From NCBI RefSeq assembly GCF_902497555.1, contig NZ_CABVGP010000001.1:3638501-3702500 (forward strand): 64,000 bases of DNA. The letters run 5' to 3'. The notes under the pieces are model-generated. The model searched no databases. It saw only the letters and a program-made list of their open reading frames with translations, and was not told the DNA's origin. The stretch comes from Amycolatopsis camponoti. GTDB lineage: Bacteria; Actinomycetota; Actinomycetes; Mycobacteriales; Pseudonocardiaceae. Below, piece by piece: positions 1-64,000 of the stretch (position 1 is the first letter of the stretch; each line of letters starts with the position of its first letter). The position numbers and the translations under genes were made by a program.

Positions 1-6
1 CTGGCT

Positions 7-747
7 GTGATCCGGCAGATCTGGCCACCCGAAGCCGGTCGCGAACTCGGCACGGACGACCTCGAAGCCCTGTATCGCTTCCCCGACGTCGCGAAGTGGC
101 TCGTCGTCAACTTCGTGTCGAGCACGGACGGCGCGATCACCGTCGCCGGCCGCTCGCGCCCGCTGTCCACCGCCCCCGACCGGGTCGTGTTCAAGCTGGG
201 CAGCGACCTCGCCGACGTCGTCCTGCTCGGCGCCGGGACCGCGGTGATCGAGGAGTTCGACGGCGTCCATCCGGACCCCGAGACCGCGGACCGGCGCCGC
301 CGGCACGGGCTCGAGCCGATCCCGCCGATCGCGGTCGTCACCACCGGCCGCAGCCTGCCACCGGACGCACCGGTGCTCACCCGGGCCGCGGTGCCGACGA
401 TCGTCCTGACCTGCGAGCGGGCGCCGGCGGACCTGCGCGCGGCCTGGGTGGCCGCGGGGGCCGAGGTGGTGGTCGCGGGGGAGGACGCGGTGGCGCTCGA
501 CGTCGCCGTGGCGGCCCTGACCGAGCGTGGCCTGCGGCGGATCGACTGCGAAGGCGGGCCGAAACTCTTCGCGTCGCTGGCCGAAGCGGGCCTGGTCGAC
601 GAATTCCGGCTGACCGTCGCGCCGTACCTCGTGGCCGGGACGGCGGACCGCGCGGCGGTCGGCGGCGCGTTCGACCCGCTGGAGCTGGAGCTGGCCACGG
701 TCCTGACCGACGGCGCGAGCCTGCTGACGCGCTACCTGGTGCCGTAG
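7..747 (+). CDS. RibD C-terminal-domain (pyrimidine reductase family) protein
   Basis: 246 aa from a GTG start. The sequence shows the RibD_C/DHFR-like fold signature: NFVSSTDGAIT at about residues 35-45 near the N-terminus and CEGGPKLF at about 181-188, the glycine-rich NADPH-binding segment. Family members reduce the ribosylamino-pyrimidine of the riboflavin pathway or related nitrogen heterocycles with NADPH. The deaminase half of RibD is absent and no other riboflavin gene is nearby, so the true substrate is uncertain; actinomycetes carry many stand-alone copies. Only six bases precede the start in this window, so upstream context is not visible. It converges on the carboxylase gene across a long hairpin. 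Confidence 0.85.
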   Translation: MIRQIWPPEAGRELGTDDLEALYRFPDVAKWLVVNFVSSTDGAITVAGRSRPLSTAPDRVVFKLGSDLADVVLLGAGTAVIEEFDGVHPDPETADRRRRHGLEPIPPIAVVTTGRSLPPDAPVLTRAAVPTIVLTCERAPADLRAAWVAAGAEVVVAGEDAVALDVAVAALTERGLRRIDCEGGPKLFASLAEAGLVDEFRLTVAPYLVAGTADRAAVGGAFDPLELELATVLTDGASLLTRYLVP

Positions 748-764
748 CCGGTCTGCCGCGACTG

Positions 765-810
765 GTCGTGAGTGAGAAACAGTGTTCTAACACTGTTTCT
801 CACTCACGAC
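765..810. repeat. 46-bp perfect inverted repeat between convergent genes
   Basis: Arms 765-786 and 789-810 are exact reverse complements of 22 bases each, separated by two bases (ct). It lies 18 bp after the reductase stop and 16 bp before the stop of the convergent carboxylase gene. The central 20 bp are much richer in A/T than the surroundings. A bidirectional transcription terminator or mRNA 3'-end hairpin is the simplest reading, although no run of T follows. It could also be a copy of a dispersed repeat; no second copy was seen in this window. Confidence 0.8.
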
Positions 811-825
811 CCCGGTGCGGGAGAC

Positions 826-6291
<5,466 letters not shown>

Positions 6292-6426
6292 CGGCTGAGC
6301 CTCCCAAGTACCCACGCACAGAAGGCGACGCACCTGTTCCGGGGCGTCGCCTGCACCTGTCTCTACCCTGCTGGATTACCGCCGGGTAGACCAATGTCCG
6401 CCATGGCGCATGCCAAGGCGGCTGCG

Positions 6427-6443
6427 TTGTGGGAACCCCACAA
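6427..6443. promoter_or_regulatory. Inverted repeat TTGTGGG-N3-CCCACAA upstream of the carboxylase gene
   Basis: A perfect 7-bp inverted repeat with a 3-bp centre sits about 135 bp upstream of the carboxylase start, in a 307-bp gene-free stretch (6292-6598). Its spacing and symmetry suit a dimeric regulator, for example of fatty-acid metabolism, but no regulator gene adjoins it and the identity is inference. I see no gene in the rest of 6292-6598. Confidence 0.35.
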
Positions 6444-6598
6444 AAAGCGACCCGCGCCACACCGCCGGGGCCGGATTTCTCGCGAGGACTGCCACAAAGC
6501 ACGGTGCGCAGCTTACGGCGGGAACAAGTAGGGGAACATCCGGTGATGCGGAAGTACGGGACCCCTGTTCCGCCCGGACGCGGCTCGGGGCCGGTGGG

Positions 6599-6838
6599 TC
6601 AGGAGGCCAGGAGGACGTGCGACTCCAGCACCTGGCTCAGCTCCCGCTGCTCCGCTTCCGACAGCGGCACGGCGGCGACGCTGCAGCGGCCGTCCGGGCC
6701 CGGGGCCGTCGTGATCGCCAGCACCGGCCGACCGTCGATTTCGCGGAGGGTCACCCGGCCGCCGCAGGCCAGGTCGACGCTGACCCCGGGTCGGTCACGA
6801 TGCCTGCCCAGCCAGCGGCTGACGAAGTCGAAGGTCAT
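6599..6838 (-). CDS. Small hypothetical protein, 79 aa
   Basis: 79 aa, ATG start with GGGGAG eight bases upstream, which supports translation. I do not recognise a family. The sequence alternates short basic and hydrophobic stretches (VTLREIDGRPVLAITTA) that suggest a small beta-sheet domain, followed by an acidic helix (PLSEAEQRELSQVLESHV). No signal peptide, membrane segment or cysteine pair is visible. It points the same way as the carboxylase gene but lies about 300 bp upstream of it, so an operon is doubtful. Confidence 0.6.
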   Translation of the reverse strand: MTFDFVSRWLGRHRDRPGVSVDLACGGRVTLREIDGRPVLAITTAPGPDGRCSVAAVPLSEAEQRELSQVLESHVLLAS

Positions 6839-6933
6839 CGCGGTCTCCCCTCGGAAAGCACTCCCTGTTCAGCACAGGTGTCACGCGTTAATGCCCCGGA
6901 TACACCGGGTTCACACCCCGTCGGGCGGAAAAG

Positions 6934-9144
6934 TCAGCGTGGGCCGGCCGCGGCCATCACGGATTTCGCGGCATCCGGCCAGTTTCCGCCGGTCACGACG
7001 GTGTTGTCACTGATGACGACGTTCGTGCCGAGGTTCTTGACGACCGTGTTGTCGGTGAAGTTGCCGTGGATCCGGATGTCGTGGATGGTCGGCGTCCACA
7101 TGCCGGTCCAGCGGCCGGTCTCGTTGCTCACGACGTTGCCGTAGGTGTTCCAGTACGAGCTTCCCTCGTCGTGGTAGAGCATGTTGTTGTTGTGCGGGGC
7201 GGTGTGCACCCAGTTGCCCGCGGTGACCGATTCGGTGGTGCCGTCCTGCCCGCCGAGGGTGTAGATCGGGCCACCGTCGAGCAGCGTGCGCATCACGTCG
7301 TGGATGTCGTTGCCGAGGATCCGGTTGTCGCGGGAGTAGATCGTGCCGCGGCGGCAGGCCGTCAACCCCTGCTTGGCCTGCAGTTCGCACGGGGACGCCC
7401 AGCCCCAGCCCCAGCCGAGCGAGATGCCCGAATACGGCGTTCCGGCGATCGCGTTGTGCTCGATCGTGGTCCGCCTGCCGTGGCCGGCCCAGATCCCGAC
7501 GGCGTCGTGGTAGTCCTGGCCCGGCGTCGTGATCGTGTTGTCGGCGATCGTCGTGTCCAGCGTCATCCGTGCCGGGTCGGTGAGGTAGTAGTCGTCGACC
7601 TCGCCGGACGCGATCGCGCCGGCGCTGGTGTCGGTGAAGTGGTTGCGGGTGACGCGGGCGTCCTGGGTGCCGTCGGCGAGGGCCAGTCCGACCCCGCCGA
7701 GCCCGCGGAACGTGCTGCCGGTGACGGAGATCCCGCGTCCGCGATGGATCTCCAGTGCGGCGGGTGGCCGGATCGGCGCGTGCGGAGCCGCGGCCGCCCA
7801 CTGCACGCCGGCCTGGTTGTCGACGTAGCCGTCGCGCGACGGCAGGGTCCACGTCGTCCCGGTGAAGGTGAGGCCGTCGAAGCTCAGGTCCCGGACCGGG
7901 CGGACCGCGTCCGGCGTGACGACGAAGGCGTCGACCAGGAACGGCCGGTCACCCGCGCTGGTCAGGGTCACGGTGTGCCGGCCCTTCGGCAGGTCCTGGA
8001 CCGAGTAGACGACCTGCTGCGCGAGCCGGACGTCGCCGGCTTCGGTGTGCGGCTTTCCGTCGGGCCGTCCGTCGACGGTCGCGGTGAACGCGCCCTGGCC
8101 GGTGTTCGTCTCGGCCAGGACGTCCAGCCCGGTGCCGGTGAAGGAGTAGCTGACCGAGGCTCCCTCGGTGGACGTGACGTGCACGCCGTCCTGGTAGTCG
8201 CCGACCTGGCGGTTCGCCGACGTCGTCCAGGCGCCGCGGTAGGTCGCGGTGTCGTCGTCGACCGGCGCGAGGTGGCCGGGCGTGCCCGACGCTCTCACGA
8301 GGGTCTCGAGCAGCGGCAGCTCGACGTCGGCCTTCGCCATGTCCTGGCCCGGCAACGGGATGTAGGACAGGCGCCCGGCGCGCTTGTCGAGGTACCACTG
8401 GCCGGGCCTGGTGAGCAGCTCGTAGGCGTTCTCGACCCAGCTGACGCCGTCGAGCTTGGGGAGCCCGTTGCCGTTGAAGGGGAACTGCCGGTTGACGACC
8501 GCGGTGTTGTTGTTCCGCCAGCACTCCGGTTGCACGGTGAGCGCGGATCCGGTGCCGTCACGGCTGATCGAAGCCAGCGGGCAGCGCATCTGCTTCCACT
8601 TGTTCTCCTGGACGACCTCGACGCCCGTCTGGTTCGTCAACGCGGCGAAGGACGGGTCGGGGGTGCTGAACCCGGTCGCGGTGACCGTGAACGTCGCGGG
8701 GGAGAGCGCGGTGCGGGCGCGTTCGGCGCGGGCGCCGTCGACGAACAGCTGCCGGGTGTCGGTGCCCGCGGGGACCGCGGCGGTGTAGATGTCGCGGGCC
8801 GCGTCGGTCTTCGTGAACCCGGTGACGCGGCGGGCGCCGGTCAGCACGGGCGTTTCACCGGGAGCGGCCCGGAAGGCGATCTTCGCGTCGGTCCGCGGCA
8901 CTTCGAGCGTCTTCGTCAGGCGGTAGGTGCCGCCGCGGAGGAGGACCGTGACGTCGCCGCGTTCGCGCGCCAGCAGCCGGGAAGCGCTTTCCAGGGCGCA
9001 CGGCCGGTGCCACGCGCACGCCGTGCCGTGGCCGTCCGGGGCCACGACCAAGGTGCGTCCGGGAGTCGCGTCCGCCGGTGCCATGAGCGTGACGGCGGCC
9101 AGGAGGGCCGCACCCAGGGCCGTGACCAGTCTTCCGATCCGCAT
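6934..9144 (-). CDS. Secreted right-handed parallel beta-helix protein
   Basis: About 736 aa. It begins with a Sec signal peptide (MRIGRL, hydrophobic core, Ala-rich end near ADATPG). The first 300 residues resemble the N-terminal region of pectate-lyase-like proteins (CALESASRLL, LLRGGTYRLTKTLEVP, TGARRVTG). A jelly-roll-like insertion follows in the middle, and the C-terminal 300 residues carry beta-helix coils (ITVTGSTFRGLGGVGLAL, TTIEHNAIAGTPYSGISLGWGWG). Such proteins bind or cleave acidic plant or microbial polysaccharides outside the cell; the exact enzyme class is not evident. I prefer the ATG at 9144, since it gives a clean signal peptide. An in-frame ATG at 9171 lies inside a palindromic operator-like site. 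No strong ribosome-binding site precedes either. Confidence 0.8.
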   Translation of the reverse strand: MRIGRLVTALGAALLAAVTLMAPADATPGRTLVVAPDGHGTACAWHRPCALESASRLLARERGDVTVLLRGGTYRLTKTLEVPRTDAKIAFRAAPGETPVLTGARRVTGFTKTDAARDIYTAAVPAGTDTRQLFVDGARAERARTALSPATFTVTATGFSTPDPSFAALTNQTGVEVVQENKWKQMRCPLASISRDGTGSALTVQPECWRNNNTAVVNRQFPFNGNGLPKLDGVSWVENAYELLTRPGQWYLDKRAGRLSYIPLPGQDMAKADVELPLLETLVRASGTPGHLAPVDDDTATYRGAWTTSANRQVGDYQDGVHVTSTEGASVSYSFTGTGLDVLAETNTGQGAFTATVDGRPDGKPHTEAGDVRLAQQVVYSVQDLPKGRHTVTLTSAGDRPFLVDAFVVTPDAVRPVRDLSFDGLTFTGTTWTLPSRDGYVDNQAGVQWAAAAPHAPIRPPAALEIHRGRGISVTGSTFRGLGGVGLALADGTQDARVTRNHFTDTSAGAIASGEVDDYYLTDPARMTLDTTIADNTITTPGQDYHDAVGIWAGHGRRTTIEHNAIAGTPYSGISLGWGWGWASPCELQAKQGLTACRRGTIYSRDNRILGNDIHDVMRTLLDGGPIYTLGGQDGTTESVTAGNWVHTAPHNNNMLYHDEGSSYWNTYGNVVSNETGRWTGMWTPTIHDIRIHGNFTDNTVVKNLGTNVVISDNTVVTGGNWPDAAKSVMAAAGPR

Positions 9145-9167
9145 GACTCGTGACGCTGGCAGCTCAT

Positions 9168-9241
9168 ACATCAGATGTCAATGCGACTGAGCGGCACTCA
9201 GATGTGTCGACGTGCGGAAATCGTGATTAGACATCGGATGA
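9168..9241. promoter_or_regulatory. Cluster of ACATC-N-GATGT operator-like sites
   Basis: A perfect palindrome ACATCAGATGT at 9168-9178 is followed by a half match CTCAGATGTGT near 9198 and a near copy ACATCGGATGA at 9231-9241, all just upstream of the secreted beta-helix gene. Repeated symmetric sites beside a carbohydrate gene are typical of a GntR- or LacI-family repressor. No regulator gene is adjacent, so the binding protein is unknown. Confidence 0.5.
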
Positions 9242-9298
9242 ATGTGCCGGTGAGCGGTATGAAGAACCGGCCGGCGTGCCCTGCGCCATGATGGCCGG

Positions 9299-9625
9299 AT
9301 GAAACTCGGGCAGCTGGCGTCGACCGCGCGGGACCTGTTCACGGCGAAGCTCGTCTACGGCGATCCGGTCGAGCGTGACGGGACCGTCGTGATCCCGGCC
9401 GCGACCGTCTTCGGCGGTGGGGGCGGCGGCGCGGGCGACACGGACGCGCTGCCGGTGCGGGAAGGTGCCGGGTTCGGGGTGGTCGCCCGGCCGGCCGGGG
9501 CGTTCGTCGTCCGGGGTGGCGCCGTGACCTGGGTGCCCGCCGTCGACGTCACGCGGCTCGGGCTGGCCGCCGCCGTCACCGTCGTCGCCCTCGCCGGGAT
9601 CCTCGCCCGGCGCGCCAAGGCTTGA
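9299..9625 (+). CDS. GerW/YtfJ-family protein
   Basis: 108 aa, ATG start. It has the family pattern: a short N-terminal helix, YGDPVERDGTVVIPAA, a poly-glycine loop (GGGGGGAGD), EGAGFGVVARPAGAFVV and a C-terminal hydrophobic helix (LGLAAAVTVVALAGIL) followed by RRAKA. In Bacillus YtfJ (GerW) is needed for spore germination; actinobacterial members have no settled function. The C-terminal helix may anchor it in the membrane. Upstream are the operator-like sites of the divergent beta-helix gene; no good ribosome-binding site was seen. Confidence 0.8.
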   Translation: MKLGQLASTARDLFTAKLVYGDPVERDGTVVIPAATVFGGGGGGAGDTDALPVREGAGFGVVARPAGAFVVRGGAVTWVPAVDVTRLGLAAAVTVVALAGILARRAKA

Positions 9626-9679
9626 CCGGACCCGCCGATCGGACACTGCCTGACCGGACATCGCCGCTGCGCGCCGAAA

Positions 9680-9724
9680 GTTCACCGCCGGTTCTTGTCG
9701 GCGTTCGCGTTGCTCCCCTAGCGT
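9680..9724 (+). promoter_or_regulatory. Probable PHO box and promoter for the PHP metallohydrolase gene
   Basis: Two adjacent 11-bp units, GTTCACCGCCG (9680-9690) and GTTCTTGTCGG (9691-9701), match the direct-repeat plan of actinobacterial PhoP boxes (GTTCACC every 11 bp); the first heptamer is exact, the second keeps GTTC. The second unit overlaps a possible -35 TTGTCG (9695-9700), followed after 18 bp by TAGCGT (9719-9724). The start codon is 28 bp further on with GGAGG before it. This predicts phosphate-starvation control. Confidence 0.5.
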
Positions 9725-9752
9725 CGGGGCGTCTTTCGATGCGGAGGTACGC

Positions 9753-11270
9753 ATGAGTTCTGGGGACTTGAGCCGGCGCGCGCTGCTGCGCGCGAGCGGC
9801 GTGGCGGCGGCCGGGGCGGCCTTGGGGATGCTGCCCGGCGTCGCGTTCGCCGACCAGCCGGGCGGCACCGGCAGCCAGACCCGGACGGTCACGGGCACCC
9901 TGAAACCGGACGTGCCGGACTGGTACTACCTGCCGGTCGACGTCCCGCGCGGGGTGCGCCAGATCGACGTCGTCTACTCCTACGACAAGCCCCAGGTGCC
10001 CGCCGGGACCCGCGGGAACGCCTGCGACATCGGCATGTTCGGCCCGGAAGGCCACGAGCTGGGCAACGCGCGCGGCTTCCGCGGCTGGTCCGGCGGCTTC
10101 CGCGACCGGTTCTCGATCAGCGCGGCCGAGGCGACGCCCGGCTACCTCGCCGGCCCGGTCAAGCCGGGCCGGTGGCACGTCATCCTCGGGCCGTACACCG
10201 TCGCGCCGCAGGGCCTGAACTACAAAGTGGACATCACGCTGACCTTCGGGCCGGACGCGGCACCGTTCGTGCCGAAGCCCGCGCCGGAGTCCGCGCCGGC
10301 CCGCGAGCGCGGCCGCGCCTGGTACCGCGGCGACGGCCACCTGCACACCGTGCACTCCGACGGCCGCCGCACCCCGGACCAGCTGGTCGCCGACGCGCGC
10401 GCCGCCGGCCTCGACTTCATCGTCTCCACCGACCACAACACGTCGAGCTCCCAGCTCGTCTGGGGCCGGTACGCCACCGACGACCTGCTGATCCTCAACG
10501 GCGAAGAGGTGACGACGCGGTCCGGGCACTGGCCCGCGATCGGCCTGCCCGCCGGCACGTGGATCGACTGGCGCTACCGGGCCGCCGACCCGCAGGACTT
10601 CCGCCGCTTCACCGACCAGGTGCACCGCGCGGGCGGCCTGGTCACCGCGGCGCACCCGTTCGCGAACTGCTTCGGCTGCACCTACGAGTTCGCGTACGAG
10701 ATCGCCGACCTCGTCGAGGTGTGGAACGGGCCGTGGACCCAGGACGACGAGGCGAGCGTCATCCACTGGGACGGCCTGCTGCGCGGCGGCCGGTTCATCC
10801 CGGCCATCGGCGACTCCGACGCGCACAACCCGGACCAGCGCGTCGCGCTGCCGCACACCGTGGTGCTCGCGGACCGGTTGCGCCGCAAGGAACTCCTGGA
10901 GGGCCTGAAGGCGGGACGGTCGTGGCTGGCGGAGTCGTCGGCGGTCCAGCTGGACTTCACGGTGTCCGGCGGCGGCCGTACGGCGGGGATCGGCGAGCGG
11001 CTCCCGGCGGGCACCGGGACGCCGGTGACGGTGCGCGCGGCGGTCGGCGGCGTGCCGGGGACGACGGTCACGTTCCTCGACCAGCTGGGGCCGGAGCACA
11101 CGGAGACGATCGGCGACTCGGGAGCGGCCACGGTGACGTGGACGACGTACCCGCGTTACTCGCGGTGGGTGCGCGTCGAGGTCCGTCGCCCGTCCGGGGG
11201 CCCGAACACCACCCAGCCGAACGCGATGGTGGCGATGTCCAATCCGATCTTCCTCGGCGCCACCCACTGA
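9753..11270 (+). CDS. Tat-exported CehA/McbA-family PHP-domain metallohydrolase
   Basis: 505 aa. The N-terminus has a twin-arginine signal (SRRALLRASG, then an Ala/Gly-rich core, AFA at 31-33). A beta-rich domain precedes the PHP domain, which begins with GDGHLHTVHSDG (first metal His at residue 196), then STDHNTSS, VTAAHPF and IGDSDAHNP: the His/Asp set for a multinuclear metal site. Family members hydrolyse phosphoesters or other esters outside the cytoplasm. The ATG has GGAGG six bases upstream. The PHO box in front of it suggests the enzyme releases phosphate from organic phosphoesters when phosphate is scarce; that role is inference. Confidence 0.85.
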   Translation: MSSGDLSRRALLRASGVAAAGAALGMLPGVAFADQPGGTGSQTRTVTGTLKPDVPDWYYLPVDVPRGVRQIDVVYSYDKPQVPAGTRGNACDIGMFGPEGHELGNARGFRGWSGGFRDRFSISAAEATPGYLAGPVKPGRWHVILGPYTVAPQGLNYKVDITLTFGPDAAPFVPKPAPESAPARERGRAWYRGDGHLHTVHSDGRRTPDQLVADARAAGLDFIVSTDHNTSSSQLVWGRYATDDLLILNGEEVTTRSGHWPAIGLPAGTWIDWRYRAADPQDFRRFTDQVHRAGGLVTAAHPFANCFGCTYEFAYEIADLVEVWNGPWTQDDEASVIHWDGLLRGGRFIPAIGDSDAHNPDQRVALPHTVVLADRLRRKELLEGLKAGRSWLAESSAVQLDFTVSGGGRTAGIGERLPAGTGTPVTVRAAVGGVPGTTVTFLDQLGPEHTETIGDSGAATVTWTTYPRYSRWVRVEVRRPSGGPNTTQPNAMVAMSNPIFLGATH

Positions 11271-11336
11271 ACCTCCACCCGGCGCCCCGCGTCCTGCCTT
11301 TGGCAGACTAGGACGAACGGGTGAAGGCGAGGCAGA

Positions 11337-12146
11337 GTGCGCGGGTGTGGCCTGAAGGTGGCCCTCTTCCTGGGGGCGGTCGTGGTACTGACCGCGGGGG
11401 TCGTCGTGGCGGTGGTGCTGACGCGCAGCCCGGTGCGGACGCCGGGCTGCACGGTGGCCGTGGCCGGGCAGAACGGGTACACGTTCACGCCGGAGCAGAT
11501 GGACAACGCCGCCCGGATCGCGGCCGTCGGGACCAAGCTGGGACTGCCGCCGCACGCGGTCACGGTCGCGCTGGCCACGGCGTTGCAGGAGTCGAAGCTG
11601 CAGAACCTCGAGGGCGGTGACCGCGACTCGGTCGGGTTGTTCCAGCAGCGGCCCAGCCAGGGCTGGGGCACGGTCACGCAGCTGCGCGACCCGGTCTACG
11701 CCGCGACGGCGTTCTACGAGAAGCTCGAGAAGCTGCCCGGCTGGGAGACGCTGCCGGTCACCGAGGCGGCCCAGGAGATCCAGCGCTCGGGCGTCCCGGA
11801 CGCGTACGCGCAGTGGGAGCCGCAGTCCCGCGCGATGGCGGCGGCGTTCACCGGCCAGTTCCCGGCCACGCTGACCTGCCGCAACCTGACGTTGGCGCCG
11901 CCCGGCGACCTGGCGGCCGCCGCCACCGCGGAGCTGGGCACGGCCAAGCTGAGCGGAGCCCACCCGCCGGCGCAGGGGTGGACGTACGCGAGCTGGCTGG
12001 TCGGCCGCGCGGAGGCGCTGGGCGTCGACAAGGTGAGCTTCGCCGGCCAGACGTGGACGGCGGAGTCCGGCGCCTGGGCCCCGGACTCCGCCGCCGGCCC
12101 GGACCTGTCCCTGCACCAGGCCCCACCACCCCAGCCAAGCCCGTGA
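11337..12146 (+). CDS. Membrane-anchored protein with lytic-transglycosylase-like domain
   Basis: 269 aa, GTG start with GGCGAGG four bases upstream. One N-terminal membrane segment (residues about 7-28) is followed by a soluble extracytoplasmic region. Residues 60-115 have the lysozyme-like pattern ALQESKLQN and DSVGLFQQRPSQGWG, where the first Glu would be the catalytic acid. Proteins of this type are sometimes misnamed heavy-metal transporters. A role in cell-wall remodelling is plausible but unproven, and the C-terminal Pro-rich end carries no known wall-binding domain. The TGA stop lies inside the first unit of the 21-bp repeat array. Confidence 0.7.
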   Translation: MRGCGLKVALFLGAVVVLTAGVVVAVVLTRSPVRTPGCTVAVAGQNGYTFTPEQMDNAARIAAVGTKLGLPPHAVTVALATALQESKLQNLEGGDRDSVGLFQQRPSQGWGTVTQLRDPVYAATAFYEKLEKLPGWETLPVTEAAQEIQRSGVPDAYAQWEPQSRAMAAAFTGQFPATLTCRNLTLAPPGDLAAAATAELGTAKLSGAHPPAQGWTYASWLVGRAEALGVDKVSFAGQTWTAESGAWAPDSAAGPDLSLHQAPPPQPSP

Positions 12147-12287
12147 TCGGAGGGGCATCACCCGTGTCCGGAGGGGCATCACGCGTGATTGGAGGGGCAT
12201 CACGGTGATGCCCGCCCAGACACGGGTGATGCCCGCTCAATCACGCGTGATGCCCGGCTGATCACGGGTGATGCCTCTCCGAACACG
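12142..12287. repeat. Seven 21-bp-phased repeat units, three forward and four reverse
   Basis: Units start at 12142, 12163, 12184, 12205, 12226, 12247 and 12268, exactly 21 bp apart. Units 1-3 read CGTGNNNGGAGGGGCATCAC; units 4-7 are the reverse orientation of the same sequence with a slightly altered core (GTGATGCC...CACG). Each unit has CGTGAT/ATCACG-like ends, so it is itself partly palindromic, and the array as a whole is a large imperfect inverted repeat. It fills the whole gap between two convergent genes and contains the stop codon of the first. It may act as a bidirectional terminator or as phased protein-binding sites. Confidence 0.9.
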
Positions 12288-12295
12288 CCTTCCGG

Positions 12296-13321
12296 TCAGG
12301 GGACCAGGATCGCTCGGCCGCGGATGCGTCCGGCGTCGAGGTCGTCCAGGGCCTCCTGGAAGTCGTCCAGCGAGTAGCGGGCCGTGTGGAGCTTCACGCG
12401 GCCCTGCGCGGCCAGCACCATCAGCTCGCACAGGTCGTTGTAGGACCCCACCAGGTTGCCGATCAAGTTGATCTCCGTCGAGATGACGTCGATCGTCGGG
12501 ACGTCGATGTTCTCGCCGTAGCCGACGACGTGGTAGTCGCCCGCCCGCCGCAGCATCGCGATCCCGTCGCGCGTCGCGCCGCCCTCGCCGACGAAGTCGA
12601 TCACCGTCTCGGCGCCGTTCCCGCCGGTCAGGTCGAGCACCTGCGAGACCTGGGAGCCGTCGCCTACCACGCCGTGGTCCGCGCCGATCGACACCGCCAG
12701 CTTCACCGCCTCCGGGTTGCGGTCCACGACGATCAGCTCGGCCGCCGAGATCGCCTTGAGCACCTGGATGCCGATGTGCCCGAGCCCGCCCGCGCCGATG
12801 ACGACGCACTTGTCGCCCGGACGCAGGCGCCGCGCCGCTTTCGCCGCCGCGTGATACGCCGTCAGCCCGGCGTCCGCCAGCGCCGCGACGTCCGCCGGCT
12901 CCAGCGAGTCGTCGATCTTCACGACACTGCGCGCGGACGTCTTGAGGTACTCGGCGTAGCCGCCCGCGGTGTCGATGCCGGGGAACTGCGACTGCGTGCA
13001 GTGGACGTCGTCGCCGAAGCGGCACGCCCGGCACAGCCCGCACGTGATCAGCGGGTGCACGATCACCTTGTCGCCCTCGGCGACGTTCGTGACCGCACTG
13101 CCGACCGCGTGCACCCAGCCCGCGTTCTCGTGCCCGATCGTGTAGGGCAGCGTGACGCCGGACTTCTCCTTCCACTGCCCTTCCAGGATGTGCAGGTCGG
13201 TGCGGCACACGCCCGCGCCACCGATCTTCACGATGACGTCGAACGGGCCGGTGACCGCGGGCTCCGGGACGTCGGTCATCCGCAACGGCTCGTCGTACCC
13301 GACGACCTGGACCGCCTTCAT
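12296..13321 (-). CDS. Zinc-dependent NAD(P) alcohol dehydrogenase
   Basis: 341 aa. The medium-chain dehydrogenase plan is complete: catalytic zinc Cys39 and His64-Glu65 (TIGHENAGW), structural zinc Cys94, Cys97, Cys100 and Cys108, and the nucleotide-binding loop GAGGLG at 176-181. Its ATG overlaps the TGA of the upstream DUF59 gene (ATGA), so the two are translationally coupled. In propane-oxidising actinomycetes the same trio amidohydrolase-DUF59-alcohol dehydrogenase follows the propane monooxygenase genes, where the dehydrogenase oxidises the alcohol product. Here no monooxygenase is beside it, so the natural substrate is open. Confidence 0.92.
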   Translation of the reverse strand: MKAVQVVGYDEPLRMTDVPEPAVTGPFDVIVKIGGAGVCRTDLHILEGQWKEKSGVTLPYTIGHENAGWVHAVGSAVTNVAEGDKVIVHPLITCGLCRACRFGDDVHCTQSQFPGIDTAGGYAEYLKTSARSVVKIDDSLEPADVAALADAGLTAYHAAAKAARRLRPGDKCVVIGAGGLGHIGIQVLKAISAAELIVVDRNPEAVKLAVSIGADHGVVGDGSQVSQVLDLTGGNGAETVIDFVGEGGATRDGIAMLRRAGDYHVVGYGENIDVPTIDVISTEINLIGNLVGSYNDLCELMVLAAQGRVKLHTARYSLDDFQEALDDLDAGRIRGRAILVP

Positions 13322-13992
13322 GCTGAAACCTCCACAGTGGACTCGGGGTAACGGGTGCGGAGCAGCCCGCGGCAAAAGTGCGAGTTGCCTTCGATCGAGA
13401 TGCGGACCGACCGGGCGAACCGTAGCCGCAGCGGGATTTCCTCGCGGGGGAACGGGGTTCCGTCGTGATCGACGAGCACCGGGGAGGAAGGATCGGACGG
13501 AAGCCCGAGCGCTTCCCGCCGCCGCAGCAGTGCCGCGGCGGCGGGAACGTCCGGCAGGTCCGCGAGGGTGACGCCGTGCAGGTCGACGTCCTCGTCCGCG
13601 CGCAGCAGCACCGTCAGCGCGCGTTCCATCGCCGCCTGGTGCGCCTTGCGCCGGAACGTCAGCCTCAGCTCCTCGAGGTCTTCCTCGGCTTCGTGGCCGA
13701 ACGTCCCGCGGTAGCCGGCGTCCGCGGCGAGCCCGCGGTTGATGAGATCGGAGTCGTGGTGGTCGTCGAGCTCCACCACGACCTCGGACGTCCACGGCAG
13801 CGCGGTCAGCACGTCCTTGGCGTCCGACGCCATGAGGTAGGCGAAGTTCGGCGCGCAGAACGACGTCGGCAGTCGCAAGTGGACGGTCACCCGGGTGCCG
13901 TCCACGGTGAGCGACTTGACGAAGCCGAGGTCGGTGATGGGCTCGTCGAGCTCCGGGTCGAGAACCGCGTCCAGCGCGGTGTAGGCGTCCAC
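13318..13992 (-). CDS. DUF59 (MIP18-like) iron-sulfur assembly-type protein
   Basis: 224 aa, GTG start. The N-terminal 90 residues are a DUF59 domain (ALDAVLDPELDEPITDLGFV, then RLPTSFCAPNFAYLM with the conserved Cys). The C-terminal 130 residues form an extra region containing SHFCRGLLR, found with this family in propane monooxygenase clusters. The role there is thought to be metal-centre or cluster assembly for the hydroxylase; this is known only by association. It starts one base after the amidohydrolase stop and ends in a 4-bp overlap with the dehydrogenase start, so all three genes form one operon. Confidence 0.82.
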   Translation of the reverse strand: MDAYTALDAVLDPELDEPITDLGFVKSLTVDGTRVTVHLRLPTSFCAPNFAYLMASDAKDVLTALPWTSEVVVELDDHHDSDLINRGLAADAGYRGTFGHEAEEDLEELRLTFRRKAHQAAMERALTVLLRADEDVDLHGVTLADLPDVPAAAALLRRREALGLPSDPSSPVLVDHDGTPFPREEIPLRLRFARSVRISIEGNSHFCRGLLRTRYPESTVEVSA

Positions 13993-13993
13993 G

Positions 13994-15007
13994 TCACGCC
14001 ACCGACACGGCCTGGGTCTCGATCGGCGCGAGCCGCAGCTCCGCGGGCACCGGGATGTCGTACATCGCCGCCGCGTTGAGGCCGAGGATCTTCTTCTTCT
14101 GGTCGGCCGTCAGCGGTGCGTACTCCGGCAGGTCTTCCGGGATCTGGAAGTCCACGAACCGCTCGACCAGCCAGCGAGGCGTCCAGATCGCGTAGTCGCT
14201 GGAGAACTGGATCCGGTCTTCGTCGAGCCAGTACAGCAGTTCGCCGATGATCTGCGCGAAGTACTTCGGCCGCGTGTGGATGAACGGCATCGCGACGGCG
14301 AGGCCCGCGTGGACGTTCGGCTCCTGCGTCGCGATCCAGCAGAAGTCCTCCAGCCGGGGCAGGCCGCAGTGCTCCACGACGAAGTTGAGGTCGGTGAAGT
14401 CGGTGGCCACGTGGTCGACGTCGGCGACGTCGAAGGCGTCGCGGTCCAGCGGGCGGATCGTCGGTCCCTTGTGGACGTGGATGTTCTTGATCCCGAGTTC
14501 CTGGCAGGCCTCGAAGTACTTGTACGTCCACTTGTCGTCGAGCTTGTACCCGCGCGAGTCGCCCTGCCACTCGGCGGTGTAGAGCTTGACGCCCTTGAGG
14601 CCGAAGCGCTCGGCGTCGCGCTTGAGCTGGTCCAGCCCGGCCTGTTCGAGCCGCGGGTCGAAATTGTGGTTGTACGTGAGCTTGTCGGGGTGCTTCTGCT
14701 GGAGGGCGAAGGCTTCCTCGGTCTGCCCGAAGCCGTTGTTGTAGAACGCGCCGAGGTGGGCGGGCTGGAAGATCGCGTGGTCGACGTACCCGTCGTCGAA
14801 CAGGTCCTTCATCAGCCGCTCGCCGCCCTGGTAGAGGTAGTCCTCGTACGGCCAGACCTCGGACTCGGGGCTGAGGTTGCGGTGGTAGTCGTAGAAGCAG
14901 TCGATGAACTGCTTGCCGTGGATGTTGCGCTGGTTCTCCGGCCGTGCGTCCCAGAGTGCCACGTGGGCATCCACGATGAAGTACGTCTCGCCGTCCTTGC
15001 TGTACAT
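13994..15007 (-). CDS. Amidohydrolase-family (COG2159) protein of the propane-monooxygenase type
   Basis: 337 aa, ATG with GGAGG eight bases upstream. It shows an amidohydrolase-2 TIM-barrel: VDAHVALWD near the N-terminus in place of the usual HxH, NHNFDPRL, FVVEHCGLPRLEDFCW and FSSDYAIWTPRW near the end. The first metal motif is degenerate, so it may not be a standard hydrolase. Homologues are encoded directly after propane/phenol-type diiron monooxygenase genes. Here it is the first gene of a three-gene operon and is divergent from a MimR-like activator. Confidence 0.85.
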   Translation of the reverse strand: MYSKDGETYFIVDAHVALWDARPENQRNIHGKQFIDCFYDYHRNLSPESEVWPYEDYLYQGGERLMKDLFDDGYVDHAIFQPAHLGAFYNNGFGQTEEAFALQQKHPDKLTYNHNFDPRLEQAGLDQLKRDAERFGLKGVKLYTAEWQGDSRGYKLDDKWTYKYFEACQELGIKNIHVHKGPTIRPLDRDAFDVADVDHVATDFTDLNFVVEHCGLPRLEDFCWIATQEPNVHAGLAVAMPFIHTRPKYFAQIIGELLYWLDEDRIQFSSDYAIWTPRWLVERFVDFQIPEDLPEYAPLTADQKKKILGLNAAAMYDIPVPAELRLAPIETQAVSVA

Positions 15008-15077
15008 CCGGGTCCTCCACGTCGTCGTGTGTTGCTGGGACGGTAGGGACGTCGGCGCTGGTCAGGGACCCTTCGCG

Positions 15078-15094
15078 TGTCTCGATATGAGACA
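15078..15094. promoter_or_regulatory. Inverted repeat TGTCTC-N5-GAGACA, likely activator site
   Basis: A perfect 6-bp inverted repeat lies in the 163-bp gap between the amidohydrolase operon and the divergent activator gene. It is about 70 bp upstream of the operon start and about 75 bp upstream of the activator start. AcoR/NtrC-type activators commonly use TGT-rich inverted repeats of this length, so I infer it is the binding site of the neighbouring regulator. Confidence 0.5.
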
Positions 15095-15170
15095 GCGCGC
15101 ACTCCCGGCGTCCGATCGGTGGACGTACGGTGGGGGAGTCCGACGCAGAGCCGCGTCCCGGGAGGCCGAG

Positions 15171-16640
15171 GTGGAGAACCCGCAGGTGCAGGTCACGCGC
15201 TCGTTCGACGCGCGCGGGGCGGCCGCCATCGCGCCCCGGCTGCGGGCGTCGTGGCAGCGCAGCGAGCGGTACGGCGTGCCCGAGGACGAGGTCGTGCCGG
15301 TCTTCTCGGGCGCGGTCGACACCGGGTCACTGCTCTACGAATGCGGCACCGAGGTGCTGCGCGGCCTGCAGACGACGCTGGCCAACGAGCCGATCAGCCT
15401 GATGATCACCGACAGCGAAGGCCTGGTGCTGAGCCGGCTGTGCACGGACGCGTCCATCAACCGCTCGCTCGACCGCGTGCACCTGGCGCCGGGGTTCTAC
15501 TTCGCGGAGAGCAACGCGGGCACCAACGGGCTCGGCCTGGCGCTCGCCGACCGGGCGCCGTCGCTGGTCCGGGCGAGCGAGCACTACTGCACCGACCTGC
15601 GGGGCTACACCTGCGCGGCGGTCCCGGTGCTCGACCCGCTGACCGGTGCGCTCGCCGGCAGCGTCAACCTCACGACCTGGTCGGAGCAGTCGTCGGGGCT
15701 GCTGCTGGCGCTGGCGCAGGCCGCCGCCGGGAACACCGCGGCGCTGATGCTGGCGCGCGCGTCCGGGCGCATCGCCCGGCCGACCCCGCGAGGCGAGGTC
15801 TTCCGGGTCTACGCCGACCGCGTCGACCCGGGTGACGTGCCGCGGCTTTCGCCCGCCTGGACCACCGCGGTCGCCGAGGCGCACACGGCGTTCGGCGCCG
15901 GTCGGGTGGTCGCGGTCGTCGGTGAGCCGGGCGCGGGCAAGACGGCGCTGGCGGCGCTGGCGCGGCGGGACCTGCGGCCCCGCGAGCGCCTCCTCAACGC
16001 GCGCCCGCCGGCCCCCGACGACGTCGACACGTGGCTGACGCTGTGGACGCCCGAGCTGGCCAAGGACGGCACGTGCGTGATCGTGTCGGGCGTGGAGGCG
16101 CTGCCCGCGTGGGCGGCGGAGGAGCTGGCGCGGCGGTTCGCCGAGGTCCGGGGCGGCGGGCCGGCACCGTTCGTGCTCACCGCGGTGGACGCCGGCTCGG
16201 TGCCGGCGGCGCTGCGGCCGCTGGTCGACCTGGTCGTCGAGCTGCCGGCGCTGCGGTTCCGGCCGGACGACGTCCTCCCGCTGGCCCACCACTTCGCCCG
16301 GCGGGACCGCGGCCGGGACGTCACGTTCACTTCGGCGGCGTCACGGGCGTTGACGGCGTTCGACTGGCCGGAGAACGCGAAGCAGCTACGGCGGGTTGTG
16401 CGCGAAGCGGCTTCGCGGTCCGACGTGATCGACACGGCGCATCTGCCCGCCGAGGTGTTCAGCGGAGTGGGACATCGGTTGAGCCGGTTGCAGGCGATGG
16501 AACGGGACGAGATCGTCCGGTGCCTGTCCGAGCCGGGGGCGACGGTGGTGCACGCGGCGGAGAAGCTCGGCATGGGCCGGGCGACGCTCTACCGGAAGAT
16601 GGCGCAGTACGGGCTGAACGCGCGGCAGCTGAAGTCGTAG
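15171..16640 (+). CDS. AcoR/MimR-type transcriptional activator (GAF, degenerate AAA+, Fis-type HTH)
   Basis: 489 aa from a GTG with GGAGG five bases upstream. Residues 55-195 are GAF-like (ESNAGTNGLGLAL), followed by an AAA+ part with Walker A VVGEPGAGKT (249-258). The GAFTGA loop that contacts sigma-54 is not present and the central domain is short, as in actinobacterial relatives that work without sigma-54. The C-terminus has a Fis-type helix-turn-helix (AAEKLGMGRATLYRKMAQYG). MimR-type proteins switch on propane or binuclear iron monooxygenase operons in response to substrate. Its divergent position next to the accessory operon fits that role. Confidence 0.85.
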   Translation: MENPQVQVTRSFDARGAAAIAPRLRASWQRSERYGVPEDEVVPVFSGAVDTGSLLYECGTEVLRGLQTTLANEPISLMITDSEGLVLSRLCTDASINRSLDRVHLAPGFYFAESNAGTNGLGLALADRAPSLVRASEHYCTDLRGYTCAAVPVLDPLTGALAGSVNLTTWSEQSSGLLLALAQAAAGNTAALMLARASGRIARPTPRGEVFRVYADRVDPGDVPRLSPAWTTAVAEAHTAFGAGRVVAVVGEPGAGKTALAALARRDLRPRERLLNARPPAPDDVDTWLTLWTPELAKDGTCVIVSGVEALPAWAAEELARRFAEVRGGGPAPFVLTAVDAGSVPAALRPLVDLVVELPALRFRPDDVLPLAHHFARRDRGRDVTFTSAASRALTAFDWPENAKQLRRVVREAASRSDVIDTAHLPAEVFSGVGHRLSRLQAMERDEIVRCLSEPGATVVHAAEKLGMGRATLYRKMAQYGLNARQLKS

Positions 16641-16649
16641 CCGGGCAGG

Positions 16650-17855
16650 TCAGCGCGTGGCCTGGGCCCAGCGCACCGCCGGGCCCATCGCCCAGCCCGC
16701 CGCCAGGAAGACCGCGCCCAGCAGCAGCCACCCCGGCAGGCCCCAGCCGATCACGACGGTGCTGAGCAGCACCGGCCCGATCGCGCGCGCCACCGACACC
16801 CCCGTGCCGAAGAACCCCTGGTACTGCCCCTGCCGGTCGGCCGGCGCCAGCGCGAAGCCGATTTCCCAGGTGCCGGCCGACTGCAGCATCTCGCCGAACA
16901 CCTGCACCACCGCGCCCACCACCAGCACCGCGAACGCGATCCACGGCGAAGTCCCGGACGCCGACAGCGCGAACGCCACGCAGGACGCGAGGAGCAGCAC
17001 GCCGGACCGGCGCACCATCCGCGCCGCCGAGCCGATGCTCGCCAGGCGTCCCGCGACCCGGACCTGGAGCAGCACCACGACGACCGTGTTGAGCACGAAC
17101 AGCGCGGACACCGTCCAGCCCGGCGCGGCGGTCCGCTCGACGATCCACAGCGGGATCGCGACGCTCAGCAGCGGCATCCGCAGCAGCAGGATCGCGTTGA
17201 GCAGCGTCACCAGCGCGTAGGGCCGGTCGCGCAGCACCGCCAGCTTCGGCTCCCCGGCGCGCGGGGCCGACGGAGTCACGGCGGGCAGCGCGAGCATGAG
17301 ACCGGCGGTGACCACGAAGGTCGCGGCGTCGAGGACGAAGACCGTCAGGTACGCCGGCGCGGTGTCGGCCGAGAGCGCGAGGCCGCCCAGGCCGGCGCCG
17401 ACGGCGAGCCCCGCGTTGCCCGCCGACTGCAGCTGGGCCCGGATGCGCGTCCGCCGCTCCGGGTCGGCGAGCGCGGCCAGCAGCGCCTGGCGGACGGCGG
17501 CCAGACCGGTCTGGCAGCTGCCGTAGAGGCACGCGGCGAGGACGAACAGCAGCGGCGTGCGGACCAGCAGGAACGTCAGGATGGACGCGCTCGTCGCCAG
17601 CGCGAGCAGCACCGCGGAGCCGCGCGCGCCGTGGCGGTCGGCGAGGTGGCCGAGCGGCACGCCCGCGACCGAGCCGACCGCCCAGCCGAGCGTGAGGCCC
17701 AGCCCGACCTGCGCCGGCGTCAGCCCGACGATCCGCGTGAAGAACAGCACCGAGCAGGTCAGGAACGCGCCGTCGCCGAGCGACCCGGCCAGCTGGGCGG
17801 CGGCCAGCAGCCGGCCGGGGCGGGCGGGAGCGGGGCGGTCCAAGGTCACGGTCAT
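16650..17855 (-). CDS. MFS transporter
   Basis: 401 aa, about twelve hydrophobic segments. The loop GHLADRHGARGSA between helices 2 and 3 is the MFS motif. It resembles small-molecule efflux carriers; substrate unknown. Start at 17855: TACCGT lies six bases upstream of this ATG on the coding strand, which fits a leaderless transcript. It is divergent from a MocR regulator, whose operator-like repeat lies between them, so it is probably the regulator's target. Its stop is nine bases from that of the convergent activator gene. Confidence 0.85.
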   Translation of the reverse strand: MTVTLDRPAPARPGRLLAAAQLAGSLGDGAFLTCSVLFFTRIVGLTPAQVGLGLTLGWAVGSVAGVPLGHLADRHGARGSAVLLALATSASILTFLLVRTPLLFVLAACLYGSCQTGLAAVRQALLAALADPERRTRIRAQLQSAGNAGLAVGAGLGGLALSADTAPAYLTVFVLDAATFVVTAGLMLALPAVTPSAPRAGEPKLAVLRDRPYALVTLLNAILLLRMPLLSVAIPLWIVERTAAPGWTVSALFVLNTVVVVLLQVRVAGRLASIGSAARMVRRSGVLLLASCVAFALSASGTSPWIAFAVLVVGAVVQVFGEMLQSAGTWEIGFALAPADRQGQYQGFFGTGVSVARAIGPVLLSTVVIGWGLPGWLLLGAVFLAAGWAMGPAVRWAQATR

Positions 17856-17861
17856 GGGGTA

Positions 17862-17929
17862 ACGGTAGATCGCCACTTGGCCCGATCCCAGATCCAATTC
17901 TCTCGAAACGGATTGGGCCAATGTAGGCT
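17862..17929. promoter_or_regulatory. Divergent leaderless promoters and 12-bp inverted repeat between MFS and MocR genes
   Basis: TTGGCCCGATCC (17877-17888) and GGATTGGGCCAA (17910-17921) form an inverted repeat with 11 of 12 matches, 21 bp between arms. The -10 TACCGT for the transporter (minus strand, 17862-17867) and TAGGCT for the regulator (17924-17929) flank it, each six bases from its start codon. One dimer could therefore control both promoters. Confidence 0.6.
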
Positions 17930-17935
17930 CGCCGG

Positions 17936-19354
17936 ATGGACTTCCACGTCAGCCTGGCCGGGCGTGGCGACCTGTCGGTCCGGATCTACCGGCAGCTGCG
18001 CGACGCCGTGCTGGACGGCAGGCTGCGGGCGGGGGAGCGGCTGCCGCCGACCCGGGAGCTGGCGCGGCGCCTGGCGGTCTCGCGCAACACCGTCGCGGTC
18101 GCCTACGACCGGCTGACCGCCGACGGGTTCCTCACCGGCCGGGTCGGCGCCGGGACGTACGTCAGCGGTTCGCTGCCGGTGCCGAAGCCGCGCAAGGCTC
18201 CTGCGGCGCACGGGCCACGGCCGAAGGTGATCTGGCGGTCGTTGCCGGCGCCGGTCGCCGCGGTGGCGGAGGCGCCGGCGTACGACTTCCGCGTCGGCAT
18301 CCCCGACGCGGCGCTGTTCCCGCTCGAAACCTGGCGGCGCTTCCTCGCCCGCGAACTCCGTGACAGCGTCTCGCACTACGCGGATCCGGCCGGGCACGCC
18401 GGCCTGCGCGCGGCGATCGCCCGCCACGTCGGCGTGTCCCGCTCGGTGCGCGCCGACGCCGACGACGTGCTCGTCACGCAAGGGGCGCAGCAGGCCCTCG
18501 ACCTGCTCTGCCGGGTGCTGATTTCGCCGGGTGACCGGGTGGCCGTCGAAGAACCCGGCTACCGGCAGGCGAAGCTGCTCTTCGCGTCCCACGGCGCCGA
18601 AGTCGTCGGTGTGCCCGTGGACGGCGAAGGTCTCGACGTGGCCGCGCTGCCGTCGCGGACGAAGCTGGTGTACGTCACGCCGTCACACCAGTTCCCGCTC
18701 GGGACGCCGATGTCCCTGGCCCGCCGCACGGCGCTGCTGGCGTGGGCCGCGCGCGCGGACGCGGTCGTCGTCGAGGACGACTACGACAGCGAGTTCCGGT
18801 TCTCCGACCGGCCCCTGGAGCCGTTGCAGAGCCTGGACCGCGGCGGGCGCGTGGCGTATGTCGGGTCGTTCTCGAAGACGCTTCTTCCCATGCTGCGCCT
18901 GGGGTTCCTCATCGCACCGCCATCGCTGCAGAACGCGTTGCGGCACGCGCGCCAGCTGTCGGACTGGCACGGCGACGTCCCGGCCCAGGCGGCGCTGGCC
19001 CGGTTCGTCGACGAAGGGCTGCTGGCCCGCCACATCCGCCGCGCGACGAAGGTGTACGCGGAGCGCCACGAGCGTCTGGTGTCCACTGTGGACCGGTTGT
19101 TCGCGGGACGTCTCCGGGTGGTCCCGTCGGCGGCCGGGCTGCACCTGTGCGCCCTCGCCGACGTCGACCTGGAGCCGATCGCCGCACGGGCGGCGGCCGC
19201 GGGAGTGGCGGTCCAGACGCTTTCCGACCTGTGCGGCGGCTTCTTGGGGCCGGAGCCGGCGCCGGGGCTGGTGCTGGGCTACGGCTCGATCCCGGTGGAG
19301 AGGATCGACGACGGACTCTCGGCGCTGGACCGGGCTTGGGGCTCCACGTGGTGA
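17936..19354 (+). CDS. MocR-family (PdxR-like) transcriptional regulator
   Basis: 472 aa. Residues 1-75 are a GntR-type winged helix (RIYRQLRDAVLDGRLRAGERLP, SRNTVAVAYDRL) and the rest is a fold-type I aminotransferase domain with the PLP lysine in SFSKT (Lys314) and VVEDDYDSEF as the cofactor Asp region. Such fusions sense PLP or an amino compound and control vitamin B6, GABA or amino-acid genes. The leaderless promoter and inverted repeat before the gene suggest autoregulation. The 3' end overlaps the convergent DHA2-type transporter gene by 76 bp. Confidence 0.92.
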   Translation: MDFHVSLAGRGDLSVRIYRQLRDAVLDGRLRAGERLPPTRELARRLAVSRNTVAVAYDRLTADGFLTGRVGAGTYVSGSLPVPKPRKAPAAHGPRPKVIWRSLPAPVAAVAEAPAYDFRVGIPDAALFPLETWRRFLARELRDSVSHYADPAGHAGLRAAIARHVGVSRSVRADADDVLVTQGAQQALDLLCRVLISPGDRVAVEEPGYRQAKLLFASHGAEVVGVPVDGEGLDVAALPSRTKLVYVTPSHQFPLGTPMSLARRTALLAWAARADAVVVEDDYDSEFRFSDRPLEPLQSLDRGGRVAYVGSFSKTLLPMLRLGFLIAPPSLQNALRHARQLSDWHGDVPAQAALARFVDEGLLARHIRRATKVYAERHERLVSTVDRLFAGRLRVVPSAAGLHLCALADVDLEPIAARAAAAGVAVQTLSDLCGGFLGPEPAPGLVLGYGSIPVERIDDGLSALDRAWGSTW

Positions 19355-20712
19355 TCCGTGCGGCGGCGCGCGGCGATCAGCAGCCCGCCCGCCGATGTCG
19401 CCACCGCCGTACCCAGGACCAAGAGCCAGCCGTGGCGGAAGTCCGTCAGGTCCGGCGTTCCCGCGAAGATCGCCACCAGGACCGCCGTTCCCAGGACCGT
19501 TCCGATCTGCCGCGCCGTGTTGACCATCGACGACCCCGCGCCCCACCGGGGCGGTGGCAGGACCGTGCCCACCACGCCCGACAGGCTCGGCAGGATCAGC
19601 CCGACGCCGATGCCCGTCAGGAGCTGACCCGGCAGCATCGACGTCGCGTAGTCGGGCGTCGAACCCATGCGCAGCAACCAGAGCAGCACGCCCGCCCCGA
19701 ACGAGACGCCGCCGAGGGCGACCACCGGGCCCGGGCCGAAGCGGTGCACGAACCGGCCGCCCAGGATCGACACCGGCACCACCATCAGCGGGCCCGGGGC
19801 CAGGGACAGGCCGGCCACCAGGATCGAGTCGTGCCAGATCGACGTCAGGAACAGCACGTTGCCGAACAGCATCGCGGCGAACCCGGCCGCGAACACCCCG
19901 GTCGTGACGCACGCCAGCCACAGCGTGGGGACGCGCAGCGCCGGCAGGTCCAGCACCGGTACGGCGTGGCGCGCCGAGCGCAGCGGTACCCAGGCCAGCG
20001 CGACGGCGGCGACCGCGAACGCGAGCAGCACCGGCCCCGAGGTCCAGCCGTGGTCGGGTGCTTCGACCAGCGCGTAGGCCAGCGCCCCGACGCCGACCAG
20101 GAGGCCGGCCGCGCCGAGCAGGTCCGGGACGCCGGTGGTGGTGTCCCGCGACTCGCGCAGCACCCGGGGCCCGGCCAGCAGCGTCAGCGCGCAGATCGGC
20201 AGGTTCACCAGGAACACCCAGCGCCAGGACGCCTCGACGAGCAGACCGCCGACGGGCGGCCCGAGCGCGGCCGCCGCCGCGCCCACGGAAGCCCAGACGC
20301 CGACCGCCATCGGCCGCCGGTGCGCGGGGAACGCCGTCAGCAGCAGGGCGAGCGACGTCGGCATGACGAGCGCGGCGCCGATCGCCTGCACCGCGCGGAA
20401 GGCGACGAGGACGGGGATCGACGGCGCGACGGCACAGGCGGCCGAAGCGAGGGTGAACACGGCGACGCCGAGGAGGAACAGGCGCTTGCGGCCGTACCGG
20501 TCGGCCAGCCGCCCGGCCGGGGCGAGGAAGGCGGCGAACAGGACCGTGTAGCCGGTGAGGACCCACGACAGCGTGGCGAGGTCGTCGCCGGGGAAGGCGG
20601 CCCGGATGCCGGGGAACGCGATCGTGACGATGAACGTGTCGAGGCTCGCGAGGAACGCCGCGGTCGACACGACCAGGAGCACGAGGCCGGGCTTCGGCGC
20701 GGTGTCGGTCAT
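19279..20712 (-). CDS. DHA2-type (EmrB/QacA) MFS drug transporter
   Basis: 477 aa with about 14 membrane segments, as expected for the 14-helix drug:proton antiporters. Motif A appears as GRLADRYGRKRLFLLG and motif C as GPPVGGLLVEASWRWVF. It probably exports a hydrophobic toxin or metabolite. AGGAGG precedes the ATG and overlaps a 23-bp inverted repeat, so a repressor there would also block ribosome binding. The last 25 codons overlap the end of the MocR gene on the other strand; the C-terminal tail after the last helix is hydrophilic and can accept such an overlap. Confidence 0.9.
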   Translation of the reverse strand: MTDTAPKPGLVLLVVSTAAFLASLDTFIVTIAFPGIRAAFPGDDLATLSWVLTGYTVLFAAFLAPAGRLADRYGRKRLFLLGVAVFTLASAACAVAPSIPVLVAFRAVQAIGAALVMPTSLALLLTAFPAHRRPMAVGVWASVGAAAAALGPPVGGLLVEASWRWVFLVNLPICALTLLAGPRVLRESRDTTTGVPDLLGAAGLLVGVGALAYALVEAPDHGWTSGPVLLAFAVAAVALAWVPLRSARHAVPVLDLPALRVPTLWLACVTTGVFAAGFAAMLFGNVLFLTSIWHDSILVAGLSLAPGPLMVVPVSILGGRFVHRFGPGPVVALGGVSFGAGVLLWLLRMGSTPDYATSMLPGQLLTGIGVGLILPSLSGVVGTVLPPPRWGAGSSMVNTARQIGTVLGTAVLVAIFAGTPDLTDFRHGWLLVLGTAVATSAGGLLIAARRRTDHHVEPQARSSAESPSSILSTGIEP

Positions 20713-20719
20713 GACCCTC

Positions 20720-20742
20720 CTAGGTTTGAAAATGCAACCTAG
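20720..20742. promoter_or_regulatory. Operator-like repeat CTAGGTT-N9-AACCTAG over the RBS of the DHA2 transporter gene
   Basis: Perfect 7-bp inverted arms (20720-20726 and 20736-20742) in a locally A/T-rich stretch, starting eight bases upstream of the transporter ATG and touching its AGGAGG. This is a typical place for a MarR, HxlR or TetR repressor site. No such regulator gene adjoins it; the nearest is a different family. Confidence 0.6.
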
Positions 20743-20793
20743 TCGGACGAGGTGGGTTTCAACAAGAGACTGACCAGTTCAGGGCGACTCAGG

Positions 20794-21264
20794 TCACGCT
20801 GCCGCGGCCTGCTCTTCGGCACGGGCCTTCACCGCGGCGAGCGTGTGCTCGATCGACCGGACGTTGTACCCCGGCCGGTCCGCCCGCCCGGTCACCCGCG
20901 GCCCCATGAACTTGCGCACCACCCAGGCGCCGCTGCGGTACCAGTTCTCGGTCACCCGGCACCCCGTCGGTGTCGGCGCCAGCACGTACTCCCACCGCGA
21001 GACGCGCGAGCCCAGCGGCGTCCGCACGTCGAACGCGAACCGGCGCTCCTCCTCGTAGGCCACCACCTTCACCCGCGTCCACCACTGCAGCTCGCCGTTG
21101 CGGTTGCGGCCGCGGAAGCGCGCGCCGAGGCCGGGGGTGTCGAGCCAGCGGCCGCCGATGTTCTCCGGGCTCAGCTCCCCCATGCGGGGCAGGTCGGTGA
21201 CCCACGACCACACCGTGCCCGGGGCGGCCGGGACGTCGATGCTGCGCGAAATCGTCGGTTCCAC
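20794..21264 (-). CDS. SRPBCC-family (polyketide-cyclase-like) protein
   Basis: 156 aa. It opens with VEPTISRSIDVPAAPGTVWSWV, the usual first strand and helix of the START/SRPBCC fold, and has the beta-sheet and long C-terminal helix (VRSIEHTLAAVKARAEE) of the family. Members bind small hydrophobic ligands; most genomic copies have no known ligand. GTG at 21264 is the first valid start before the conserved domain; only a weak GGGGA precedes it. Confidence 0.75.
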   Translation of the reverse strand: MEPTISRSIDVPAAPGTVWSWVTDLPRMGELSPENIGGRWLDTPGLGARFRGRNRNGELQWWTRVKVVAYEEERRFAFDVRTPLGSRVSRWEYVLAPTPTGCRVTENWYRSGAWVVRKFMGPRVTGRADRPGYNVRSIEHTLAAVKARAEEQAAAA

Positions 21265-21355
21265 GTCCCCGACGGTGACAGCGCCGCCCCGGGCCGGGCA
21301 AGGTTCGCGGGCGTTGTCCGCAGCCCAGGAGAGCCGGGTGAAAAACTCCGTCGCC

Positions 21356-21388
21356 GAACCACGTTGCAAACGCGGTGGTTCTGGGTAC
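21356..21388 (+). promoter_or_regulatory. Inverted repeat and possible stress-sigma promoter before the BFN gene
   Basis: GAACCAC (21356-21362) and GTGGTTC (21375-21381) form an inverted repeat. Within and after it, GTTG (21363-21366), 16 bp, then GGGTAC (21383-21388) resembles the GTTT-N15-GGGTA promoters of SigB-type stress sigma factors. Transcription would begin about 30 bp before the gene start at 21424. Confidence 0.35.
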
Positions 21389-21423
21389 CTCGCGCGCGGA
21401 GGAGTCCCTAGACGGAGGGTGCG

Positions 21424-21939
21424 GTGGTCAGCGTGATCCCGATCGAGGTCGTGGGGATGGCCGTTCCGGTGCCCGGCGAGGCGCCTCTGATGCTGCTCCG
21501 GGAGCCGGACGGCGCCCGCCGCTGGCTGGCCATCATGATCGGCTACGGCGAGGCCGAGGCCCTCGTGCGGGCACGTGAGCAGATCGCGCAGCCGCGGCCG
21601 GGCACGATCGAGCTGCTCGGTGACGTGCTCGCGGCGTTCGGCCAGGGCGTCGCCGCCGTCGAGCTGACCGAGGTGCGGGACGGCATCTTCTACGCCGACC
21701 TCGTGCTCGTCTCCGGCACCCGCGTCTCGGCCCGCCCCAGCGACGCCGTCGCGCTCGGCCTGCGCCAGGGTGCCCCGATCCGCGTCGCCGAAGAGGTGCT
21801 CGACGTCGCGTCGGTGCAGCTGGAGGTCGAGCAGGAAGCCGAAGGGCCCGCCGCCGACGTGCTGGACACCGAGGCCGAGGTCGCCCGCTTCCGCGCCGAG
21901 CTCGACGGCTTGCGGCCCGAAGACTTCGGCGACCTGTAA
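21424..21939 (+). CDS. Bifunctional nuclease family (BFN, DUF151) protein
   Basis: 171 aa, GTG start preceded by GGAGG. It is a full-length BFN domain: LMLLREPDGARRWLAIMIGYGEAEAL, HDxL-type region replaced by ELLGDVLAAFG, and the conserved RPSDAVALGLRQGAPI. Plant and bacterial members have been reported with DNase/RNase activity, and in many actinomycetes the gene lies near MerR regulators or the GcvH/FHA locus, which is not the case here. The acidic tail ends in LRPEDFGDL. The next gene on the same strand begins 63 bp further on. Confidence 0.85.
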   Translation: MVSVIPIEVVGMAVPVPGEAPLMLLREPDGARRWLAIMIGYGEAEALVRAREQIAQPRPGTIELLGDVLAAFGQGVAAVELTEVRDGIFYADLVLVSGTRVSARPSDAVALGLRQGAPIRVAEEVLDVASVQLEVEQEAEGPAADVLDTEAEVARFRAELDGLRPEDFGDL

Positions 21940-22002
21940 ATCGTCCCGCGGCGATGAACCGCGGCCCGCCCGCCGGTACATTCCCCGACGGGAGGGGCGA
22001 CG

Positions 22003-22971
22003 ATGCAGGACTTCGCGGACCGCACCGAGCCGCACCGGCGGGAGCTGCTGGTGCACTGCTACCGCATGCTCGGCTCGGTGCACGAGGCCGAGGACCTGGT
22101 GCAGGACACGCTCGTCCGCGCCTGGAAGGCGTGGGACGGCTACGACCCGGCCCGCGCGTCGGTGCGCACCTGGCTCTACCGGATCGCGACGAACGCCTGC
22201 CTCACGGCGCTGGAAGGCCGCGCGCGGCGGCCGCTGCCCTCGGGCCTCGGCCGCCCGAGCGAAGACGCGGACGCGCCGCTGACGCCGTCGTTCGAGATCC
22301 CGTGGCTGCAGCCGTTCCCGGACGCCCGCCTGGACGACCCCGGCCTGCGCCTGGCGCGCCGGGGCACGCTCCGGCTGGCGCTGCTCGCGGCGATGCAGAC
22401 GCTGCCGCCCAAGCAGCGCGCGGTGCTGATCCTGCGGGACGTCCTGGAGTTCAGTGCCGCCGAGGTGGCCGGCTTCCTGGAAACGACGCCCGCCGCGGTC
22501 AACAGCGCGCTCCAGCGCGCCCGCGCGGGTCTCGGCGACGTCTCGGCGGACGCGGTCCCGGAGCCGGACGACTCGGCGGTCGAGGCGGTCCTCGACCGCT
22601 ACGTCCGGGCGTTCGAATCCGCCGACGTCGCGGGCCTGGTCGGGCTGCTGACCGACGACGTCGTGATGGAGATGCCGCCGGTGCCGCTGTGGTTCCGCGG
22701 CCGCGACGGCTACGGCCGGTTCCTCGAGCGGCTGTTCGCGATGCGCGGCCCGGACTGGCGGATGACGCGCACCACCGCCAACGGCCAGCCCGCGCTGGTC
22801 GCCTACTGCCGCGACGACGCCGGGGTGTACCGGCTGCACACCCTGCAGGTGTTCACCGTCGACCGGGGGCGCGTCGCGCACAACGTCGTGTTCGCCGATC
22901 CCTCCGTGCTGGCCCTGTTCGACCTCCCCGCGGCTCAGCCGGCGGCGCGGGCCTCCGACGGACGGCCGTAG
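22003..22971 (+). CDS. ECF sigma factor with SnoaL-like C-terminal domain
   Basis: 322 aa with GGGAGGGG before the ATG. Sigma region 2 is clear (LLVHCYRMLGSVHEAEDLVQDTLVRAWK), then region 4 (LPPKQRAVLILRDVLEFSAAEVAGFLETT), and a SnoaL-like domain of about 130 residues (VEAVLDRYVRAFESADVAGLVGLL). In this ECF group the extra domain takes the place of an anti-sigma factor and controls activity by itself. No anti-sigma gene is nearby, consistent with that. A paralogue of the same layout is at 55564-56553. Confidence 0.92.
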   Translation: MQDFADRTEPHRRELLVHCYRMLGSVHEAEDLVQDTLVRAWKAWDGYDPARASVRTWLYRIATNACLTALEGRARRPLPSGLGRPSEDADAPLTPSFEIPWLQPFPDARLDDPGLRLARRGTLRLALLAAMQTLPPKQRAVLILRDVLEFSAAEVAGFLETTPAAVNSALQRARAGLGDVSADAVPEPDDSAVEAVLDRYVRAFESADVAGLVGLLTDDVVMEMPPVPLWFRGRDGYGRFLERLFAMRGPDWRMTRTTANGQPALVAYCRDDAGVYRLHTLQVFTVDRGRVAHNVVFADPSVLALFDLPAAQPAARASDGRP

Positions 22972-23399
22972 GCGCCGCCGTCGCTGCTGCGCTGCAGCAG
23001 GCCTTCGTCGATCAGGTACCGGCGCAGCGTCGCGTGGTCGTCGTGGACCATCGTCAGCTTCTCGCGGACGTCCTGCTCGGTGTAGAGCCGGCCCGGCTCG
23101 AAGCGCTCGGCGAGGTGGGCGAGCAGCAGCTGCCGCCGCTTGCCGGAGTGCGGGATGGTGATGAGCCTGCCGCGACGGAACAGCCCGTCGAGCGGGTCGG
23201 CCGGGGCCTTGGCGAGCGCCTCGCGGAACACCTCGGGCACGGCCCGGTAGGTGTCTCCCTCCACCGTGACCAGCCCCGCGTCGACCAGCCGCTTCACGAG
23301 TTTGGCGCCGTCGGCCGGGAGCCCCGCGCAGATCCGGGCGAACAGCTGGAGACGGGCGGGGTCGGCGAGGGCGGAGACCAGCGCTTCCGGTGAGGCCAT
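22935..23399 (-). CDS. DUF2087-domain putative transcriptional regulator
   Basis: 154 aa. An N-terminal winged-helix-like part (LVSALADPARLQLFARICAG) resembles ArsR DNA-binding domains, and the C-terminal half is a DUF2087 domain (IPHSGKRRQLLLAHLAERFEPGRLYTE, HDDHATLRRYLIDEGLLQRS). Function is not established. It overlaps the end of the convergent sigma-factor gene by 37 bp and is divergent from a MarR gene whose promoter lies in the 78-bp gap. Confidence 0.8.
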   Translation of the reverse strand: MASPEALVSALADPARLQLFARICAGLPADGAKLVKRLVDAGLVTVEGDTYRAVPEVFREALAKAPADPLDGLFRRGRLITIPHSGKRRQLLLAHLAERFEPGRLYTEQDVREKLTMVHDDHATLRRYLIDEGLLQRSSDGGAYGRPSEARAAG

Positions 23400-23442
23400 G
23401 GCGGGAAAGCCTACTCGAACTCCGGGTGCTCGTCCCGGAAAT

Positions 23443-23476
23443 TCGACAGGGTCAACTGATAAGTCTAGGCTGTCGA
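23443..23476 (+). promoter_or_regulatory. Leaderless promoter and inverted repeat of the MarR gene
   Basis: TCGACA (-35, 23443-23448), 17 bp, then TAGGCT (-10, 23466-23471), six bases before the ATG at 23478: an almost ideal leaderless promoter. TCGACAG and CTGTCGA (23443-23449 and 23470-23476) form an inverted repeat around it, so MarR binding would cover both promoter elements. Confidence 0.65.
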
Positions 23477-23477
23477 T

Positions 23478-23921
23478 ATGGGCTCGAAGACGGTTCCCGC
23501 TCCGGCGGTCGCGGCCGCGCAGACGTTGCGCGTGCTCGTCGGCCGGCTGCGGCGGAAGATGATGGACGCGACGGCGGTCGGTGACCTGACGTCCGCGCAG
23601 GCCTCGGCGCTCGCCCGGCTCGTGCTCAACGAGCCGGCGACGGCGAGCGTGCTGGCCGGCGCGGAGAAGGTGCGCCCGCAGTCGATGGCGGCGACCGTGG
23701 CCGCGCTGGAGAAGCTCGGCTTGGTCCGCCGTGAGGACGACCCGGACGACGGCCGCCGTCAGCTGCTCTTCCTCACGACCGAAGGGCGCGCGTACGCGCA
23801 GGGTGCCCGGGCCTCCCGGCACGAATGGCTGGCCCGGACCCTCGCCGAGGGGCTCACCGAGGACGAGCTGGCCGTGGTCAACGAGGCACTGGCCCTGCTC
23901 GGCCGCGTCGTCGAGGCATGA
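23478..23921 (+). CDS. MarR-family transcriptional regulator
   Basis: 147 aa. Winged-helix core with ASVLAGAEKVRPQSMAATVAALEKLGLVRREDDPDDGRRQL, the MarR recognition helix and wing (Asp-Arg pattern), and long flanking dimerisation helices. Its TGA overlaps the ATG of the MFS gene (ATGA), so regulator and transporter are co-translated. The inverted repeat over its own promoter indicates autorepression relieved by a small ligand, probably also the transporter's substrate. Confidence 0.9.
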   Translation: MGSKTVPAPAVAAAQTLRVLVGRLRRKMMDATAVGDLTSAQASALARLVLNEPATASVLAGAEKVRPQSMAATVAALEKLGLVRREDDPDDGRRQLLFLTTEGRAYAQGARASRHEWLARTLAEGLTEDELAVVNEALALLGRVVEA

Positions 23922-25312
23922 CGACCCGGGAGCGGATGCGCGACGGCTTCGACCGGAAGCTGCTCGCCCCGCTGATCTCCGGTGCGGTGCTCAACCCGGT
24001 CAACTCGACGATCATCGCGGTCGCGCTGGTGCCCATCGGCGTCGCGTTCGGGCAGCCGGCGTCGGCGACCGCGTGGCTGATCTCCGCGCTCTACCTGGCC
24101 ACCGCGGTCGGGCAACCGGTGGCCGGACGCCTGATCGACCGCTACGGCCCGCGGCGCGTGTTCCTCCCGTCGACGGCGCTCGTCGGGCTGGCGGGGGTGA
24201 TCGGCACGCTCGCGCCGAACCTCGCGGTGCTGATCGTCGCGCGGGTCGTCCTCGGCTTCGGCACGTGCGCCGGCTACCCGGCGGCGATGCGGCTGACCCG
24301 CGACGAGAGCGACCGCACCGGTCGCGACAGTCCCGCGTCCGTGCTCACGGTGCTGGCGATCTCCACCCAGACGATCTCCGTGGTCGGCCCGGCGCTGGGC
24401 GGCCTGCTCATCGGCGTCGGCGGCTGGCGCGCGACCTTCGCCCTCAACATCCCGATCGCCCTGGCCGCCTTCGTCCTCGGCGCCCGCCGGTTCCCCAAGA
24501 CGGCGAGGCCCGCGCCGACGGGCTCGTTCGACCTCGACTTCCCCGGCATGGCGCTGTTCGCCGGCACGCTCGTCTCGCTGCTGCTGTTCCTGATGCACCC
24601 GGGCGCGGGGGACTGGTACCTGCTCGCGATCGCCGTCGCGGGGGCCGCCGGTTTCGCCGGGCGCGAGCTGACCCACGCCCACCCGTTCATCGACCTGCGG
24701 CTGCTCGGCCGCAACGGCCCGCTGCTGCGCACCTACGGCCGCGCGCTGCTGGCCTACGTCATCGCGTACAGCTTCCTCTACGGCTACACGCAATGGCTCG
24801 AGCACGGCCGCGGGCTGTCGGCGACCGAAGCCGGCCTCGCCACCCTGCCGCTGTTCGCGACCGGGATCCTCGTGTCGCTGCTCACCGGGCGGCGCGAAGC
24901 GGTCCGCGGCAAGCTGGCCGTCGCCGCGCTCGGGCAGCTCGCCGGGTGCGCGCTGCTGCTGACGCTCGACTCCTCCGCCGCGGTCTGGCTGCTCGTCGTC
25001 GTCGCGCTCGTGGCCGGGGTGCCGCAGGGGCTGAACAGCCTCGCGCTGCAGAACTCCGTGTACCGCCAGGCGAATCCCGACGACATCGGCGCGTCGGCCG
25101 GGCTGCTGCGCACCTTCGGCTACCTCGGCGCGATCGTCTCTTCCGCGCTGCAGGGCGCCCTCTTCGGAACCGCCGCCGACACCGGCGGGCTGCACGACCT
25201 CGCGCTGCTGCTCCTCGGCATCGGCGTGGTCTTCCTGGCCGTCACCGTGTTCGACCGTTCCCTGTCCCGAAGCACCACCACCCGACCCGAGAAAGCCGAG
25301 AACGATGCCTGA
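23918..25312 (+). CDS. MFS transporter in a MarR operon
   Basis: 464 aa, about 12-14 membrane segments. The helix 2-3 loop GRLIDRYGPRRVFLPS is the MFS signature and SVVGPALGGLLIGVGGWRATF is a motif C-like segment of exporters. I start it at the ATG that overlaps the MarR stop; the reading frame is open further upstream but that part has no transporter-like sequence. It overlaps the following hydrolase gene by 8 bp. Export of a drug-like compound is the likely job. Confidence 0.88.
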   Translation: MTTRERMRDGFDRKLLAPLISGAVLNPVNSTIIAVALVPIGVAFGQPASATAWLISALYLATAVGQPVAGRLIDRYGPRRVFLPSTALVGLAGVIGTLAPNLAVLIVARVVLGFGTCAGYPAAMRLTRDESDRTGRDSPASVLTVLAISTQTISVVGPALGGLLIGVGGWRATFALNIPIALAAFVLGARRFPKTARPAPTGSFDLDFPGMALFAGTLVSLLLFLMHPGAGDWYLLAIAVAGAAGFAGRELTHAHPFIDLRLLGRNGPLLRTYGRALLAYVIAYSFLYGYTQWLEHGRGLSATEAGLATLPLFATGILVSLLTGRREAVRGKLAVAALGQLAGCALLLTLDSSAAVWLLVVVALVAGVPQGLNSLALQNSVYRQANPDDIGASAGLLRTFGYLGAIVSSALQGALFGTAADTGGLHDLALLLLGIGVVFLAVTVFDRSLSRSTTTRPEKAENDA

Positions 25313-25907
25313 GCAGAACCCCGCGCTCGACCCGAACCGCACCGCGCTGCTGGTGATGGACTACCAGGAGGGGATCGTCGCCCAGCTGCCCGACGCCGGC
25401 GCGCTGCTCGACCGCGTGACCGCCGTCGTCGACGACGTCCGCGGGCGCGGCGCCCACGTCGGCTGGGTGCGCGTCGGCTTCGACGACGCCGAGTTCGACG
25501 CGATCCCCGAGACCAGCATGTTCGCCCCGTACGCGGCCGCCCCCGAACACCGGGCGGTGATGCGCGCCGACGGGCCCGCGACGCGGATCCACGCCGCGTT
25601 CGCGCCGCGGCCCGAGGACGTCCGGGTGCGCAAGATCCGCGTCGGCGCCTTCTCCACCACGGACCTCGAACAGCAGCTGGAAAAGCGCGGGATCACCACC
25701 CTGGTCCTCGCCGGCATCAGCACCAGCGGCGTCGTGCTGAGCACCGTCCGCGAGGCGATGGACCGCGACTACCGGATAGCCGTCCTGCGCGACGGCTGTG
25801 CCGACCGCGAGCGGGAGACGCACGACTTCCTGACCGGCACGCTGTTCCCCCGCACCGCCACCGTCGTGGACGTGGCCGAGCTGGGCGGCCTCTGGGACGT
25901 CCAGTAG
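25305..25907 (+). CDS. Isochorismatase-like hydrolase lacking the catalytic Cys
   Basis: 200 aa. The fold markers are present: ALLVMDYQEG with Asp19 and the conserved Lys at about 110 (RVRKIRVGAF). The position of the nucleophilic Cys (GVxTNxCV) reads GISTSGVV, with Val at residue 143. Cysteine hydrolysis of amides is therefore unlikely; EntB/PhzD-type isochorismatases also work without this Cys, so a vinyl-ether or other chemistry remains possible. It is the third gene of the MarR-MFS operon, with an 8-bp overlap, and may act on the exported compound. Confidence 0.8.
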   Translation: MPEQNPALDPNRTALLVMDYQEGIVAQLPDAGALLDRVTAVVDDVRGRGAHVGWVRVGFDDAEFDAIPETSMFAPYAAAPEHRAVMRADGPATRIHAAFAPRPEDVRVRKIRVGAFSTTDLEQQLEKRGITTLVLAGISTSGVVLSTVREAMDRDYRIAVLRDGCADRERETHDFLTGTLFPRTATVVDVAELGGLWDVQ

Positions 25908-25910
25908 GTT
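25905..25910 (+). promoter_or_regulatory. Possible leaderless -10 box for the FAAL operon
   Basis: TAGGTT begins with the TAG stop of the hydrolase gene and ends six bases before the GTG of the acyl-AMP ligase, the spacing seen for other leaderless starts in this window. No good -35 is seen. It would let the ligase operon be expressed apart from the MarR unit. Confidence 0.4.
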
Positions 25911-25916
25911 GCGTTC

Positions 25917-27563
25917 GTGCCCCGTCCGCCCGAGACCGTGCCCGGCGAGGTGCTGCGCGCCTCGATCGTGGACCGGCTGTTCGCCCGCGCGGACGATGTT
26001 CGGCCGCTGTTCACCCACCAGGACCACACCCACGACGCCGAGCACACGCTGACGTGGGCGGAGTTCGCCGCCCGCGTCCGCGTGGTCGCGGGCGGGCTGC
26101 GCCAGGTCGCGGAGCCGGGGGAGCGGGTCGCCGTCCTCGCCGGGCAGGAGCTCGCCTACCCGCTCGCGTTCTTCGGTGCGCTGGCGGCGGGCATGATCGC
26201 CGTTCCGCTGATGCCGCCGGGGAACCGAGCGCAGGCCGAGCGGCTCGGCGGAGTCCTGGCTGACTCCGGCGCACGCGTGTGGCTGACGTCGTCGGCCGCG
26301 GCGGCGCGGGTCCGCGAGTTCGGGGCACCCGGCGACCTGCTGGTGGCCGACGAGCTGACCGGGCCGGGCGCCGACCCGGTGCCGGTCGAGCCGGAAAGCC
26401 CGGCGTACCTGCAGTACACGTCGGGCTCGACGCGGGAGCCGGCCGGCGCGGTGATCCCGCACCGGGCCATCGTCGCCGCGTGCTGGCAGGGCAGCCGGGC
26501 CTACGCCGTCGACGAGGGCACGACCTGCGCGGGCTGGATCCCGTTCTTCCACGACATGGGCCTGATCCAGCTGCTGTGCCTGCCGGTCTTCGCCGGCGGG
26601 CGGGCGGTGTTCATGGCCCCGGCCGAGTTCGTGCACCGGCCCCGGCGGTGGCTGCGGCAGATGGCCGACTACCCCGCGGTGTTCACCGCCGCGCCGAACT
26701 TCGCCTACGACCTCGCGGCCGACGCCGGCCCCGGTGACGACGACCTGGACCTCTCGGACGTCCGGGTCGCGCTCAACGGTGCCGAGCCCGTCCGCCCGCG
26801 CACGGTGGAGCGCTTTCTCGAGGTCTTCGGCCCGCACGGCTTCCGGCGCGGGGCGTACCGGCCGTCCTACGGGCTCGCCGAAGCCACCGTCTACGTCGCG
26901 AGCGCGGGCGAAGAAGGTCCGCGCGGCGCGAGGTTCGACCGGGAAGCCCTTGCTCAGGGCCGAGTGGTCGAAATCGTCGACGGACAGGAGCTCCTGTCGG
27001 TCGGCCGTCCGGTCGGGCAGCAGGTGCGGATCGTCCACGAGGGACACGAGCAGCCCGAAGGTTCGGTCGGCGAGATCTGGATCCACGGCGCGAACGTCGC
27101 GACCGGCTACTGGGGCCGGGGCGACGCGGCCGCGTTCGACGCCACGCTCGACGGCGTCGGCGGCTGGCTGCGCACCGGCGACCTCGGCGTGGTGCACCGC
27201 GGCGACCTCTACGTCACCGGCCGGCTCAAGGACCTCATCGTCGTCGACGGCCGCAACTTCCACCCGCAGGACATCGAGGCGGCGGCGGGCGAGGCCCACC
27301 CGGCGGTCCGCCGCGACCGCGTCGCCGCGTTCGGCGTCGCCGACGAGGACGGTGAGGGCGCGGTGGTGGTGGCGGAATGGGCGCGCGACGCTGACGCGGA
27401 CCTCAAAGAGGTGACCCGCGCGGTGCTGCGCGCGGTGTCCCGCGAGCACGATCTCACGCTCCGTGCGGTACATCTGGTCCCTTCCGGCGGACTTCCGCGC
27501 ACATCGAGTGGCAAGGTCGCCCGGTCGGCGGCCAAGGCACGTTATGGTGACGTCCGTGGGTGA
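25917..27563 (+). CDS. Fatty acyl-AMP ligase (FAAL)
   Basis: 548 aa, GTG start. Adenylate-forming motifs are in order: YTSGSTREPAGAVIPH (about 167-182), WIPFFHDMGLIQLL (207-220), SYGLAEATVYV, WLRTGDLG and GRLKDLIVVDGRNFHPQDIE, with SGKVARSAAK at the end. The FHDMGLI and GLAEATV signatures mark the FAAL group, which makes acyl-adenylates and loads them on an acyl carrier protein rather than on CoA. The partner carrier gene overlaps its 3' end by 20 bp. No polyketide synthase or NRPS follows; instead come type VII secretion-type genes, which is unusual. Confidence 0.9.
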   Translation: MPRPPETVPGEVLRASIVDRLFARADDVRPLFTHQDHTHDAEHTLTWAEFAARVRVVAGGLRQVAEPGERVAVLAGQELAYPLAFFGALAAGMIAVPLMPPGNRAQAERLGGVLADSGARVWLTSSAAAARVREFGAPGDLLVADELTGPGADPVPVEPESPAYLQYTSGSTREPAGAVIPHRAIVAACWQGSRAYAVDEGTTCAGWIPFFHDMGLIQLLCLPVFAGGRAVFMAPAEFVHRPRRWLRQMADYPAVFTAAPNFAYDLAADAGPGDDDLDLSDVRVALNGAEPVRPRTVERFLEVFGPHGFRRGAYRPSYGLAEATVYVASAGEEGPRGARFDREALAQGRVVEIVDGQELLSVGRPVGQQVRIVHEGHEQPEGSVGEIWIHGANVATGYWGRGDAAAFDATLDGVGGWLRTGDLGVVHRGDLYVTGRLKDLIVVDGRNFHPQDIEAAAGEAHPAVRRDRVAAFGVADEDGEGAVVVAEWARDADADLKEVTRAVLRAVSREHDLTLRAVHLVPSGGLPRTSSGKVARSAAKARYGDVRG

Positions 27564-27813
27564 TCACCGCGCCGAGGTCACGAAGGTCGTCTCCGACACC
27601 TTCCGGCTCGACCCGGCCCGCGTCGAGCCCGACGCTCCGCTGGAGGAGCTCGGCATCGACTCGAAGGGCCGGATCAAGCTCCTGGCGGCGCTGGAGGTCT
27701 ATTACGGGGTGACGATCGACCTGGACGAGCTCGAGCGCTTCACCGACGTGGGCTCGGTGGCCGAGGTGCTCGCGGAAGCTCTGGGAACTGCAGGATCTGA
27801 GGAGAGGCGCTGA
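27544..27813 (+). CDS. Acyl carrier protein
   Basis: 89 aa. The phosphopantetheine site is in EELGIDSKGRIKLLAALE, with Ser40 in the DS motif, and the protein has the length and helix pattern of a free-standing carrier. I chose the ATG at 27544, which overlaps the ligase gene; a GTG three bases later would also serve. It is expected to receive the acyl chain from the adjacent FAAL. Only one base separates its stop from the next gene, so the secreted-protein genes are in the same transcript. Confidence 0.88.
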   Translation: MVTSVGDHRAEVTKVVSDTFRLDPARVEPDAPLEELGIDSKGRIKLLAALEVYYGVTIDLDELERFTDVGSVAEVLAEALGTAGSEERR

Positions 27814-27814
27814 A

Positions 27815-28132
27815 ATGAGCGGCGGGGGGTACACCGCGACGACGGAAGCGTTGTCGACGGCGTCCAAGACCATCGGGGACCTGGCGGAGCACCTGCTGGA
27901 CGACAACCCGGACCTGGAGACCCCGGCGGTCACCGCGGAGGGCTTCGGCAAGGCGCACAACGCCCACGCCGCGAAGTACACCGCCGGCGCGCAGGCGCTC
28001 TGGGCTGCGGTCTCCGGCTACAGCACCACGCTGAGCTCGTTCGGCACCAACCTCGGCACCGCCGGGTCGAGCTACAGCGCCAACGAGGACAACCAGTCGG
28101 GCGCCATCACCGACGCCGGGGGCTCGCTCTGA
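27815..28132 (+). CDS. Small type VII secretion target (WXG100/EspC-like)
   Basis: 105 aa with GGAG before the ATG. It is a Gly/Ala/Ser-rich helical protein, with two predicted helices and a C-terminal YSANE (residues 87-91), matching the YxxxD/E export signal of type VII substrates. A Trp at residue 63 lies between the helices but the WXG triplet is not exact. It likely pairs with the large downstream WXG protein, since such substrates are usually encoded as adjacent partners. No secretion ATPase or other ESX core gene is in this window. Confidence 0.7.
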   Translation: MSGGGYTATTEALSTASKTIGDLAEHLLDDNPDLETPAVTAEGFGKAHNAHAAKYTAGAQALWAAVSGYSTTLSSFGTNLGTAGSSYSANEDNQSGAITDAGGSL

Positions 28133-31100
28133 TGGCCGAAAAGAAGAAGTGGTCCGACGTCAAGGCGATCCTCGACGACCCGAGCGTCCCCGCCGGGCAG
28201 AAGAGCGCGCTGATCAGCAGCTGGCTGCGGGAGAACCCGCCACCGCCGCCGTTCCTGGCCGACCAGGAACCGGACGACATCAAGCAGAAGCGGCAGGAAG
28301 CCGAGAAGTACGCCGGCGCCTACAACGCCAACCCGCTCTTCGCCGGGCAGTCGGTGGACGAGGCCTACGACAAGGCCAAGTCGAGCGGTGACCAGAACTC
28401 GTACAACGAGGATCAGGAAAAGAAGGCCGTCGACGACGGCAAGACGAAGCTCAACGACACGAAGCCGCCCGCCGCCGGCGAGAACGGCGGCGAATCCACC
28501 GGCACGAAGACGTCGGACGAAATCTTCGACGCCGCCGCGCCCGCGCTGAAGCTGTTCGAGACCTTCGGGTCGCTGCTGGCGAAGATCCCCGACGACTGCC
28601 GCGGCAACACCCGCGCGCTCGACCTCGACAAGGACATCCGCGCGCCGTTCGACGAGCAGCGCGGGATCAGCTTCAAGAACTTCGTCGACGACGCCGCGCA
28701 CTTCAAGACCGGCTCCGAGACGGTCGACCGGACGCTGGAGGACACCGGGTCCCAGCTCGGCAGCCTGTACAAGACGTGGAGCGGCGCCGGTGCCGACGCG
28801 GCGTCCGACACCTACAACGACAAGATCCAGCCGAAAGCGGCGAAGCTGTCCCAGACGCTCGGCGACTGCGGCGAAGCGACGCTGACCACCGCGACCACGG
28901 TGTTCCAGCTGTGCAAGGGCAAGGCCGACGCCGTCATCGGCATGTACACCGACCTGGTCGGCAAGGCCGACTACACGATGGCGCAGAAGGTCATCGCGGT
29001 CGCCAGCGGCGAGCACGGCAACGAGCAGGACCTGGCCCAGATCGCGGGCTGGATGGACCTCAACTTCGGCACCAACCTGGTCAAGACGCTCAACGACCAG
29101 GGCTGCTGCGACGGCGACGAGATCAAGAAGCACGGCCAGGACCTGGCCAAGCAGTGGATCCAGAACCAGTTCAACCCCGACATGTGGGATCGGCTCTACA
29201 AGGGCTTCGAGAAGACCTGCAAGGACACCAAGGACCTCGTCGACCAGGCGTACGACGCGCTCGACAAGGTCATGGGCAAGGTCAAGAACGAGTTCGAGGG
29301 CGTGTCCATGCCGGGCGGGTCCGGCTCGGGTGCTCCCGGCGGCGGTGCCACTGGTGGCGCGGGCGGCGGTCCGGGTGGCTCGGGCAACGGCTCGGGTTCC
29401 GGGTCCGGCTCGGGTGGTTCGGGTTCCGGTTCGGGCGGTTCGGGTTCGGGCGGCTCGGGGGCCGGTGGAGGCGGCGGCCAGGTGCCGCCGATTCCCGAAG
29501 GCAGCTCCGGCTCCGGTGGCAGCGGCCTCGGCGGCGGTTCGGGTGCCGGGGGCTCGGGTACCGACCTGCCCAGCGGCGCGGGCGGCGGCAGTGGTTCGGG
29601 CAGCGGTTCCGGGGCCGGCGGCGGCGGTTCGGTGCCGCCGATCCCCGACGTCTCCGGCGGCGGGTCCGGCTCGGGGAGCGGTTCGGGTTCCGGCGCCGGC
29701 TCGGGTGCCGGGGGTGGGGGCTCGGTGCCGCCGATCCCGGATCTGGACACGTCCTCCGGCGGCGGAGGTTCCGGCCTCGGCTCGGGCGGTGGCTCGGGTT
29801 CCGGCTCGGGTTCCGGTTCCGGTTCCGGTTCCGACGACACAGCGCCGTCGTCGGCGCAGTCGCAGGCCGACGCCGCCAAGGAGCAGGCGGCCGCGGCCGC
29901 CGAAGCGGCCAAGCAGAAGGCCGCGGACGCGCTGAAGGAGTTCAGCGGCGAAGGCATCAAGACCGACTCCGGCGAAGGCGCCGGCGGTCTCGGAGGCAGC
30001 GGTTCCGGCAGTGGCGAAGGCCTCGGCGGTGAAGGTCTCGGCAGCGGGTCCGGCACGGGCGGCGGTTCGGGGTCGGGCTCCGGTTCGGGTGGCGGGTCCG
30101 GCTCGGGTTCGGGTGGTTCCGGCGCCGACGACGGCAAGGCCGCGGCCGAGCAGGCCGCCGAAGAGGCGAAGCAGAAGGCGGCCGACGCGCTGAAGGAGTT
30201 CAGCGGCGAAGGGATCAAGACGGATTCCGGCGAGGGGGCCGGACTCGGCGACCTGCCGGGCGCCGACAAGGACGGCGACGGCAAGCCGGACAGCCCGCTG
30301 GGTGTCGACAAGGACGGGGACGGCAAGCCGGACAACCCGCTGGGCGTCGACAAGGACGGTGACGGCAAGCCGGACAACCCGCTGGGCGTCGACAAGGACG
30401 GCGACGGGAAGCCCGACGGCCTGCTCGGCGACGACAAGGACGGCGACGGGAAGCCCGACAAGGACGGCGACGACACCCCCGACACCCTGAAGGTCAAGCA
30501 GGGCGACAAGACCTTCGAGATGACCGAACCCGACCACGACGGGAAGATGGACATCAAGGTCGGCGAAGGGTCCGACGCCGCCAAGGACTTCAAGCTCGAC
30601 TGGTCCAAGGACGCCGACGGTCCACAAGGGACCGGCGACGACACGTACTGCCCCGGCCCCGACGGCAAGATCCACATCGAGGACGGCGACCTCAAGATCA
30701 CCGCCGAGCGGCCCGACGGCCCGGACGGCCCGACCGTCGTCACCGTCGACGACGGCAGCGGCACCCCGACCACCTACACCCTCGGCGAGGACGACAAGGC
30801 CTCCGGCGCCCTCGGCGACACCCCGGAAAAGAAGCTCGACGACCTGCCCACCCACCGCGGCACCCTCGAGGACCTGCCGGCGCACGACAGCGGCAGCGGC
30901 GGCGGGGACGGCCACGGAGGCGGCGGCCACGGCGGCGGTGCGCCGGCCGGCATCGGCGGCGGCTCCCACGGGGGCGCCGGCCTTTCGGCGGCCGGCCTCG
31001 GCTCGGTCGGCGAGGGAGCAACCGGCGGGCTCGGCGACACGCCGACGTCCGGCGGCGTCCACAGCGGCGTCGGCGCCACCCAGTCCCAGCCCGCGGCCGC

Positions 31101-31335
31101 GTTCGCCCCGGCCGGCGCGCCGACCGGGCCCGGCGGCCAGTCGGGGATGTCCGGGATGGGCGGCATGGGCGCGATGGGTGGTGCCCACGGCGGCGGCGGG
31201 GGAGGGGACACCGAGCGCCGGTCGTCCGCCTACCGGATCGACGGCGCGGTCTTCGACAACCTCGGTGAGCCCGGGCGCCGGATCATCGGCTCCCTCAACG
31301 ACGACGAAGACCCGCCGTCCGCCCGGACCTGGTAG
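28132..31335 (+). CDS. Large WXG-containing Gly/Ser-rich putative type VII-secreted protein
   Basis: 1,067 aa; its ATG shares a base with the preceding TGA. Residues 1-390 are helical, with a WXG motif (WSGAGADAA at 216-224) and YDALD (374-378), the YxxxD export signal, in the next helices; several Cys occur at 245-363. Residues 395-620 are mainly Gly-Ser repeats interrupted by VPPIP at 451, 501 and 532. Two copies of an alanine-rich helix ending [19 protein letters not shown] flank a second Gly-Ser block. Residues 712-781 hold five DKDGDGKPD units, then a folded domain and a Gly-rich tail with [14 protein letters not shown] infer a long, flexible surface protein that binds Ca2+. No enzyme domain is recognised. 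Confidence 0.75.
30265..30474 (+). repeat. Five 42-bp tandem units encoding DKDGDGKPD calcium-binding-type repeats
   Basis: Units begin at 30265, 30307, 30349, 30391 and 30433, each coding for 14 residues of the form DKDGDGKPD followed by a PLGV-like linker. The DxDGDGxxD spacing matches thrombospondin-type-3 and dockerin-like calcium loops. The nucleotide copies differ at synonymous positions, so the protein pattern seems to be under selection. Confidence 0.85.
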
Positions 31336-31343
31336 GAGGACGC

Positions 31344-31736
31344 ATGAGCGAGATCGACGCGATGAAGGCCGAGCTGGACGGTCTCGTCCGCGAACAGTCC
31401 GAGCGGCGGGCCCTGCGCGAGCAGCGGGGCGAGGAGATCAAGGCCCAGTCCCACGAGTACATGACCAAGCAGGTCCAGGCGGCCGAACGGTACGTGCAGC
31501 ACGTCCGCGAGATGGCGCAGCGCAAGACGAAGTCCGGCTGGAGCACGGACCGGGGCACGACGGAACCGCCGTCGGCGTTCGCCACGGACGCCTTCGGTGA
31601 CGAGCCGGGCTCGGCGTCGCCGTTCGCGTCGACGCCGGAGTCGCGGCCGTTCGCCCGTGACGAAGGCTCCCGGCGCGCCCGCCGTCCGCGCGCGGCGGAG
31701 GCCGACGACGACGGGTACGACAACAACCCCTGGTGA
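31344..31736 (+). CDS. Small charged coiled-coil protein of the FAAL/type VII locus
   Basis: 130 aa, AGGAGG before the ATG, nine bases after the large secreted-protein gene. Residues 1-65 are a highly charged heptad-like helix (MKAELDGLVREQSERRALREQRGEEI), residues 66-130 are disordered and rich in Ser, Pro, Arg and Asp. I do not recognise a family. YbaB-like proteins of similar size often end type VII-associated operons in actinomycetes, and this may be a distant case. A cytoplasmic chaperone or adaptor role is a guess from position. Confidence 0.6.
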   Translation: MSEIDAMKAELDGLVREQSERRALREQRGEEIKAQSHEYMTKQVQAAERYVQHVREMAQRKTKSGWSTDRGTTEPPSAFATDAFGDEPGSASPFASTPESRPFARDEGSRRARRPRAAEADDDGYDNNPW

Positions 31737-31755
31737 CGACAGTCCACTGTGGACG

Positions 31756-32562
31756 TCAGTGCCAGAGGTCGACGGCGATCTCGCGCAGCCGCTCGGTGAA
31801 CGTCCCGGCCGGGTTCGCCCGGTGCAGCACCGCGCGGAGCTCGGTCTCGAACTCCGCGCGGCGGTCGCCGAACAGGTGCGGAGCCGCGCTGGACAGCGAG
31901 AAGACACTCGCGACGACGTCGTCGGCCGTGCGCGTGACGACCCGGCCCGGGACTTCGAACCGCCGCGGCCCGCGGAACCCGGCGGCGCGGTAGATCTCCG
32001 GCTCGCCGGCGGCCGTGCCCCCGGGCAGGGAACCCTGGCCGGCGCGCCGCACCGGCCCGAGGAACGCCTGGACCAGCTCGGTGATTTCCGCACGCGGCAC
32101 GGACCCTTCGGTGCCTTCGTGCGTCGTCGCGTGCACGTGGGCGCAGACGCCGCCGGGCTCGAGCATTCCGCGCACCGCGGTGGCGACCCGTGCCCGGTCG
32201 AGCCAGTGGAACGACTGCGCGAACGTGACCAGCCGGAACCGGCCGAGCCCGGCGGGCAGTTCTTCCGCGCGCCGGTGCACCCAGCGGCAGTTCCCGATCC
32301 CGGCGAGGGCGGCGAGCCGGGCCGCTTCGCCGAGCATGTCCGCGTCGGCGTCCAGCCCGACCGCCTCCTCGAACGAGCCGGCCAGCAGCAGCGTCAGCGA
32401 GCCGGGGCCGCAGCCGACGTCGAGCAGGCGCCCCGACCCGTCCGGCGCCAGCTCGGCGGCGAAGGCCGTGGCGAGCTCCAGGGGATAGGCGGCGCGGCCC
32501 CGCGCGTAGTACCCGGCACTGCCCGAATAAAGGGACGGATCCCACTTCCACGCGTCGGTCAC
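31756..32562 (-). CDS. Class I SAM-dependent methyltransferase
   Basis: 268 aa. Motif I is LLDVGCGPGSLTLLLAG (about 46-62), followed by VGLDADADML (motif II acid) and LVTFAQSFHWLDRARV (motif IV). It resembles small-molecule methyltransferases of the UbiE/Tam type; no substrate can be inferred. The GTG start has TACGCT six bases upstream on its strand, fitting a leaderless transcript. It is divergent from the glucosidase gene and convergent with the type VII locus, only 19 bp from it. Confidence 0.85.
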   Translation of the reverse strand: MTDAWKWDPSLYSGSAGYYARGRAAYPLELATAFAAELAPDGSGRLLDVGCGPGSLTLLLAGSFEEAVGLDADADMLGEAARLAALAGIGNCRWVHRRAEELPAGLGRFRLVTFAQSFHWLDRARVATAVRGMLEPGGVCAHVHATTHEGTEGSVPRAEITELVQAFLGPVRRAGQGSLPGGTAAGEPEIYRAAGFRGPRRFEVPGRVVTRTADDVVASVFSLSSAAPHLFGDRRAEFETELRAVLHRANPAGTFTERLREIAVDLWH

Positions 32563-32588
32563 GGCCCCAGCGTAGATACTCGGGTGTC

Positions 32589-34136
32589 ATGGACTCCGCG
32601 AACTGGTGGCGCGACGCCGTCGTCTACGAGGTCTACGTCCGCAGCTTCGCCGACGCCGACGGGGACGGCACCGGGGACCTCGCGGGCCTGCGCTCGCGCC
32701 TGGGCTTCCTGGCCGACCTCGGCGTCGACGCCGTGTGGACGACGCCGTGGTACCGCTCGCCGATGGTCGACGGCGGCTACGACGTCGAGGACCACCGGAC
32801 CCCCGACCCGCTGTTCGGCACGGACACCGACGTGCTCGACCTGGTCGCCGAGGCGCACCGGGTCGGGCTGCGGCTGCTGATCGACGTCGTGCCGAACCAC
32901 ACTTCCGACCGTCACCCGTGGTTCCGCGCCGCGCTGGCCGGCGGGCCCGAACGCGCGCGGTACCACTTCCGGCCGGGGCGCGGTGCGGACGGCGAGCTGC
33001 CGCCGACCGACTGGCGCAGCGTCTTCGGCGGGCCGGCGTGGACGCGGGCCGCCGACGGCGAGTGGTACCTGCACCTGTTCGCCCCGGAGCAGCCCGACCT
33101 CAACTGGGACGACGCCGATGTCCGGGCGGAGTTCGAGGACCTGCTGCGGTTCTGGTTCGCCCACGGGGTCGACGGCGTCCGCATCGACGTCGCCCACGGC
33201 CTGCTCAAGGACCCGGCGTTCCCGGACCTCGCCGCGGACGGCGACGCGCACCCGCACTGGGACCTCGACGGCGTGCACGAGATCTACCGGTCCTGGCGCA
33301 AGATCGCGGGGGAGTTCGGGCCGGACCGGGTGTTCGTCGCGGAGGCGTGGGTCGACCGGCCGGACCGCCTCGCGCGGTACGTGCGCCCGGACGAGCTGCA
33401 CACGGCGTTCAACTTCGACTTCCTGCGCTGCGACTGGGACGCGGCGGCGCTGCGCGAGGTGATCGACCGGACGCTCGCGGCACTGGAGGCGGTCGGCGCA
33501 CCCGCGACGTGGGTGCTGTCCAACCACGACGTCGTCCGCCACGTGACGCGGTTCGCGCCCGGCGGCGACCTCGCGCGGGGCCGGCGCCGGGCTCGCGCGG
33601 CGCTGCTGCTGATGCTGGCCCTGCCCGGTGGGGCGTACCTGTACCAGGGCGAGGAGCTGGGGCTGGAGGAGGTCGAGGACCTGCCCGAGGAGGTGCTCGC
33701 CGACCCGACGTGGGAGCGCTCCGGCCACACCCGCCGCGGCCGCGACGGCTGCCGGGTACCGCTCCCGTGGTCGGGGTCGGCGCCGCCGTTCGGCTTCGCG
33801 CCGGAGGGAACGAGCCCGTGGCTGCCCCAGCCGGCCGGCTGGCGCACGGCGACCGCCGAGGCCCAGGCGGCCGAGCCGGGCTCGATGCTCCGGCTGTATC
33901 GCGCGGCTCTCGCGGCCCGCCGGGCGCACCCGGCACTGGGCGACGGCACGCTGGTCTGGTTGCCGGCGTCTCCGGGGGTGCTGTCCTTCGCGCGCGAGCC
34001 GGGGTTCGGGTGCGTGGTGAACCTGTCGGCGGAGCCGTGCGAGCTGCCGGAGGGCTCGCGGGTGCTGTTGTCGAGCGTCCCGCTGGAGGGCGGTCGGCTG
34101 CCGGTGGACGCGGCGGTGTGGCTCGTTCGGGACTGA
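32589..34136 (+). CDS. GH13 alpha-glucosidase/alpha-amylase family enzyme
   Basis: 515 aa. All GH13 regions are visible: DVVPNHTSDRHPWF (region I), DGVRIDVAHGLLKDP with the nucleophile Asp (II), VFVAEAWVDRP with the acid/base Glu (III), and LSNHDVVRHVTRF with the third Asp (IV). The pattern and length fit oligo-1,6-glucosidase or trehalose-6-phosphate-hydrolase-like alpha-glucosidases. No signal peptide, so it works on imported or stored oligosaccharides. No sugar transporter or LacI gene adjoins it. Confidence 0.92.
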   Translation: MDSANWWRDAVVYEVYVRSFADADGDGTGDLAGLRSRLGFLADLGVDAVWTTPWYRSPMVDGGYDVEDHRTPDPLFGTDTDVLDLVAEAHRVGLRLLIDVVPNHTSDRHPWFRAALAGGPERARYHFRPGRGADGELPPTDWRSVFGGPAWTRAADGEWYLHLFAPEQPDLNWDDADVRAEFEDLLRFWFAHGVDGVRIDVAHGLLKDPAFPDLAADGDAHPHWDLDGVHEIYRSWRKIAGEFGPDRVFVAEAWVDRPDRLARYVRPDELHTAFNFDFLRCDWDAAALREVIDRTLAALEAVGAPATWVLSNHDVVRHVTRFAPGGDLARGRRRARAALLLMLALPGGAYLYQGEELGLEEVEDLPEEVLADPTWERSGHTRRGRDGCRVPLPWSGSAPPFGFAPEGTSPWLPQPAGWRTATAEAQAAEPGSMLRLYRAALAARRAHPALGDGTLVWLPASPGVLSFAREPGFGCVVNLSAEPCELPEGSRVLLSSVPLEGGRLPVDAAVWLVRD

Positions 34137-34287
34137 GGTGTCGGCTTGGTGAGAGCCACTGCGGTGTGGCTCGTCAGGAGTTGAACCGATGTCACCCGTA
34201 CGGGTTGAGTGAAGCGGTGTGAAACCGGGAGCGGTGGGGTATCCGGTCGCGTTCGTTGCCGCTCATTCCGTGCCGGAGGTTCGTCCG

Positions 34288-34476
34288 ATGCCCGTCCGCA
34301 CCCCGCGCCCGCCCGCCACCGACGTCGTGGCCATGGCGCTGAAAGTCCTGGTGGCTCAAGGAATGACGGGCGCCGCCGCGCAGGCGGCCCTGATCTCGAT
34401 GGCGCAGGAGCGCGGCCTGGCCGTGCGGAACTGCGCCGGGCTGATCGTGGCCGCCGTCGACGGGAGGATGGGCTGA
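34288..34476 (+). CDS. Short ANTAR-like domain protein
   Basis: 62 aa from the ATG at 34288 (GGAGG ten bases upstream). The sequence ALKVLVAQGMTGAAAQAALI followed by SMAQERGLAVRNCAGLIVAAV has the three-helix ANTAR layout, an RNA-binding domain that causes antitermination. It lacks the sensory GAF domain such proteins usually carry, so it would be a stand-alone RNA-binding unit or a truncated one. An in-frame GTG at 34219 would add 23 residues without recognisable sequence. The next small gene overlaps its stop (TGATG). Confidence 0.55.
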   Translation: MPVRTPRPPATDVVAMALKVLVAQGMTGAAAQAALISMAQERGLAVRNCAGLIVAAVDGRMG

Positions 34477-34652
34477 TGGCCGTCGCCGGGGGATTCTCGC
34501 GGGCCGGGAACGCCGACACCGGCGGAGGCGTGCTGCTCGCCGTCGGGCTGGTCGTCGCGTTCTTCACCTGGTGGTCGTGGTGGACGGCGGCCGGGATCGC
34601 CCTGGCCGCCGCCGGCGCGCTGTGGCTCGCGCTGGCGAACCGGGCCGGGTGA
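34476..34652 (+). CDS. Small membrane protein, 58 aa
   Basis: 58 aa, start ATG overlapping the stop of the ANTAR-like gene. Two hydrophobic segments (about 18-31 and 37-55) separated by TWWSWWTA predict a hairpin membrane protein. No family recognised. The tight overlap suggests co-expression with the ANTAR-like protein. Confidence 0.55.
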   Translation: MAVAGGFSRAGNADTGGGVLLAVGLVVAFFTWWSWWTAAGIALAAAGALWLALANRAG

Positions 34653-34659
34653 CCCGCCC

Positions 34660-35538
34660 TCAGGCGTGGACGGTTTCGAGCCGCCGGGGCCGCAGCCGGT
34701 CCAGGACGGCACCGGACAACCGCGGCCGAGCACCCGCGTGCTCGGTCGTCGCCGCGGCCGCCGCGACCGCCAGGCACGCCGCCGTCTCCAGCGGGCGGCG
34801 TCGGGTCAGGGCCGCGGTCAGCGTCGCGACCAGCGCGTCGCCGGCCCCGGCCGGGTCGACCACCTCGGTCTCGACGGCCGGCACGAACCACGACTCCGCC
34901 GGTCCGGCGAACAGGGTTCCCTGACCGGCCACCTCGAGCACGACCAGCGACGGCCCCCGCCGTCGCAGGTCCGCCGCGGCGCGGGCCGCGGCGGCGGCGT
35001 CCGTCACCGGCGCTCCGGTGAGCAGCTCGGCCTCGCGGTCGTCCACGTGGACGACGTCGGCCAGCGCGAGCAGTTCCGCGGCGGACTCGGCATCTTCGGA
35101 CGCGCCGTCCAGGACGACCCGTGTGCCCGCGGTCCGCGCGAGCCGCGCCGCCAGCAACGCCGCCGGCGCGGGCTGCTGGAGCTGGACGATGACGGACCCG
35201 GCGGCCGAGATGGGGGCGGCCGCGGCGAGGACGTCGGTCTCGGTCACCAGCGTCGCGTCGGGGACGTGGCCGACGAGCGCGGTCTCGGTGCCCGGCCGGC
35301 GGACCACGTGCGAGGTGCCGATGCGATCGGCCCGGGCGCGGGCGCGCAGGGCGTCACCGGTGGCGTCCTGCCCGACGACGCCGACCAGCGACACCGCCAC
35401 CCCGAGCTGGCTCAGCGCCAGGGCCTGGTTGGCGCCCTTCCCGCCGAGCAGCTCCCGTCCCCGGCCGGCTGATGCGTCCGGGGCCTCGACGACCAGGTCA
35501 CGGGCGATCTGCCCGACCACCACGACTTCGCTGAACAT
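34660..35538 (-). CDS. PfkB-family sugar kinase (ribokinase-like)
   Basis: 292 aa. The N-terminal substrate motif is GGKGANQALALSQLG, typical of ribokinases, and the ATP/anion-hole motif is DPAGAGDALVATL near the C-terminus, with Asp as the base. It phosphorylates a pentose or nucleoside-type sugar with ATP. The ATG at 35538 precedes VVVVGQIARDLV, the usual first strand. There is no ribose transporter beside it. It stands alone between a small membrane protein and a STAS gene. Confidence 0.88.
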   Translation of the reverse strand: MFSEVVVVGQIARDLVVEAPDASAGRGRELLGGKGANQALALSQLGVAVSLVGVVGQDATGDALRARARADRIGTSHVVRRPGTETALVGHVPDATLVTETDVLAAAAPISAAGSVIVQLQQPAPAALLAARLARTAGTRVVLDGASEDAESAAELLALADVVHVDDREAELLTGAPVTDAAAAARAAADLRRRGPSLVVLEVAGQGTLFAGPAESWFVPAVETEVVDPAGAGDALVATLTAALTRRRPLETAACLAVAAAAATTEHAGARPRLSGAVLDRLRPRRLETVHA

Positions 35539-35707
35539 CACCGGTACCGCCGGTCCATGGGGCCTCCTCGGTTGGCGAAGTTCGACTACCCCCGCGCGGG
35601 CGCTGCGCAAACCGCTCGATCGGGTCGTGCGGGCCGGCGTCCCGCGTTCGAGTGGCATCGGCGGGGCGACCGAACGGCGCTGGTCGGCGCCCCGGCGAAA
35701 ACCGGAC

Positions 35708-35732
35708 GTTTGCCCTCCGGAGGTTTGGGTAT
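35708..35732 (+). promoter_or_regulatory. SigB/SigF-type stress promoter GTTT-N15-GGGTAT
   Basis: GTTT at 35708-35711, 15 bp, then GGGTAT at 35727-35732. This matches the well-known consensus of actinobacterial SigB-group sigma factors. Transcription would start near 35740, about 60 bp before the GTG of the STAS gene. The position also argues against translation starting upstream of 35802. Confidence 0.6.
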
Positions 35733-35801
35733 CAAGATCCCGACCTTGATCACCCTCGCTGCGACGCCGGCCCGCGCCGGCGCGGAAGGCCTGCCGAACC
35801 C

Positions 35802-36191
35802 GTGTCCCCGACCCTCCCGGTGCCCAGCCGGTCCGCGCCGCTCACGGCGCGCCGGACGGAGTACCGCCCCGGTCTGCTGGTGCTGACCTTCGCCGGCGAG
35901 ATCGACGCCCTGACCTTGCCGATCCTGAAGCGCGAGCTGGCGGCGTCGCCACCGGGGACGACGGTGGTGGACCTGTCCCACGTGGCGTTCCTCGGCCTGG
36001 CGGGCGCCCGCACCCTGGCGGCGGCCGCGGAGCTCGCGGGGCAGGAGGGCGGGCGGCTCGTGGTGGTGGCGAGCAGCCGGACCCTGGCCCGGCTGTTCCG
36101 GATCACGGGGCTGGCCGAGGTCGTCCCGATGTTCGCGTCGCTGTCGGACGCGTTGCGCGAGTTGCTGGCGTCGGGGGCCGCGGCCTGCTGA
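35802..36191 (+). CDS. STAS-domain anti-anti-sigma factor
   Basis: 129 aa. The STAS fold shows as GLLVLTFAGEIDALTLPILKRELA, then VVDLSHVAFLGLAGARTLAAA where the usual phospho-Ser (FxDSSG) is replaced (FLGLAGA). Without the Ser/Thr it may not be controlled by the normal RsbW-type kinase. GTG start at 35802 with GGAAGG 13 bases upstream. A SigB-type promoter precedes it, suggesting that it belongs to the stress-sigma network and feeds back on it. Confidence 0.75.
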   Translation: MSPTLPVPSRSAPLTARRTEYRPGLLVLTFAGEIDALTLPILKRELAASPPGTTVVDLSHVAFLGLAGARTLAAAAELAGQEGGRLVVVASSRTLARLFRITGLAEVVPMFASLSDALRELLASGAAAC

Positions 36192-36322
36192 GCGCGGGCA
36201 TTCCTACCGGGCTTCGCCGGCGGCGAAGGTAGCTTCCGCCGCTTCCAGCCGTGGGACCGGGACGCCCGGCCGCCGTGCTTCCTCGTGCTGGACGGCCTGC
36301 GGCGGTCGCCGTGAGACGTCGG

Positions 36323-37252
36323 CTACGAGAGATCGTGGTGGGAGACGGCCACGTCGAGGTCGGCGGCGAAGGTGACGATCGAGTCCAGGACGGTCACCAC
36401 CTCCTTGCGCGGTTCGGAACGCGTGGTGCGGTGGCGGGCGATGAGGGTGCGGGTGCCGAGGCCGGGCAGGGACACCGCCTTGACCCCGTCCGGCACGGCT
36501 TCGCGCACCGCGAGCGCGGGCACGAGCGCGATGCCCAGGCCGCCCGCGACCATCGAGAGCGCGACGTTGTAGTCGTAGTAGCTGTGTCCGGGCGTCGGCA
36601 CGGTGGGGAACCCGCGGCGGGTGCGCTCGGTGGCGGCGTGCGCCGCGGTCTCCGAGTCGACGCCGAGCCAGGTGAGGTGCTCCAGGTCGGCGATGCTCGT
36701 GGGGTCCGCCATGCCGGTGGGAAGAATCACCAGCCACGGCTCTTCGAGCACCGGGACGTCGCGGGTGCCGCGCGTCGGCTTCCCCTGGCTCGCCGGGCTT
36801 GCGTCTTCGAGGATGAGCAGGTCGACCGCGCCGGACCGCAGGGACTGCAGTGCCTTCCGGGTCTCCATCTCGCGGATCACCACCTCCAGCGCGGGGAACT
36901 GCTCCCGCAGTCGGCGCAGGAGCGGGATCAGCAGCGTGCGGATGACCGACTGGAAGGCGGCGATGACGACCGTGCCGGTCACGTCTTCCTGAAGGGCCGC
37001 AAGGGCTTTGCGCGCGTCGATCAGCTCGGCCTCGATGTGCTCGGCGGCCTCGGCCAGCACCCGCCCGGCCGGCGTCAGGACGGCGCCGGAGGGCTGGCGG
37101 TCCAGCACCGCGGTGCCGGTCGACTCCTCGAGGCGGGCGATCTGCTGGGAGACCGCCGAGGGTGTCAGGTGCAGGAGGTCGCCGGCGGCGAGCACGCCGC
37201 CGGCGCGGTGCACGGCGAGCAGGACGGCCAACCGGCGGGGATCGATCTGCAT
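36323..37252 (-). CDS. LysR-family transcriptional regulator
   Basis: 309 aa. Winged helix at the N-terminus (LAVLLAVHRAGGVLAAGDLLHLTPSAVSQQIARLE), then the periplasmic-binding-like effector domain. TAAGCT sits seven bases before the ATG on its strand, consistent with a leaderless transcript. It is divergent from a small CBU_0592-like membrane protein gene 72 bp away, its probable target. The effector is unknown. Confidence 0.9.
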   Translation of the reverse strand: MQIDPRRLAVLLAVHRAGGVLAAGDLLHLTPSAVSQQIARLEESTGTAVLDRQPSGAVLTPAGRVLAEAAEHIEAELIDARKALAALQEDVTGTVVIAAFQSVIRTLLIPLLRRLREQFPALEVVIREMETRKALQSLRSGAVDLLILEDASPASQGKPTRGTRDVPVLEEPWLVILPTGMADPTSIADLEHLTWLGVDSETAAHAATERTRRGFPTVPTPGHSYYDYNVALSMVAGGLGIALVPALAVREAVPDGVKAVSLPGLGTRTLIARHRTTRSEPRKEVVTVLDSIVTFAADLDVAVSHHDLS

Positions 37253-37324
37253 TCAGCAGAGCTTAACCCCCGGGGCAGATAACTTCGATTGCGCTGCACC
37301 CCGGCCGCCGGTCACGATGGCGGC

Positions 37325-37690
37325 ATGGAGGAAATGATGTCCCTGGCCGCCACCGCGGCCGGGTGGGTGGGAGCACTGGGTACCGCTACGGCGTACGGCC
37401 TGGTTTCCCGTCGGGTGGTCGCACCGGAGTCGGCCACGTTCCAGTCGCTGAACCTGTCGGGTGCCACGCTGCTGGGCGTCTCGGCCGCCGCCACCGGCTC
37501 GTGGCCCGCGGTCGCGGCGAACTTCGTGTGGGTCCTGATCAGCGTCATGGCGTTGATCAGCGCGCGCGGCGTCGTGGACGCGGTCCGCCGGCGCCTGCGT
37601 CCGCGGTGGGGCGGCGCCCCGGTGCCGGAGGACCATCGCGCCGACGAGCCGGCCGAAGCGGTTCCTTGCCGCCTCGCGGCCGAGGTCTGA
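37325..37690 (+). CDS. CBU_0592-like small membrane protein
   Basis: 121 aa. Three hydrophobic segments with the family pattern AAGWVGALGTATAYGLVS, FQSLNLSGATLLGVSAA and WPAVAANFVWVLISVMAL, then a hydrophilic Arg/Pro-rich tail. The family occurs beside transporters but has no defined function. Of two nearby Met codons I chose 37325, the first; 37334 is possible. It is divergent from the LysR gene. Confidence 0.75.
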   Translation: MEEMMSLAATAAGWVGALGTATAYGLVSRRVVAPESATFQSLNLSGATLLGVSAAATGSWPAVAANFVWVLISVMALISARGVVDAVRRRLRPRWGGAPVPEDHRADEPAEAVPCRLAAEV

Positions 37691-37736
37691 GCACCCGTCG
37701 GCAATACGTCCGTACCACGACCACGGGTGCTAGCGT
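37690..37736 (+). promoter_or_regulatory. 9-bp inverted repeat and leaderless -10 of the NHEJ polymerase gene
   Basis: AGCACCCGT (37690-37698) and ACGGGTGCT (37723-37731) are exact inverted repeats 24 bp apart. They start at the stop of the previous gene and end at TAGCGT (37731-37736), which is six bases before the GTG of the polymerase gene. It may be a terminator hairpin, an operator, or both. Confidence 0.5.
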
Positions 37737-37742
37737 GACGTC

Positions 37743-38663
37743 GTGGCGGGGAGCCGGATCACGGTGCGCGTGGGTGAGCGGCAGCTCACGCTCTCGAACC
37801 TCGAAAAGGTGCTCTACCCGCGCCACGGCTTCACCAAGGGCGAGGTGCTCGACTACTACACGCGCATCGCGCCGCTGCTGCTGCCGCACATCCGTGACCG
37901 GGCCATGACGTTCGTGCGGTTCCCCGACGGTGTGGCCGGCAGCTCGTTCTTCGAGAAGGACGTCTCGCGTCACGCACCCGACTGGGTGCGCACCGCCCGG
38001 CTCACCGTCGCCGGCCGCGGCAAGGCCCCCGAGGTCGTGGCCTACCCGCTGATCAACGACCTGCCCGAGCTCGTCTGGGCCGCCAACCTCGCCGCGCTCG
38101 AGCTGCACGTCCACCAGTGGACCGTCGACGCCGACGACGAGCGGAGCACGCCGGACCGGCTCGTGTTCGACCTCGACCCCGGTCCCGGCGCGACGGTCGT
38201 CGACTGCTGCCGCGTCGCCGAACGCCTGCACGACGTGCTCACCGGCGACGGGCTCACCCCGGTCGCGAAGACCAGTGGTTCCAAGGGCATGCAGCTCTAC
38301 GCGGGAGTGGTGACGACGGACGCCGGCGAGACGTCGCAGTACGCCAAGGCGCTCGCCGAGCGGCTCGCGGCCGAGACGCCGGACCTCGTCGTCGCGCGGA
38401 TGACGAAGACGCTGCGGCCGGGCAAGGTCTTCATCGACTGGAGCCAGAACAACCCGTTCAAGACGACGGTCGCGCCGTACTCGCTGCGCGGGCGCGACGA
38501 GCCGACGGTGTCCACTCCGGTCACGTGGGACGAGGTGCGTGCGTGCCGGCACGTGACGCACCTGCGGTTCACCGCCGACGAGGTCCTGGAACGCGTCGAC
38601 GATCTCGGCGACCTCTTCGCCGAGCTGGGCCGCACGCGCGTCCCGATTCCTGCGTTCGGCTGA
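37743..38663 (+). CDS. LigD-type NHEJ polymerase (primase-polymerase domain)
   Basis: 306 aa, GTG start. This is the archaeo-eukaryotic primase domain of LigD as a separate protein: LTLSNLEKVLYPRHGFTKGE, FEKDVSRHAPDW, the metal motif VFDLDPGPG with Asp143 and Asp145, and SGSKGMQLYAG and FIDWSQNNPFKTT. It fills or extends ends with ribonucleotides in non-homologous end joining. The ligase domain is encoded about 1.2 kb downstream (39825), with two unrelated genes between. Ku and the phosphoesterase domain are not in the window. Confidence 0.93.
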   Translation: MAGSRITVRVGERQLTLSNLEKVLYPRHGFTKGEVLDYYTRIAPLLLPHIRDRAMTFVRFPDGVAGSSFFEKDVSRHAPDWVRTARLTVAGRGKAPEVVAYPLINDLPELVWAANLAALELHVHQWTVDADDERSTPDRLVFDLDPGPGATVVDCCRVAERLHDVLTGDGLTPVAKTSGSKGMQLYAGVVTTDAGETSQYAKALAERLAAETPDLVVARMTKTLRPGKVFIDWSQNNPFKTTVAPYSLRGRDEPTVSTPVTWDEVRACRHVTHLRFTADEVLERVDDLGDLFAELGRTRVPIPAFG

Positions 38664-38667
38664 ATTT

Positions 38668-38684
38668 CGGAATTCGCAATTCCG
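38668..38684. terminator. Short hairpin CGGAATT-N3-AATTCCG after the polymerase gene
   Basis: A perfect 7-bp inverted repeat with a 3-bp loop begins five bases after the polymerase stop, in a stretch (38661-38780) clearly richer in A/T than its surroundings. No T-run follows. A transcript 3'-end hairpin is likely. The remaining 38685-38860 holds no gene that I can support. Confidence 0.45.
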
Positions 38685-38868
38685 CGCGGAAACCGCGCCG
38701 GTTCCGGCGGTGGCGGCCGATGAGCCGAACCGAAATTGCAAAACACGGTTCCGACCAGGCGATTTCGATCATCCTTTGTGGATTGCTGCACGTGCAGACG
38801 GCCGTGTCGGTGCACGGCCCGCCGACCGGGTGTGGTTCCGTTGTGCGACAAGCTGGACGAACTGGGTA

Positions 38869-38886
38869 CGGTCTACGCGTAAACCG
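38869..38886. promoter_or_regulatory. Operator-like palindrome upstream of the second STAS gene
   Basis: CGGTCTACG and CGTAAACCG form an 18-bp near-palindrome (8 of 9 pairs), 25 bp before the ATG of the STAS gene. It overlaps the likely promoter region. The binding protein is unknown. Confidence 0.3.
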
Positions 38887-38911
38887 TCATCCCGAGCCGT
38901 CGGAGCCGGTC

Positions 38912-39316
38912 ATGAGGATCCAGAAACCGCCGCGGCTTTCGCGAGCATTCGGTCGTTCTCCGGCCGGTGCGTTGTGCGAGCCGTTCTCGGTCACGACGAC
39001 GTTCCCCGGTGGACGGACCACTCTTGTCACGGTGGTGGGCGACATTGATCTCGCGACCGTCGCCATTCTTGTCGAATGCGCGGAAACCGCTTTGCGGGTC
39101 GGCGGCCCGCTCGTGATCGACCTCGGCGGGGTGACGTTCTGTTCGGGTGCCGGCCTCCGGGCCCTGCACCGGGTGCGGCGCCGCGCCGAAGCGGCGGCCG
39201 TCCCGCTCGCGTGGGTGGTGCGCACCCCGGCGGTGTGGCGAGTGCTGCGGGGAACCGGTGCCGCCGGCTTCTCCTGCTACCGGGATCGGGCCGACGCGCT
39301 GGCGTCGGTCGGCTGA
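38912..39316 (+). CDS. STAS-domain anti-sigma-factor antagonist
   Basis: 134 aa. FPGGRTTLVTVVGDIDLATVA and VIDLGGVTFCSGAGLRALHRV are the STAS core; the switch residue position reads CSGAG with Ser present, so phosphorylation by an anti-sigma kinase is possible. It lies between the NHEJ polymerase and ligase genes but has its own upstream region of about 250 bp. No cognate RsbW-type kinase or sigma gene is adjacent. Confidence 0.82.
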   Translation: MRIQKPPRLSRAFGRSPAGALCEPFSVTTTFPGGRTTLVTVVGDIDLATVAILVECAETALRVGGPLVIDLGGVTFCSGAGLRALHRVRRRAEAAAVPLAWVVRTPAVWRVLRGTGAAGFSCYRDRADALASVG

Positions 39317-39372
39317 TCCGCTTGTCCCGGCCGGGCAGGGTGCCCGCCGGGTTCCGGGAAGAAAGGAAACGG

Positions 39373-39792
39373 GTGTCCGTCCTGATCGACACCGATCTCG
39401 AGTTCTGGTTCCAGCGCGGCCTGCGCGCGTACCTCGGCGAGGTGGCCGGGGCGCTCGGCTTCGGCCTCGAGTCCTGCACCGTGGACGTCGACGTCCCGGT
39501 ATCGGCCTACGTCGCGGTGGACTGGCGGTTGCGCCGGTTCCCCGACCGCGACGTGGCGCTGCTGTGGGACGAGGTGCACGGCTGGGCCGCCGCGGTCGAG
39601 GCGGCGTGCGGGGAGGAGATGATCGTGCTGGCCTACCTCGGCGGGGCCGACATCCTGCCGCCGTCGCGCGCGATCGTGCGCTTCCTGGCCGCGTTGCGCG
39701 CCGGGGACCTGGAGCCGGACGGGCCCGGTACACCCGTGCTGCGCCGCGCCGGGAGCCACCAGGAGCTCCTGCCGTTGCTGCCGGCCGGGTGA
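39373..39792 (+). CDS. DUF6292-like protein
   Basis: 139 aa, GTG start with an A/G-rich sequence upstream. It resembles the actinobacterial DUF6292 family: RGLRAYLGEVAGALG, YVAVDWRLRRFPDRDVALLWDEVHGWAAAVE, MIVLAYLGGADILPPSRAIVRFLAALRAG. Function unknown. It has no signal peptide or membrane segment. Position 56 bp after the STAS gene suggests co-transcription. Confidence 0.7.
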   Translation: MSVLIDTDLEFWFQRGLRAYLGEVAGALGFGLESCTVDVDVPVSAYVAVDWRLRRFPDRDVALLWDEVHGWAAAVEAACGEEMIVLAYLGGADILPPSRAIVRFLAALRAGDLEPDGPGTPVLRRAGSHQELLPLLPAG

Positions 39793-39824
39793 CGCGGGCC
39801 GGGTCGGTCCTCCACACTGGAGCG

Positions 39825-40817
39825 ATGGGGACGGTGCCGGACGCGGTGGCGCCGATGCTGGCCGTCGACGGGCTCCTCCCGGACGACGACCACCACGGCT
39901 ACGAGTGGAAGTGGGACGGCTTCCGGGGCTGCGCGCGGATCGCGGACTCCGGCGAAGCCCGGATCACCAGCCGCAGCGGCAGCGACCACACCCACCGCTA
40001 CCCCGAGCTGCAGGACGTCTTCGCGGCCGCGCTCGGCGGTCACGCGGCGGTGCTCGACGGCGAGGTCGTCGCGCTGAACGCGGCCGGCCGCCCCGAGTTC
40101 GAGCTGATGCAGCGCCGCGCCATGCACGAGCCGACACCGAAGCTGCGGGCCGAGGTCCCGGTGGTCTACTTCGCCTTCGACCTGCTGCGGATCGGCCCGG
40201 AGTCGCTGCTGGACCGGCCCTACGAACAGCGCCGCGAGCTGCTCGCGGAGCTGGTCCGGCCCGCGGACGGCCGGCTCGTGGTGCCGCCCTGGTACACCCG
40301 CGCCGACATCGGGCCGGACCAGCTGCTGGCGACCGCGGCCCAGCACGGCATCGAGGGCGTCGTCGCGAAGCGGCTGGACGCGCCGTACCTGCCCGGTGCC
40401 CGGTCGCCGTCGTGGACGAAGCGCGCGCTGACCCAGACGCGCGAAGTGGTCGTCGGCGGCTGGCGGACCGGCGCCGGCCGCCGCACGGGCACGCTCGGCG
40501 CGCTGCTGCTCGGCGGCTACGACGACCGAGGCGCGCTGGTGTACATCGGCGACGTCGGCACCGGGTTCACCGACGACGCGCTCGACCGCCTCCGTGCCGT
40601 CCTCGCGCCGCTGGCCCGCGCGGAGTCGCCGTTCGCCACGGAAGTGCCGCGCGAGCGCGCCCGCGGTGCGCACTGGGTCGAGCCGGACCTGGTCGGCGAG
40701 GTCGTCCACCGCCGCGTCACGCCGGATCTGCGGCTGCGCCACACCTCGTGGCGCGGGCTGCGGCCGGACCGGACGCCCGCCGAGGTGCGGGTGCCGAAAC
40801 CGACGGGGGAGTCATGA
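39825..40817 (+). CDS. ATP-dependent DNA ligase (LigD ligase domain type)
   Basis: 330 aa. The adenylation motif is EWKWDGFRG with Lys29 as the AMP-accepting residue, followed by SRSGSDHTHRYPEL, LDGEVVAL, YFAFDLL, EGVVAKRLDAPYLPG and WTKRALTQTREVVVGG, and an OB-fold to the end. It seals double-strand breaks in non-homologous end joining together with the polymerase protein encoded at 37743. Its TGA overlaps the ATG of a GNAT gene. Confidence 0.93.
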   Translation: MGTVPDAVAPMLAVDGLLPDDDHHGYEWKWDGFRGCARIADSGEARITSRSGSDHTHRYPELQDVFAAALGGHAAVLDGEVVALNAAGRPEFELMQRRAMHEPTPKLRAEVPVVYFAFDLLRIGPESLLDRPYEQRRELLAELVRPADGRLVVPPWYTRADIGPDQLLATAAQHGIEGVVAKRLDAPYLPGARSPSWTKRALTQTREVVVGGWRTGAGRRTGTLGALLLGGYDDRGALVYIGDVGTGFTDDALDRLRAVLAPLARAESPFATEVPRERARGAHWVEPDLVGEVVHRRVTPDLRLRHTSWRGLRPDRTPAEVRVPKPTGES

Positions 40818-41278
40818 CGGCACCGGTGCGCCTGGTCGAGATCACCGACGGCAACCGGGACGCGGTGTGCGCTCTGCGCGTCCGGCCGGGTCAGGAGCGG
40901 TTCGTCGCGTCGGTGGCGAAGTCGCTGGAGGACGCCGCGACGACGCCCGAGGGCGAGCCCTGGTTCCGGGCCGTCTACGCGGGCGACGAGCCGGTCGGCT
41001 TCGTGATGCTCAGCTGGGACGTCCCGCCGGGCCGTCCGGGCATCCTCGGGCCGTACTACCTGTGGCGGCTGCTCGTCGACGGACGGCACCAGGGCCGCGG
41101 GATCGGCCGCGCGGTGCTCACCGAGGTCGTCTCGCTGGTGCGGGCCGACGGCGCGACCGAGCTGCTCACGAGCCACGAACCGGGCGACGACGGCCCAGGC
41201 GCCTTCTACCGGAAGTTCGGGTTCACCCCGACCGGCGAGATCGACGACGGCGAGACCGTGCTGCGCCTCGCGTGGTGA
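40814..41278 (+). CDS. GNAT-family N-acetyltransferase
   Basis: 154 aa, coupled to the ligase gene by an ATGA overlap. The acetyl-CoA motif is LLVDGRHQGRGIGRAVLTEVV and the C-terminal strand-helix unit is GAFYRKFGFTPTGE. It resembles diamine/polyamine (SpeG/Blt) and aminoglycoside-type acetyltransferases. A link with DNA repair is not evident beyond the coupling. Confidence 0.85.
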   Translation: MTAPVRLVEITDGNRDAVCALRVRPGQERFVASVAKSLEDAATTPEGEPWFRAVYAGDEPVGFVMLSWDVPPGRPGILGPYYLWRLLVDGRHQGRGIGRAVLTEVVSLVRADGATELLTSHEPGDDGPGAFYRKFGFTPTGEIDDGETVLRLAW

Positions 41279-41279
41279 G

Positions 41280-41795
41280 CTAGCTGCCCAGCTGCAGGCC
41301 CAGGTACACGCCACCGCCCGCGGCGAGCGCGCCGAGGAGGAACCCCGCCACGTGCGGGAATTCGAGATCCTCGAGCAGGGCCTCGCGCCCGAGCGCGACG
41401 AGCAGGCCCAGTCCGCCGAGCACGATCAGCAGGACGTCCGCGCCGACGGTCGCGCGCAGGTCGACCACCGTGCCGCTCTTGCGCACGAAGAGGACCCGGT
41501 CGGTCACCTTCGAGACCTGGACGACCACCGGCGTGCCCGGCTCGGTGTCGAGCGCCTGCTGGAGGTCGCCGAACTCCCAGTCCGCCGCGCCTGCGCTGCG
41601 GACGGTGATGAAGTACGTCGTCGACGCGGCCGTGTCCTTGCCGGGCGGGTGGTACTCCTGGCGGTGCGCGACGACCGTGCCTTCGATGTCGTAGGTCGGG
41701 GCGTCCCGCACGGTCAGGTCGTGGACGGCGAAGGTGAGCATGCCGGCCGGGATCGCGAACCACAACACGGTCCCGATGAGCCGCAGCACGATCAT
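41280..41795 (-). CDS. DUF3592-like membrane protein
   Basis: 171 aa. One membrane segment at the N-terminus, an extracytoplasmic beta-rich domain (EGTVVAHRQEYHPPGKD, TYFITVRSAGAADWEFGD), then two membrane segments. This is the DUF3592 arrangement; function unknown. Its stop adjoins that of the convergent GNAT gene. A Crp-type site lies about 60 bp upstream. Confidence 0.65.
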   Translation of the reverse strand: MIVLRLIGTVLWFAIPAGMLTFAVHDLTVRDAPTYDIEGTVVAHRQEYHPPGKDTAASTTYFITVRSAGAADWEFGDLQQALDTEPGTPVVVQVSKVTDRVLFVRKSGTVVDLRATVGADVLLIVLGGLGLLVALGREALLEDLEFPHVAGFLLGALAAGGGVYLGLQLGS

Positions 41796-41854
41796 CGGGA
41801 CAGCCGACCACGGGCGCGGGTGCGCCGGGAGGGGACAACGACCGTCGCCGGGGT

Positions 41855-41870
41855 TGTGACCGCGGTCACG
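41855..41870. promoter_or_regulatory. Crp/GlxR-like site TGTGA-N6-TCACG
   Basis: TGTGACCGCGGTCACG contains a perfect 14-bp palindrome (41856-41869) and matches the TGTGA-N6-TCACA consensus of Crp/GlxR regulators in nine of ten defined positions. It lies between divergent genes, 60 bp from the DUF3592 gene and 86 bp from the DoxX gene, and may serve both. Confidence 0.5.
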
Positions 41871-41955
41871 GTCGGTCACATCGGTCCGGTCGGTGGAGTC
41901 GTGGGGGTGACGGACCCGGAAACCCCCGGGGCCCGCGATCCCCATAGGAGTTCCG

Positions 41956-42297
41956 ATGTCCACCGCGTACCTGATCGTCACCCTCTTCGCCGCCGCGTTC
42001 GTCGGGTTCTCGGCCGTCTCGGTCTTCGCCCGGGCGAAGTGGGTCGTCGAGCCGATCACCTCGTACGGCGTGCCGGAGGCGTGGTGGCCGTGGCTGGGCG
42101 CGGCGAAGGCCGCCGGCGCGCTCGGGCTGGTCGCCGGGTTGTTCGTGCCGGCGATCGGCGTCGCCGCGGCGATCGGGCTGGTGCTGTACTTCCTCGGCGC
42201 CGTCGTGACCGTGGCTCGCGCCCGGTCGTACGGGCACCTGGCGTTCCCGGTGCTCTACCTGGCTCCGGTCGTGGCGTCGCTGGCGTTGCTGTCCTGA
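41956..42297 (+). CDS. DoxX-like small membrane protein
   Basis: 113 aa, AGGAG before the ATG. Four predicted membrane helices with FARAKWVVEPITSYGVPEAWWPWLGAAKAAGALGLV, the DoxX-like pattern. Such proteins are of uncertain role, often linked to redox or oxidative-stress functions. Its 3' end overlaps the convergent hydrolase gene by 43 bp. Confidence 0.75.
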   Translation: MSTAYLIVTLFAAAFVGFSAVSVFARAKWVVEPITSYGVPEAWWPWLGAAKAAGALGLVAGLFVPAIGVAAAIGLVLYFLGAVVTVARARSYGHLAFPVLYLAPVVASLALLS

Positions 42298-43109
42298 GCG
42301 GCGAGCCAGGTGAGGGCGTCGGCCGCGTGATCCAGCACGGAGATGTGGCCGTCACCGGGGGTGAGCCGGAGCTCGGCGCCGGGGATCCGCTTCGCCAGCC
42401 ACCTGCTGTGCGTGGCGGGGATCATCCGGTCGTCGGCGCCGTGGACGAGGAGCGTCGGCGCGGTGATGGCCGCGGGATCGCAGCCCCACGGCGTGACGTA
42501 GGCGAGGTCGTCGTCGACCAGGCCGGCGGCACCGAGGGCCGGCTGGACGACCTCGTCGAGCCAGGACCACGACCCGGTGAGGGCGGCGAAGTCGGCCTTG
42601 GTGAAGACCTCGGGATCGAACTGGGCGGCGGCCTCGTGCTTTTCCTTGGCAGCCCGCCCTTCGGTGGCGGCGCGCAGCGAAGCGGCACTGGCGGCGGCCA
42701 TGCCGTCGAACCACCCCTCGGCCCCGAAGGGCGCGACGGCGGCAAGGCTCGCGACGGCTTTCACACGACCGGGCACCAGAGCCGCGGCGGCGAGAGCGTG
42801 CGAGCTGCCGCCCGAGTGCCCCATGACGGCGAAGCGGTCGATCCCGAGAGCGTCGGCGACGGCGGCGACGCACTCGGCGGCGTTCCCGACGCGCCGGTCC
42901 GGCAGGTGCGTGGAGCGACCGTAGCCGGGCCGGTCGTAGGAAACCCAGCGCACGCCGAGCCTTTCGGCGAGCGGCAGCAGCGGCCCGGGCGGCGCGCCGA
43001 GGTTGGGCGTGCCGTGGTGCCAGAAGACGGTGAGCCGCGCGGGGCCGCCGGTGTCGTAGACGTGGAGCGTGCGCCCGTCGGGGAGGGTCAGATCCGTCTC
43101 GGTGACCAT
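42255..43109 (-). CDS. Alpha/beta hydrolase
   Basis: 284 aa. Nucleophile elbow GHSGGS in FAVMGHSGGSSHALAAA, HGTPNLG oxyanion region near the N-terminus, acid in LLVHGADDRMIP and His in TPGDGHISVLDH. It could be an esterase or epoxide-hydrolase-like enzyme; substrate unknown. TAGGCT six bases upstream of the ATG predicts a leaderless transcript. Confidence 0.85.
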   Translation of the reverse strand: MVTETDLTLPDGRTLHVYDTGGPARLTVFWHHGTPNLGAPPGPLLPLAERLGVRWVSYDRPGYGRSTHLPDRRVGNAAECVAAVADALGIDRFAVMGHSGGSSHALAAAALVPGRVKAVASLAAVAPFGAEGWFDGMAAASAASLRAATEGRAAKEKHEAAAQFDPEVFTKADFAALTGSWSWLDEVVQPALGAAGLVDDDLAYVTPWGCDPAAITAPTLLVHGADDRMIPATHSRWLAKRIPGAELRLTPGDGHISVLDHAADALTWLAAQDSNASDATTGAR

Positions 43110-43187
43110 GGGCCGAGCCTAGCCGGTGTAACGAAAAGCCGGTCCGGATCGTCGGAAGACGACACCACCACCACGAGGGGAGCCGCC

Positions 43188-43499
43188 ATGAGCACCGGGA
43201 ACTACGCGCCGCTGGGCGACGACCGGCATCCGGTCAACGTCTGGTACGACGAGGGAACGCAGTCGATCCACCTGACCTGCAGCGACCCGCGCCTGACCGA
43301 CGAACATGGGCAGAAGCCGGGCTTCCGCACGGTGTTCACCGCCAATCCGCGCTCGGCGGACTACAGCCCGGCCAACTTCAACCGCCTCGCGAGGTACCTG
43401 CGTCAGCAGGGCAAGCCGGCGCCCGACGAGGTCGCCCTGCACCCGCGGCACCTGGCTCAGCGCGGCGAAGTGATCGAGGCGCTCGCCACGGACGGCTGA
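43188..43499 (+). CDS. Hypothetical protein, 103 aa
   Basis: 103 aa with GAGGGGAG upstream of the ATG, which supports translation. Hydrophilic, with NVWYDEGTQSIHLTCSDPRLTDE and a basic region SPANFNRLARYLRQQGKP. No membrane segment or known motif. It is divergent from the hydrolase gene and ends three bases from the convergent esterase gene. Confidence 0.6.
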   Translation: MSTGNYAPLGDDRHPVNVWYDEGTQSIHLTCSDPRLTDEHGQKPGFRTVFTANPRSADYSPANFNRLARYLRQQGKPAPDEVALHPRHLAQRGEVIEALATDG

Positions 43500-43502
43500 G
43501 CG

Positions 43503-44525
43503 TCAGCGGGCCAGCTTCTCCGCCAGCCACGCCAACGACAACGGGTACCGGTAGTCGATCGCGGCGTGACCGGCCTCGAACAGCTCGAAGTGGATCCGCT
43601 CCGCCGGCAGCCCCGCCTCGAGCACCTTCGCCCGGAACGCCTCCGCGCCGACGTCGAGGTAGTACTCGTCGCTCGTGCCCGCGTCGATCCACACCGCGCG
43701 CCACGAGCTCACCGCCTCCGCGCGCGACGGGACCATGCGCACCGGGTCCCAGTCCAGCCAGCGTTGCCACACCTCGGGCCGCAGCACGCCCGTCGCGGGG
43801 TCGAACGGCAGCTCCGGTGTCCCGTCCGGGCTCGCCGAGAAGCACGCCGACACCCCGATCAGCTGGAGCAGCGTCGCGTCCTCCGGGCGGGTGAACGCCG
43901 GCCGGGCGCGGAAGTCCGCCCACCACGCCTGGATGTCGCGGTCGTAGCCGCGCAGGGCACGGACCGCCTGCCCGAAGTCCGGGACGTAGCACAGCTCGTA
44001 CAGCGAGTCGCCCGCGTGCGTCGCCAGGGCGCCGAACAGGTCGGGACGCAGCATCGGCGTGATCATCGCGCCGAACCCGCCGGACGACTTGCCCGCGATC
44101 GCGCGGGACTCGCGGTCCGGGATCGTCCGGTAGCGCGCGTCCACCCACGGCACGATCTCGTCGCAGAGGTACGAGTGATAGCGGCCCGTTCCCGGCGAGT
44201 CGACGAACTGCGAGCCGCCGTACGCGGTCCACGCGTCGACGTACACCACGACGCAGCCCGGCGCGCCGCCGGCGAACACCGCGTCGGCCGTTTCGACGAA
44301 CGGCTGCCGGAACGGCGTCCGGTTGGCCCACATCGACAGGTGCCCGGTGTAGCCCTGGATCACGTACACGACGGGGTACCGCTCGGTGCTGTCGTCGTAG
44401 CCCGGTGGGACGTACACCCACAGCGGCCGTTCGTGCGGGTCGCCGAGCGGGTTGTCCCGCAGCAGCGCGGATTCGACGGTGTGCCGGTCGAGCCGGCCGG
44501 CGAGGTCGCCGTCCCAGGGCAGCAT
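43503..44525 (-). CDS. Esterase of the alpha/beta-hydrolase (enterochelin esterase/esterase D-like) group
   Basis: 340 aa. LWVYVPPGYDDSTERYPVVYVIQG, the nucleophile elbow AGKSSGGFGA and a C-terminal EAGHAAIDYRYP with the catalytic His fit the D-esterase/enterochelin-esterase group. No signal peptide is seen. Start at 44525 just before LPWDGDLAGRL; an in-frame start 33 bases upstream adds an unlikely segment. Substrate unknown. Confidence 0.82.
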   Translation of the reverse strand: MLPWDGDLAGRLDRHTVESALLRDNPLGDPHERPLWVYVPPGYDDSTERYPVVYVIQGYTGHLSMWANRTPFRQPFVETADAVFAGGAPGCVVVYVDAWTAYGGSQFVDSPGTGRYHSYLCDEIVPWVDARYRTIPDRESRAIAGKSSGGFGAMITPMLRPDLFGALATHAGDSLYELCYVPDFGQAVRALRGYDRDIQAWWADFRARPAFTRPEDATLLQLIGVSACFSASPDGTPELPFDPATGVLRPEVWQRWLDWDPVRMVPSRAEAVSSWRAVWIDAGTSDEYYLDVGAEAFRAKVLEAGLPAERIHFELFEAGHAAIDYRYPLSLAWLAEKLAR

Positions 44526-44660
44526 GCCGCCAGTCAACCACGACCCAACCGCTTGCACGGGCTAAGCGATACCTCTTTTCCGCGGGTAGCGTTGAGCCGT
44601 TCCGCCCCGACCTCCGTGTTATGGGCACGGTGGTGGGTCAGGGGAATGCGGGGAAGAACC

Positions 44661-45344
44661 ATGAGAAATCCGGGGCCGTTGTTCACACTTCTCGCGGGCG
44701 TCGTGCTCGCCGGCGGGATCGGGATCGTCAACCTGGCGACCGGGACCGGCGTCGCGCCGGTCGCCGGGGCCGCCAACGCGGCGAGCGTCGGGAGTACTTC
44801 GGCGCCGCCGCCGACGACGTCCGCAGCGCCGAAAGCCGCAGCGCCGAAAGCGGCTGCGCCCGCCCGGGCGGACTACGCGGGGCGCGTCACCGGCGGCGGC
44901 GCGTCCGTCGCGGTGTCGGTGCGTGACGGCCACGCCATCGCCTACCTCTGCGACGGCAAGAAGGTCGAAGCCTGGCTGCAGGGCGTGACGGTCGGCGGGA
45001 AGCTGGACCTCAAAGGGGCGAAGAACGCCAGCCTGACGGGCAGCTTCGACGTCGCTTCGGTCACCGGGACCGTGACGGCGGCCGGCAAGACCTGGCAGTT
45101 CAGCGCGCCCACGGCCGCGAAGCCGGCGGGGCTCTACCGCGCGGCGCCGAAGGTCAAGGGCAAGACGGGCAAGGTCGGCTGGATCGTGCAACCCGACGGC
45201 AGCCAGGTCGGCATCCTCACGACGGAGGAGGATTCGGCCGCCGCGCCGGCGCTGAACTTCGCGTCCGGCGCCACCGCGACCGTCGACGGTGTGCCCGTGA
45301 CCGCCGAGCCGGTCAGCGGCCTGGCCGGGAACGGTGACTTCTGA
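44661..45344 (+). CDS. Secreted or anchored protein of a Rieske operon
   Basis: 227 aa. One N-terminal hydrophobic segment (about 7-25) is followed by a Pro/Ala/Thr-rich linker and a beta-rich domain (YAGRVTGGGASVAVSVRDGHAIAYLCDG, SLTGSFDVASVTGTV). No family recognised. Its TGA overlaps the ATG of the DUF6529 gene, so it is the first gene of a three-gene unit for a membrane-associated redox system. It may be a substrate-binding or scaffold component on the outer face of the membrane. Confidence 0.65.
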   Translation: MRNPGPLFTLLAGVVLAGGIGIVNLATGTGVAPVAGAANAASVGSTSAPPPTTSAAPKAAAPKAAAPARADYAGRVTGGGASVAVSVRDGHAIAYLCDGKKVEAWLQGVTVGGKLDLKGAKNASLTGSFDVASVTGTVTAAGKTWQFSAPTAAKPAGLYRAAPKVKGKTGKVGWIVQPDGSQVGILTTEEDSAAAPALNFASGATATVDGVPVTAEPVSGLAGNGDF

Positions 45345-45889
45345 TGACCACGGCGGGCAACCGCGCCGGGGTCGCGCTCCTCGTGCCGCTCGTGGTCGGC
45401 GCCGTCGTCTCGCTGGTGCTCGGCGTCTACGGCAGCCTGCACACGCCGACCGGCGTGGCCGTGAACGTCGCCGGGTTCTCGAGCCCGATGTCGGTGAAGG
45501 CGTGGCTCGCGACGGTCGTCGTCGTGCTGGCCGTCGTCCAGCTGCTCTCGGCGCTGGCGATGTACGGCAAGCTCGGCCGGACCGCGCCCGCGTGGGTCGC
45601 GCCGGTGCACCGCTGGTCGGGGCGGCTGGCGTTCCTCGTGTCGATCCCGGTGGCGCTGCACTGCCTCTACGCGCTCGGGTTCCAGTCGTTCGACACCCGC
45701 GTGCTCCTGCACTCCCTGCTGGGTTGCTTCTTCTACGGCGCGTTCGTCGCGAAAATGCTGCTGCTGCGCAGGGACGGCGCGCCCGGCTGGTCGCTCCCGG
45801 TCTTCGGCGGCCTCGTGTTCACCGCCCTCGTCGGGCTCTGGCTGAGCGCGTCGCTGTGGTTCTTCACCCAATCGGGCTTGACCTTCTAG
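45344..45889 (+). CDS. DUF6529-like integral membrane protein, possible haem protein
   Basis: 181 aa with four to five membrane segments. Histidines lie at membrane edges in APVHRWSGRLAF, IPVALHCLYALG and VLLHSLLGCFF, similar to the ligands of cytochrome b561-type proteins; haem binding is an inference. It sits between a secreted protein and a Rieske lipoprotein gene, which suggests electron transfer across the membrane. Confidence 0.7.
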   Translation: MTTAGNRAGVALLVPLVVGAVVSLVLGVYGSLHTPTGVAVNVAGFSSPMSVKAWLATVVVVLAVVQLLSALAMYGKLGRTAPAWVAPVHRWSGRLAFLVSIPVALHCLYALGFQSFDTRVLLHSLLGCFFYGAFVAKMLLLRRDGAPGWSLPVFGGLVFTALVGLWLSASLWFFTQSGLTF

Positions 45890-45898
45890 GGGGCGATC

Positions 45899-46324
45899 GT
45901 GGGTAACGAGGACATCGATCCGGGGATCGCCCGCCGGACGGCGCTCGCGGCGGTGGGCGCCGGCCTGGTGGCGGGGTGCAGCACCTACGGCGGCGGTTCG
46001 GGCACGTCGTCGCCCGCGGCGCCACCGCCCGCCGCGGGGACGGAGCTGGGCGCGGCCGGTGACGTCCCGGTCGGCGGCGGCAAGGTGTTCGCGGACAAGC
46101 AGGTGGTGGTGACGCAGCCGGCGGCGGGGACGTTCGCGGCGTTCTCGGCGATCTGCACGCACCAGGGCTGCACGGTCGACGCCGTCGCGGACGGCACGAT
46201 CAACTGTCCGTGCCACGGCAGCAAGTTCAAGATCGCCGACGGCTCGGTCGCGAACGGCCCGGCGTCGCGGGCGCTGGAGAAGAAGACGGTCACCGTCGCG
46301 AACGGCAAGATCACCCTGGCCTAG
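45899..46324 (+). CDS. Rieske [2Fe-2S] lipoprotein exported by the Tat pathway
   Basis: 141 aa. Twin-arginine at 12-13 (ARRTALAAVG) and a lipobox ending LVAGC with Cys27 predict a Tat-exported lipoprotein. Cluster ligands are Cys86-x-His88 in CTHQGC and Cys103/His106 in CPCHGS, with Cys91 and Cys105 for the disulfide. The protein would pass electrons outside the membrane, with the DUF6529 protein as probable partner. Its TAG stop shares CTAG with the stop of the convergent gene. Confidence 0.9.
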   Translation: MGNEDIDPGIARRTALAAVGAGLVAGCSTYGGGSGTSSPAAPPPAAGTELGAAGDVPVGGGKVFADKQVVVTQPAAGTFAAFSAICTHQGCTVDAVADGTINCPCHGSKFKIADGSVANGPASRALEKKTVTVANGKITLA

Positions 46325-47832
46325 ACGTAGGCCTTCGCCACGGTCTTCCCGTCGATGGTCCACAGTGGACTCGACCGGTCCGGTGGGCCGCGGAGGGGCT
46401 CGCCGTCCGCACAGGCGAAGCGGGTGTCCGGGGCGGAGTCGTCCGCGACGGCGGTGCACTGCGTCCCGTCGTCCAGCGTGAGCAGGAACGGGTCGGCGGT
46501 CCCGCCGGGCTGCGGCGGGGACGGCAGGGCGCCGGCGTAGGTGAGCAGCACGGCCTTCGTCGCCGACGTCGGGCAGACGACGCGCGTTCCCGTCGCGGCG
46601 AAGCACGGGTCGTAGGTGGTGGCGCCGGTCGTGCAGCGGTAGGCGTCGTGGCGGCCGGAGACCGCGGACACCGAGCCGCAGGCGCCGGTCGCCCGTGCGG
46701 TCGTGGCGCCGGTCCGGGGCCGGTACTCGACGGTCTGCGTGAACCGCTGCGCGCGGCTGGTGGTGACCGTGACCTCGAAGGCGGGTGCCGGTGCCGCCAG
46801 GCCGTTCGTCACCGGCCCGATCCCGGCGTCGAGGAACCGGCGCACGACGTCGCCGCCGTCCGGCCGGCACGGCGCGAGAGCGGCCCAGACGGCGGCCGCC
46901 GGGCGGTCCGCGGTGTGGTGCGCGGCGCCGGCCTCGGCGGCACAGGCCAGCACCCCGGCGGCCGGCTCGGGGGCGCCGGGCAGCCCGAACAGCGCGGCCA
47001 GGCGGTGTGCGGCCGCGGTCAGCGTCGTGCCCATGCCGGGGCCCGGTTCGGCCTGGCCCTTGAGCGTCGCCGGCAGCTGCCCGAACGGGACGTCGTAGGT
47101 CACGCCGGAGCCGGGCCACAGCAGGTCGCGCTGGCGCGGGCGGCCGAACAGCTGCACGGCGGACGTGCTCGCGGCGGTGGTCCGGGCGGTGGGGTCGGGC
47201 CAGCCGGACGGCAGGGCGAGCCGGTAGGGGACTCGCGCGTTCGACGTCAGGGTGACGCTCGCGCGGCCGTTGCCGGCGGTGACGCAGGTGGAGATGGGGG
47301 CCGCCGGGCCGGCCCCGCCGAGTCCGATGACGACGCCGTCGGAGCTGGCCGTGCGCCCGGCGCAGTCCGGCCGCGGCGCCGGGTCGGGCACGACCTCGCG
47401 GCCCAGCGCGGCGAAGTCGAGCAGCCCGCCCCAGAAAGCGCCGTTCCGGTTCAGCTCCGCGACGATGCTCCGGGTCGGGGCGTCGTAGATCGCGGGCACG
47501 AGCCGGGTCCCGGTGACGACGACCGGCGCGAACCCGGCCGGCGGCGCGCCGGGGACGAGGATCCGCACCCGCGGCGGCCGGACGCCTTCGAAGCTCAGGT
47601 CGGCCCCGCCCCCGATCCGCCGGGTGAAGGCCGCCGCGAACCCGGGTTCCCCCGTGGGCCGCACGGAAACGCGAGTCCCGGCGGGCGCATCGACCTCGAC
47701 CCCGGCGACGGCGACCGTCCCACCCGGACCGGCCGCGAACCGTTGCTGCACGAGGACTCCGGCACCGCCCAGCAGCGACAGGGCGACGGCCGCGGCCAGC
47801 GCGAGCCGGGCGGGCCGGTCGTTCGTGGCCAT
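46321..47832 (-). CDS. Membrane-anchored hypothetical protein, 503 aa
   Basis: 503 aa, ATG with GGAGG five bases upstream. One N-terminal membrane segment (about 10-28), then an extracytoplasmic region with many Cys (CAGRTASS, STCVTAG, ACGSVSAV, YRCTTGATTYDPCFAATGTRVVCP). Local repeats of short beta-strand sequence suggest two or more small domains. No family recognised. The stop codon is in a CTAG shared with the convergent Rieske gene. Confidence 0.6.
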   Translation of the reverse strand: MATNDRPARLALAAAVALSLLGGAGVLVQQRFAAGPGGTVAVAGVEVDAPAGTRVSVRPTGEPGFAAAFTRRIGGGADLSFEGVRPPRVRILVPGAPPAGFAPVVVTGTRLVPAIYDAPTRSIVAELNRNGAFWGGLLDFAALGREVVPDPAPRPDCAGRTASSDGVVIGLGGAGPAAPISTCVTAGNGRASVTLTSNARVPYRLALPSGWPDPTARTTAASTSAVQLFGRPRQRDLLWPGSGVTYDVPFGQLPATLKGQAEPGPGMGTTLTAAAHRLAALFGLPGAPEPAAGVLACAAEAGAAHHTADRPAAAVWAALAPCRPDGGDVVRRFLDAGIGPVTNGLAAPAPAFEVTVTTSRAQRFTQTVEYRPRTGATTARATGACGSVSAVSGRHDAYRCTTGATTYDPCFAATGTRVVCPTSATKAVLLTYAGALPSPPQPGGTADPFLLTLDDGTQCTAVADDSAPDTRFACADGEPLRGPPDRSSPLWTIDGKTVAKAYV

Positions 47833-47928
47833 CGGAGCCTCCCAGAGCACGTACTCTTCGCTAGTCACCGGACCGGTCATGGTCGTTAGCCGCCGTGGCC
47901 CAACCGTGACGGCCGGGGCCGGCCCGGT

Positions 47929-48164
47929 GCGGTGGTGGCTCAGGCTAATGTCGCGCGGGCGTTCGGGCGATCCGGTGACCGCTGTTTTTCGCGGAAGTTC
48001 TCGATGCGGTCGTGGTGACGGCGCCCAGCACGGTCCGGCGCGGTGGTGGCTCGGGTCGGCGGCCGAGGACGGCCGGGCGCTCCGTTGAATCGCCGACTTT
48101 GCGGAAGTTCTGGGCGGTTCGCTGTGGCGACGACGGAGTTGGTCGGTCGCGGTGGTGGCTCAGG
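47929..48164. repeat. Degenerate tandem repeat, about 110-bp period, 2.1 copies
   Basis: The motif GCGGTGGTGGCTC-RGG occurs at 47929, 48040 and 48149, and GCGGAAGTTCT at 47991 and 48101, always in the same order and 109-111 bp apart. Other patches between them are also similar. The stretch lies in a 669-bp region without a convincing gene (47833-48501) between divergent genes. Origin unknown; duplicated promoter or a decayed repeat family. Confidence 0.75.
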
Positions 48165-48400
48165 TCCAAGTCACGTGCGCGCCGGTGATGGCCGGTTTCG
48201 AGAGTGTCTCGGCGCGATCGTGCGGCTCATTGACCGCGCGGGGGCTTGGTCTGGCGCCGTGGCCGAGCTGGCGGAGGTGAACGTCGCGGTCCCGTGGGCG
48301 TCGCCGGACCATCCACACCCGATGCCGATTGTGGACAGCTTCGGCTCGGCTGCCGATTTCCGGCCGTTCCGTCGCACCTCGCCAATAGACTGGACCGGGG

Positions 48401-48427
48401 ACGCCCCCCAGGGAAGGGCGGGGGCGT
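48401..48427. terminator. Hairpin ACGCCCCC...GGGGGCGT upstream of the DUF3800-like gene
   Basis: 8-bp perfect arms (48401-48408 and 48420-48427) around an 11-base loop, followed by TTCGG. It lies 74 bp before the gene start, so it may be a terminator for upstream transcription or an attenuator in the leader. Confidence 0.4.
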
Positions 48428-48501
48428 TTCGGCGGGCGAGGACGGCCGCGGCCGCCGGTAATCGGTCGCCGTCAGTCCTGCCGTCTGGCACCATCGGACC
48501 G

Positions 48502-49416
48502 GTGAGCCCGGTCGAGATCGCCTGCGACGAGTCGGGCTCGGAGGGCGAAAACCTGGTCGGCGGGGAAACCGATGTCTTCGCCCACGCCGGCGTCCGGCTG
48601 ACCCCCGAAGACGCGCGGGGCTGCGTCGAAGAGATCCGCGCCCGGATCGGGTCGCCCGCCGAGGAGTACAAGGCCAACCACCTCCTGCGCGGCAAGCACC
48701 GGCCGGTGCTCGAATGGCTGCTCGACCCCGCCGGCCCGCTCGCCGGGCGGGGGCACGTCCACCTGACCGACAAGACGTTCTTCGCCGTGCGAGCCGCGGT
48801 CACGCTGCTGGCCGAGGACGGCACCGACGCCATGGCCCGCACCCTCCACCGCGCCGGCCCCGCCGCCTTCGGCCCCGGGCGATGGGCGTACTTCCTCGCC
48901 GCGTTCACCAGCGTCCTGCGCCTCAACCCGCGTCGCGGCATCACGACGTCTCCGGAGCAATTCTTCGCCCTGGCGAGCGAACTGGCCGGCCAGGGCGAAG
49001 CCGGCGAGATCATGGCCCGGCTCGCGACCGGTGCCGACCGCGTGGCCGCCTACCGCGCCCGGCTGGCGAGCGACCCCGGCCTGGTCCCGGTGCTGGACCC
49101 GCTGGTGCCCGCGGTGATCCACACCGTCCGGCACTTCAGCGCGGACGGCACCCCGGTCGCCCTGGTCCACGACGAACAGCTCGCCCTGACCGCCGAGCGC
49201 GTGCTGCAGCTCAAGGTCACGCTCGGGCACCGGCTCGCCGGCGTCCGGTTCGTCGACTCCCGGTCCGACGCCCGCGTGCAGGTCGCCGACTTCCTCGCCG
49301 GGGTCGCCCGCCGGATCGCCTCCGACGCGCTAAACGGACGCGGCGACGCCGTCCTGACCACCCTGCTGCGGTCCTTTGTGGACATCGAATCCGTCTGGAA
49401 CGGGCTCAGCAGCTGA
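48502..49416 (+). CDS. DUF3800-like protein
   Basis: 304 aa, GTG start. IACDESGSEGENLVGG at the N-terminus and FVDSRSDARVQVADFLAGVARR near the end match the RNase H-like DUF3800 fold, with the first Asp-Glu and the last two Asp as likely metal ligands. Such proteins occur beside mobile or defence genes in many bacteria, but the function is not known. The gene ends 11 bp into the convergent kinase gene. The 580 bp upstream hold a repeat and a hairpin. Confidence 0.65.
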   Translation: MSPVEIACDESGSEGENLVGGETDVFAHAGVRLTPEDARGCVEEIRARIGSPAEEYKANHLLRGKHRPVLEWLLDPAGPLAGRGHVHLTDKTFFAVRAAVTLLAEDGTDAMARTLHRAGPAAFGPGRWAYFLAAFTSVLRLNPRRGITTSPEQFFALASELAGQGEAGEIMARLATGADRVAAYRARLASDPGLVPVLDPLVPAVIHTVRHFSADGTPVALVHDEQLALTAERVLQLKVTLGHRLAGVRFVDSRSDARVQVADFLAGVARRIASDALNGRGDAVLTTLLRSFVDIESVWNGLSS

Positions 49417-50836
49417 CGACCTGCGCGGGCGACGTCGTGTTGTCGAGCCGCTTGACGTACGCGCTCCCGCCGCGCCGCGCGCACGCGGACTCCTTGGCGG
49501 TGAACGGCCCGTCGAAGACCGCGTACACGTCGGCGCCGTTCACCTGCTGCCGCAGCGAGCCGCAGCCGGTGGTCGGCGTGTGCAGGTAACGGGCGCCCGG
49601 GTGGGCGTCGAGGAGCCGCTGGACGTCGGCGCGGTAGCGGGCGGGCGTGATCGCGGAGCCGAGCACGACGACGTACGAACCGTCGCAGGCCGGCGTGCTC
49701 ATCGCGGTCGCCAGGCCGAGGTCGGCGCCGCTCGCGACGCTGGTGGCGACGGACGTCCGGACGCTCACCCGCGTGGTCGTGACCGGCACGGGGCTCGACG
49801 GCGGCGCGGCCGGGGCCGAGGACGTCGGCGGCGCCGAGGTCGCGGCCGGCTGGGCCCGGGTCGAGGGCTGCAGGACCGCGAACCACCCGACGACTCCGAG
49901 CAGCGCGAGCAGCGCCACGCCGGCGACCACCCACGGCGCCTTCGAAGCCCGGGGCGGGCTCACGGCCGGCTCCACCCGGGTGGCCGGCCGGGTCGGGGGA
50001 GCGGCGGCCGGGATCGGGCTCGTACCGCCGAGCGCGGCCCGGGCGGCGTCGGCCAGCTCGGTGACGCCGCCGAAGCGCTCCGCGGGGTTCTTCGCCATGC
50101 CCCGCGCGATCACCGCGTCGAACGCCGCGGGCAGCCCGGGCCGCAGCGTGCTCGGGCGCGGGGGCGGCTGGTGCAGGTGCGCGCCGATCAGCGACGCGGC
50201 CGTCGACGCCGGGAACGGCTTGCTGCCGGTCAGGCACTGGTGCAGCACGCAGGCGAGCGAATAGACGTCGATGCGGTGGTCCACCGGCGCGTCGGTGAAG
50301 CGCTCGGGGGCCATGTAGTCGAGCGTCCCGACGGCGCCGCCGGTGGCGGTCAGCTCGGTGCCGGGCCCGGCCGCACGGGCGATGCCGAAGTCCACCAGGT
50401 AGGCGAACCCGGTCGCGCCGACCAGCACGTTCGACGGCTTGACGTCCCGGTGCACCAGCCCCTCGGCGTGCGCGGCGGCCAGGGCCTGGGCGACCTGTCC
50501 GACGACGTCGACCGCCTCGGCCGGGGTCAGCGGCCCGCCCGCGCTCAGCCGGGTGCCGAGGTCGTCGCCGTCGACCAGGCGCATGTCGAGGTAGAGGCGC
50601 CCGTCGATCTCGCCGTAGGCGTGGATCGGGATGACGTGCGGCTCGCGCAGCCGCGCCACGGCGTGCGCCTCGCGCCGGAACCGCTCCTGGAACTCGTGGT
50701 CGGCGGCGAAGTCCGCGGACAGCAGCTTCAGTGCCACGACGCGGTCGTGGCGGGTGTCGTAGGCGCGGTGGACCTCGCCCATGCCCCCGCGGGCGATGAG
50801 CGACTCCACCCGGTACGGCCCGAACTGCCAGCTCAC
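49406..50836 (-). CDS. Membrane Ser/Thr protein kinase
   Basis: 476 aa. Hanks-type kinase with GGMGEVHRAYD (glycine loop), Lys37, HRDVKPSN (129-136), DFG (149-151) and APERF. A Pro-rich linker and one membrane segment (301-321) follow. The outer domain has four Cys in a SPOR-like pattern (CDGSYVVVLGS, TTGCGSLRQQV, ACARRGGSAYV, VVSC), probably two disulfides, and no PASTA repeats. It should sense an extracellular signal. No phosphatase or FHA gene adjoins it. Confidence 0.93.
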   Translation of the reverse strand: MSWQFGPYRVESLIARGGMGEVHRAYDTRHDRVVALKLLSADFAADHEFQERFRREAHAVARLREPHVIPIHAYGEIDGRLYLDMRLVDGDDLGTRLSAGGPLTPAEAVDVVGQVAQALAAAHAEGLVHRDVKPSNVLVGATGFAYLVDFGIARAAGPGTELTATGGAVGTLDYMAPERFTDAPVDHRIDVYSLACVLHQCLTGSKPFPASTAASLIGAHLHQPPPRPSTLRPGLPAAFDAVIARGMAKNPAERFGGVTELADAARAALGGTSPIPAAAPPTRPATRVEPAVSPPRASKAPWVVAGVALLALLGVVGWFAVLQPSTRAQPAATSAPPTSSAPAAPPSSPVPVTTTRVSVRTSVATSVASGADLGLATAMSTPACDGSYVVVLGSAITPARYRADVQRLLDAHPGARYLHTPTTGCGSLRQQVNGADVYAVFDGPFTAKESACARRGGSAYVKRLDNTTSPAQVVSC

Positions 50837-50878
50837 GCGTTTCCCTCCGCAGACGCCGGGAATTCTGCCCTACGCCGG

Positions 50879-50902
50879 ATTACCTGACTATAGTCAGGTA
50901 AT
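50879..50902. promoter_or_regulatory. 24-bp perfect palindromic operator and leaderless promoter of the MarR-GNAT gene
   Basis: A 24-bp perfect palindrome (core TACCTGACTATAGTCAGGTA) ends on the first two bases of the ATG. Inside it is a -10 box TATAGT (50889-50894), six bases before the start codon, so the mRNA is probably leaderless. Binding of the MarR domain here would block RNA polymerase. Confidence 0.8.
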
Positions 50903-51803
50903 GGACTCCGACCTCGTCGACGGTGTCCGGCGGTTCAACCGGACGGTCACCCAGCGGATCGGCGCGCTCGACGACGCCTTCCTCGCCCGCGCCCGGCCGC
51001 TGGGCGAGGCGCGGGTGCTCTGGGAGATCGGCGCCGCCGGACGTGACGTCCGCGAGCTGCGGAAACGCCTCGACCTCGACTCCGGCTACCTGAGCCGGCT
51101 GCTGCGCGGGCTGGAACGGGACGGCCTGGTGCGCGTCGAGCCGAGCGCCGCCGACGGGCGCGTCCGCACCGCGCGGCTCACCGAAGCCGGGCAGGCCGAA
51201 CGCGCCGCGCTCGACCGGCTCTCCGACGACGCGGCCGCCGCGCTGCTCGCCCCGCTGTCCGGCGGGCAGCGCACCCGGCTCGTCACCGCGATGGCCGAGG
51301 TCGAGCGGCTTCTGACGGCCTCGGCGGTCGACATCGCGCCGTGCCCGCCCGGGCACGCCGACGCCCGGTTCTGCCTGCGCGCCTACTTCACCGAGCTGGG
51401 CCTGCGGTTCGACGACGGGTTCGACCCCGGGCTCAGCATCTCCGCGGCGGACGAGGAGATGACCCCGCCCGCCGGCGTACTGCTGGTGGCGACGCTGCAC
51501 GGCGAGCCGGTCGGCTGCGGCGCGCTGAAGGTCCACGGCGAGGCGCCGGCGGAGATCAAGCGGATGTGGGTGGCGCCCGCAGCGCGCGGCCTCGGGCTGG
51601 GCCGGCGGCTGCTGGCCGAGCTGGAGGCGCACGCGGCGGGGCTCGGCGTCCGCGCGCTCCGGCTCGAGACCAACCGCTCGCTCGGCGAAGCGATCGGCCT
51701 GTACCGGGCGGCGGGTTACCGCGAAGTCGCGCCGTTCAACGACGAGCACTACGCCGACCACTGGTTCGAGAAGCAGCTCCCCGGCCCACGTACCCTGGCG
51801 TAG
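50901..51803 (+). CDS. MarR-GNAT fusion: regulator and N-acetyltransferase
   Basis: 300 aa. Residues 1-145 are a MarR winged helix (LRKRLDLDSGYLSRLLRGLERDGLV, SAADGRVRTARLT) and residues 155-300 a GNAT domain (IKRMWVAPAARGLGLGRRLLAELE, IGLYRAAGYREV). Such fusions regulate their own gene and acetylate a small ligand. A perfect palindrome covers its promoter and start. Its TAG overlaps the GTG of the sirtuin gene. Confidence 0.92.
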   Translation: MDSDLVDGVRRFNRTVTQRIGALDDAFLARARPLGEARVLWEIGAAGRDVRELRKRLDLDSGYLSRLLRGLERDGLVRVEPSAADGRVRTARLTEAGQAERAALDRLSDDAAAALLAPLSGGQRTRLVTAMAEVERLLTASAVDIAPCPPGHADARFCLRAYFTELGLRFDDGFDPGLSISAADEEMTPPAGVLLVATLHGEPVGCGALKVHGEAPAEIKRMWVAPAARGLGLGRRLLAELEAHAAGLGVRALRLETNRSLGEAIGLYRAAGYREVAPFNDEHYADHWFEKQLPGPRTLA

Positions 51804-52708
51804 TGCGGACCCGCCCCACCCTGACGTGGACGTCCCCGGACGCGCCGCTGCCCCGGACCTCGAGCCTCGACGAGCTCGCCGACGTCGTCGCGCGGCGCGA
51901 GGTCGCCGTGCTCAGCGGCGCCGGGCTGTCCACCGAGTCCGGGATCCCCGACTACCGCGGCGAGACCGGCAGCCTGCGCCGGCACACGCCGATGACCTAC
52001 GACGAGTTCGTCACCAGCGCCGAGGGCCGCCAGCGCTACTGGGCGCGCAGCCACCTCGGGTGGCGCACCATCGCCCGCGCCGACCCGAACGACGGCCACC
52101 GCGCGGTCGCGGCGTTGCGCGGCGGCGGGTACTTCGGCGGTGTCATCACGCAGAACGTCGACGGCCTCCACCAGGCGGCCGGCACCGCGGACGCCGTCGA
52201 GCTGCACGGCAGCCTGGACCGCGTGATCTGCCTGGACTGCCGCCGCACCAGCCCGCGCGCCGAGCTGGACCGGCGGTTGCGGGCGGCCAACGCGGACTTC
52301 GAGGGCGAGGCGACCCGGATCAACCCGGACGGTGACGTCGAGCTGCCCGACGCCGTCGTCCGCCGGTTCACTCCGGTGCCGTGCGCGTCGTGTGCGGGCG
52401 TGCTCAAGCCGGACGTGGTGTTCTTCGGCGAGAACGTGCCCCGGCCCCGCGTCGAGCAGTGCTACCGCCTGGTCGACGAGGCCGCCGCGCTGCTGGTGCT
52501 GGGGTCGTCCCTGACGGTGATGTCCGGCCTGCGGTTCGTCCGGCACGCGGCGGCCGCGGGCAAGCCGGTGGTGATCGTCAACCACGGCGAGACCCGCGGC
52601 GACCGCTACGCCTCGGTGCGCGTCGACCTTCCGCTGGGCCAAGCGCTGACCGAGCTGGCCGCGCGCCTGGGCTGCGAGATCAGCGAGGATCGCGGCCGAA
52701 GCGCGTGA
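51803..52708 (+). CDS. Sir2-family NAD-dependent protein deacylase
   Basis: 301 aa, GTG overlapping the previous stop. GAGLSTESGIPDYRG (39-53), TQNVDGLH (116-123), catalytic His135 in VELHGSL, and four zinc Cys (143, 146, 194, 197). It removes acyl groups from lysines using NAD. Coupled translation with a GNAT-domain protein suggests an acylation-deacylation pair, an inference from position only. Confidence 0.92.
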   Translation: MRTRPTLTWTSPDAPLPRTSSLDELADVVARREVAVLSGAGLSTESGIPDYRGETGSLRRHTPMTYDEFVTSAEGRQRYWARSHLGWRTIARADPNDGHRAVAALRGGGYFGGVITQNVDGLHQAAGTADAVELHGSLDRVICLDCRRTSPRAELDRRLRAANADFEGEATRINPDGDVELPDAVVRRFTPVPCASCAGVLKPDVVFFGENVPRPRVEQCYRLVDEAAALLVLGSSLTVMSGLRFVRHAAAAGKPVVIVNHGETRGDRYASVRVDLPLGQALTELAARLGCEISEDRGRSA

Positions 52709-53246
52709 GCACGCGGTCCTGTCTGGACTGCGCCGCGACGCCGGCCGGCGGGTCGGCGAAGACCCGGGAGTTCAGCGCCAATCCCGCGAAGATGTCGTCG
52801 TGGTTCTCGTCGATCCACGCGACGAGACCGGGGTCGAGGGTGTCGTCGGCGCCGAGAGCGCGGGCGAGGTCCCAGGTGTGCACGGTGCTGTCGGCGGTGC
52901 GGACGGCCAGCGCGCGCCGTCCGGTCAGCTCGCCCAGCGGGTAGTCGACGACCCGGTCCAGCGCGCCGTCCTCGGCGAAGGCCGCCGCGCAGGCGCGGAC
53001 CGATTCGGTGAACGCCGTGACCGGGTCGTCGCCGAGCGCGTCGGCGTCGCGGGCGGCCAGGAACTCCTCGCGGGTGGCGCCGCGCAGGAGCCCGATGTAG
53101 TTGAGGTTGCCCCGCGTCATGTGGTTCACCAGCGCGCGGACGTCCCATTCAGCGCACGGCGTCGGCGCGTCCCAGCCGTCGGGCGGCACGGCGCGGAGAT
53201 GCTGCTCGAAACCCTTGCCGGCGAGCAGGAAACGGTCGAGGGACAT
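52680..53246 (-). CDS. TIGR03086-like DinB-type metal-binding protein
   Basis: 188 aa. TPCAEWDVRALVNHMTRGN, a metal-ligand His region, and STVHTWDLARAL with a second His are typical of the mycothiol-dependent maleylpyruvate isomerase/DinB fold (TIGR03086). Metal binding is expected; substrate unknown. I start at the ATG 53246; a GTG nine bases upstream is possible. It overlaps the convergent sirtuin end by 29 bp. Confidence 0.82.
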   Translation of the reverse strand: MSLDRFLLAGKGFEQHLRAVPPDGWDAPTPCAEWDVRALVNHMTRGNLNYIGLLRGATREEFLAARDADALGDDPVTAFTESVRACAAAFAEDGALDRVVDYPLGELTGRRALAVRTADSTVHTWDLARALGADDTLDPGLVAWIDENHDDIFAGLALNSRVFADPPAGVAAQSRQDRVLTRFGRDPR

Positions 53247-53406
53247 GGTGTCCACTCTGGCCCGGCCGGCGGTGGCGCCGCTCGCGGGTTTCGGACGTCG
53301 TGGGCGAGCCGGCCCGGGCGGGTTGGGGGAAACGCGCCAGGGCCGGCTCTGCGACGGACCTCCACAGCCGGTCGTTGCTCACAAGACGCGGCGCGCGCCC
53401 CGGGCG

Positions 53407-53862
53407 TTACACCGCCTGCAACCCGGTCCACGACCAGTGCGGCATCGCGAGGCCGGCGGGCACGTCTCGGGCCGGGCCCGGGTAGGTGAGGACCTCGGCG
53501 ACCGCCCATTCCATGTAGGACCGCAGCGCGGCGCGGAACTCCGGGTCGGCGGGCAGGCCGGCATCGTCCGCGGCGCGCACGAAGCACTCGACGAACCGGC
53601 GGCCGAGGTCGGACATGTCGCCGTTGCCGGCGTGCATGCGCAGCACCGCCGAGTGGTCGTTGCACTCCTGCGAGAACCGCGGCGGCCCGCCCATGACCTC
53701 GGCCCAGTACCGGGCCAGCCGGTCGACGTGCTGCGGGTGCTGCCCCGGGTGCGAGAACGGGTGGTTCAGCTCGGGGTCGGCCAGGCAGCGCTCGTGGTGG
53801 GCGGCGGCCAGCGCGCGGAACGCGGGGTCGCCGCCGGCGAATTCGTACAGCGTCGGACGCAC
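53407..53862 (-). CDS. Truncated haemoglobin-like protein (group II type)
   Basis: 151 aa, GTG start. LYEFAGGDPAFRALAAAHHERCLADPELNHPF and DRLARYWAEVMGGPPRF are the globin E and F helix regions of truncated haemoglobins; the proximal His lies in the DHSAVLRMHAGNGDM part. It likely binds O2 or NO. CAGGCT is six bases upstream of the GTG, weakly matching a leaderless start. Confidence 0.82.
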   Translation of the reverse strand: MRPTLYEFAGGDPAFRALAAAHHERCLADPELNHPFSHPGQHPQHVDRLARYWAEVMGGPPRFSQECNDHSAVLRMHAGNGDMSDLGRRFVECFVRAADDAGLPADPEFRAALRSYMEWAVAEVLTYPGPARDVPAGLAMPHWSWTGLQAV

Positions 53863-53902
53863 CCGCCGAGCCTGGCACGGCGGGCCGCCGAACGCCAGGA
53901 CG

Positions 53903-54838
53903 TCAGCGCACCGCCGCGGCCGCGCGTTCGGCTTCGGCGGTGAAGCCGCCGAACGCGTCGACCGCCCGCCGGACGTCCTCGGCCACGAGGTCGTGGTTGA
54001 GCGCGCCCGCGGCGGCCGCGCCCTGGGCCGCGGCGATGATCACGGTCGCCCGCGCGTCGACGACGTTCCCGGCCGCCCACACACCCGGCACGTTCGTCTT
54101 GCCCATCGCGTCGGTCTCTTCGTAGCCGAGTGCGCGCATGAGCCCGTCGTGCGCGACGGTCTGCGTGCGGATGAACAGCGCCACCCGCGGGACGAACCGC
54201 GCGCCGAGTTCGAGGCCGGTGAGGTGGCCGTCTTCGCGTCGTGCGGCGGTGACGGTCCCGTCGACGATCTTGATGCCCCGGGCGTCGAGCCGTGCGCGGT
54301 CCTCTTCGGACGGTGGCGCGGTGTGCGCGAAGTACACGACGTCCGGCGACCACTGGCGCACGAGCAGCGCGTGCTCGACGCTCGCGGGTTCGGTGCCGAG
54401 CACGCCGAGGGGCTGGTCGCGGACCTCGTAGCCGTGGCAGTACGGGCAGGTCACCGCGTCGGTGCCCCAGCTTTCGCGCAGGCCCGGGATGCCCGGCAGG
54501 TCGTCGTGGGCGCCGGTCGCGAACAGGACGCGCCGGGCGGTCAGCTTCCGGCCGTCGCTCGCGAGTGTCGCGGTGAAGCCGGGTTCGAGGGCGCTGACCT
54601 GGTCGTCGAGGATCTCGACGCCGTAGCCGGCGAGCTCCTCGCGGCCGATCTTGAGCAGTTCGGACGGCGGCAGGCCGTCGCGGGAGAGGAAGCCGTGCAT
54701 GTGCTCGGCGGGAGCGTTGCGGGGCGCGCCGCCGTCGACGACCACGACGCGCCGCCGCGCGCGGCCGAGCATCAGGGCGGCGTTCAGGCCCGCGGCCCCG
54801 CCGCCCACCACCAGGACGTCATAGCTGTTTTCGGTCAT
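53903..54838 (-). CDS. Thioredoxin-reductase-like FAD/NAD(P) oxidoreductase
   Basis: 311 aa. FAD motif VGGGAAGLNAAL (11-22), NADP-side fold in the middle, redox pair CPYC at 131-134 and the C-terminal FAD motif NVPGVWAAGNVVDARA. The CxxC in the second domain marks the thioredoxin-reductase group, though the partner protein is not next to it. It is divergent from an XRE-cupin regulator with a small inverted repeat between, its probable target relation. Confidence 0.9.
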   Translation of the reverse strand: MTENSYDVLVVGGGAAGLNAALMLGRARRRVVVVDGGAPRNAPAEHMHGFLSRDGLPPSELLKIGREELAGYGVEILDDQVSALEPGFTATLASDGRKLTARRVLFATGAHDDLPGIPGLRESWGTDAVTCPYCHGYEVRDQPLGVLGTEPASVEHALLVRQWSPDVVYFAHTAPPSEEDRARLDARGIKIVDGTVTAARREDGHLTGLELGARFVPRVALFIRTQTVAHDGLMRALGYEETDAMGKTNVPGVWAAGNVVDARATVIIAAAQGAAAAGALNHDLVAEDVRRAVDAFGGFTAEAERAAAAVR

Positions 54839-54871
54839 GCCGCCACCCTGCGCCCGCCTTCGCGGTTCCGA

Positions 54872-54883
54872 CAACAAATGTTG
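54872..54883. promoter_or_regulatory. Inverted repeat CAACA-AA-TGTTG between flavoprotein and XRE genes
   Basis: A perfect 5-bp inverted repeat with a 2-bp centre in a 77-bp divergent promoter region, 34 bp from the flavoprotein start and 33 bp from the XRE-cupin start. It is a likely operator of the XRE protein. Confidence 0.5.
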
Positions 54884-54915
54884 CCGTTTCCGGGACAAGA
54901 GCGTTTCCTGGAGAC

Positions 54916-55500
54916 ATGACGGACGCCATCACCCACGCACTGGCCGAGGTCGGCCCGCGCCTCAAGCGGGTCCGCACCCAGCGGCGGGTCACGCTGGCCG
55001 ACCTCTCGACGGCGACGGGCATCTCGAAGAGCACGCTGTCGCGGCTGGAGTCCGGCCAGCGCAAGCCGAGCCTCGAGCTGCTGCTGCCGATCGCGCAGGC
55101 CCACCAGGTACCCCTGGACGAGCTGGTGGGCGCGCCCGAGGTCGGCGACCCCCGGGTCCGGCTGACCGCCCGCCGCTTCCCGCGTTCGAACGGAGCGACG
55201 ATGACGGTTCTCCCGCTGACCCGCCAGCCGGGCGCGCCCCAGGCGTTCAAGATGATCCTCGAGCCGGAGACGGGCGAGCCGGACCCCCAGGTCCACGAGG
55301 GTTACGAGTGGTTGTACGTCCTGTCGGGCCGGCTGAGGCTGATCTTGGCCGACCGCGACATGACGCTGGGCCCGGGCGAGGCGGCGGAGTTCGACACGAG
55401 GCTCCCGCACTGGTTCGGCGCGGTCGGCCGCCCGGCGGAGATCCTCAGCCTGTTCGGGAAACAGGGGGAGCGGCTCCACCTGCGGGCGAAGTCCCGGTAG
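54916..55500 (+). CDS. XRE-family regulator with cupin domain
   Basis: 194 aa. XRE helix-turn-helix at the N-terminus (VTLADLSTATGISKSTLSRLESGQRKPSLELL) and a cupin in the C-terminal half (HEGYEWLYVLSGRLRLIL, GEAAEFDTRLPHWFGA). The cupin may bind a metal or a small ligand. Divergent position to the thioredoxin-reductase-like gene implies its control. GGAG precedes the ATG. Confidence 0.9.
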   Translation: MTDAITHALAEVGPRLKRVRTQRRVTLADLSTATGISKSTLSRLESGQRKPSLELLLPIAQAHQVPLDELVGAPEVGDPRVRLTARRFPRSNGATMTVLPLTRQPGAPQAFKMILEPETGEPDPQVHEGYEWLYVLSGRLRLILADRDMTLGPGEAAEFDTRLPHWFGAVGRPAEILSLFGKQGERLHLRAKSR

Positions 55501-55563
55501 CGCCCGGGCGCGCGCCGGCGAAGATCCGGTGCGGCCGCACGGTGGCCGGCGGCACCGGCGCGA

Positions 55564-56553
55564 CTACGGGAGTTCCGGCGGCAGCCCGAAACCCGCGTAC
55601 ATCGCCGGGTCGAGGAAGCCGGTGATCTCCGCGATCCGGTTCCCGCGCAGGGTCAGGACGTTCACGCAGCCGATGCGGAAGACGCCGTCCGGGTGGCGCT
55701 GGTAGCACGCGAACGCGAGCTGGCCGCTGGCCCGGACCGGCACCAGCCGCCACGGTGTCGCGAACACGCTGCCGGACAGGAAGCGGGCGACGTCGTCGCG
55801 GCCGTGGAACCACGCGGGCAGCGGCGGCATCGTGAAGCGGGCGTCCTCGGCGAGCAGGTCGAGCAGCGCCGGGACGTCCGCACGTTCCCACGCCGCGACG
55901 AAGTCCGCCACCAGCGCGCGTTCCGCGTCTTCGCCGAGGCTGCGCAGCGTGGCCTGCTGGCTCTGCGACGGCGTCCGCTGGTCGAGCGTCTTGCGGGCCC
56001 GTTGCAGCGCGCTGTTCACCGAAGCGACCGACGTGTCGAGGGCTTCGGCGACCTCCGCGGCGGAGAAGGCGAGCACTTCACGCAGGATCAGTACCGCCCG
56101 CTGGGTGCCGGGCAAGTGCTGCAACGCGGCGATGAACGCGAGTTCGACGCTCTCGCGCAGCTCGAAACGGCGCTGTGGATCCCAGTCGTCCTCGGGGTAG
56201 GGCTCGACGTACGCCTCGCCGTCGACCGGCTCGGCGAGCGCGTCGCCGGGGTTCGCCGCCGGGTGGTGGTCGCGCGGCATCAGGCGGGGCGGCCGCTGCT
56301 TGATCAGCCGCAGGCAGGCGTTCGTCGCGATCCGGTAGAGCCACGCGCGAACCGAACTCCGCCCCTCGAACCCGGCCAGCCCGCGCCACGCGCCGAGCAA
56401 CGCCTCCTGCAGCGCGTCTTCCGCGTCGTGCAGGGCGCCGAGCAGCCGGTAGCAGTGGGCGCGCAGCTCGCTCTGGTAGGGCCGCACGAGCCGGTCGAAC
56501 GCGCCGCGGTCCTCGCGCCGGGCCGCTTCGAGGAGGTCGGCTTCGGTGTCCAT
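55564..56553 (-). CDS. ECF sigma factor with SnoaL-like C-terminal domain
   Basis: 329 aa. Region 2 is YQSELRAHCYRLLGALHDAEDALQEALLGAWRG, region 4 LPGTQRAVLILREVLAFSAAEVAEAL, then a SnoaL-like domain (FVAAWERADVPALLDLLAEDARF). It has the same layout as the sigma factor at 22003-22971 but they are clearly diverged. No anti-sigma gene adjoins. ATG at 56553; another start 9 bases upstream is possible. Confidence 0.9.
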   Translation of the reverse strand: MDTEADLLEAARREDRGAFDRLVRPYQSELRAHCYRLLGALHDAEDALQEALLGAWRGLAGFEGRSSVRAWLYRIATNACLRLIKQRPPRLMPRDHHPAANPGDALAEPVDGEAYVEPYPEDDWDPQRRFELRESVELAFIAALQHLPGTQRAVLILREVLAFSAAEVAEALDTSVASVNSALQRARKTLDQRTPSQSQQATLRSLGEDAERALVADFVAAWERADVPALLDLLAEDARFTMPPLPAWFHGRDDVARFLSGSVFATPWRLVPVRASGQLAFACYQRHPDGVFRIGCVNVLTLRGNRIAEITGFLDPAMYAGFGLPPELP

Positions 56554-56575
56554 GCCCCGCATCCTGCCCGACGCC

Positions 56576-57070
56576 TCAGCCGAGTTCGCGCTGCATCAGG
56601 AGGGTGTCGAGCCACCGGCCGTCCTTGAACCCGACGCGCCGCAGCACGCCCGCGTCCGTGAACCCGGCCGCGCGGTGCAGGCGCCGCGACGCGGGGCTGC
56701 CGGAGTCGACGACGACGGCGATCGCCTGCTTGGCGCCCGCGTCGGCGCACCGCTTGAGCAACTCGTCGAGCAGCCGCCGGCCGTGGCCCTGGCCGGCGGC
56801 TTCGGGGGCGAGGTAGATGGTCGTCTCGACCGTGTGTCGGTAGGCGGGTTTCGGCCGCCACGGCGCGGCGAGCGCGTAGCCGGCGATCTTCGGGTCGCTC
56901 AGGACGAGGAACGGGAGGTCGCTCTCGCGGATCTTCGCGCGCCACTGGTCCGGGGCCGGCGGGGTGGTTTCGAACGTGACGACCGAGCCGGTGACGTACG
57001 GCGCGAAGACGGCCGCGATCCCGTCGGCGTCGGCCTCGGTCGCCGACCGGATTTCCGCTATAGTGGACAC
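56576..57070 (-). CDS. GNAT-family N-acetyltransferase (phosphinothricin-acetyltransferase-like)
   Basis: 164 aa, GTG start. IRSATEADADGIAAVFAPYV at the N-terminus and APEAAGQGHGRRLLDELLKRC as acetyl-CoA site, with HRAAGFTDAGVLRRVGFKDGRW at the end, as in phosphinothricin/methionine sulfoximine acetyltransferases. TATAAT is seven bases before the GTG on its strand, so the transcript is likely leaderless. It is divergent from an XRE-cupin regulator. Confidence 0.88.
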   Translation of the reverse strand: MSTIAEIRSATEADADGIAAVFAPYVTGSVVTFETTPPAPDQWRAKIRESDLPFLVLSDPKIAGYALAAPWRPKPAYRHTVETTIYLAPEAAGQGHGRRLLDELLKRCADAGAKQAIAVVVDSGSPASRRLHRAAGFTDAGVLRRVGFKDGRWLDTLLMQRELG

Positions 57071-57088
57071 GGCAGTTATTATAGTGGA
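57058..57088. promoter_or_regulatory. Interleaved divergent promoters with direct repeat TATAGTGGA
   Basis: TATAGTGGA occurs at 57059-57067 and 57080-57088, 21 bp apart. TATAAT on the minus strand (57078-57083) serves the GNAT gene and TATAGT (57059-57064) may serve the XRE gene, so both promoters and both repeat copies fall in about 30 bp. The XRE protein probably binds here. Confidence 0.6.
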
Positions 57089-57664
57089 ATGATCGATCCG
57101 GTGAGCCTGGGCCGCCGCCTGCACGCGTTGCGGACCGGCCGCGGCCTGGCGTTGAGCGCGCTGGCCCGCGAAGCCGGGGTGAGCGTCAGCATGCTGTCGG
57201 CCATCGAACGCGGCGAGAAGACCCCGACGGTGGTGGTGCTGTCCCGCATCGCCGACGGCCTGGGGCTGTCGGCGTCCCGGCTGCTGGCCGACCTGGAGAC
57301 CGACCGGGTGATCGTCCGCCGCGCGGCCGAGCAGGACCACGTCGCCGAACCGGGCGGCTGGCACCGCACGGTGCTGACGCCGGTCGTGCCGGGCGTCAAC
57401 TTCGAATGGATCCGCACGACTCTGCCGCCGCGGTGTGACGCCGGGACTTTTCCCGCGTACGCGCCGGGTTCCCACGAGTTCGTGGCGGTGGAGTCGGGTA
57501 CGTTGTGGCTGGGTGCCGGCTCGGCGGAATACGTGCTGCGGGCCGGGGATTCGGTCTACTTTCCCGCCGACGCACCGCATTCGTACGCGAACCGCGGTGA
57601 TGAGCCGTGCGAGTACCACGTCGCGGCGCTCGTGATGCGTCCGCGCGTCGGCCGGGCTCACTAG
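57089..57664 (+). CDS. XRE-family regulator with cupin domain
   Basis: 191 aa. HTH in LHALRTGRGLALSALAREAGVSVSMLSAIERGEKTPTVVVL, cupin in PAYAPGSHEFVAVESGTLWLGAGSAEYVL and DSVYFPADAPHSYANRGDEP. Its promoter overlaps that of the GNAT gene, which it likely represses. Its TAG shares a CTAG with the stop of the convergent small gene. Confidence 0.9.
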   Translation: MIDPVSLGRRLHALRTGRGLALSALAREAGVSVSMLSAIERGEKTPTVVVLSRIADGLGLSASRLLADLETDRVIVRRAAEQDHVAEPGGWHRTVLTPVVPGVNFEWIRTTLPPRCDAGTFPAYAPGSHEFVAVESGTLWLGAGSAEYVLRAGDSVYFPADAPHSYANRGDEPCEYHVAALVMRPRVGRAH

Positions 57665-57954
57665 ACGACATCGCCGCGGCCGAGTGCCTTGCCGAGCGCC
57701 GGACCGGCGCTCCGGTCCTCGTCGAGCGCCCGCCACAGCAGCGTCGCCGCGTGGGTCCGGATGCCCCCGCTCGCCGGATTCCGACGCAGGTCGTCGAGCA
57801 CGGGCGAGGCGAGGCCGCACACCGCCCCGACCACGGAAACGAGCTCGTTCGCGATCCGCGCTGCCGCTTCCGAAACCCGGACTCCCGAGCGGACGGCGCC
57901 GAAGTGGTCGGCGATGGCGCCGATCGCCGAAGCCGCGAGGTCGCGGTGGTCCAT
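57661..57954 (-). CDS. Hypothetical protein, 97 aa
   Basis: 97 aa, helical, acid and basic residues balanced, with VRVSEAAARIANELVSVVGAV and ATLLWRALDEDRSAGPALGKALG. No signal peptide or known domain. The stop shares CTAG with the convergent XRE-cupin gene. Start at the ATG 57954 with GGGAGGGC-like sequence upstream. Confidence 0.5.
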   Translation of the reverse strand: MDHRDLAASAIGAIADHFGAVRSGVRVSEAAARIANELVSVVGAVCGLASPVLDDLRRNPASGGIRTHAATLLWRALDEDRSAGPALGKALGRGDVV

Positions 57955-58280
57955 GGCGCCCTCCCAAGCCAGACCGGTGACAGCGCCCAGAGTCGCCCCC
58001 GGCGAGCCGGGTGTTACGCGCCATCCCCCGCGGAAAACCGGATGACACCACGACCTTCCGCGTGGCACCCTGCGGATCATGTTCCCCGTGTCCGATAGCG
58101 CGACGCTCGCAGGCTCGTCCCTGCCGAGCGCCCTTTCGGCACGGCCGCTTCCGGCCTCGCTCACCGGCGCTCGAAGCTGACCCTTCCCCGATTCCCCTGT
58201 CACGAGCGCGGAACCGCCGGGGGAGGGTTGACGACTTCTCCCGGTTTCGCGCGCTTTCGTTCTCAGTACAGGGAAATCCC
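57955..58280 (+). promoter_or_regulatory. 326-bp upstream region of the EF-Tu paralogue gene
   Basis: No gene that I can support. TTGACG at 58228-58233 could be a -35 element but no clear -10 follows at 17-18 bp. GGGAAA lies five bases before the ATG. The length suggests a long leader or upstream control. Confidence 0.3.
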
Positions 58281-59468
<1,188 letters not shown>

Positions 59469-59471
59469 CGG

Positions 59472-59501
59472 GCGCGGCCCCTGCTTCGGCGGGGGCCGCG
59501 C
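59472..59501 (+). terminator. Hairpin terminator after the EF-Tu paralogue gene
   Basis: Perfect 10-bp arms GCGCGGCCCC (59472-59481) and GGGGCCGCGC (59492-59501) around TGCTTCGGCG, starting four bases after the TGA and followed by TTGACTCATCC. A stable GC-rich hairpin without a long T-run, as is usual in actinomycetes. Confidence 0.75.
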
Positions 59502-59605
59502 TTGACTCATCCGATCATTTGCTCCTAGCCTGATCTCGCGCATTCCCGATCCGCCGTCGGAAACACCGCGTGGTGTTTCCGCTGTGGCGAGAAAAGGGAG
59601 CTTTC

Positions 59606-61150
59606 GTGGGCGAAGCGTTCAGCCGCCGTCGTGCGGTCACCTGGGGAGCGGCGGCGGGCGCCGCACTGCCATTCATCGGATCTCCGGCCGTCGCTGCGGA
59701 AGACAATGCGGCGGGGCGGTTCTTCGACGTCACGAAGTTCGGCGCGAAGGGCGACGGCCGCACCATCGACACCGCGGCGATCAACCGCGCCATCGACGGG
59801 GCCGCGGCCCGCGGCGGGACCGTGTACTTCCCGGCCGGCACGTACGCGAGCTATTCGATCCACCTCAAGAGCAACGTGGCGCTGTACCTGGGGGCGAACG
59901 CGACGATCCTCGCGGCCGCGCCCGCCGGCGGCAAGGGCTACGACCCGGCCGAGCCGGGCGCGGGCAACCCGTACCAGGACTTCGGGCACAGCCACTGGCA
60001 CAACAGCCTGATCTGGGGCGAGAACCTGGAGAACGTCACCATCGAGGGGCCGGGCAAGATCGACGGCAAGGGCCTCGTCGCAGGCGGCAGCGCGGAGTCG
60101 GCGCCGCTCAACGGAAACAAGGCGATCGCGCTCAAGCTGTGCCGCAACGTCGCGATCCGCGACATCACGATCGTCAACGGCGGCCACTTCGGCATCCTGC
60201 CCACCGGCGTCGACAACTTCCGCATCGACGGCCTGGTGATCGACACCAACCGCGACGGCATCAACATCGACTGCTGCAAGAACGTCCGCATCGCCAACAC
60301 GACCGTGAACTCACCGAACGACGACGCGATCGTGCTGAAGAGCTCGTATGCGCTGAACACGGTGCGGGACACGGAAAACGTGACCATCGACAACTGCTTC
60401 GTCAGCGGCTACAACCTCGGCACGCTGGTCGACGGCACGTACAAGACGTCGTCGTACGGGCGCACCGGCCGCGTCAAGTTCGGCACGGAAGCGAACGGCG
60501 GGTTCCGCAACATCGCGATCTCCAACGTGGTCTTCGAGTACTGCCGCGGGTTGGCGCTGGAGACGGTCGACGGCGGCTGGCTGGAGGACGTGACGATCAC
60601 CAACCTGACGATGCGCAAGGTCCAGATGCCGCTGTTCTTGCGGTTGGGCGCCCGCATGCGCGGCCCGGCGGGCATTCCGGTCGGCTTCCTGCGCCGGGTG
60701 AGCATCAGCGACGTGACGACTTTCGACGCGGACCCGCGGTATCCGTCGTGCTTCGCGGGAATCCCGGGCCACCCGATCGAAGACGTGAAGCTGAGCAACA
60801 TCCGCCACCACCTCGCGGGCGGCCTCACCCCGGGCGACGCGGTCCAGAACCCACCGGAGCTGGAGACGGCGTACCCGGAGCCGTCGATGTTCGGCACACT
60901 GCCGGCGCACGGGTTCTTCATCCGGCACGCACGGGGGATCAGCCTGGACAACGTGGACGTCCGGGTCGGCACGCCGGACACGCGCCCGGCGTTCGTCATC
61001 CGGGACGTCGCGGATCTCGACGTGCACCACTGCCGCGCGGAGCCGGGAACCCCGACGTTCGTACTGGACGGCGTGGACGACTTCCGGGTGAGCGACGGGC
61101 GCCCGGTGGCGGAGGCCCGGGTGGAGCACGCGGACCACCAGGAGCTGTAA
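59606..61150 (+). CDS. Tat-exported GH28 (polygalacturonase-like) glycosidase
   Basis: 514 aa, GTG start with AAGGGAG upstream. Twin-arginine signal SRRRAVTWGAAAG at the N-terminus with a cleavage region at AVAAED. The beta-helix has FGAKGDGRTIDTAAINRAID, and GH28 catalytic motifs appear as NRDGINIDCCKNV and SPNDDAIVLKS with the catalytic Asp residues. The GHG/RIK motifs of classical polygalacturonases are altered, so another rhamnogalacturonan- or uronic-acid-containing substrate is possible. A strong hairpin follows the stop. Confidence 0.88.
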   Translation: MGEAFSRRRAVTWGAAAGAALPFIGSPAVAAEDNAAGRFFDVTKFGAKGDGRTIDTAAINRAIDGAAARGGTVYFPAGTYASYSIHLKSNVALYLGANATILAAAPAGGKGYDPAEPGAGNPYQDFGHSHWHNSLIWGENLENVTIEGPGKIDGKGLVAGGSAESAPLNGNKAIALKLCRNVAIRDITIVNGGHFGILPTGVDNFRIDGLVIDTNRDGINIDCCKNVRIANTTVNSPNDDAIVLKSSYALNTVRDTENVTIDNCFVSGYNLGTLVDGTYKTSSYGRTGRVKFGTEANGGFRNIAISNVVFEYCRGLALETVDGGWLEDVTITNLTMRKVQMPLFLRLGARMRGPAGIPVGFLRRVSISDVTTFDADPRYPSCFAGIPGHPIEDVKLSNIRHHLAGGLTPGDAVQNPPELETAYPEPSMFGTLPAHGFFIRHARGISLDNVDVRVGTPDTRPAFVIRDVADLDVHHCRAEPGTPTFVLDGVDDFRVSDGRPVAEARVEHADHQEL

Positions 61151-61156
61151 GAACGG

Positions 61157-61193
61157 CCGGCCGGGCCCCGCCGCCGCCGCGGGGCCCGGCCGG
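61157..61193 (+). terminator. Strong hairpin terminator after the GH28 gene
   Basis: 14-bp perfect arms CCGGCCGGGCCCCG (61157-61170) and CGGGGCCCGGCCGG (61180-61193) with a 9-base loop, starting seven bases after the stop and followed by TGCTGTGTTTT, a partial T-run. Confidence 0.8.
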
Positions 61194-61348
61194 TGCTGTG
61201 TTTTCGCCGCACCCACCGCCGGGCAGCGCCCACGCTGACCTCAGTCCGCAAGACACCCACCCGGAAGCCTCCGCAGTTCGGCTACCAGTGCCGGGACGGT
61301 GACGAAACGAAGTACGACGTGTGCGCGGGGCACAAGCGCTGCAAGTGA
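61193..61348 (+). CDS. Possible tiny Cys-rich protein or gene remnant
   Basis: An open frame of 51 codons from GTG at 61193 to TGA at 61348. The second half reads QFGYQCRDGDETKYDVC followed by AGHKRCK, with Cys at 33, 44 and 50, unlike random translation of this GC-rich DNA. The GTG lies inside a terminator arm with no ribosome-binding site, so the true start is uncertain; it may be the end of a decayed gene. No family recognised. Confidence 0.3.
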   Translation: MLCFRRTHRRAAPTLTSVRKTPTRKPPQFGYQCRDGDETKYDVCAGHKRCK

Positions 61349-61356
61349 CCCTGAAC

Positions 61357-61572
61357 TCAGCGGCCGCGGAGACCGGGGCGCGTCAAGCCGACCGTCGCGA
61401 GGACGATCAACGCCACCGCCGCCACCCCGGCGATCACCGACAGCACCGGGGCGGGCGCGTCCGTTCTCGCCAGGGTGAGGATGCTCGACACCAGCAGCAC
61501 CGCCCCCACTCCCAGGTTCAGCCAGCACAGCGGAGCCGTGCTCGGGATGAAATGCCAACGCCGCTCGGCCAT
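61357..61572 (-). CDS. Small membrane protein, 71 aa
   Basis: 71 aa, ATG with GGAGGAGG upstream. Two hydrophobic segments (about 15-35 and 43-62) with CWLNLGVGAVLLVSSILTL, and a short Arg-rich tail. No known family. Confidence 0.6.
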   Translation of the reverse strand: MAERRWHFIPSTAPLCWLNLGVGAVLLVSSILTLARTDAPAPVLSVIAGVAAVALIVLATVGLTRPGLRGR

Positions 61573-61650
61573 CGGACCTCCTCCGTCGGGATCTCTCCCC
61601 GATCTGCCCCGAACGCGAGTCGATCAAACCGACGTGCCGAGGGCAGTGGC

Positions 61651-62034
61651 TCAGCGGGCCCGGCGAACCGGCGCCCCGGCCCGCAGTGCCCGGGGGATCT
61701 CGGCGACCTCGTCGACGATTTCGACTAACCGGGACAGCTCGCCGTCCGGGGCCGGTGAGTCGAGCTCGACGGAGTAGGTGATCCCGGTGGACGTCCACGT
61801 CGTCGTGTCGAAGCCGCCGGAGGCCGTCACCCGGGCTCCGGCGAGCTCGATGCCGAGCTGCTCCGCCTCGCGGTACAGGTCGTTGAGGACGCAGCCCGCC
61901 GCGGCGAGGTTCAGCAGGTGCCCGCCGGTGAACTCGGTGTCCACGCTGACGCCGCCGGGAGTCCAGCGGTGGGGGAATCGCACGCCCGTCTCGCTCCGCA
62001 GGGAGCCGGCGCCGGCCACGACCTCGAATGCCAT
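61651..62034 (-). CDS. OsmC/Ohr-family protein
   Basis: 127 aa. [35 protein letters not shown] has the OsmC helix with the conserved Cys; the other redox Cys is not apparent, so peroxidase activity is uncertain. Such proteins reduce organic peroxides or bind lipid-like ligands. The ATG at 62034 is just before the conserved start; an upstream in-frame GTG at 62085 is possible. Confidence 0.75.
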
Positions 62035-62109
62035 GGCCCCAGTGTCGATGTTCCACTGGCCGGAACGCAAGACTGTCCTCGTCACGAGCGGCGGTGCGAC
62101 CGTCGGAGC

Positions 62110-63009
62110 ATGGCTCCCGTGAAGGCGGCGATCGTCGGCCCCGGCAACATCGGCACCGATTTGCTGGCGAAGCTGCGACGCAGTGAAGTTCTCGAAGTCG
62201 GTTACGTGGTCGGCGTGGTCGAGTCAGACGGGCTCGAACGTGCTCGCGCGCAGGGGATCGCGGCGTCGGCCGAAGGCGTCGACTGGCTGCTGCGCCAGGA
62301 CCCCTTGCCGGAGCTCGTGTTCGAGGCGACATCGGCCAAGGCCCACGCGGCCAACGCCCCGCGGTACGAGGCGGCCGGCATCCAGGCGATAGACCTGACA
62401 CCGGCGCACCTCGGCCCGATGGTCTGCCCGCCGGTGAACCTCGGCGCGCACCTCGACGCGCCGAACGTCTCGATGATCACCTGCGGCGGCCAGGCCACGA
62501 TCCCCATGGTGCACGCGGTTTCCCGGGTGACGCCGGTGCCGTACGCGGAGATCGTCGCGTCGGTGGCCTCACGCGGCGCGGGCCCGGGGACGCGGGCCAA
62601 CATCGACGAGTTCACGCGCACGACGTCCCAGGCGGTCGCCGAGATCGGGGGCGCCGGGCGCGGGAAGGCGATCATCATCCTCAACCCGGTCGAGCCACCG
62701 ATGATCATGCGCGACACCGTGTTCTGCGCGATCGGGCTCGACGCCGACCGCGACGCGATCACCGCGTCGATCCACGAGATGGTCGACGAGGTCCGCAAGT
62801 ACGTCCCCGGCTATTCGCTGCGCGCCGATCCGCAATTCGACGACGCGCGCGAGGAGTGGGACGGCAACGCGCGCGTCGGGATCTTCCTCGAAGTCCGCGG
62901 CAACGGCGACTACTTGCCCGAGTACGCCGGAAATCTCGACATCATGACCGCCGCGGCCGCCCGGGTCGGCGAGCTGATGGCGCGCGCGAAGCAGGAGGTG
63001 TCCGCATGA
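62110..63009 (+). CDS. Acylating acetaldehyde dehydrogenase
   Basis: 299 aa. NAD motif [11 protein letters not shown] (9-19), catalytic Cys125 in [10 protein letters not shown], and GLDADRDAI near the end. It converts acetaldehyde or propanal to the CoA thioester, the last step of meta-cleavage pathways of aromatics and sterols. TGA overlaps the ATG of the aldolase gene (ATGA), so the two enzymes are co-translated and probably form the usual channeling complex. Confidence 0.95.
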
Positions 63010-64000
63010 GCGAGCCTGCGAACGAATCGAGGAATACCGCGCGGCCGGAACTGAAGCACGACGTCCGGATCGTCGACACGACGTTGCGCGACGGCAGCCA
63101 CGCGATGGCCCACCGCTTCACCGAACAGCAGGTGCGCGACACCGTGCGCGCGCTGGACCGCGCCGGCGTCGAGGTGATCGAGGTGACCCACGGCGACGGG
63201 CTCGGCGGTTCGTCGTTCACCTACGGTTTTTCCGCCGTCGACGAGCTGAAGCTGATCGCCGCGGCCCGCGAAGAGGCGAAGCGGGCGAAGATCGCCGTGC
63301 TGCTCGTACCGGGCATCGGCACGGCGGAAGACCTCCAGCGCGCGTTCGACGCGGGCGCGGAGATGGTCCGGGTCGCGACGCACTGCACCGAAGCCGACGT
63401 CTCCCCGCAGCACTTCGGGCTGGCGCGCGAACTCGGCATGGAAACCGCGGGCTTCCTGATGATGGCGCACCGGACGCCACCGGAGGACCTCGCGAAGCAG
63501 GCGCGGATCATGGTCGACGCGGGCTGCCAGGCGGCGTACGTGACGGACTCGGCCGGCGCCCTGCTGATGCACGAAGCCCGCGCACGGTTCGAAGCGCTGG
63601 TCGCCGAAGTCGGCGACACGGCCTGGGTCGGTTACCACGGCCACCAGAACCTCTCGCTCGGCGTCGCGAACTCGGTCCTGGCGTACGAAGCCGGCGTCCG
63701 CTACATCGACGGGTCGCTGTGCGCGCTCGGCGCGGGCGCCGGGAATTCGCCGACGGAGGTTCTCGCGGCGGTGTTCGACCGCTTGGGCGTCGACACGGGC
63801 CTCGACGTCGGCGCCCTGCTCGACGGCGCGGAGGAGGTCGTCCGCCCGTACCTGAACCGCTGGCCGAAGATGGACCGCAACGCGATCGTGCAGGGCTGGG
63901 CCGGGGTGTACTCGAGCTTCCTGCTGCACGCGGAGCGCGCGGCGGAGCGGTACGGCGTCCCGGCGCAGGCGATCCTGCGCCGCTGCGGGGAACTCGCCCT
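63006..64000 (+). CDS. 4-hydroxy-2-oxovalerate aldolase, partial
   Basis: Starts at ATG 63006 and runs off the window end without a stop; about 331 codons present out of about 345 in the family. [13 protein letters not shown] holds the catalytic Arg and His (R28, D29, H32), and [14 protein letters not shown] the metal His pair; [17 protein letters not shown] is the C-terminal communication domain start. It cleaves 4-hydroxy-2-oxoacids into pyruvate and an aldehyde passed to the dehydrogenase encoded before it. Hydratase and dioxygenase genes may follow outside. Confidence 0.95.

Follow-up and report, generated by a model that had tools for sequence, protein, structure and literature searches.

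Why should genes for fatty acid activation run in one operon with genes for proteins of the type VII secretion (T7SS) type? The question is raised by five genes, all on the plus strand, in the window (the whole 64-kb stretch of DNA analysed here). The first encodes a stand-alone fatty acyl-AMP ligase (FAAL, 25917..27563, 548 aa) and is followed by genes for a free-standing acyl carrier protein (ACP, 27544..27813, 89 aa if ATG 27544 is the start), a PE/EsxB-like T7SS-type partner with the YxxxE motif YSANE (ESC, 27815..28132, 105 aa), a large protein (BIG, 28132..31335, 1067 aa) and a small charged protein with an acidic C-terminal tail that ends NNPW (SML, 31344..31736, 130 aa). The coordinates and strand of all five genes in the preliminary description were correct, as were its 1-bp gap between the ACP stop and the ESC ATG and its 8-bp gap between BIG and SML. 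Its 20-bp overlap of FAAL and ACP holds with ATG 27544 and becomes 8 bp with GTG 27556, the ACP start being ambiguous, and the zero gap that it gave between ESC and BIG is really a one-base overlap of stop and ATG (TGATG).

The ligase was better matched by FAAL than by acyl-CoA ligase models, and its predicted activity is the loading of ACP with rejection of CoA. The best NCBIfam model was the fatty-acid--AMP ligase PRK05850 (467.8 bits); PRK07768, the sole model named as an acyl-CoA ligase among the ten best, ranked ninth with 319.7 bits, and the next one so named was eleventh with 155.3 bits. The protein passed the curated NCBIfam cutoff of none of the subfamily models and matched the AMP-binding family PF00501 with 209 bits. 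Among solved structures the best chains were 5d6j_A (named acyl-CoA synthase, E 5.8e-107) and the FadD32 entries 5ey9 and 5hm3, and residues 41-545 aligned to a FAAL32-type chain. The adenylation motifs YTSG, YGLAE and TGD and the lysine of the C-terminal RT(S/T)SGK motif were intact in the FAALs of all 66 cassettes of this kind collected for comparison, and the attachment serine of ACP, which matched PP-binding PF00550 over the cutoff (48.6 bits), was likewise present in 66/66. The FAAL-ACP pairs of PKS and NRPS systems (FadD32-Pks13, lipopeptide starter modules) share with the unit the enzyme family, the intact motifs and the adjacent carrier protein, but the cassette has no ketosynthase and its partners are T7SS-type proteins. 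The earlier remark that no polyketide or peptide synthase is present agrees with a scan of the 64-kb window that covered ketosynthase, chain-length-factor and FAAL profiles but not NRPS condensation domains as such: at the thresholds applied it gave no ketosynthase, no chain-length factor and no second FAAL-profile match. None of the 66 cassettes contained a ketosynthase either. An excerpt of a FAAL study (PMC8460268) states that FAALs of the typical bacterial kind invariably accompany PKS or PKS/NRPS genes.

The partners ESC and BIG form a putative T7SS-type substrate pair, whose export by an ESX system is predicted from sequence and modelled folds. BIG has a helical N terminus with a WXG100/PPE-like domain at approximately residues 166-394, followed by a Gly/Ser-rich linker, acidic repeats, a small conserved domain (residues 782-889, 30475..30798 on the plus strand, containing YTLGE, with 39 invariant columns in an alignment of 20 rows) and a conserved C-terminal tail. 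The WXG motif noticed earlier was upheld by a WXG100 match (PF06013, 27.9 bits vs a cutoff of 27.3; distant BIG proteins score under the Pfam cutoff) and by retention of WxG in 143/143 BIG proteins, and YSANE corresponds to a YxxxD/E motif kept in 138/140 ESC proteins, both exceptions coming from loci without acyl genes. The YDALD motif of BIG fared worse: it was found in 43 of 65 proteins from loci with FAAL, 1 of 22 with a ketosynthase and 4 of 56 without acyl genes, and this poor conservation rules it out as an export signal; the conserved signal-like motif sits in ESC. The label EspC-like had to be dropped, as three ESC proteins scored 13.3 (that of the window), 16.1 and 16.9 bits against PF10824, all below the cutoff of 23.5. 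ESC was also below the cutoff of 22 for Pfam PE (12.7 bits) and BIG gave no match to Pfam PPE. The modelled folds of both proteins may be compatible with heterodimers of the PE-PPE/Esx type. A profile search of ESC against solved structures proves little alone because an EsxEF subunit (2.5e-5) ranked behind the two best hits, which were a cytochrome c555 trimer (2.2e-11) and, at 2.6e-6, a designed coiled coil. As in mycobacterial PE-PPE/Esx heterodimers, a small YxxxD/E partner is encoded just upstream of a helical WxG protein with a long Gly-rich C terminus; unlike them, ESC-BIG is not PE/PPE by sequence, is joined to acyl genes and occurs at an ESX-4-type site. The reading preferred here is that the unit joins a dedicated acyl-ACP supply to a T7SS substrate pair, the chain ending on or with that pair, and we consider it about equally likely to be right or wrong.

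Whether the arrangement is more than an accident was judged from its recurrence. The 181 loci counted were a non-random sample, enriched for FAAL: 77 came from a FAAL scan, one was the window and the rest were chosen among the BIG matches listed. Before counting, upstream stretches (L193-L195) were removed, as were short loci that mostly duplicated others or were cut (L078-L109 and L196-L202), and L223-L236 were added later, outside the counts. BIG matches at E 1e-3 occurred in 218 of the 297 genomes of the family, many of them weak, and the BIG loci read were a part of those in the matching genomes, whose places were listed incompletely. The order FAAL-ACP-ESC-BIG was found in 66 cassettes with SML next in 62, and in the other four a contig edge preceded the fifth gene. 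The five-gene order is therefore beyond chance and, on this check of gene neighbourhoods, not unique to the genome of the window. The isochorismatase-family gene whose stop lies 9 bp before FAAL (PF00857, 25305..25907, plus strand) was ruled out as a sixth gene since it adjoins just 3/66 cassettes (those of the window, L002 and L038); the convergent methyltransferase gene downstream (31759..32562, minus strand), also outside the unit, adjoins 14/66.

The link between the two halves stood only in part. The five-gene order is conserved and moves as a unit, but ESC-BIG, with or without SML, also occurs alone: 68 of 157 BIG loci were free of acyl genes (59/108 at the glmM-glmS site and 9/49 elsewhere), and the acyl genes are therefore not essential to the pair in general. 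Four FAAL-less loci (L112 and L190-L192) belong to the window's own BIG clade, in genomes that carry a FAAL cassette elsewhere. Both observations count against the preferred reading, and the former, made even in a FAAL-enriched sample, fits an explanation in which the neighbourhood has no function and the acyl genes landed by the secretion pair and stayed there through drift or because they are transcribed together with it. The independent acquisitions of acyl genes may also be few, which would weaken the preferred reading in the same way: the FAAL tree needs one or two origins, and the number of label changes on the BIG tree, inflated by loci with two BIG copies, was 7 for FAAL and 5 for the ketosynthase. 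Both were quick FastTree trees with long-branch warnings. In L207 and L210 FAAL lies near ESC-BIG probably by coincidence, on the opposite strand and approximately 1 kb off, with small ORFs between them that looked toxin-antitoxin-like by eye.

The behaviour of the cassettes away from the glmM-glmS site makes such an accident unlikely. When 5-kb flanks were grouped by protein content, all 26 glmM-glmS cassettes shared one common upstream neighbourhood, and the other cassettes with enough sequence fell into 9 upstream groups (37 copies) and 10 downstream groups (36 copies), giving 10 upstream groups for 63 copies and 11 downstream groups for 61 in total, with the glmM-glmS copies as one group each. 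Clustering 2-kb flanks by nucleotide sequence, which yielded 15 groups upstream and 14 downstream, was set aside because it divided the 26 glmM-glmS copies among three groups. The five genes stay whole across at least nine neighbourhoods besides the ESX-4-type site and hence move as a unit. The operon is also tightened in the relocated copies: the ACP-ESC spacing was 104-335 bp at glmM-glmS, and of the 40 other copies 36 had 3-27 bp. A neighbourhood without function is further disfavoured by an unrelated acyl module, described below, that fills the place of FAAL-ACP elsewhere in the family.

The tie to type VII secretion proposed at the outset was strengthened by the glmM-glmS site, which has ESX genes among its neighbours and holds 26 of the 66 cassettes. 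ESC-BIG alone is more widespread, being found in Pseudonocardiaceae between glmM and glmS near ESX-4-type secretion genes. EccB, EccC, EccD and EccE were found upstream of one glmM-glmS cassette (L193 joined to L033), and the site resembles an ESX-4 locus in the presence of these four genes, an Hsp70-like gene and two WXG100 proteins, followed by rplM-rpsI-glmM and the cassette before glmS. It differs in the ESC-BIG pair and the acyl modules, which are absent from the ESX-4 descriptions in the literature excerpts at hand. No match to EccC, rplM, glmM or glmS was found in the 64-kb window, whose cassette lies elsewhere than the glm site, and the ESX-4-type locus was read from relatives that stand in for the window's own genome. 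Excerpts of an ESX survey (PMC4791881) count pe and ppe among what was added to the components of ESX-4, and those of a report on Amycolatopsis genomes give eccB, eccC, eccD and mycP with no mention of fatty acyl-AMP (PMC11004387). Among open-licence PMC papers, as represented by titles and the starts of abstracts, none was found that connects a T7SS locus with FAAL or ACP; in one that contains the relevant terms together, they stand as separate mentions (PMC12604023).

In 22 Pseudonocardiaceae loci the slot of FAAL-ACP is taken by ACP, a ketosynthase (KS) and a chain-length factor (CLF). The KS carried the Cys-His-His patterns in 22/22 and the CLF-like protein lacked the Cys pattern. Since FAAL-ACP and ACP-KS-CLF share the slot and were together in 0 loci, two unrelated acyl-ACP routes have settled beside the same ESC-BIG pair. 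The module resembles the minimal sets of type II polyketide systems, presumably those called 'highly reducing', but it stands in the ESC-BIG slot and lacks the additional KS and ACP genes present in most loci of the relatives (L223-L236). Against the preferred reading, CLF relatives also occur in BIG-less loci with several KS and ACP genes. That two ways of charging ACP occupy one slot suggests that ACP itself, and not one product, may count, as would be expected if acyl-ACP were a sensor of fatty-acid supply that, by its state of acylation, gates the translation, folding or export of ESC-BIG via SML, with no chain leaving the cell. The basic residues that follow the serine in FAAL-group ACPs fit such a sensor, but profile searches recognised no regulator domain within the five-gene unit and a KS-CLF pair seems costly for sensing, so we regard a sensor as very unlikely.

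To return to the preferred reading, the supply of a chain to the secreted pair may be pictured in three steps. Judging from its family and intact motifs, FAAL would adenylate a free fatty acid and load the neighbouring holo-ACP. ESC and the WXG100/PPE-like domain of BIG would then form an Esx or PE-PPE-type heterodimer, as their sequences and modelled folds suggest; ESC would bring the YxxxD/E signal and the pair would leave via the ESX-4-type system whose genes lie near the relatives' glmM-glmS copies. In the last and weakest step the chain on ACP would pass to the exported pair, or to a small molecule leaving with it, through the action of BIG or SML, should either have an activity that went unrecognised, or of an enzyme whose gene lies elsewhere. 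The chain is predicted most likely to end on, or leave with, the secreted pair. A lipid-linked type VII secretion of a new kind, in which PE-PPE-like ESX-4-type pairs are exported acylated or lipid-loaded, with FAAL in Amycolatopsis and KS/CLF in other Pseudonocardiaceae charging the ACP, is put forward tentatively. FAAL chemistry and type VII secretion are here inherited together as a unit, whose place is occupied in other members of the family by a second, unrelated module for acyl-ACP. To our knowledge, no acyl chemistry has been attributed to type VII secretion as such. PE/PPE proteins in mycobacteria are linked to lipids, and should the chain end up on the exported pair or leave with it, the unit would offer a soil-bacterial model for these links and a testable cargo and chemistry for an ancestral ESX-4-type system outside mycobacteria.

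The mycobacterial links are equally a parallel for a different explanation, in which acyl-ACP supplies an enzyme, encoded elsewhere in the genome, that makes a separate lipid for the envelope or for signalling, and ESC-BIG has a part in exporting or anchoring this lipid without being acylated itself. It is favoured by the profile searches, which recognised no acyltransferase within the five-gene unit, a result that also counts against the preferred reading, and by a P450-like gene transcribed divergently from FAAL in 22 loci (L045, L174 and 20 of the 26 at glmM-glmS), which fits tailoring of acyl-ACP. In the FAAL tree the 66 cassette FAALs share one clade with 14 PKS-associated FAALs, the nesting of the latter not being settled; these 14 were among the 24 BIG-less loci of the FAAL scan (53 of its 77 loci had a cassette), the remaining 10 being distant. 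However, the relocated cassettes keep the five genes only, with no P450 match, the cassette is without PKS, and ACP-KS-CLF would yield another product for proteins of this kind. Export of a separate lipid is accordingly judged rather unlikely.

The preferred reading also has to face the lack of an acceptor that tracks the acyl modules: none of the Ser, Thr, Cys and Lys positions in ESC or in the BIG N-domain was kept only alongside them. A lead came from the BIG tail, where Gly-Ser-Leu was found in 60 of 66 FAAL-class proteins, that is in all tails matching the pattern (six did not match it, four because the protein was cut, and the remaining two read GSL by eye). At the same position the 22 KS-class tails had Ser in 8, Thr in 5 and Ala in 2, with 7 unmatched, and the 56 acyl-free tails had Ser in 6, Val in 19 and Leu in 1, with 30 unmatched; the serine pattern may simply follow the BIG tree. 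SML, for which profile searches gave no significant family, is probably a cytoplasmic helper. Its N terminus looked coiled-coil-like by eye, and E17, E56, R111, D123 and N127 were invariant in an alignment of 15 rows.

The fatty acyl-AMP ligase (FAAL, 548 aa) occupies 25917-27563 of the window and the free acyl carrier protein (ACP) ends at 27813, starting at ATG 27544 or GTG 27556. They are followed by a small PE/EsxB-like partner (ESC, 27815-28132), a 1067-aa WXG100/PPE-like protein (BIG, 28132-31335), which ESC overlaps by one base, and a 130-aa charged protein (SML, 31344-31736). All five lie on the forward strand at the places given in the preliminary description. Upstream, 9 bp separate FAAL from the end of an isochorismatase-family gene; a convergent methyltransferase gene lies downstream of the unit. 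The top model for FAAL was the NCBIfam fatty-acid--AMP ligase (467.8 bits), against 319.7 bits for PRK07768 and 155.3 bits for the next model named acyl-CoA ligase; FadD32 was among its best solved-structure relatives. ACP is a PP-binding protein, BIG narrowly passed the WXG100 cutoff and SML had no significant family match in profile searches. Neither a ketosynthase nor a further match to the FAAL profile appeared in the 64-kb window with the thresholds applied. BIG also carries DKDGDGKPD repeats at 42-base spacing (30251-30460), resembling by eye the calcium-binding repeats of exported proteins, and a 119-base segment with one further copy at 83% identity (29866-30242).

Scanning for FAAL in one genome per species gave 77 loci, and 53 of these, all from Amycolatopsis, have ACP, ESC and BIG after FAAL. 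These 53, 12 loci added later and the window make up the 66 cassettes compared. The five-gene order, raised earlier as something to be sought in other genomes, is not unique: SML is fifth in 62 of 66 cassettes, and in the other four the contig edge is reached first. No BIG was found in the remaining 24 scan loci, 14 with a related FAAL and 10 with a distant one; ten of the 14 have a ketosynthase-family match and several a very large downstream ORF. L046, L050, L052, L055-L061, L063, L064, L066 and L070 carry a FAAL of the cassette clade, in most cases with a very large PKS-like ORF after it; an MmpL-like ORF nearby and, at L046, an antigen-85-like esterase ORF close to FAAL were noted by eye. 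These loci look like the FadD32-Pks13-type locus, in genera not known to make mycolic acids.

The surroundings of the cassette point to type VII secretion. It lies between glmM and glmS in 26 of 66 cases, in mycobacteria the position of the ESX-4 region (Rv3450c to Rv3439c). At one such copy (L033 with upstream stretch L193) EccE, EccB, EccD and EccC scored above the NCBIfam cutoff; the Ecc genes are followed by an Hsp70-like protein, two WXG100 proteins, rplM, rpsI, glmM and the cassette, and then by an alpha/beta hydrolase (PETase/chlorophyllase-like), glmS and an NAD(P)H-hydrate epimerase/dehydratase gene. The 40 copies elsewhere include L045 and L174, short contigs that are glmM-glmS-like by P450 or hydrolase. 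When the proteins encoded in 5-kb flanks were clustered, all 26 glmM-glmS copies had a common upstream neighbourhood, and the other copies with enough sequence fell into nine upstream (37 copies) and ten downstream groups (36 copies). The window's own neighbours recur beside few cassettes (isochorismatase 3/66, methyltransferase 14/66). Between the stop codon of ACP and the point where the ESC profile begins to match, glmM-glmS copies have 104-335 bp; of the 40 other copies, 36 have 3-27 bp and four have 96, 99, 149 and 159 bp. The simplest reading is that FAAL-ACP first adjoined an independent ESC-BIG-SML unit and that the two were drawn into a single tight operon at the time of the block's relocation. 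A P450-like gene is divergent to FAAL in 22 loci (20 of the 26 glmM-glmS copies, L045 and L174), the single such protein scanned slightly exceeding the Pfam p450 cutoff; relocated copies had no P450 match. Nine loci (L049:5773-9048 and matching places in L040-L054) carry an additional, diverged set of ESC, BIG and SML that lacks acyl genes and directly adjoins the P450-FAAL cassette on its upstream side.

The BIG N-domain was matched in 218 of 297 genomes of the family sample. In 22 loci ACP, a FabF-like ketosynthase (KS) and a chain-length-factor-like protein (CLF) take the slot held elsewhere by FAAL-ACP, downstream of SML in the same direction in 18 and inverted between SML and ESC in four (L134-L136, L176); one further locus, L132, has ACP alone. 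Cys-His-His patterns are present in all 22 KS. The Cys pattern is absent from the 21 CLF stretches examined, four of them partial; the contig of the remaining locus stops short of CLF. FAAL-ACP and KS occurred together in no locus counted. CLF relatives with 46-51% identity were found in 14 further loci (L223-L236). None of these has ESC or BIG and most contain multiple KS and ACP genes, which makes recruitment of the trio from polyketide-type clusters probable. The element common to both acyl modules is ACP, whose attachment serine is kept in 66/66 FAAL cassettes and in 23/23 of the other ACPs. Just past this serine (27640-27690 in the window) FAAL-cassette ACPs are basic (DSK-x-R type) and KS-type ACPs read DSMkLIEL.

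On a quick BIG tree the label changed seven times for FAAL and five for KS, counts inflated in part by loci that hold two BIG copies under a single label. The FAAL tree placed the 66 cassette FAALs and 14 PKS-associated FAALs in one supported clade with two changes in total, so independent origins of the association may be few. The case rests on retention of the unit, its relocation as a block and the existence of another acyl module rather than on species counts.

Against a coupled function, BIG without acyl genes is common (59/108 glmM-glmS loci and 9/49 elsewhere, in a FAAL-enriched sample). The window's own BIG clade has four FAAL-less copies (L112, without recognised ESC, and L190-L192), whose genomes (G002, G229, G260, G030) also carry a FAAL cassette (L078, L085, L086, L082). 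No candidate acyl-acceptor residue tracking the acyl module was found, nor was any of the five genes recognised as coding for an acyltransferase. Overall, the acyl-ACP is likely used together with the ESC-BIG pair, and the chain may end on the protein or on a lipid leaving with it. According to one FAAL study, typical bacterial FAALs are always accompanied by PKS or PKS/NRPS genes (PMC8460268). Term counts gave no "secretion" or "ESX" in a FAAL review (PMC11837247) and no "acyl" or "lipid" in a paper on type VII secretion system variants (PMC11217815); among papers screened by title and abstract opening, none linked FAAL or ACP to such a locus.

In eight loci of genomes sampled from the order (L203-L206, L208, L209, L214, L216) ESC-BIG relatives lie between glmM and the hydrolase, with weak profile scores; BIG was about 440-512 aa in the four such proteins examined. 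Several of these genomes look mycobacterial to us. The short relatives after glmM in the mycobacteria-like genomes (L203-L210), which would correspond to Rv3440c/Rv3439c, are possible uncharacterised ESX-4 substrates. L207 (8096-9919) and L210 each have a FAAL-like gene that is encoded on the strand opposite to BIG and lies some 1 kb away from it; the small ORFs in between are toxin-antitoxin-like by eye.
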